Origin: a virus
Length of the DNA: 21,528 nucleotides
Reading direction: 5' to 3' (one strand)
Virus record (IMG/VR): IMGVR_UViG_3300040801_004473
Span: 1 to 21,528 of that record
Notes under the pieces: generated by a model
What the model saw: only the letters and a program-made list of their open reading frames with translations
Database searches by the model: none
What the model was told of the DNA's origin: nothing
Shown: positions 1 to 21,528 of the stretch, one piece after another
How the letters are laid out: the number at the start of each line of letters is the position of its first letter
Numbering within the stretch: the stretch's first letter is position 1
Made by a program: the position numbers and the translations under genes

Positions 1-318
1 ACGGATAGTCCCACCTTCATTGTGGATTTTAGCGTATGGAACTCCACGCGCACCAATTACAATTCCATTCTGGCCAGCCCTGATCACTCCAATAGATTTC
101 TTTAGTCTACCACCACCTTTACCTACTAAAACTGCACGTCCAGCTCCCTTTTCTTGACGTTTGCGTTTTTTCCATTTTCTTACTCTGCCACCGTCTAAGA
201 AACCTTGTCGCCTGAAGTTGTCCTTAAAAAAGTTCACAGCCTCTTGGCCAACAAGTCGAGGGAGCCGCCGCTTGAGCCTTTTGTACTTTTGTTGTATCTG
301 CTTTACTTTGTCCGACAT
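1..318 (-). CDS. Phage virion morphogenesis protein, Mu gpG / P2 gpS-like (partial, cut by window edge)
   Basis: The frame is open from an ATG at 316-318 to the window edge, giving 106 residues with the C-terminus missing. The N-terminal half is very basic, with an aromatic/basic block (NFFKDNFRRQGFLDGG, then RKWKKRKR), and the visible end reads YAKIHNEGGTIR. In the gpG/gpS (Phage_tail_S) family this Y-A-x-I-H-N-x-G-G signature is characteristic. These proteins act at the head-tail joining step in the host cytoplasm. The start lies 9 bp after the stop of the tape measure gene, so it is the last visible gene of the minus-strand packaging/head operon. Family assignment is from motif and position; the role is known for the family, not shown here. 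Confidence 0.82.
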   Translation of the reverse strand, partial: MSDKVKQIQQKYKRLKRRLPRLVGQEAVNFFKDNFRRQGFLDGGRVRKWKKRKRQEKGAGRAVLVGKGGGRLKKSIGVIRAGQNGIVIGARGVPYAKIHNEGGTIR

Positions 319-327
319 AGCTGTTAT

Positions 328-2232
328 TTATCCTCTGCTAATACTTCGTTCTGTACCTTGAATGACGCGCACAAGCATCTCCATTAAACTGTCTTCAACT
401 TGGTTATAGGTGAGTCCTTTTGCGCCTTCCACTACTATCTTATCAGCTCCTTTCATTACTCCGACATTAACCGTGATGTTCCTGACTCCTCCAGTAGTTA
501 CCCTTTGTGTGGAAGCATTGAGTTCTTTATTGACTTTTTTTGCTTGATCACTGTTTGTGGAAAGTTTGAAGTCCTTGTTGACAATCGAGTTGTCCTTATC
601 TTTTTGAGCATCAGCAACAGCTTGGCCAATCTCTTTTCCTGATGCAGGCTTTTGCGCTCTTTCTCGTTGAGTGGTTCCATTAATACCTGACTTGACTTCA
701 GATAGACCTGATTTGACTTGGTCATAATCAAAGTTCTTAATGCCCTTCAGCATAGTGAAGATACCTTCTAGAGCATCCTTGAGCCTTGTCAATGGCGTGG
801 ATACGTAATCCAGCATACCAAGGACTGCCTCTTTAATGTTATCAAAACCTGTCTTCATTCCCTGTACTAAACTAGACCCCATGACATAATCTACCAAATT
901 ACTCAATGCATTAAGTCCATTAACAATGAAGTCAAAGACACCACCTACGGTAATCTTTAGTGCGTTCCAAGTTACAGATAAACTAGTAGTTACAATGTCC
1001 CAAGCTGTTTTGATACCAAATGCTACGATTTTAACCGACATCATTTTGTTAGCTAGCCCAGTAAATGCTCCGAATAAGCTGACAACCTTGCTGTACATAT
1101 TTCCAGCCAAATTAACCGCATCGTAGAGGCCAATTTTAACGTAGGTTAGAAACTTCTGGCCAGTTTGAGCCAAAGAAGCAAATCCAGCAGAAGAACGGAG
1201 TTGTCCGCGGGCGAGTCGCTCCTCCAGAGCCATCTGCTCTAATTTGCCTTTGTTGTAAATGCCATTCTTCTTTACTAGGCTGCCGAGCTTCGTTTCAAAC
1301 TTAGAGAAGTTACTGAGTAGTTCTACGGCATCACCTGATTTATCTCCAAAGACCTGTTCTGCAAGTCCTTGAGTTGTGTCGCCTGACATAGCTGTTTCAC
1401 CCACCGCTTTACTAATCGCTTTTAATGCATCTACTGCTGTGGCTTTCCCATTGTCTAGGTTCGTCTTGAGCGTTTTGGTAAAACCACTTCCAAAGTTCTT
1501 ATCCAACAACCGTTGTACATCTCCCCCCAAATTGGGTAAGTTTTCATTGAATGACTCTAAGAGCTTTGGGGTATCTTTTATACCTTTGGATACGCTTTGT
1601 TGTAGAATAGCCATTTGTTGATCAGCAGAAGCACCCAGCCTTTGGAATACAGTAGCCGAGTCTTCTATGGTCTTCAACATGTCTCCTCCCAAATTAGCAC
1701 CAGAGGCATAACCATTCTTAATCAATTCGAAGGCTTCGTTGCTACTGATCCCGAACTCCCGTGTCAATTTGGCCGCCGTTTGGACAGTGCTTGTATAGTC
1801 GCCACCGTAGACTTTAGTAAGTGCCATAGCTTTAGTAGTGAGCAGTCCAACCTCTTTGGAATTCCCCTCCAGTAATTGGTTAGCAATTTGCAAGTTCTTC
1901 TGCATTTCTACACCAGCCTTTACCATCTCGTACCCCAACTTAGCAGCTCCCGCAGCAGCTAGCCCTAGCCCAATAACCAGTGGATTCATTCCCGATGCAG
2001 CAATTCTAGACAGAGAGGAAAAAGAAGACATCCCGTTGCGCGCGGCTGCCAAGCGACCCAAATTATTGACCACCGACATCTTCTTTCCTGTTTTCCCCAT
2101 GCTTTTAGTCATTTTGCCTTCAAACTTATCTACACTTCTCTGGACACCTTTAAGGATTTTATCTATCTTGCCAAGCTGGGGAGCAATATAATCTTTTAGC
2201 TTTATCTTGTATACGGCTAACTCGTCACTCAT
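328..2232 (-). CDS. Phage tail tape measure protein
   Basis: 634 residues. The N-terminus is basic and helical. A Gly/Ala-rich hydrophobic segment lies near residues 80-102 (NPLVIGLGLAAAGAAKLGYE). A middle region is typical of tape measure proteins (short helices with repeated TTKAMALT, KAISKAV and QVFGDKSGD-like elements). A second set of hydrophobic helices spans about residues 375-470, and the tail is hydrophilic with a beta-like NITVNVGVMKGADKIVVEGAK segment. The protein threads the tail tube, sets its length and is ejected with DNA. By the rough 1.5 A per residue rule, 634 residues would correspond to a tail of about 95 nm (inference). It starts 9 bp after the gpF-like gene stop, in the minus-strand operon. 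This is odd: tape measure genes normally follow the tail chaperone, which here is on the plus strand near 13.2-13.8 kb. No peptidase or lysozyme domain is obvious. Confidence 0.85.
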   Translation of the reverse strand: MSDELAVYKIKLKDYIAPQLGKIDKILKGVQRSVDKFEGKMTKSMGKTGKKMSVVNNLGRLAAARNGMSSFSSLSRIAASGMNPLVIGLGLAAAGAAKLGYEMVKAGVEMQKNLQIANQLLEGNSKEVGLLTTKAMALTKVYGGDYTSTVQTAAKLTREFGISSNEAFELIKNGYASGANLGGDMLKTIEDSATVFQRLGASADQQMAILQQSVSKGIKDTPKLLESFNENLPNLGGDVQRLLDKNFGSGFTKTLKTNLDNGKATAVDALKAISKAVGETAMSGDTTQGLAEQVFGDKSGDAVELLSNFSKFETKLGSLVKKNGIYNKGKLEQMALEERLARGQLRSSAGFASLAQTGQKFLTYVKIGLYDAVNLAGNMYSKVVSLFGAFTGLANKMMSVKIVAFGIKTAWDIVTTSLSVTWNALKITVGGVFDFIVNGLNALSNLVDYVMGSSLVQGMKTGFDNIKEAVLGMLDYVSTPLTRLKDALEGIFTMLKGIKNFDYDQVKSGLSEVKSGINGTTQRERAQKPASGKEIGQAVADAQKDKDNSIVNKDFKLSTNSDQAKKVNKELNASTQRVTTGGVRNITVNVGVMKGADKIVVEGAKGLTYNQVEDSLMEMLVRVIQGTERSISRG

Positions 2233-2241
2233 AGCGATAAA

Positions 2242-3222
2242 TTATTTTGATTTAATAAGAAGCCCTCTACGAACTTTGTTGATAGTTTTGCTAGTACTAA
2301 ATTTCCAGCTCTCAATAGATGCTCGTTTCTGATCAGTATGGATTTCTACTACAAGCGGTTTATCTTTGTAGTATTTGATTTGTATAAGTGTGTAGCCATA
2401 GTCATCGCGAACGAAGTAAACTTCATCAGGGTTATTAACTGCATCTTCGACTAAATCTAGGGCGTGCCATTTCTTGTTTTTGATCATAGTGCTGCGCCCT
2501 AGTTCAATCGGACGACCATTGTGATCTAATAGACGAATTGTCTTCTCTTCGTCCAAGTCATGTTTTCCCCTGTGCTTATCGAACCACTCCTCTGCTTTGG
2601 CTTGAGTGCGCTTAGTTGTCTTGGCCACTGGGGCTTTAGAATTAATACTGGCATAGGACTCTAGGCCAAAATTCTCATAACTGAGACTTGTTTCTGCAAA
2701 CTTTGGCAGATACATTTGGGCTTCGTCAAACACATAACCACTTGCTGCGCGGTTACTAGCAAAACCAGCTCCTTTCATCATTTTAAATTCATCGCCCATG
2801 AGTTCTTTGGCGTCATCTTCAGACATTAGCACTTTTCCTCCTTTAGTAGCTCTTGGAACAAGTTCACAGCGACAGTTGTAACCATTAGGTGGAGTAAATG
2901 CTCCAGCTTCTCCTGCTCTGAACAGCATTCCATCTAATGCTTCATGAGAAGGGCGCACTCGGTCATCACCCACCGTTTGGTATTCCCAGTAAGGATAATC
3001 CTCTGCTACTTCTAGGTTGCGGAGGTAGTTGGCTGTACTTTGGCCAGTAGCGCGCGCAGTCTCGTATTCTGTACGCAGGTAGTTGACATTGTAGTCATCC
3101 AGTAAAGGCGTCACAGCTTCTTTGAACTCGTCAAAGTTATCGGAGGTGCGTAGTATCTGGTTTGCTTTTCTTACCAAGTCTACATCCTTTGTCGCTGAAA
3201 AACGGTATAGATTCAGCTCCAT
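2242..3222 (-). CDS. Phage head morphogenesis protein (Mu gpF/SPP1 gp7-like) with toxin-like C-terminal domain
   Basis: 326 residues from the first ATG. The gpF core is clear: LYRFSATKD at residues 5-13, then DDRVRPSHEALDGM (86-99) and PPNGYNCRCE (111-120), the paired H and CxC motif of this minor head protein family. From about residue 200 the protein continues beyond the core. Residues 228-326 contain a WHALDLVEDAVNNPDEVY block followed by alternating strands (YTLIQIKYY, PLVVEIHT) and a basic end. This resembles the BECR-fold nuclease domains (PBECR class) found at the C-termini of MuF polymorphic toxins. The true start may be upstream. The 23 codons before this ATG, back to the portal stop, are open in the same frame and encode gpF-like sequence (DWPTPSNIDYNSPDH), with a CTG codon immediately after the portal TAA. 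The core call is firm; the toxin domain is inference. Confidence 0.85.
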   Translation of the reverse strand: MELNLYRFSATKDVDLVRKANQILRTSDNFDEFKEAVTPLLDDYNVNYLRTEYETARATGQSTANYLRNLEVAEDYPYWEYQTVGDDRVRPSHEALDGMLFRAGEAGAFTPPNGYNCRCELVPRATKGGKVLMSEDDAKELMGDEFKMMKGAGFASNRAASGYVFDEAQMYLPKFAETSLSYENFGLESYASINSKAPVAKTTKRTQAKAEEWFDKHRGKHDLDEEKTIRLLDHNGRPIELGRSTMIKNKKWHALDLVEDAVNNPDEVYFVRDDYGYTLIQIKYYKDKPLVVEIHTDQKRASIESWKFSTSKTINKVRRGLLIKSK

Positions 3223-3291
3223 GAGTGTCTTGCTTAAATGATCTGGACTGTTGTAGTCGATATTGCTGGGTGTTGGCCAATCTATGTTCAG

Positions 3292-4686
3292 TTACTGTAC
3301 AAGTCCATTCGCTAGCTCGTTGAAATAGGTAGGGTCAAACTCCCCATTCAAACGGTCGTTGTAAATGCGTTCTATCAGTTTATTCTCTTCCTCTTCGCTC
3401 AACATCAAAGTAAGAACAGAGAAGGGTTCCTGTGCGCACTGACAAGCTTTGTTATATCGCTTGACGCTTAGTTTATCCTTTTTTTTTTCCTCTGTCTCCT
3501 TCTCTTCTTCTGGTTCTTCTTCGTCTTGGCTTCCTTCACTGGGTTGTTCTTCTCTGGATAGTTTGATGCCTAAATGCTTCTCAATATAATCGTAAGGTAT
3601 CTTGCCAATCTTATTGAGCTTGACTAAGAGTTCAACTAAAGCAGTCTTAGAAAGACGCTCTGTGTCGTCGTACTTAAACTCACCACCTTCGACGTCTATA
3701 CCGTGCAAAGCGAGCAATGGTTTAAGTCGGAAGTTTAGTACCAACTCCACAAACATTTTATACGCGCTGATCAGTGCGTCTTCTCCCTCTTTATGAACTT
3801 CCGCTTGGGACTTGGAAGAGCCATCTTTTGAGGTCATTGTTTGCAAAAGAAAGATTAAGAGCAGTTCCTCGTCATTCAAAGCTTTGTTATCCTTGAAAAC
3901 AGCGGAGCCAGTCCCATCAGCACCTTTGTGTATTTTTGTAGTTGTACCTTTAGGCATTACCACTATGGCCGCAGCTCCTTGCTCTCTTGCGCGGTCTTCT
4001 ACTTCCTTTCTAGAATTTGGATTATCAGGGTCGTATTGGTACTCCTGAATAGGTACTCCGTAGCGTTCTACAAATTCAGCCATATTACTAAGGCCAGAGC
4101 GTTTAAAAATTGCATATTGAGTTGCTGCTTTCAAAAGTCCCAAGTCTTTCTTTTTACCCACATCCAACAGATAATTATTGTAGGGTGGCTCTTTGTAAGG
4201 AATACCATCTGTATCTCCTACATTAATAACCACAATACCCTTATCAGGAATGACGTTTTTTCTTGGAATCAAGTCAACATCTACAATTTGGCCGTCTTTA
4301 AATTCCAATTCAATCAATGAATGACCATACCATTTAGCGCTGATAATATGTTCAATAATCTCTAAAAAGAGAGGCGTTTTTGTCATTTCAGATACTGGAT
4401 GGTCGCCGTCTAGCTCTCCTTCTTTCATGAAATTAATAGGTGCATTGGTGCAGTTGAAAAGGATGCGCTGCGTGACGGAAAGAATTAGACCGTCCAGCAT
4501 AGTATCTTCATAGATATCTAAGAGAGTAGTTCGGTCAGGGTCTTCTACATCCTCCGCTGATTTTATTGCGCTACGCCACGCTTGTATATCGGCATTTGTT
4601 CTATTAGGAGCTTCCGCGAGAACAAGTGTAACTAAGCTTTCTTTTTTGGCCGTAGAAAGGCCGAACTTTGTTTTTTCTTTCCCCAT
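3292..4686 (-). CDS. Phage portal protein, DUF935 (Mu gp29-like)
   Basis: 464 residues, close to the usual length of the DUF935 portal family (Mu gp29 is about 500). Supporting motifs are LYEDTMLDG-like (IYEDTMLDGLILSVTQRR region, residues about 58-75), AKWYGHSLIELEF, LIPRKNVIPDKG, and a stretch KRSGLSNMAEFVERYGVP(IQEYQY) that is diagnostic of the family. Residues about 375-410 form a highly acidic then basic low-complexity linker (EEEPEEEKETEEKKKDK). A CQC motif follows, then a final segment LIERIYNDRLNGEFDPTYFN that looks like the beginning of a gpF-type protein rather than portal. The portal forms the dodecameric DNA gate at one capsid vertex and docks the terminase. The TAA at 3292-3294 is in frame with the gpF-like gene downstream, so this end may be an interrupted or readthrough portal-gpF fusion. 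Confidence 0.9.
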   Translation of the reverse strand: MGKEKTKFGLSTAKKESLVTLVLAEAPNRTNADIQAWRSAIKSAEDVEDPDRTTLLDIYEDTMLDGLILSVTQRILFNCTNAPINFMKEGELDGDHPVSEMTKTPLFLEIIEHIISAKWYGHSLIELEFKDGQIVDVDLIPRKNVIPDKGIVVINVGDTDGIPYKEPPYNNYLLDVGKKKDLGLLKAATQYAIFKRSGLSNMAEFVERYGVPIQEYQYDPDNPNSRKEVEDRAREQGAAAIVVMPKGTTTKIHKGADGTGSAVFKDNKALNDEELLLIFLLQTMTSKDGSSKSQAEVHKEGEDALISAYKMFVELVLNFRLKPLLALHGIDVEGGEFKYDDTERLSKTALVELLVKLNKIGKIPYDYIEKHLGIKLSREEQPSEGSQDEEEPEEEKETEEKKKDKLSVKRYNKACQCAQEPFSVLTLMLSEEEENKLIERIYNDRLNGEFDPTYFNELANGLVQ

Positions 4687-4787
4687 ACCCGTGTTTTTAT
4701 TTTGAGGCGCTTAAAATCGCATTTGGACGGTATTTGAACAGGGTCTGTCCTATGCTTATATCCAACTATTGACGATTATGCCGTTGA
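4687..4787 (-). other. Untranslated gap between connector and portal genes
   Basis: This 101-bp gap is the longest one within the minus-strand operon. No open frame longer than a few codons, no strong hairpin and no TAnnTTTG promoter match is visible on the minus strand. It probably serves only as the A-rich leader of the portal gene (AAATAAAAACACGGGT before its ATG). Confidence 0.4.
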
Positions 4788-5351
4788 TTAGTAAAAATTG
4801 TTTCTTTTTCTTTGTGAGATGATGCTTACAGTGTTGCTCTTTTGGCTAGAAGGTGTATTTTCATCTTGTACCAACAGCGGGAGTCCTGGATTCATTTTTT
4901 GAGCGCGGATCTCTTTAAGCTTTTTAATAGCCGCATCGTAGCGATCTTTGGTGTGTTCTGGTATTCTGTTGGCGCCTGTCTGGCTAAATAGATGGTAGGC
5001 CAGCAAATCAACAACAATCATCACCACTAGATCGCTGCGCCCATCTACGTCCCGTGAGAAATAATTAGTATCACTTAGCACCGTACCAGTTGGCGCGGCT
5101 AGTATACAAGTGTGAGCAGTTGCATCATGGTCGAGGATGATTTGGTCAGGCGTATAGCTGGCCGTCTGGTCGTAGTCAAATACCTCAAAGCCAAACACGG
5201 CAGCTGTGTCGTATTGGAAATTGAGGTAAGATGCTGCTTCACTGATGGCGTATTTCTCTGCACGCTTGCGCTTCGCTGAACTTGCTCCAATAACTTGGAT
5301 AAGCGCTGTTTCGCTGAGTAAGGTATTTAGGTCTGCGTCTGATATGAACAT
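4788..5351 (-). CDS. DUF1320-like head-tail connector protein (Mu gp36-like)
   Basis: 187 residues. The N-terminal part (FISDADLNTLL, then KRAEKYAISEAASYLNFQYD) and the later helix pair RSDLVVMIVVDLLAYHLF ... RIPEHTKDRYDAAIKKLKEI match the pattern of DUF1320/gp36 proteins. That pattern is an acidic start, helices around an R-x-D-L...D-L-x-x-Y core, and a YxxAIxxL helix. Such proteins sit at the portal/neck as adaptors, though for this family the role is inferred from position and fold. The ATG lies 2 bp after the TerL stop (TAA AT ATG), a spacing consistent with translational coupling. A gap of about 100 bp with no gene separates it from the portal gene. The last 20 or so residues are basic and probably disordered. 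Confidence 0.78.
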   Translation of the reverse strand: MFISDADLNTLLSETALIQVIGASSAKRKRAEKYAISEAASYLNFQYDTAAVFGFEVFDYDQTASYTPDQIILDHDATAHTCILAAPTGTVLSDTNYFSRDVDGRSDLVVMIVVDLLAYHLFSQTGANRIPEHTKDRYDAAIKKLKEIRAQKMNPGLPLLVQDENTPSSQKSNTVSIISQRKRNNFY

Positions 5352-5353
5352 AT

Positions 5354-6889
5354 TTAGTATCGGTATTTTGAGGAGCCTCTTTGACTCCTAAGTGATTTTA
5401 TAGAGATAATTACGGCATTATCGGTAGACTTTGCACGTTCGTTGAGTAGCCAGAAAGCACCTTCTATTGCATCAGGAGCATCATCTGCTACTTTGCTACC
5501 TACACCCAAAGCTTTGAATTGATGGTAGGCTCGTTCCCAGTGTGGGCAGGTTTTAAGTGCCTCTGATATATAAAAGTAGCCTCTCTCAAAGGCGGCAGCC
5601 ATAGCCTCTAGACGCCCAAGTTTGTTTAGCTTCTTCCTTTTATCTTCCCGAACAAAAAGAGGTATTTTACCCTCGTCTAATACTTCCTGTGTATCGTCTA
5701 GTAAGCGATCTTGCATGAAGTTGCTCTCCATATAGTAGCCTACATTAGCACGGTCGTCAACCATTTTATAGACCTCATACAACCAAGAAGCCATTACAGG
5801 TATAGTAGTTGGCATCACGCGAATGAATAAGAGGATATATTCTCTGCCTGTTCGTCCTACCAAAACTGTAGCTTTACAGTCGTTCTTTTTTGCAGATTTC
5901 CAAGATGGGTCGGTATAGCAAATCAAGTCGTCGTACTGCTCTAAAAGAAGAGCGACCTTATACCTAAAGAATTCGTCTTTGTATATTTCTCCTTCCTCTA
6001 TTGGATTGTTAAAATACTCTGCTTGTGCTAGGCGATAGCCCATTCTCGCAATAATTTCCTCGCATTTCTTTTTATCGTGCCGAGCAGACCAAGAAGGCTC
6101 GCCATCATCATCTAGCAGATTGATTTGTTCCACTTCTGCTGCTTCATTCTCAGTGGCCAGTTTTAGAATAGAGGTTTTACTAGTCAGGTTCTCAACAAAT
6201 ACAAAACGTTGTTTTCCTGCTGGGTCAAAAGTACCCATCAATGCGCCGATCATCCAGTCATACCCTTCTTGGACGCGTTGGGGGTTTTTACGACTTTCTT
6301 CATCGTCAATATCATCGACTATAATTAAGTCTGGTCGCTGCCCATTTACATTAAAACCACGAGGGGTTTGGCCACGTCCAATAGCTCGAAAGATGCACCC
6401 CTGTTTAGTCTGGAAGTTACCCGCAGTCCATTTACCATAGCGTACAAAATCTCCATAATCATGCTTGAGCCGTGGGTTAGCCTCTAGTTGAGCGCGTATG
6501 TTTTCAAGTAGAGCAGTAGCGTTATCATTATTGTAACTAGCCAAGACCAAAAACTTAAAGTCACCTCTTAGCATAAGCCAAATAGCGCTGACCCATGTAG
6601 TGGTACTCTTGGCCATACCTCTTGACCACATCTTTACCAAGAAGCAAGTATCGCGTTCAGATAGTTGTTCTGCAAAGTTTATGTGGAAGGGGGCAGCGGG
6701 GCTTGCGCACCATATAGAAAAGTAATACTTCCCAAAAGCATTATAATCCTCTAGGAGTCGCTTTTTACGTATTCTCTGTTCTTTGAGAGGTTCAGTATGA
6801 TCCACCGAGTTGCTATTTTGTATCATAGTCAACATGGCGTGGTAATCTTCTAGCACGCGCTGCTGCTCTTTTGTTATTCGCTTCTTCAT
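5354..6889 (-). CDS. terL: Phage terminase large subunit (ATPase/nuclease)
   Basis: 511 residues, a normal length. ATPase domain: Walker A-like SRGMAKST at residues 89-96 (deviant G-x-x-x-x-G-K-T form, as in Mu gp28-type terminases), and Walker B RPDLIIVDDIDDEE with LIIVDD at 188-193. RNase H-like nuclease domain: the first acidic residue in CYTDPSW (D327), the second in GYYMESNFMQD (E388), and the third cluster in ADDAPDAIEGAFW (D470/D473), which is the usual order of the metal-binding triad. The enzyme cuts concatemeric or integrated DNA and pumps it through the portal into the prohead. It lies 4 bp after the small-subunit gene and 2 bp before the DUF1320 gene. All catalytic positions appear intact. 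Confidence 0.95.
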   Translation of the reverse strand: MKKRITKEQQRVLEDYHAMLTMIQNSNSVDHTEPLKEQRIRKKRLLEDYNAFGKYYFSIWCASPAAPFHINFAEQLSERDTCFLVKMWSRGMAKSTTTWVSAIWLMLRGDFKFLVLASYNNDNATALLENIRAQLEANPRLKHDYGDFVRYGKWTAGNFQTKQGCIFRAIGRGQTPRGFNVNGQRPDLIIVDDIDDEESRKNPQRVQEGYDWMIGALMGTFDPAGKQRFVFVENLTSKTSILKLATENEAAEVEQINLLDDDGEPSWSARHDKKKCEEIIARMGYRLAQAEYFNNPIEEGEIYKDEFFRYKVALLLEQYDDLICYTDPSWKSAKKNDCKATVLVGRTGREYILLFIRVMPTTIPVMASWLYEVYKMVDDRANVGYYMESNFMQDRLLDDTQEVLDEGKIPLFVREDKRKKLNKLGRLEAMAAAFERGYFYISEALKTCPHWERAYHQFKALGVGSKVADDAPDAIEGAFWLLNERAKSTDNAVIISIKSLRSQRGSSKYRY

Positions 6890-6893
6890 ATTA

Positions 6894-7334
6894 CTAGTTG
6901 GTTAGCTCTATAGCTTTCTTGGTTAAAAAATCCATTTGGTACAACACTAGAGACTCTAGCAAACCTTCGTCTTGTTTACGGATATACTGGGTGAACTCAC
7001 CTAATACTTGGGTATATAGAGAAAGGTCAGACTCCTTGTCTAGCTGTCGAATACCTGCCATCAATTTAGATATCTGGTCGGTTTCTTTGGGTGTGACAGT
7101 GCGGTCTTCCTCTTCTGCTGCGTCGTATATAAATTGAATTTGAGCGTAGGTGTTGGCTATGATAGAACTAGGTGTTACGGTCAGTGAAGCGCGGAGTTCT
7201 TTCCATTTACCAGCTTGTGCCCAACGACTAATTTGTGTTGGACTCTTCTTTACCTGTCTGGCGATCTCCGCTTGTGTGAAGCCTCCGCGCAAATACAGAT
7301 TGCGTGCTATTTTTTCGACGTGTTTTGCTTTCAT
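6894..7334 (-). CDS. Small terminase-like HTH protein (Mu gp27-like position)
   Basis: 146 residues. A helix-turn-helix is clear at residues 17-44 (GGFTQAEIARQVKKSPTQISRWAQAGKW), followed by a long alpha-helical region. The protein resembles small terminase subunits and the HTH proteins found just before terL in Mu-like prophages of Bacteroidota. The likely job is to recognise phage DNA and load the large terminase; a regulatory role cannot be excluded from sequence. It is the first gene of the minus-strand operon and its ATG faces the divergent control region. It ends with tandem stops (TAG TAA) immediately before terL. Confidence 0.82.
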   Translation of the reverse strand: MKAKHVEKIARNLYLRGGFTQAEIARQVKKSPTQISRWAQAGKWKELRASLTVTPSSIIANTYAQIQFIYDAAEEEDRTVTPKETDQISKLMAGIRQLDKESDLSLYTQVLGEFTQYIRKQDEGLLESLVLYQMDFLTKKAIELTN

Positions 7335-7520
7335 ATTTACAAAAGTGCGCCTTTTTAGCTGGAAATTAAGACCTTATTATTTCGTTTAATCTGTATGGAA
7401 GAAATAAAACACTATTAAGGATAGAATAAATACTTTGCATAAAATTTAACACCTTTTTCAGCTATGTTTGTAAAACGCAGGGCGATTTTCAAGCCAAAAA
7501 ATTAATCCAATACTTGTTTT
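7335..7520. promoter_or_regulatory. Divergent intergenic control region between the two morphogenesis operons
   Basis: This 186-bp A/T-rich stretch separates the start of the minus-strand packaging operon from the start of the plus-strand capsid/tail operon, so it must carry at least one promoter for each arm unless both are read through from elsewhere. On the plus strand there is an exact TAnnTTTG element (see the next entry). On the minus strand I find no exact match; CACTTTTG just before the small-terminase ATG is one base off but would leave almost no leader. No gene and no strong inverted repeat is seen. Confidence 0.6.
7463..7470 (+). promoter_or_regulatory. Candidate Bacteroidota -7 promoter element (TATGTTTG)
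   Basis: TATGTTTG is an exact match to the TAnnTTTG -7 consensus of Bacteroidota promoters. It sits 50 bp upstream of the protease ATG, which leaves a plausible leader of about 45 nt. A TTTG occurs at 7434-7437, but the spacing to the -7 box (25 bp) is longer than the typical range, so the -33 element is uncertain. Confidence 0.5.
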
Positions 7521-8606
7521 ATGAGCAAAAAAGAAACTACCAAGAACGGTGAAGAAAGTATGTTGTCAGAACCAATCCCTTTTATTCTTTCTGATGAGAG
7601 TGTCAATAAATCAGGTTATCGAATCATTACGAAAGGAATAGACATAGAGGAGTTCAAGAACAATCCTATCATGTTCTACAATCACTTGCGCCGCGATACT
7701 TGGGATAATAATCCCTTACCTATAGGAAAGTGGAAGAACGTGCGAATAGTAGGGAAACGTTTGCTGGCAGATGCTTGCTTTGACCTGACCGATGAGTTCG
7801 CTGCAAAAATACATAGTAAAGTAAAATTAGGCATTCTTAACGCAGCAAGTATAGGCGTTGGAGTCTCCATAACAAGTAGCAATTCCAAAGATCTAGTAAA
7901 AGGACAACAGCGGCCAACTATTACTGGCTCCATATTGATGGAGGCATCTGTTGTAGATATTCCAAGAAATGGAGGTGCTATGCGCGTCAACAACAGCATG
8001 GAAGGTACAGAGAGAACTGCGGCGAATACACTGCTGGGTGTACACCTTTGCAAAGCTGATAATAACGCTCCACGTGGATACGTAGAGCTTAATGTTAACA
8101 ATAATCCTCAAGAGCTAGAGGATATTTTACCAATACTAAACAATAATACAATGTCAGGAAACTACGACGGTATTTGCGAGCTACTTGGTTTGGATGTAAG
8201 CACCTCCCAAACTAAAATTGTCGCGGCTATTACTACGCTAAAAAATGAGCGTGACCAATACAAACAAGAAGCTGAGACACTCAACACCACTATGAAAGAG
8301 GAGCGCTGCAAGGCACTTATTGATAAAGCAGTAGAAAATCGAAAAATTACAGAAGGCCAGCACGCTGTTTGGCTTAAGATGGCACAAAACAGCTATGAGG
8401 ATACTGCTGCGGCTTTGGAAACTATGCAAGGAGCCAAAAAACTCAGCCAAGCAGTCAATGAAAGCGGTAAGAAATCTGGCGGCTCTAATGTTAAAAAGAG
8501 CGATGCTGAACTTTACGAAGCCAAATGGGAGAAAGGTGAACTCCTCTCTTGGAAAGAAGAAAACCCCGAAGAATTTGAGCGATGTAAAGCCGCTTTTGAA
8601 GATTAA
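7521..8606 (+). CDS. Prohead maturation protease fused to scaffold domain (Mu gpI-like)
   Basis: 361 residues. The N-terminal 150 residues form a prohead serine protease. There is a catalytic-type His in MFYNH (H55), a Ser in LNAASIGVGV (S110) within the A-S-I/V-G-V signature, and an acidic residue in LMEASVVDIP (E141/D146). Residues about 205-361 are charged and helical (TTLKNERDQYKQEAETLN), with a C-terminal block KWEKGELLSWKEENPEEFERC that looks like a scaffold tail. The protein would build the prohead interior and then cleave scaffold and capsid. As in Mu, the C-terminal scaffold may also be made alone from an internal start: M211 (ATG at 8151, preceded by the A-rich CAATAATACA) marks the beginning of that part. 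It is the first gene of the plus-strand operon. The M1 start gives the best A/T-rich leader. Confidence 0.88.
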   Translation: MSKKETTKNGEESMLSEPIPFILSDESVNKSGYRIITKGIDIEEFKNNPIMFYNHLRRDTWDNNPLPIGKWKNVRIVGKRLLADACFDLTDEFAAKIHSKVKLGILNAASIGVGVSITSSNSKDLVKGQQRPTITGSILMEASVVDIPRNGGAMRVNNSMEGTERTAANTLLGVHLCKADNNAPRGYVELNVNNNPQELEDILPILNNNTMSGNYDGICELLGLDVSTSQTKIVAAITTLKNERDQYKQEAETLNTTMKEERCKALIDKAVENRKITEGQHAVWLKMAQNSYEDTAAALETMQGAKKLSQAVNESGKKSGGSNVKKSDAELYEAKWEKGELLSWKEENPEEFERCKAAFED

Positions 8607-8696
8607 AATAAGTATAAAATAATTTGCTATAATCAATATAAATAAACTCAAAACCAACCCGAACCACTTTTTTTTATAACCAATCTTATTACAATT

Positions 8697-9188
8697 ATGA
8701 AAACACTAATAATTTGGGGCATGCTATTCAGTGCGCTTGCTTTGATGGCTCATTTATTTCCTTATCAAGCATCCTCAACTCCTTGTCCTTGCTCGGATGA
8801 CTACCTAGTTGCGGTAGACGAAGCTTCGCCGTTGTCAGTTACGCCCATTGAGAGCGAACGACTGGTAGAAGTAGCTAATGAAGGGCGCTATGACTTATGT
8901 CCCTTTTGCTTGGAAGACGACGTTTGGGAAGACAATGAATCAACACATATCCCACTGTCTACTGAACAAGACAATGCAAAGGAGTCTACCCCAGTTACCT
9001 ACAATATGTACAGCACGAAACGCCAATTCCCTTCCTATATACCTTCTCATTTTGAGGGGAAGGGATACACACAGCGTATCCAGTACTCTACTGAGGATAG
9101 TACACATTACCACCCTAGACATATCGCTTATCGGTCTAAGTATGGACAGCATTATGCTAGGAGGCAATTAAGTCAGAGAAATCAATAG
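8697..9188 (+). CDS. Small exported or membrane-anchored protein with cysteine pairs, function unknown
   Basis: 163 residues, not recognised. Residues 3-21 form a hydrophobic stretch after a single Lys (TLIIWGMLFSALALMAHLF), a signal peptide or signal anchor. After it come CPC (C30, C32) and CPFC (C68-C71), so four cysteines lie outside the membrane in a position to form disulfides or bind metal. The C-terminal half is rich in Tyr, His, Ser and Arg (for example YHPRHIAYRSKYGQHYARR) and predicted to be disordered. The gene sits between the protease/scaffold and a second membrane protein gene, with 90 bp of A/T-rich leader. An envelope role in lysis (spanin-like), superinfection exclusion or a moron are all possible, and the sequence does not decide between them. 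A lipoprotein is unlikely because no lipobox cysteine follows the hydrophobic core directly. Confidence 0.65.
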   Translation: MKTLIIWGMLFSALALMAHLFPYQASSTPCPCSDDYLVAVDEASPLSVTPIESERLVEVANEGRYDLCPFCLEDDVWEDNESTHIPLSTEQDNAKESTPVTYNMYSTKRQFPSYIPSHFEGKGYTQRIQYSTEDSTHYHPRHIAYRSKYGQHYARRQLSQRNQ

Positions 9189-9238
9189 CAACCCGTTTTA
9201 CAACTTTCACTTATAACCGAGTAAATAATCAACATACT

Positions 9239-9613
9239 ATGGAGCTATTGTTATTGTTCGACAATAATATCGTCGACTTCAGCAAAGTACTGGAGAATAG
9301 CCTTGTAGGCGGTCTCTTAGTTGCATTCGCAGCTACATTCGTAAAACCTGTCCTCAACAGCTTAATATCTAGCAACGAGCAGAATACCAAAAGTAATGCT
9401 GATAGCGCGGTTGCTCTCAGTCAGATGACGGCTAATCAAGGACAAGCAAATACGACGATTATCAACAACCAAGCAGACGCCGCCAAGCAAGCCGCACAGT
9501 ACCATCAGGATAATTTAGAACGCAACATGAGACTAGATTCCGATTTAAAGGAGCTACGCTCCGAAATTGGACAGAAGTTACTGCAAATTCTAGATGCTGT
9601 CTCTAGTGGCTAA
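9239..9613 (+). CDS. Small single-span membrane protein with coiled coil, holin- or spanin-like position
   Basis: 124 residues, not recognised as a named family. Residues 21-38 (SLVGGLLVAFAATFVKPV) form one likely membrane segment near the N-terminus. The rest is hydrophilic: an Asn/Gln/Ala-rich middle (NQGQANTTIINNQADAAKQAAQ), then a heptad-like helix (LERNMRLDSDLKELRSEIGQKLLQILDAV). A short membrane anchor plus coiled coil is seen in some holins and inner-membrane spanins, but also in other phage membrane proteins, so lysis is only a hypothesis. It directly follows the exported Cys protein and precedes the capsid gene. The ATG follows an A/T-rich leader (AATCAACATACT). Confidence 0.6.
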   Translation: MELLLLFDNNIVDFSKVLENSLVGGLLVAFAATFVKPVLNSLISSNEQNTKSNADSAVALSQMTANQGQANTTIINNQADAAKQAAQYHQDNLERNMRLDSDLKELRSEIGQKLLQILDAVSSG

Positions 9614-9681
9614 GAGAGCTGTAGATCACCAGACAATACCCTTATGACCAATTTCTTTGAATAACCATTAAATCAACCGAT

Positions 9682-10611
9682 ATGCCACTAAAAAAAGGGC
9701 TGTTTACTAAACTCCTTGTAGGTAAGGACAACGAATACTTGCACGAGAATTGGTTCCTTCAGTATGGAATGAATATGGATAAACAAATTGATGAATACAA
9801 TACCATCCATTTCACACACAAAGGGACTATTGGAGGTGGAGTAATTAAAAATCCTGTTTATCCATTGCCTCTATTAACACGTACGGATCTACCTGATTCT
9901 ATCGAATGTGCACCGTATGCTACTCCAGCAGGCTTACTCCCTTCTATTGACACACACGGACTTCCTTACGACAAGAGAAAGAGCGTACTTAAAGATTTGC
10001 GGGAGGAAATGCTTGATGACATTGTGAGAGAAGGAATCTGGAACACTTCTCCCTATGAAGACACGCTTGATACGCCAATTATTATGGCTACTGGGCCTGT
10101 TGTCAATGGCTATAAATCTATTATCAAGGCTGATATTCAAAAGTTCCGTACCGCCGTGAACAAACGATATCCTGGACTAACTAGAAAAAAGTGGGTCATG
10201 ATTTTGGAATCCGAAGACTTCTGGGAATTGGTCAACAACGATAGCACCTTACAGATGCAAATAGCTTACAACAACAAGGTGGGTGATCTTGATGCGCCTA
10301 AGAGAGTAGTCATTAATGAAGTAGAGATTAGAGAAGATAATCGTTTACCATTCTATGATGGAACTACTCAACAGCGTCTACCGTTTGGTTCCGTTCCAGT
10401 TCTAGGTACCGATCTTAAAGTTGCCACAGCTTTCATTGGTAACAAGTCTTTCATTAAAGGTTTTGGTAAGCTGGAGTTCTTCGATAACAAGAAGGAAGCG
10501 CTGTATCAAGCAGACATTGTCTCGCTCTTACAACACGCTTACATAGGCCCTCCTTCAAAAGACCTCCAGAGCAATCTGAAATTTTTGGGAGGTATTAAAA
10601 AAACTCCCTAG
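9682..10611 (+). CDS. Major capsid protein (HK97-fold, Mu gpT-position)
   Basis: 309 residues, the same size class as the Mu major head protein. Position is the main support: it follows the protease/scaffold and two small genes, precedes the tail sheath, and is followed by a strong hairpin, as expected for a very highly expressed gene. Sequence features fit an HK97-like shell protein. A surface-helix region (KRKSVLKDLREEMLDDIVREGIW) is followed by beta-rich segments with a conserved-looking RKKWVMILESEDFWELVN helix and a GTDLKVATAFIGNKSFIKGFGKLEFFDNKKEA P-domain-like strand pattern. There is no obvious long N-terminal delta domain to be cleaved. The family is inferred, and the exact family name is not certain. 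Confidence 0.8.
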   Translation: MPLKKGLFTKLLVGKDNEYLHENWFLQYGMNMDKQIDEYNTIHFTHKGTIGGGVIKNPVYPLPLLTRTDLPDSIECAPYATPAGLLPSIDTHGLPYDKRKSVLKDLREEMLDDIVREGIWNTSPYEDTLDTPIIMATGPVVNGYKSIIKADIQKFRTAVNKRYPGLTRKKWVMILESEDFWELVNNDSTLQMQIAYNNKVGDLDAPKRVVINEVEIREDNRLPFYDGTTQQRLPFGSVPVLGTDLKVATAFIGNKSFIKGFGKLEFFDNKKEALYQADIVSLLQHAYIGPPSKDLQSNLKFLGGIKKTP

Positions 10612-10630
10612 CAGAATTATTATACGAGGT

Positions 10631-10676
10631 AGCAGCACGGTCTTCTCGTGCTGCTGCTTCCATTATTCATTTTTTT
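10631..10676 (+). terminator. Hairpin with trailing T tract after the capsid gene
   Basis: AGCAGCACG (10631-10639) pairs perfectly with CGTGCTGCT (10647-10655) around a 7-nt loop. A T-rich stretch ending in seven Ts lies 14-20 nt further on. It sits 20 bp after the capsid stop and before a lower-demand gene, so it probably acts as a partial terminator or a 3' stabiliser that separates capsid expression from the tail genes. The T tract is not directly attached to the stem, which weakens the intrinsic-terminator reading. Confidence 0.6.
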
Positions 10677-10691
10677 AACCATACACAGAAT

Positions 10692-11309
10692 ATGGCGAAG
10701 AGAAAAGGCCGCTGTCGTGATCAGCATCACGGTAGTTCTTCTTCAGATAACCATCAAAATCAAATAATCATGGCATTAGAGAAACAAGTCGAAGAGCTAG
10801 AGACCAAAGTACAACAAAAACAAGCAGAGCTAGACGTGATCAAGCAAGAAACAGCTCTCCAGTTGGAAGAACAAGAGAAGGAATTGACAGCAACTAAAAA
10901 AGAACTCGCTATCGCTCGTTCTACTGCAACTAAGGCAAAAAACGCTTTAGAGAGTAATCTACAAGAGTTGACTACTACTCAAGAGAAACTTGAGAAAACC
11001 AACAAAAGATTAGCTCGAGAGGTAGATGAACGCGCTAATGCATTAGCAGAGAAAGAGGCGCAAATTGAGGCATTACAAGCACAGCTCTCTAAATCTACCA
11101 CAAAGGCACTTAGTAGTAAGAAGCTTGCCGCAAAAGCGTTAAAAATTCTTCTACAAGAGGACAAGGCACAAGTCTACGTAGCAGTTGACGGCCATGTCTT
11201 CACGAGCGAACACACAGCTATCAACTATCGAAAAAAGTACAACAAAGCTTATAAGATTGCTAAACTTATCAACGGTAAGGAAGTGGCCTTATTGGAGTCT
11301 TTGGTGTAG
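10692..11309 (+). CDS. Coiled-coil virion-region protein, function unknown
   Basis: 205 residues. After a basic, His/Ser-rich start (MAKRKGRCRDQHHGSSSS) the protein is one long charged coiled coil from about residue 28 to 135, rich in Glu, Lys, Gln and Ala heptads. A short C-terminal module follows, YVAVDGHVFTSEHTAINYRK, a pattern I associate with a small domain in proteins found next to capsid genes in Bacteroidota phages. Its place between major capsid and sheath suggests a head decoration, head completion or scaffold-like role, but no function can be assigned from sequence. M27 (IIMALEKQ) is a possible alternative start that would drop the basic leader. Confidence 0.7.
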   Translation: MAKRKGRCRDQHHGSSSSDNHQNQIIMALEKQVEELETKVQQKQAELDVIKQETALQLEEQEKELTATKKELAIARSTATKAKNALESNLQELTTTQEKLEKTNKRLAREVDERANALAEKEAQIEALQAQLSKSTTKALSSKKLAAKALKILLQEDKAQVYVAVDGHVFTSEHTAINYRKKYNKAYKIAKLINGKEVALLESLV

Positions 11310-11371
11310 TCTTTTGGCAGAAGACCTAGCTTAAAAAAATCTATTTTAAACAACTTCTAAATACCTTATAC

Positions 11372-12622
11372 ATGGCTTATCCAAGCTTCATCGTCAATAT
11401 TGAAAACGGCAACCTCAATCGTCCAGACGCCAACGTCGATAACGTAGCTGCTTTGGTAGTTTCTAGTTTCAATGGGCTAGCACCAATGGAGCCTGAGATT
11501 CTGTACAGTTTGAAACAGGCAGAAGATTTTGGATTCTCTGAAGCAAGCGACGCCGCTTCTGGCCTGTTGCATTATGAGAACATCAAAGAATTTTTTAGAG
11601 AGAATCCCAACGGAGAACTGCATGTCGTAGCCACTGCCTCTACTGTCACAGTGGATACCATGTTGGGAAACAATACTACGCCTGGTACCATAGAGCCATT
11701 TATTATAGCTCAAGGTGGACGCATCAAACAGCTGGCCATTATGGCCGACGAAGCAGACTCCAACTGGTTTGAGGATAATCTGGTCGCCAACGACTATGTG
11801 AGCAAAGCTCAAGCATTCTGTGATCGATTATCTAAAAATCATATGCCACTAGATGTCGTATTTTTGGAAGGACATGGATTCAACGCTACTCCTGCTGATG
11901 CGCTAGACTTGCGTACCAAAAACGCGTCTAATGTTGCTGTAGTTATTGGAGGAGACTACGATGTATCCAGTTTGATGACCAGTATTGATGGACAGGGCTA
12001 CGCTTCAATCGGTACCGTGCTTGGTAGTAGTACCAAGAAGGCTGTTCATGAATCAATCGCTTGGGCTAAACCAGAGAACAGTATCACTAGTGAAGTGGGT
12101 AATCGATTTTTAAAGGTACGGTACGTCTCGGATATGACTGTTGGTGACCCCTACGCAAGTAATCCAGATCTATTAGAAGTATTACATAACAAAGGGTACA
12201 TTTTTCCTCGTCGCGTTCCTTATCTATCTGGGTACTTCTGGAATCAATCCAATAACTGCGTACCAGTATCTAATGATATCGACTCCATTGAATTAATGCA
12301 AGTTATGAACAAGGCTATACGCCTTACAGGGGAAGTTATTACACCTTATTTAAATCGGAGTTATAACTTGACTTCAACAGGTCGTCTAACTGCGTTGCAG
12401 CGTCAGACGATTGTGGCTGAAATTAGAACGAAGTTAGAAACTAACATGGCGAATAATATCAGTGCAATCTCTACGATTGTAGTTGACCCAGATACAGATG
12501 ACAACAACGCGCCTTATCTATCATTAGTTGTCGATAAGACGCTGCGTGTCCGTCTGGGGCTTCAACCAAAGGGTAAAACAGAGCAAGTTATTTTTAGTGC
12601 TGGATATCAGGCTACAGCATAG
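11372..12622 (+). CDS. Phage tail sheath protein (DUF2586-like)
   Basis: 416 residues. The protein begins with the typical sheath opening (YPSFIVNIENGNLNRPDANVDNVAALVVSS) and has an inner alternating alpha/beta region with a Rossmann-like strand (NVAVVIGGDYD, residues about 187-197). Its C-terminal part resembles the sheath handshake region (FLKVRYVSDMTVGDPYASN, then GYIFPRRVPYLSGYFWNQSNNC). Late segments SIELMQVMNKAIRLTGEVITPYL and LSLVVDKTLRVRLGLQPKGKTE fit DUF2586 sheaths of Bacteroidota myoviruses. Sheath subunits form the contractile outer tube that drives DNA delivery. It is followed after 47 bp by the tail tube gene, the standard order. Confidence 0.88.
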   Translation: MAYPSFIVNIENGNLNRPDANVDNVAALVVSSFNGLAPMEPEILYSLKQAEDFGFSEASDAASGLLHYENIKEFFRENPNGELHVVATASTVTVDTMLGNNTTPGTIEPFIIAQGGRIKQLAIMADEADSNWFEDNLVANDYVSKAQAFCDRLSKNHMPLDVVFLEGHGFNATPADALDLRTKNASNVAVVIGGDYDVSSLMTSIDGQGYASIGTVLGSSTKKAVHESIAWAKPENSITSEVGNRFLKVRYVSDMTVGDPYASNPDLLEVLHNKGYIFPRRVPYLSGYFWNQSNNCVPVSNDIDSIELMQVMNKAIRLTGEVITPYLNRSYNLTSTGRLTALQRQTIVAEIRTKLETNMANNISAISTIVVDPDTDDNNAPYLSLVVDKTLRVRLGLQPKGKTEQVIFSAGYQATA

Positions 12623-12669
12623 GATAGTATGTAACAAAAAAATATTTAAACAATTTAAAAAAAATAGGT

Positions 12670-13089
12670 ATGGCGCTTGAATTTCAAGGACGTGATTACA
12701 GTTACGCGGACATTAGTTTCTCTTTTATGGGAGCAACAGATATTGGGGGAGTCACCGCTATCAGTTACAAGATCAAACGTAATAGTGAGAATATTATGGG
12801 GGCAGGTGCAGAACCAATCGGATACACACTAGGTACCAAAGAATACGAGGGTTCTATGACGGTTACTCTTGGAACTTGGATGGAAATGTGCAAAGCTAAT
12901 GACGTAGCTACCCTGACAGACGCTCCAGCTTTTAATATAGTACTAGGGCTCAGTGATGGAACAGAAGCAATGGATACTATTGAAATAGGATATGTCCGCA
13001 TTACTGAAGATGGTTTTGATGGCAGTTCGGGAGACAGTACGCTTCCAGTCGAGCTGCCCTTCATATTTGCACGACTCAAACGAGGCTAG
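12670..13089 (+). CDS. Phage tail tube protein
   Basis: 139 residues, the right size for a contractile-tail inner tube subunit. The sequence is beta-rich: an opening YSYADISFSFMGATDIGGVTAI pair, a GYTLGTKEYEGSMTVTLG hairpin with the conserved-type TLG-x-x-x-YEGS pattern, then FNIVLGLSDGTEAMDTIEIGYVRITEDGFDGSSGD and a final LPVELPFIFARLKRG. Tube proteins of Mu (gpM) and Bacteroidota myoviruses share this layout. Subunits stack as hexameric rings around the tape measure protein, inside the sheath. The gene is preceded by a very A-rich leader (AATTTAAAAAAAATAGGT). Confidence 0.85.
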   Translation: MALEFQGRDYSYADISFSFMGATDIGGVTAISYKIKRNSENIMGAGAEPIGYTLGTKEYEGSMTVTLGTWMEMCKANDVATLTDAPAFNIVLGLSDGTEAMDTIEIGYVRITEDGFDGSSGDSTLPVELPFIFARLKRG

Positions 13090-13152
13090 AGCAAATACCA
13101 TAGGCTACATTCTCAAACTACCAACTATACTACAAACACAAGAGTAAAAATT

Positions 13153-13587
13153 ATGGACAATCAATATACGGCGGATGAACGCCAACTGGAGGAGCTAGAA
13201 CTTTCTAAGGAGCAGCTCAAAGCATGGGGAGATAGATACAGTAAATACACTCTATCCGAAGAACAAGTGCAGCAACTGAAAAGTCAGCACGGAGCGGGTA
13301 AAATAATTGTAGTGACTGTGTGCAATCAAAAGGTCTATTTTCTTGATCCTAATCATTCCAAGAACTACTTTCATACGGCCAAACGTGTGTTGAGGCTTCA
13401 ACAAATGAAAGATATGGCAGGGGCAGGTGAAGTCATTTTTAACGAGTGCTATCTTGGCGGCATCGGTGTCAACAGTATAGACGAAAAAATTAATGAAGTC
13501 GACCGAAATACTCCTTTGTATTTTAGCCTTTGCGTTGCGCTCAATAATCTTATGGAGTTGCATTTGGGCTCTTTTACGACCGCGTAG
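13153..13587 (+). CDS. Tail assembly chaperone, short form (gpE-like), with -1 frameshift site
   Basis: 144 residues when read in zero frame, ending MELHLGSFTTA. It is mostly helical with a charged N-terminus (RQLEELELSKEQLKAWGDRY) and a central strand pair (KIIVVTVCNQKVYFLDPN). It does not resemble a capsid or baseplate protein, and it lies between the tail tube and the DUF6046 gene, where myoviruses keep their tail assembly chaperones. The decisive evidence is the heptamer T_TTG_GGC at 13563-13569, a canonical X_XXY_YYZ slippery site in the zero frame. It lies 15 nt before the zero-frame stop and switches into a well-formed coding frame. In P2, Mu and lambda this arrangement makes a short and a long chaperone that wrap the tape measure protein before tube polymerisation. 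Here the tape measure gene is not adjacent. Confidence 0.8.
   Translation: MDNQYTADERQLEELELSKEQLKAWGDRYSKYTLSEEQVQQLKSQHGAGKIIVVTVCNQKVYFLDPNHSKNYFHTAKRVLRLQQMKDMAGAGEVIFNECYLGGIGVNSIDEKINEVDRNTPLYFSLCVALNNLMELHLGSFTTA
13563..13569 (+). promoter_or_regulatory. Slippery heptamer T_TTG_GGC for -1 programmed ribosomal frameshifting
   Basis: In zero frame the codons are CAT TTG GGC; sliding back one base gives TTT GGG, a full X_XXY_YYZ re-pairing. An imperfect hairpin follows directly, with core TACG (13575-13578), loop ACCG and CGTA (13583-13586), flanked by T-G and T-A pairs. A perfect 11-bp inverted repeat lies further on (13603-13613 with 13645-13655). Either could stimulate slippage. Confidence 0.72.
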
Positions 13588-13769
13588 GAAAGCTCTTAGA
13601 ACAGCATCCATCCATCACGAATTCAAAATGGGACATGTTTCGGAGGATGGATGCTTGTATTTTTTCCTACGCAAAAATAGATCCCGCAACACTATCGCCA
13701 GAGGAGTACTTCAGATTTTTTAGGTACATCGAATATACCCGAAAAGAAGAACGTAAAAACAGCACGTAA
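13569..13769 (+). CDS. Frameshift extension of the tail assembly chaperone (gpE'-like), read in the -1 frame
   Basis: The -1 frame is open from 13548 (after a TAA at 13545) to a TAA at 13767-13769 and has no ATG start before the overlap, so it can only be made by slippage or as a cryptic product. From the slip point it encodes 66 residues beginning LFYDRVGKLLEQHP, with a plausible compact helical domain (KWDMFRRMDACIF, LSPEEYFRFFRYIEY) and a basic end (TRKEERKNST). Slippage at 13563-13569 would give a 205-residue fusion (139 + 66). The stop lies one base before the ATG of the DUF6046 gene, which leaves no room for another gene and supports real coding here. The competing +1-frame reading looks non-protein-like (strings of Leu/Arg/Ile without structure). 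Confidence 0.75.
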   Translation, partial: LFYDRVGKLLEQHPSITNSKWDMFRRMDACIFSYAKIDPATLSPEEYFRFFRYIEYTRKEERKNST

Positions 13770-13770
13770 G

Positions 13771-14418
13771 ATGGGAGCAGATTTCAAAATTGATTTAGCA
13801 CAAGCATATGCCAACACATTCGGTGTACGTCGACAGATATTTGTTCCAGAGCCAATTGAAAGCAACGAAAGCTCAAATGGCTTCAAAAAAGGAGAAGCAC
13901 CTCAAAATAAGGTAGTTAAATTTGATTCACTTCCTAAGTTGAAATTTGACGATTCTTCTGTAAAGAGCAGTCTGGGAACCTTAGTACTATCGCCTATTAC
14001 CTTCAAAGGAGGGTCGTACAAAGAGCGACAAGAGGATGGACGAATTATCAATAGTACCTACAGCGAGTTACAACTCACACCCACTGCAACTTTGGATGTA
14101 ACATTTAAGAAAAGAATTGTAGAAACACCTAGATACGGGGGGAATGGCTCTTTTGATGAATTAACGGGAACCGAAGACCCAAGCGTTGTTATTAGAGGAT
14201 TTCTTATAGGAGAAGACTTGAAACGGCCAGAGTCTCAAATTAGAGACCTAGTTAATCTAGAGCAAGTACCACACGCTATACAGGTGGTTTGTGATTATCT
14301 AGGTTGGCTCAATATCCACTATTTGGTTGTCAAAGAAGTGAAGTTTCCTATGTTGAAAGGGCAACCGTCGACACAACCTTTTGAGATGCTTTGTAAAGCA
14401 AGTATTCCTGATAATTAA
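13771..14418 (+). CDS. DUF6046-like phage tail protein
   Basis: 215 residues. The conserved region PTATLDVTFKKRIVETPRYGGNGSF, followed by a SVVIRGFLIGEDLKRPESQIRDL segment and a C-terminal HYLVVKEVKFPMLKGQPSTQPFEMLCKASI block, matches the pattern I associate with DUF6046. That family occurs in Mu-like phages of Bacteroidota between the tape measure and LysM/gpD genes. A baseplate or tail-end role is likely by position, comparable to the Mu gp43 slot, but has not been shown for the family as far as I can state. It begins one base after the stop of the frameshift extension and ends 5 bp before the next ATG, so translation is probably coupled. Confidence 0.72.
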   Translation: MGADFKIDLAQAYANTFGVRRQIFVPEPIESNESSNGFKKGEAPQNKVVKFDSLPKLKFDDSSVKSSLGTLVLSPITFKGGSYKERQEDGRIINSTYSELQLTPTATLDVTFKKRIVETPRYGGNGSFDELTGTEDPSVVIRGFLIGEDLKRPESQIRDLVNLEQVPHAIQVVCDYLGWLNIHYLVVKEVKFPMLKGQPSTQPFEMLCKASIPDN

Positions 14419-14423
14419 CTACT

Positions 14424-15005
14424 ATGGACGCTAAGAACGAATACTACAAATCGGTAGAAGAGGGACAAGATGTGTATGACCTTTGCTTACAAGAGTACGG
14501 CGATATCAATACTATATTTTTACTGCTAGAAGATAACCCAGCGCTAGATTTGACCAGAGCACTAATAGCAGGCGAGCAGATGAAGTTCAGGGTAGAGCTT
14601 CCTGATGAGGTGAAAGTTGATAAAAAATCAATGGACGACTTCAGAACGAAGACTATTAGAGTAAATGGAGATGAGCAGGAGCTACTGGTGGACGGAGTTT
14701 ACAATACAACCGTCGGAGGGGCTATCGACAGTACGCTTCCTGATCTAACACCTGTAGGAGCAGGAGGTCAAACACCAAATACGCTGACTGGAGTACAAAC
14801 TGCAAATGGCAATACGATCAGGACTCGTTTGGGAGCACTACTTCTTCTACGTCAGGCTCCTGTACTTCTTACAAGAACACAGCATACCTTGCTCAATAGC
14901 ACTGGAACTACAATAAGCGTAAGACAGCCTGTATTTACTTACTTGACTACAAACTCAGGGGCTTATATCCAATCGGCCAACAACCGATATTTATTAACAC
15001 GCTAA
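14424..15005 (+). CDS. Tail protein with N-terminal LysM/gpX-like domain
   Basis: 193 residues. Residues about 11-58 (EEGQDVYDLCLQEYGDINTIFLLLEDNPALDLTRALIAGEQMKF) have the LysM/tail protein X pattern: a Gly-Asp turn, D-x-x-L-x-x-Y-G-D, then N-x-x-L and a G-x-x-x-x-F end. gpX-type proteins sit at the hub of the tail tip. The rest is unlike P2 gpX: a Gly/Thr/Asn-rich linker, then short repeats ending in L-L-T-R (APVLLTR, NRYLLTR) at about residues 145-193, which could fold as a small beta structure. It lies just before the IPT-like and gpD genes, where Mu-like phages keep their hub-associated genes. Confidence 0.68.
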   Translation: MDAKNEYYKSVEEGQDVYDLCLQEYGDINTIFLLLEDNPALDLTRALIAGEQMKFRVELPDEVKVDKKSMDDFRTKTIRVNGDEQELLVDGVYNTTVGGAIDSTLPDLTPVGAGGQTPNTLTGVQTANGNTIRTRLGALLLLRQAPVLLTRTQHTLLNSTGTTISVRQPVFTYLTTNSGAYIQSANNRYLLTR

Positions 15006-15015
15006 CCTTATAAAA

Positions 15016-15450
15016 ATGCCAGCAGATTACATCGACCAGCTTCCAGCAATCGGCTCTATCAAAGGAGATGATATTCTTATTATTCAACAGAGAGTAGGTG
15101 CGCAAGAAACAACCTACCACACTACCGTAGAGCAGTTATTAGGTGCATTTGTACCAATGCCAGCTATCACTAACACGGCATGGGATATCGAGGCTAAACA
15201 GCTGACGATCGAAGGAGAAAACCTACTACCTACTAGCCTTATTACAGTAGATAACAAGCACTATAAAATAGATACTTATGAGCATCTTTTTCTAGGTGGA
15301 GACGATGACACTGGTGAAGGTGAGTCCAATAATCAACGAGTCATTATTATCATGAATCAAGGTTTGTCGGATGGCTCCCACACTATCGTTGTAAAAAACT
15401 GCTTCGTGAAAGTAGATACTCATGTTTTTGTTTTAGGTACGTTGCTCTAA
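15016..15450 (+). CDS. Phage structural protein with fibre-adaptor-like N-terminus and IPT-like domain
   Basis: 144 residues. The first about 45 residues (IDQLPAIGSIKGDDILIIQQ ... TTYHTTVEQLLGAF) resemble the short adaptor motif at the head of many phage tail fibre or neck proteins, where a G-x-D-x-L-x-I-x-Q strand is followed by T-x-x-Q-L. Residues about 52-144 look like one immunoglobulin-like IPT/TIG module (WDIEAKQLTIEGENLLPTSLITVDNKHYKI, then SDGSHTIVVKNCFVKVDTHVFVLG). Ig-like modules often bind carbohydrate or decorate virions. Its stop overlaps the next ATG by one base (TAATG), so it is coupled to the gpD hub gene. No named family is recognised. Confidence 0.55.
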   Translation: MPADYIDQLPAIGSIKGDDILIIQQRVGAQETTYHTTVEQLLGAFVPMPAITNTAWDIEAKQLTIEGENLLPTSLITVDNKHYKIDTYEHLFLGGDDDTGEGESNNQRVIIIMNQGLSDGSHTIVVKNCFVKVDTHVFVLGTLL

Positions 15451-16418
15451 TGAGGAAATTAACTGTAGAGATCACAATAGGGCAGCGTGCCTTTTACGAC
15501 GTAGGTGATGTAAGTGTAGAAAGTTCGTGGTCTTTTCTGGCAGACACTGCTACTATCGTACTAGCGCGGCGCAACTTTCCTCAAGGTAGTATTAGAAATG
15601 TATCAGGAAGTGATATTTCTACTAAAATAAAGGTAGGTGATGCAGTTAGCATTCGACTGGGTTACGACTATGAGTTTGAGACTGAGTTTGAGGGGTATAT
15701 TAAAGCTATTAAACCTAATGTGCCACTTAAAATAGAGTGTGAAGATGCCATGTGGCTTTTGAAGCAAACAAGCTATAAAAAAGCTTGGCGTAAAGTTTCT
15801 TTGCAAGAGCTATTGGAGTTCATTATTCCTCCAACCATACAGTTTGAAACATTTGGAGAGGTGAATTTGGGTAAGATGCGCATCGATGGTGCGAGTGCTT
15901 ATGAAGTACTAAAAAAGGTAGATGAGACCTATAAGTTGGTCAGTTATTTCAAGAAGGGAACCCTATACGTTGGCTTCCCTTATCAACAAGAGGCTAAACG
16001 TGTAACTATCCGCAAACGAGACCATGTAGATGTTACCAAAAGTACTCTATCCTACAGAACGGCAGATCAAGTGAAACTTAAAATCAAGGCTATATCACTT
16101 CAGCCAAATGGTTCAAAAGTAGAGGTAGAATTAGGAGATCCAGAAGGACAGCTTCGGACAATGCACCTTCCCATAGGCCTGAATGAGACAGAAGCTAAAA
16201 AAATAGCTGAAGAGCAGAAGAAGCTCTTCAAGTTTGATGGCTACGATGGCAGCTTAACCACTTACGGGCAGCCCTTTGTAGAACACAGTGATATAGTAGA
16301 AATCATCGACTACAAGTACCCTGATCAACAAGGCGCTTATCGTGTAGATAGCGTCAAAATACGGTTTGGAGCAGAAGGCTATAGAAGAGAATTAGCACTT
16401 GGAAGCAAGGTTGAATAA
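15450..16418 (+). CDS. Baseplate hub / tail protein D (P2 gpD, Mu gp44-like)
   Basis: 322 residues. It has the layout of late control D / gp27-like hub proteins: an N-terminal beta domain for the hub (SFLADTATIVLARRNFPQGS, KVGDAVSIRLGYDYEFETEFEGYIKAIKP), a middle KLKIECEDAMWLLKQTSYKKAWRKVSLQELLEFI helix pair, then FKKGTLYVGFPYQQE and a C-terminal LTTYGQPFVEHSDIVEIIDYKYPDQQGAYRVDSVKIRFGAEGYRRELALG domain. The last segment (hub-type Y-R-V-D-x-V-x-x-x-F-G-x-x-G-Y-x-R-x-L) is diagnostic. The protein forms the trimeric hub that carries the spike. Its ATG overlaps the previous stop by one base. Confidence 0.87.
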   Translation: MRKLTVEITIGQRAFYDVGDVSVESSWSFLADTATIVLARRNFPQGSIRNVSGSDISTKIKVGDAVSIRLGYDYEFETEFEGYIKAIKPNVPLKIECEDAMWLLKQTSYKKAWRKVSLQELLEFIIPPTIQFETFGEVNLGKMRIDGASAYEVLKKVDETYKLVSYFKKGTLYVGFPYQQEAKRVTIRKRDHVDVTKSTLSYRTADQVKLKIKAISLQPNGSKVEVELGDPEGQLRTMHLPIGLNETEAKKIAEEQKKLFKFDGYDGSLTTYGQPFVEHSDIVEIIDYKYPDQQGAYRVDSVKIRFGAEGYRRELALGSKVE

Positions 16419-16454
16419 TACACTATTTTATTTTAATTTTTAAACACATTTACT

Positions 16455-16805
16455 ATGCATTTAGGTATCAATAATCTTAGTACTGTTATCACCTTTGGGT
16501 TGAGTATTGGGCAAAAAATTGGCGACTCTCTAGAAGATGGACGGCTCGACTTGATGGAGTCCTTAGAATTCGTTGGAGAAGTGAAAAAGATTCCTGACGT
16601 TATTACCGCTATAAAAAAGGCTCCAGAAGAGATTGCTGATTTGGATATGGAAGAGCAAGAAGAACTCTATCGCATGATCCAAGAGGAATTCGATCTTGCG
16701 AACGACAAAGTCGAGCGTGCCATTGAAATTGGCCTTCGTGCTACCTTGAATTTAGTGGGTACAGTCAACGAAATTCGTGAGCTGTTTCCCAACAAAGCAG
16801 CGTAA
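16455..16805 (+). CDS. Small helical phage protein between hub and spike genes, function unknown
   Basis: 116 residues, all-helical and acidic: INNLSTVITFGLSIGQKIGDSLEDGRLDLMESLEF, IPDVITAIKKAPEEIADLDMEEQEELYRMIQEEFD, NDKVERAIEIGLRATLNLVGTVNEIRELF. The G-x-x-x-x-D-S-L-x-D-G-x-L-x-x-x-E pattern recurs in small proteins near holin or tail genes of several phages, with no known activity. No membrane segment or signal peptide is seen, which argues against a holin. It precedes the spike gene by 5 bp, so it could be a chaperone or a minor baseplate component. Confidence 0.62.
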   Translation: MHLGINNLSTVITFGLSIGQKIGDSLEDGRLDLMESLEFVGEVKKIPDVITAIKKAPEEIADLDMEEQEELYRMIQEEFDLANDKVERAIEIGLRATLNLVGTVNEIRELFPNKAA

Positions 16806-16810
16806 GTAAG

Positions 16811-17386
16811 ATGGCTATGACTATTGGAAAGGTCAAAAAAGCGTTAGAGCAGTTCGTGAATGATCGGACTGCTCAATCGTTTTTCTTGACTGGAAAGGTT
16901 ACTGCGGTGGATAAAGATACAGCGACTTGTGATGTGTCACCAATAGATGGCTCCACAGAATATCAGGATGTGCGCTTATTACCAATTGCTGATACTAGCA
17001 GCATAGGTATTCTTACTTATCCTAAAGAGGGAAGTATAGTTGGACTCATTAGAATTAACGAAGAAGAAGCAGTTGTGTGGAACTGTCAGGAGATAGAACA
17101 CCTAGAAGTTGAGGTGGCAGGAAAGTTCAAATTAGTTGTGGATAAAGATGGAACTTGTAGTTTCAATGATGGAGATAACGGTGGACTGATCATTGTCGAC
17201 AAGCTACGTCAGGAGATAGATAAGAATAGCCAAATGCTCCAGACGATTCTGTCTGTTTTGTCGGTACCAGTCGTAGAGGCTGGAGGCGGTGCGCCTTCGG
17301 CATTACAGCAAGTACTCAACGCAGCCTTGCAGGGAAAGTCTACCGCTAATTTGAGCAGCATTACTAACGATAAAATTAAGCACTAA
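16811..17386 (+). CDS. Baseplate assembly / tail spike protein (gpV, Mu gp45-like)
   Basis: 191 residues. An N-terminal OB-fold-like beta domain (GKVTAVDKDTATCDVSPIDG, then VRLLPI, SIGILTYPKEGSIVGLIRINEEEAVVWNCQEI) is followed by a short beta section (EVAGKFKLVVDKDGTCSFNDGDNGGLI). The C-terminus is a helical plus Gly/Ala-rich region (KLRQEIDKNSQMLQTILSVL). This is the pattern of gpV/gp45-type spikes of Bacteroidota Mu-like phages, where the OB fold caps the tail tip and the C-terminal part is variable. I see no HxH iron-binding tip. The stop overlaps the next ATG by one base. Confidence 0.78.
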   Translation: MAMTIGKVKKALEQFVNDRTAQSFFLTGKVTAVDKDTATCDVSPIDGSTEYQDVRLLPIADTSSIGILTYPKEGSIVGLIRINEEEAVVWNCQEIEHLEVEVAGKFKLVVDKDGTCSFNDGDNGGLIIVDKLRQEIDKNSQMLQTILSVLSVPVVEAGGGAPSALQQVLNAALQGKSTANLSSITNDKIKH

Positions 17387-17700
17387 TGTCTTTTACAGTT
17401 TACATAGCAAAAGATATTGCTCATACTGAAGATGGTAAGCTCATAATAGAGGATGGCGATATCAAAGTAGAAGAATCGGACAATATTCATCAAAAGGATA
17501 TTATTATTAGTCATAGAGGTGACTGGCGTTTCAAGCCACATGTTGGAGTGAACATTTTTCAATACCTCAACTCTTCGGGCGCTGCCGATGAAATTCGTCA
17601 AAGCATACAAGAGCAGCTAACCAGAGACGGTTACAAAGTAGAAAGCATTATGCTGACAACAGAAGGTCAGCTTACTATAAACGCTAAAAGAATCCGATAA
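17386..17700 (+). CDS. Baseplate wedge protein, gp25/gpW-like
   Basis: 104 residues, the right size for the gp25/gpW lysozyme-like baseplate wedge. It begins with a beta pair (YIAKDIAHTEDGKLIIEDGDIKVEESDN) and has the short helix and charged strand HQKDIIISHRGDWRFKPHVGVNIFQYLNSSGA, close to the Bacteroidota form in which the W-R-F-x-P-x-x-G-V-x-I turn replaces the classic E-P-R motif. A conserved-type C-terminus SIMLTTEGQLTINAKRI follows. It lies between the gpV and gpJ genes, the normal Mu/P2 order. The start overlaps the spike stop (TAATG) and its own stop overlaps the next ATG (TAATG), so translation is coupled on both sides. Confidence 0.8.
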   Translation: MSFTVYIAKDIAHTEDGKLIIEDGDIKVEESDNIHQKDIIISHRGDWRFKPHVGVNIFQYLNSSGAADEIRQSIQEQLTRDGYKVESIMLTTEGQLTINAKRIR

Positions 17701-18590
17701 TGAGCGATAATTATTCACAAGTTTACCAGTCACAGGAGTGGAATTACGAAGACTACAAAAAGCTGGCTATTACAGCTAAGGACGATGTCAAAGCTATTAG
17801 AGAAGAGGTGTACAGCGAGTTGACTTCAGATGCTACTCTAAACCTAATGAATAGTTCTAGTGATCCAGCACTATGGGAGCTTTATGCAGATGTTATAAGC
17901 TTTGTTTTCTACCTCTTGCACAGTTTATGGACGGTCTATGAACAGCGTCTAAAAAGTGCAGCGGCAGCGGCCATTGCACATAACAGTTATTGGTACGCTT
18001 TGCGCTCTACGGAGTTTCAACTTGGCGATACACTGACGGTTATAAATGGAGCGGTTGTCTATCCCGTAGTGGATACCACTAAACGTATTATAGCCGCTGC
18101 TGCCGTCAAAGATGGCGATCAGGGTTCACTTATTATTAAAGTGGCCAAGAAGCCCAACACAGCGCTAGAACCTCTGACTCCTGTAGAATTGGCAGCTTTT
18201 GAAGGTTATGTAAATGGGTTCAAAGACGCAGGAGTAGACACCCTAGTAATTAGCCAAAATCCTGATGTTTTGAAGCTAGAATTAATTATTTACTACAATC
18301 CGATAGTACTTGTCAGTGCTTTGCAAACAGAGGTAGAGGCGGCAATTGTTGATTATATTGAAAATCTACCTTTTGACGGTATTTTTAGGAGAACGAAGCT
18401 CATCGATGCCATACAGAGTATCGAAGAGATTAAGGACATTCAGATCACTACCTGTGAGGCATCAGTAGCTTATACCTCTTCTCCTAATTACATGCCTATA
18501 GAGGTGTTTTACGAGACTTTAGCAGGTTATATCGTTATCGATACCAATTACCCTCTTAGTGGCCAAATTAACTACGTACCTCATGCTTAA
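17700..18590 (+). CDS. Baseplate J-like protein (gpJ, Mu gp47-like)
   Basis: 296 residues, the size of the Bacteroidota gpJ family. It starts with a helical wing (YEDYKKLAITAKDDVKAIREEVY) and an NSSSDPALWELYADVISFVFYLLHSLWTVYEQRLK region. It then has the core region (YWYALRSTEFQLGD) and a beta-rich middle. The typical C-terminal half follows: LEPLTPVELAAFEGYVNGFKDAGVDTLVISQNPDVLKLELIIYYNPI, then EAAIVDYIENLPFDGIFRRTKLIDAIQSIEEIKDIQI, the J-fold segment with the Y-x-x-x-L-P-F-x-G signature. gpJ subunits form the baseplate wedge that triggers sheath contraction. It overlaps the gp25-like gene by one base and the gpI-like gene by 8 bp. Confidence 0.85.
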   Translation: MSDNYSQVYQSQEWNYEDYKKLAITAKDDVKAIREEVYSELTSDATLNLMNSSSDPALWELYADVISFVFYLLHSLWTVYEQRLKSAAAAAIAHNSYWYALRSTEFQLGDTLTVINGAVVYPVVDTTKRIIAAAAVKDGDQGSLIIKVAKKPNTALEPLTPVELAAFEGYVNGFKDAGVDTLVISQNPDVLKLELIIYYNPIVLVSALQTEVEAAIVDYIENLPFDGIFRRTKLIDAIQSIEEIKDIQITTCEASVAYTSSPNYMPIEVFYETLAGYIVIDTNYPLSGQINYVPHA

Positions 18591-19077
18591 CTTTAGTTTT
18601 AGAAATACTATCAAAAGGCTTCTACCAATAACGTACAGGTGGCGGGAAAATATTGCTTTTCTGATGGGGTTTTTAGCACCAGCAAGAAGAAAACGAGACC
18701 GATTTGTTCAGCTACAAAATAAATTAAATTACGATACTCAATTTAACTCCCAAACTTTATCTATAGAGGCGCGGCTCAACGAGGAGTACAATCTCGCTAG
18801 CGGCACCATTTATATTGAGACCGTATCACGAGTAAATGATGCGATTTACATAAGTTGGTTGTCAGAAAATCAAACTCCAATACACACACGTTGGTTCTCA
18901 GAGACTAGCGCCACTCCTATTTACACGCGCTGGCTTTCAGAGCCTAGTCAGTCAGGAGCAAATATTGAATTTATTGTATGGGTTCCACTCGCACTCAACT
19001 TTGACCTTGAGCGAATGAAGGCTATAATAAATTTATATAAACTAGCTGGTAAGCGATACGCTATCCAGCGCTACTAA
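18583..19077 (+). CDS. Baseplate-periphery protein, gpI-like position (Bacteroidota type)
   Basis: 164 residues from the ATG at 18583, which overlaps the gpJ stop by 8 bp. A GTG at 18559 is in frame but lies deeper inside gpJ, so I prefer the ATG. The segment RKRDRFVQLQNKLNYDTQFNSQTLSIEARLNEEYN resembles a family found right after gpJ in Bacteroidota Mu-like phages. In the C-terminal half there are three imperfect repeats of the form I-x-x-x-W-x-S-E (YISWLSENQTP, HTRWFSETSATP, YTRWLSEPSQS), then a closing IEFIVWVPLAL strand. It probably sits at the outer baseplate where fibres attach, but the role is inferred from order only. No fibre gene follows it. Confidence 0.7.
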   Translation: MLNFSFRNTIKRLLPITYRWRENIAFLMGFLAPARRKRDRFVQLQNKLNYDTQFNSQTLSIEARLNEEYNLASGTIYIETVSRVNDAIYISWLSENQTPIHTRWFSETSATPIYTRWLSEPSQSGANIEFIVWVPLALNFDLERMKAIINLYKLAGKRYAIQRY

Positions 19078-19088
19078 AAACAGTCAAA

Positions 19089-19949
19089 TTGAAAAATCAA
19101 ATACATTTCATGGATTGCCTCAAAGGCATGGCTCAGTTACCAGCAGACTCTGTTGACATGGTATTTGCTGACCTGGCTTATGGCGTGCTAAAAACAGAAC
19201 ACACAAAATGGGATATTAAAATTCCTTTTGACAAGCTCTGGGAACAGTACAGTCGTGTAGTTAAACGCTCTGGAGTAATTGCGCTCACTGGCGTTCACCC
19301 GTTTACAAACGAGATCATCAACTCCATTCCAAAAGGATATAAATATCGAGAGTTGATTTGGTACAAGAGTAAAGGAAGCGGGTTCCTGAACGCGAAAAAG
19401 ATGCACATCAATCAGCATGAGAATGTCATTATCATCTACAGAGCCCGCCCTACTTATAATCCGCAAAAATTTCACATCGATAAGAGGTTTGTAGCTAAGG
19501 GAAAGGCAAAGAAGTCAAACAATGCCATGAGTAGCAAAGCCTTTACAATCACTGGAGAAAAGACCAAGAACTACACCTATGAAGACGACGGGTCTCGTTA
19601 CCCAGACTCTGTTTTGGAATTTGAAGGTACTGTTCTCCCTGTTAAAAGTGCGCATAGAAAAGGAATGCACCCGACAGAGAAGCCTGTTGATTTGGTAGCC
19701 TATCTTATTAAAACGTTTACTAACGAAAAGGAAACCGTTCTGGACAATTGTATTGGCAGTGGAACCACTGCGGTTGCGGCTATCCTCACTAGACGTAAGT
19801 TTATCGGCTTCGAAACAAACATTGACTATTATAATATGGCAATGGAGCGCATCGTTGAGACCCGCGATTTGATGGAGTGCTGGGCAACTGATGAGAACCA
19901 GCAAGACGAAGAAAGTTTAGGTAGTCATGCTAGTGTTACTGCCAACTAA
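19089..19949 (+). CDS. DNA N6-adenine or N4-cytosine methyltransferase, beta class, with atypical DLAY motif
   Basis: 286 residues. The start is TTG (19089-19091), which gives the family's usual opening (KNQIHFMDCLKGMAQLPADSVDMV). The next ATG would cut into it. Motif order is catalytic region first, AdoMet site last, so this is a beta-class amino-methyltransferase. Motif IV reads DLAYG at residues 28-32, followed by the usual KWDIKIPFDKLW. The AdoMet motif is TVLDNCIGSGTTAVAA (about 216-231), and HPTEKPVDLVAYLIKTF precedes it. Related phage enzymes have DPPY or DLPY, so the second Pro is missing here (codon GCT). No restriction gene is nearby. It would act on phage DNA to evade host restriction, analogous by position to mom at the right end of Mu. 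Activity of the DLAY form is uncertain. Confidence 0.88.
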   Translation: MKNQIHFMDCLKGMAQLPADSVDMVFADLAYGVLKTEHTKWDIKIPFDKLWEQYSRVVKRSGVIALTGVHPFTNEIINSIPKGYKYRELIWYKSKGSGFLNAKKMHINQHENVIIIYRARPTYNPQKFHIDKRFVAKGKAKKSNNAMSSKAFTITGEKTKNYTYEDDGSRYPDSVLEFEGTVLPVKSAHRKGMHPTEKPVDLVAYLIKTFTNEKETVLDNCIGSGTTAVAAILTRRKFIGFETNIDYYNMAMERIVETRDLMECWATDENQQDEESLGSHASVTAN

Positions 19950-19958
19950 AAAAAGAAA

Positions 19959-19993
19959 GAGCAGTACATTCAAAAGATGTACTGCTCCTGTTT
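19959..19993 (+). terminator. Strong hairpin terminator after the methyltransferase
   Basis: GAGCAGTACAT (19959-19969) pairs perfectly with ATGTACTGCTC (19977-19987), an 11-bp stem with a 7-nt loop. It is preceded by an A-rich stretch and followed by CTGTTT. It begins 9 bp after the stop of the last plus-strand gene and would close the plus-strand late operon; the flanking A and T tracts could make it act in both directions. Confidence 0.8.
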
Positions 19994-20260
19994 ATACACT
20001 GTTTTTTGACTGTCCAAAAAAGAAGAACGACGCCACACAAAGCTCTCTAACAGACTTGTTATTCCTAAATTGATTTAGGTTTGCTCTTTGATTTTTTTTA
20101 GACGCTTAGAAGTCAACTCATAGCCGATGACAGGCTTTTTTGTTCTTAAGCGTAAAATCACCCCAAAAAAAACGTTAACACTTTTAACACTTTTCGTCTC
20201 TCAAATGCCCTCTAAAGCCCTAAAAAAAATCTACATTTGGTTTTCAAAAAAAATCTACAT
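19994..20260. other. Gene-free phage right-end region with small inverted repeats
   Basis: No gene is seen here. The stretch holds a near-perfect palindrome CCTAAATTGATTTAGG at 20064-20079. Inverted copies of ACGCTTA/TAAGCGT lie at 20102-20108 and 20147-20153 with 38 bp between them. There is a 9-bp tandem pair TTAACACTTTT-AACACTTTT near 20173-20192, and several runs of eight A or T (20092-20099, 20165-20172). The tandem 23-bp repeat described separately covers its right edge. Such clusters of short repeats are what one expects at the end of a transposable phage or in a regulatory region. Confidence 0.55.
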
Positions 20261-20268
20261 TTAGTTTT
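20222..20268. repeat. Tandem 23-bp direct repeat at the phage/host junction, candidate Mu-like right end
   Basis: Two copies of A8-TCTACATTT-R-GTTTT lie at 20222-20244 and 20246-20268, with a 24-bp period and one mismatch (G in the first, A in the second). The second copy covers the stop codon of the host TPR gene. A third, weaker element with the same A8 start lies at 20165-20185. Read inward from the host, each copy contains TGTAGATTTTTTTT, beginning with the TG typical of transposable-phage ends. Confidence 0.6.
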
Positions 20269-21528
20269 GCGGCTTTAAATACGTGTTCGAGCCTTCATCT
20301 CCGCCTTTTTCTAGCGCCAGTGTGGTTTGCTCCAACACCACCGTCCAACGCGCTGTGGCCACTGCCGCCTGGGCAAACGCTTCGTGCAAGTCTGCTTGGG
20401 GCGCCTCCAGCCCTTGTAAAGCCCGTTCAAAGAACGGATAAGCAATGGTCCATTCTTCTTTCATGCTGAGCGTTTGGGCATAATGGAGTTGGTAAAGGGC
20501 ATTTTCGGGGCGCTCTACGGCCAGCAAGCCTTGTAATTCTTCTGCTAAAACAGCAGCATCTTGCCCCTGCTCTTTTAGGAGGGCTTTGATTTCGGGGCTG
20601 TTGACCCATTCGAGTTGCAATTGGCAACCCAGTTCACTAAAACCGTAGGCGTTTCCTTGCTCCACCTCTTGCCAAGCCGCCAATACTCCTTTAGAACGGT
20701 AGTACAACAAGGCTCGATGGGCATACAACGCAGGCTCCATAGGTGCCTCTTCTAATGCCTCTGTCAAATAAGCCACCGCTTGCAAGGGCTGTATCTCTGT
20801 CAAAACGGCTCCTAAAGCAGCAGTGATGCTGGCATTCTTTACGTCAGAATGGTACAACGGCTCTAGCAAATCCAAAATAGACGCTTCGGGCGTTTCGTAC
20901 AGCGCCAAATGGGGCAATTGCATCAGGCTTGGTTCAATTTGGTTGGTTAGTAGCCAACACATCAACAACAATTCTTCTACATCGCGCTCATTTTCTTCCC
21001 ACAAAGACAAGGGCAGCGTTTTGGCTTTTTGTAAAAGGGGCAACGCTTGTGCAGGCTGCTGCTGTTCTAATAAAAACTGCGCGTATTCTTGCAAAAAAGC
21101 ACGATCCGCTTCAAAATTCACTTCATACGCTCGGTACCACTGATCCAGTGCCCCGTTGGCAGCCGCCAATGCCGCAGCGTCGACCGTTTCAGCCGATAGG
21201 AGCGTTTGCTTTTGCTCGACCAATAGATCCAATTGGTAATCCATTGCCGCTTGGTAGGGCGCTAGTTGCAAACAGGCACTGAGCGCCTCGTCGCGCGCCG
21301 TTAAATTACCGAGTTGGGCATGCGTTAGGGCCAAACCATAGGCCGCTTCTGGGCGCTCGGGTACTTGCGTCAAGGCACGTTGATAGGTTTGCAGCGCCTC
21401 TTGGGCATCGCCTTGTTCTAGGTAGCTTTGCGCTAGACCCACTTGCACCTCATAGTGGTCGGGCTGCACCTGCAAAATGGCCTCGTAGAGCAACGCTGCA
21501 CTGACAAACTGCTCGGCATAACTCAAAT
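20261..21528 (-). CDS. Host TPR-repeat protein (partial, N-terminus outside the window)
   Basis: 421 residues are visible, open to the window edge; the first in-window candidate start is a TTG at the very edge, so the true N-terminus lies outside. The sequence is a series of tetratricopeptide repeats: A-x-x-Y-x-x-x-L-x-x-x-P patterns such as ALLYEAILQVQPDHYEVQVGLAQSYLEQGDAQEAL, TYQRALTQVPERPEAAYGLALTHAQLGN and a later LALYETPEASILDLLEPLYHSD. TPR proteins are protein-interaction scaffolds; no partner can be named. The coding sequence is richer in G+C and uses different codons from the phage genes, so it is probably host chromosome. Its stop (TAA at 20261-20263) falls in the junction repeat, so the last few residues (PQN) may come from an insertion event or be native. 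Confidence 0.85.
   Translation of the reverse strand, partial: LSYAEQFVSAALLYEAILQVQPDHYEVQVGLAQSYLEQGDAQEALQTYQRALTQVPERPEAAYGLALTHAQLGNLTARDEALSACLQLAPYQAAMDYQLDLLVEQKQTLLSAETVDAAALAAANGALDQWYRAYEVNFEADRAFLQEYAQFLLEQQQPAQALPLLQKAKTLPLSLWEENERDVEELLLMCWLLTNQIEPSLMQLPHLALYETPEASILDLLEPLYHSDVKNASITAALGAVLTEIQPLQAVAYLTEALEEAPMEPALYAHRALLYYRSKGVLAAWQEVEQGNAYGFSELGCQLQLEWVNSPEIKALLKEQGQDAAVLAEELQGLLAVERPENALYQLHYAQTLSMKEEWTIAYPFFERALQGLEAPQADLHEAFAQAAVATARWTVVLEQTTLALEKGGDEGSNTYLKPQN

Follow-up and report, generated by a model that had tools for sequence, protein, structure and literature searches.

A conserved -1 frame extension of the tail assembly chaperone gene in Mu-like phages of Bacteroidota and its probable expression by frameshifting

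Organization of the tail gene locus

The window analyzed in this study is an IMG/VR record of 21,528 bases, taken at its full length, from a Mu-like phage whose portal, head, and terminase genes are all of the Mu type. Running leftward from position 7334 on the minus strand are the genes for the small terminase, the large terminase, Mu gp36, the Mu portal, Mu F, and the tape measure protein. The plus strand carries, in order, a protease, head genes, the tail sheath, the tail tube, a small gene and its extension, a DUF6046 gene, the hub, and more baseplate genes (Table 1). No transposase was seen in the 21.5-kb record, which may be a fragment. The baseplate genes are followed by a DNA methylase gene and then by a gene for a TPR-repeat protein at the right end (20261-21526, minus strand). 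The latter probably belongs to the host, which may put the prophage end between about 19950 and 20260. We also noted that the Mu F-like head protein (2242-3222, minus strand) has a C-terminal PBECR2 nuclease-like domain (E=3.6e-5), and the product is thus a head morphogenesis protein fused to a toxin-like nuclease domain.

Table 1. Genes and sequence features of the window discussed in the text
Feature	Position	Strand	Evidence
Tail tape measure protein, 634 aa	328..2232	-	phrog_1272 E=4e-12
Large terminase		-	phrog_38 E=1.9e-58
Tail sheath (DUF2586)	11372..12622	+	Pfam PF10758 E=1.2e-20
Tail tube protein	12670..13089	+	phrog_4579 tail protein E=1.4e-10; weak Phage_tube_2 match (Pfam)
Zero-frame tail assembly chaperone (G-like), 144 aa	13153..13587	+	ORF; phrog_19076; 3FGX profile match; fold match
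Overlap, both frames open	13548..13587	+	Sequence; 40 nt
Candidate slippery heptamer T_TTG_GGC	13563..13569	+	In register with the zero frame; end of the stop codon 25 nt further on; H-L-G-L-F-Y at the junction
T-like extension in the -1 frame (66 residues and a stop codon)	13569..13769	+	Profile, purifying selection, AlphaFold2
Possible alternative slip point T_TTT (before ACG)	13572..13575	+	Codon comparison of window, L013, and L070
Possible stem immediately 3' of the slip site (weak for the window by itself)	13572..13589	+	RNA fold
DUF6046 baseplate hub protein, first gene 3' of the extension	13771..14418	+	Pfam PF19512 E=1.4e-19
Hub, after DUF6046		+	phrog_4930 E=1.5e-69

The small gene reads from ATG to TAG and stands just after the sheath and tube genes, an order that matches four annotated relatives. 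The initial annotation had called its product a tail assembly chaperone, and this assignment is supported by position, profile match, and predicted fold. A profile of the family matched 3FGX (E=1.2e-6), the structure of Rbstp2171, which has been called a phage tail assembly chaperone (PMC9603447). The structure models were built from alignments without rows from phage-record loci. VIA-align placed the chaperone model (pLDDT 87.6) on 3FGX with a Z of 7.0 over 91 residues and on 2OB9 (HK97) with a Z of 3.0 over 75 residues, at 13 to 15% identity over the aligned parts. Since a VIA-align Z below 8 can reflect merely a common arrangement, the sequence match and gene order carry most weight for the assignment. 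A Foldseek search with the same model returned 2OB9 as its top row, a weak match (E=0.39). Compared with HK97 gp13 (2OB9) and Rbstp2171, the window chaperone has an extra N-terminal helix. None of the 56 family members matched a chaperone family in Pfam. The window protein belongs to phrog_19076 (E=1.2e-5), as do 53 of the 56 members by their matches, and the assignment therefore gives a function to a group listed until now as "unknown function."

A TAG at 13545-13547 bounds the -1 frame on its 5' side. From 13548 on, overlapping the end of the chaperone gene, this frame stays open until a TAA at 13767-13769, and a single base separates the latter stop from the DUF6046 start. The reading proposed from the sequence was that ribosomes slip by -1 at TTTGGGC, within the overlap and ahead of the zero-frame end at 13587, to give a fusion of 205 residues (139 + 66) whose frame closes one base before the next gene. 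Each of these positions and lengths proved correct. The extension had also been said to have no start of its own, and this holds upstream of its conserved core; the first in-frame ATG (13635) would yield only 44 aa, with the first third of the extension lost. AlphaFold2 modeled the extension as a three-helix fold (pLDDT 90.2), for which no convincing match was found in the PDB (best E=4.7). The extension has no family in either Pfam or PHROGs.

Relatives of the window and candidate shift sites

Direct queries with the window chaperone or sheath against viral contigs, and with the chaperone against a phage collection, returned nothing useful. Relatives were instead reached by alignment of the hub, which gave 80 loci from bacterial genomes and 80 viral loci; where a bacterial record found in this way carries a taxon name, it is from Bacteroidota. 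A profile of the extension was then built from fF4, pippi8-1, Peternella_1, and FPSV-S27, with the window left out. Run against 13,014 frames, this profile recovered the extension of the window with an E of 1.1e-5 and, when iterated, still without the window, with an E of 5e-10. The iterated profile located the extension at 149 loci. Some of these rows are copies of the window or fF4, and the non-redundant set numbers 131 loci, drawn from isolates, MAGs, and viral contigs; the extension loci form 95 clusters at 70% identity and 39 at 50%. The family of chaperone plus extension is therefore widespread in phages of Bacteroidota. Six full-length relatives (L018, L113, L115, L117, and Capnocytophaga L020 and L023) have a matching hub, and these profiles picked up neither a chaperone nor an extension in them; an unrelated chaperone may be in use there.

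The nearest relative found is a prophage of Aureispira sp. CCB-QB1 (L013/L093), with a hub 59%, a chaperone 51%, and an extension 58 to 59% identical to those of the window. The four phages used for the profile are Winoviridae, which share with the window the order sheath-tube-chaperone-extension and, in fF4, the overall layout, at 26 to 30% identity in the sheath and 30 to 36% in the hub. Their heptamers differ from that of the window (GGGAAAG in fF4; AAAAAAG), and in their records the extension is unannotated or entered as a short orphan ORF.

TTTGGGC is the sole in-frame XXXYYYZ sequence within the overlap of the window. The other genes of the window contain such heptamers at 0.58% per codon, which corresponds to a chance of about 7% in an overlap of this size, so that the heptamer taken alone is weak evidence; it is the conservation of the extension in relatives that lifts the case above chance. 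The heptamer had been described as canonical. It does have the XXXYYYZ form in the correct register, but it has G in the Y positions, where the strict -1 consensus allows only A or U (as quoted in PMC10885494). The expectation that it would be invariant among homologs did not hold: the exact TTTGGGC as a near-stop site is private to the window, and relatives have other shift sites at nearby positions. In the Aureispira prophage the site is A_AAT_TTT, two codons further on and 19 nt before the end of the stop codon, compared with 25 nt in the window. RNA structure downstream of the window's site was not significant (z of -1.1 for the fold of 13570-13650, and -0.56). The specific heptamer is thus the least secure part of the frameshift reading, and we consider a slip at TTTGGGC likely rather than assured.

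A genuine -1 shift could also occur two to three codons downstream, at T_TTT, where tRNA-Phe would re-pair perfectly. The resulting fusion would have the junction H-L-G-S-F-Y and would differ by one residue. Apart from the departure of Y=G heptamers from the strict consensus, this placement draws on the relatives, as L013 has its A_AAT_TTT at exactly that codon pair, L070 and L083 carry G_GGT_TTT, and a T_TTT_ACR a few codons before the stop is common to the window, L013, and L070. The shared TTT-ACR may, however, simply reflect conserved residues F-T. Moreover, the preceding codon in the window is TCT, and tRNA-Ser in the P site would fail to re-pair on CTC; the overlap also offers no XXXYYYZ other than TTTGGGC. 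We regard T_TTT as a rival but less likely slip point, and TTTGGGC is retained as the candidate in what follows.

A GGAG at 13554-13557, which lies 5 bases ahead of the heptamer, looks like a Shine-Dalgarno stimulator. Such pairing acts as a stimulator in enterobacterial cases, and Bacteroidota ribosomes are thought to use Shine-Dalgarno pairing little. It is doubtful that a site of the GGAG type acts in Bacteroidota.

Across the family, in-frame heptamers occur at 5.0% per codon in the overlap and 0.75% upstream, a 6.6-fold higher density, and mostly lie 10 to 22 nt before the end of the stop codon. The dominant forms are A_AAA_AAG, A_AAA_AAA, A_AAA_AAC, and G_GGA_AAG. RNA just 3' of the site folds better than shuffled sequences (family mean z of -1.34 near the stop and 0.0 at +60). 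Some XXXYYYZ was present in the overlap at 85 of the 131 non-redundant loci. About 50 loci, about a third of the family, have none, which indicates that the shift signal is not uniform. Twelve distinct loci of this kind end the chaperone gene with CTG/TTG-GTA-AAC-TTA-TAR and lack any near-stop XXXYYYZ. In these genes 7% of Leu codons are TTA and 49% of Asn codons are AAC. The fixation of codons far beyond their usage suggests a previously undescribed -1 shift site, G_GTA_AAC or A_AAC, and our literature search found no precedent for GGTAAAC as a shift motif. Relatives with this ending include L077 (620-967), L082 (196-543), L084 to L090, and L068, many from Chitinophagaceae-type hosts. Other near-stop sites in loci without XXXYYYZ are G_GAA_AAG (12 loci), G_GGG_GAR (8 loci), and G_GAG_GAA (4 loci); like the preceding one, these are putative shift sites that we infer from conservation. 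GGGGGAA has a precedent as a proposed shift motif, derived from annotation data of phages (PMC10885494).

Tentatively, these observations could be combined in a picture in which the chaperone frameshift is ancient and conserved in Mu-like phages of Bacteroidota and its signal turns over fast, taking in non-XXXYYYZ sites (CTG-GTA-AAC-TTA-stop, G_GAA_AAG, and G_GGG_GAR), with the slip in the window taking place at an unusual heptamer with G in the Y positions or on U_UUU through a single tRNA. Within a single phylum, the family offers a diverse set of more than 100 natural shift sites, which could be used to test the requirements for bacterial -1 frameshifting outside Enterobacteria.

Reading frame and coding status of the extension

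The frame of the extension relative to the chaperone gene was assigned at each locus as a choice of -1 or +1, the longer upstream ORF being taken, and in-frame fusions were tested separately. The extension lay in the -1 frame of an overlapping chaperone ORF at all 149 loci, and at none of them were chaperone and extension joined in one ORF. The overlapping zero-frame ORF was the best match of the chaperone profile in 145 of 145 cases. These results support the programmed -1 frameshift proposed in the initial annotation, which had named separately started genes or a single continuous frame in homologs as evidence to the contrary; neither was seen.

Substitutions in the -1 frame bear on whether it is translated, and synonymous-site conservation in this frame had been suggested as a check. 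Across 40 independent pairs, differences by codon position numbered 535/357/1067, and pN/pS ranged from 0.03 to 0.68, below 0.7 in every pair. For the window and the Aureispira prophage, whose extensions are 59% identical, it was 0.28. The -1 frame is under purifying selection, and this pattern of conservation indicates that the extension is real coding sequence. The frame arrangement and its conservation, this selection, the chaperone fold, and the tail-gene neighborhood are all direct results of the computation.

The same comparison bears on whether the extension might be a separate small gene, translated from the internal ATG at 13635 or through termination-reinitiation. Besides that ATG in the window, short ORFs have been annotated at this place in relatives: a 144-nt CDS after the chaperone gene in fF4 and a 129-nt CDS in pippi8-1. 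Against this, 114 of 146 loci have no ATG, GTG, or TTG before the conserved core, conserved coding starts upstream of the internal ATGs, and the relative frame is always -1, unlike that of independent genes. The separate-gene reading was rejected on the 149-locus comparison, and taken together the frame survey, start-codon counts, and pN/pS make it very unlikely. They also exclude a pseudogene, mutation, or sequencing error that divided one gene between two frames, a reading suggested only by the split itself and likewise rejected on the 149 loci, as the same -1 arrangement recurs in 131 non-redundant loci with constraint on both frames and no single-frame version.

The short ORFs of fF4 (MN850656, 23780-23923; QHJ72924.1) and pippi8-1 (gp39; L003, 6119-6247) are annotated as short "hypothetical proteins." Each is the C-terminal portion of the -1 extension, for which gene calling had used an internal start codon.

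Proposed mechanism and comparison with known systems

We conclude that the chaperone gene very probably makes a second, longer protein by a -1 slip close to its stop, most likely at T_TTG_GGC. In the scheme we infer, which covers the shift itself, its efficiency, its exact site, and the binding partners, a minority of ribosomes would slip back one base at or near this heptamer and continue in the -1 frame, producing the fusion alongside the 144-residue chaperone. On the model of lambda gpG/gpGT (PMC5009743), both products would bind and coat the tape measure protein through their common chaperone part, and the rare fusion would draw in tube protein through its three-helix extension and so allow tube polymerization on the tape measure. 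The proportion in which the two products are made would be expected to matter.

The likeness to lambda gpG/gpGT (PMC5009743) extends to a chaperone in the tail operon, a -1 shift near its 3' end, a shifted C-terminal extension, and a minor fusion product. Unlike lambda, the window has a different slip sequence, a contractile tail, and a tape measure gene that lies on the other strand at a distance of about 11 kb, and its chaperone matches no lambda Pfam or PHROG family. The arrangement also resembles P2 E/E' and Mu, which likewise have myovirus tail chaperones with a recoded extension. P2 E/E' is a tail chaperone frameshift. Mu is reported to use -2 frameshifting (PMC5009743), whereas the window family is -1 throughout.

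The mechanism is thus of the known lambda G/GT kind, and the family is apparently undescribed. Our literature search found no published description of a chaperone frameshift in Mu-like phages of Bacteroidota; the paper combining "Winoviridae" and "frameshift" concerns spanins, and the paper naming Winoviridae makes no mention of a chaperone. What is new is the family, its unannotated extension, the putative non-standard shift sites in part of the family, and the opposite-strand tape measure 11 kb away. The companion coding region uncovered here is absent from PHROGs and Pfam and has been omitted from published genomes or entered as a short orphan ORF.

Chaperone genes of the lambda G/GT kind usually have the tape measure gene directly 3' of them. 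In the window, the gene that comes next is DUF6046, and the tape measure gene is instead found on the minus strand, about 11 kb from the chaperone and its extension (13153-13769, plus strand), a separation that the initial annotation had missed. Both layouts occur in the family, as a long ORF follows downstream at 102 loci (close by at 100) and is absent at 47. Roughly 40 loci have no tape-measure-sized gene after the extension, including the window, fF4, Aureispira, and Flavobacterium aquicola (L058), and at these loci the chaperone and tape measure are probably split between the two strands. Such a layout raises the question of how the amounts of the two proteins are matched without one shared message. 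The frameshift is kept in the split-layout phages and so does not depend on having the tape measure in the same message. Where it was traced in such loci, the tape measure sits on the opposite strand: fF4 has the same two-strand layout as the window, its tape measure being encoded on the minus strand, and in the Aureispira prophage the opposite-strand tape measure is 53% identical to that of the window.
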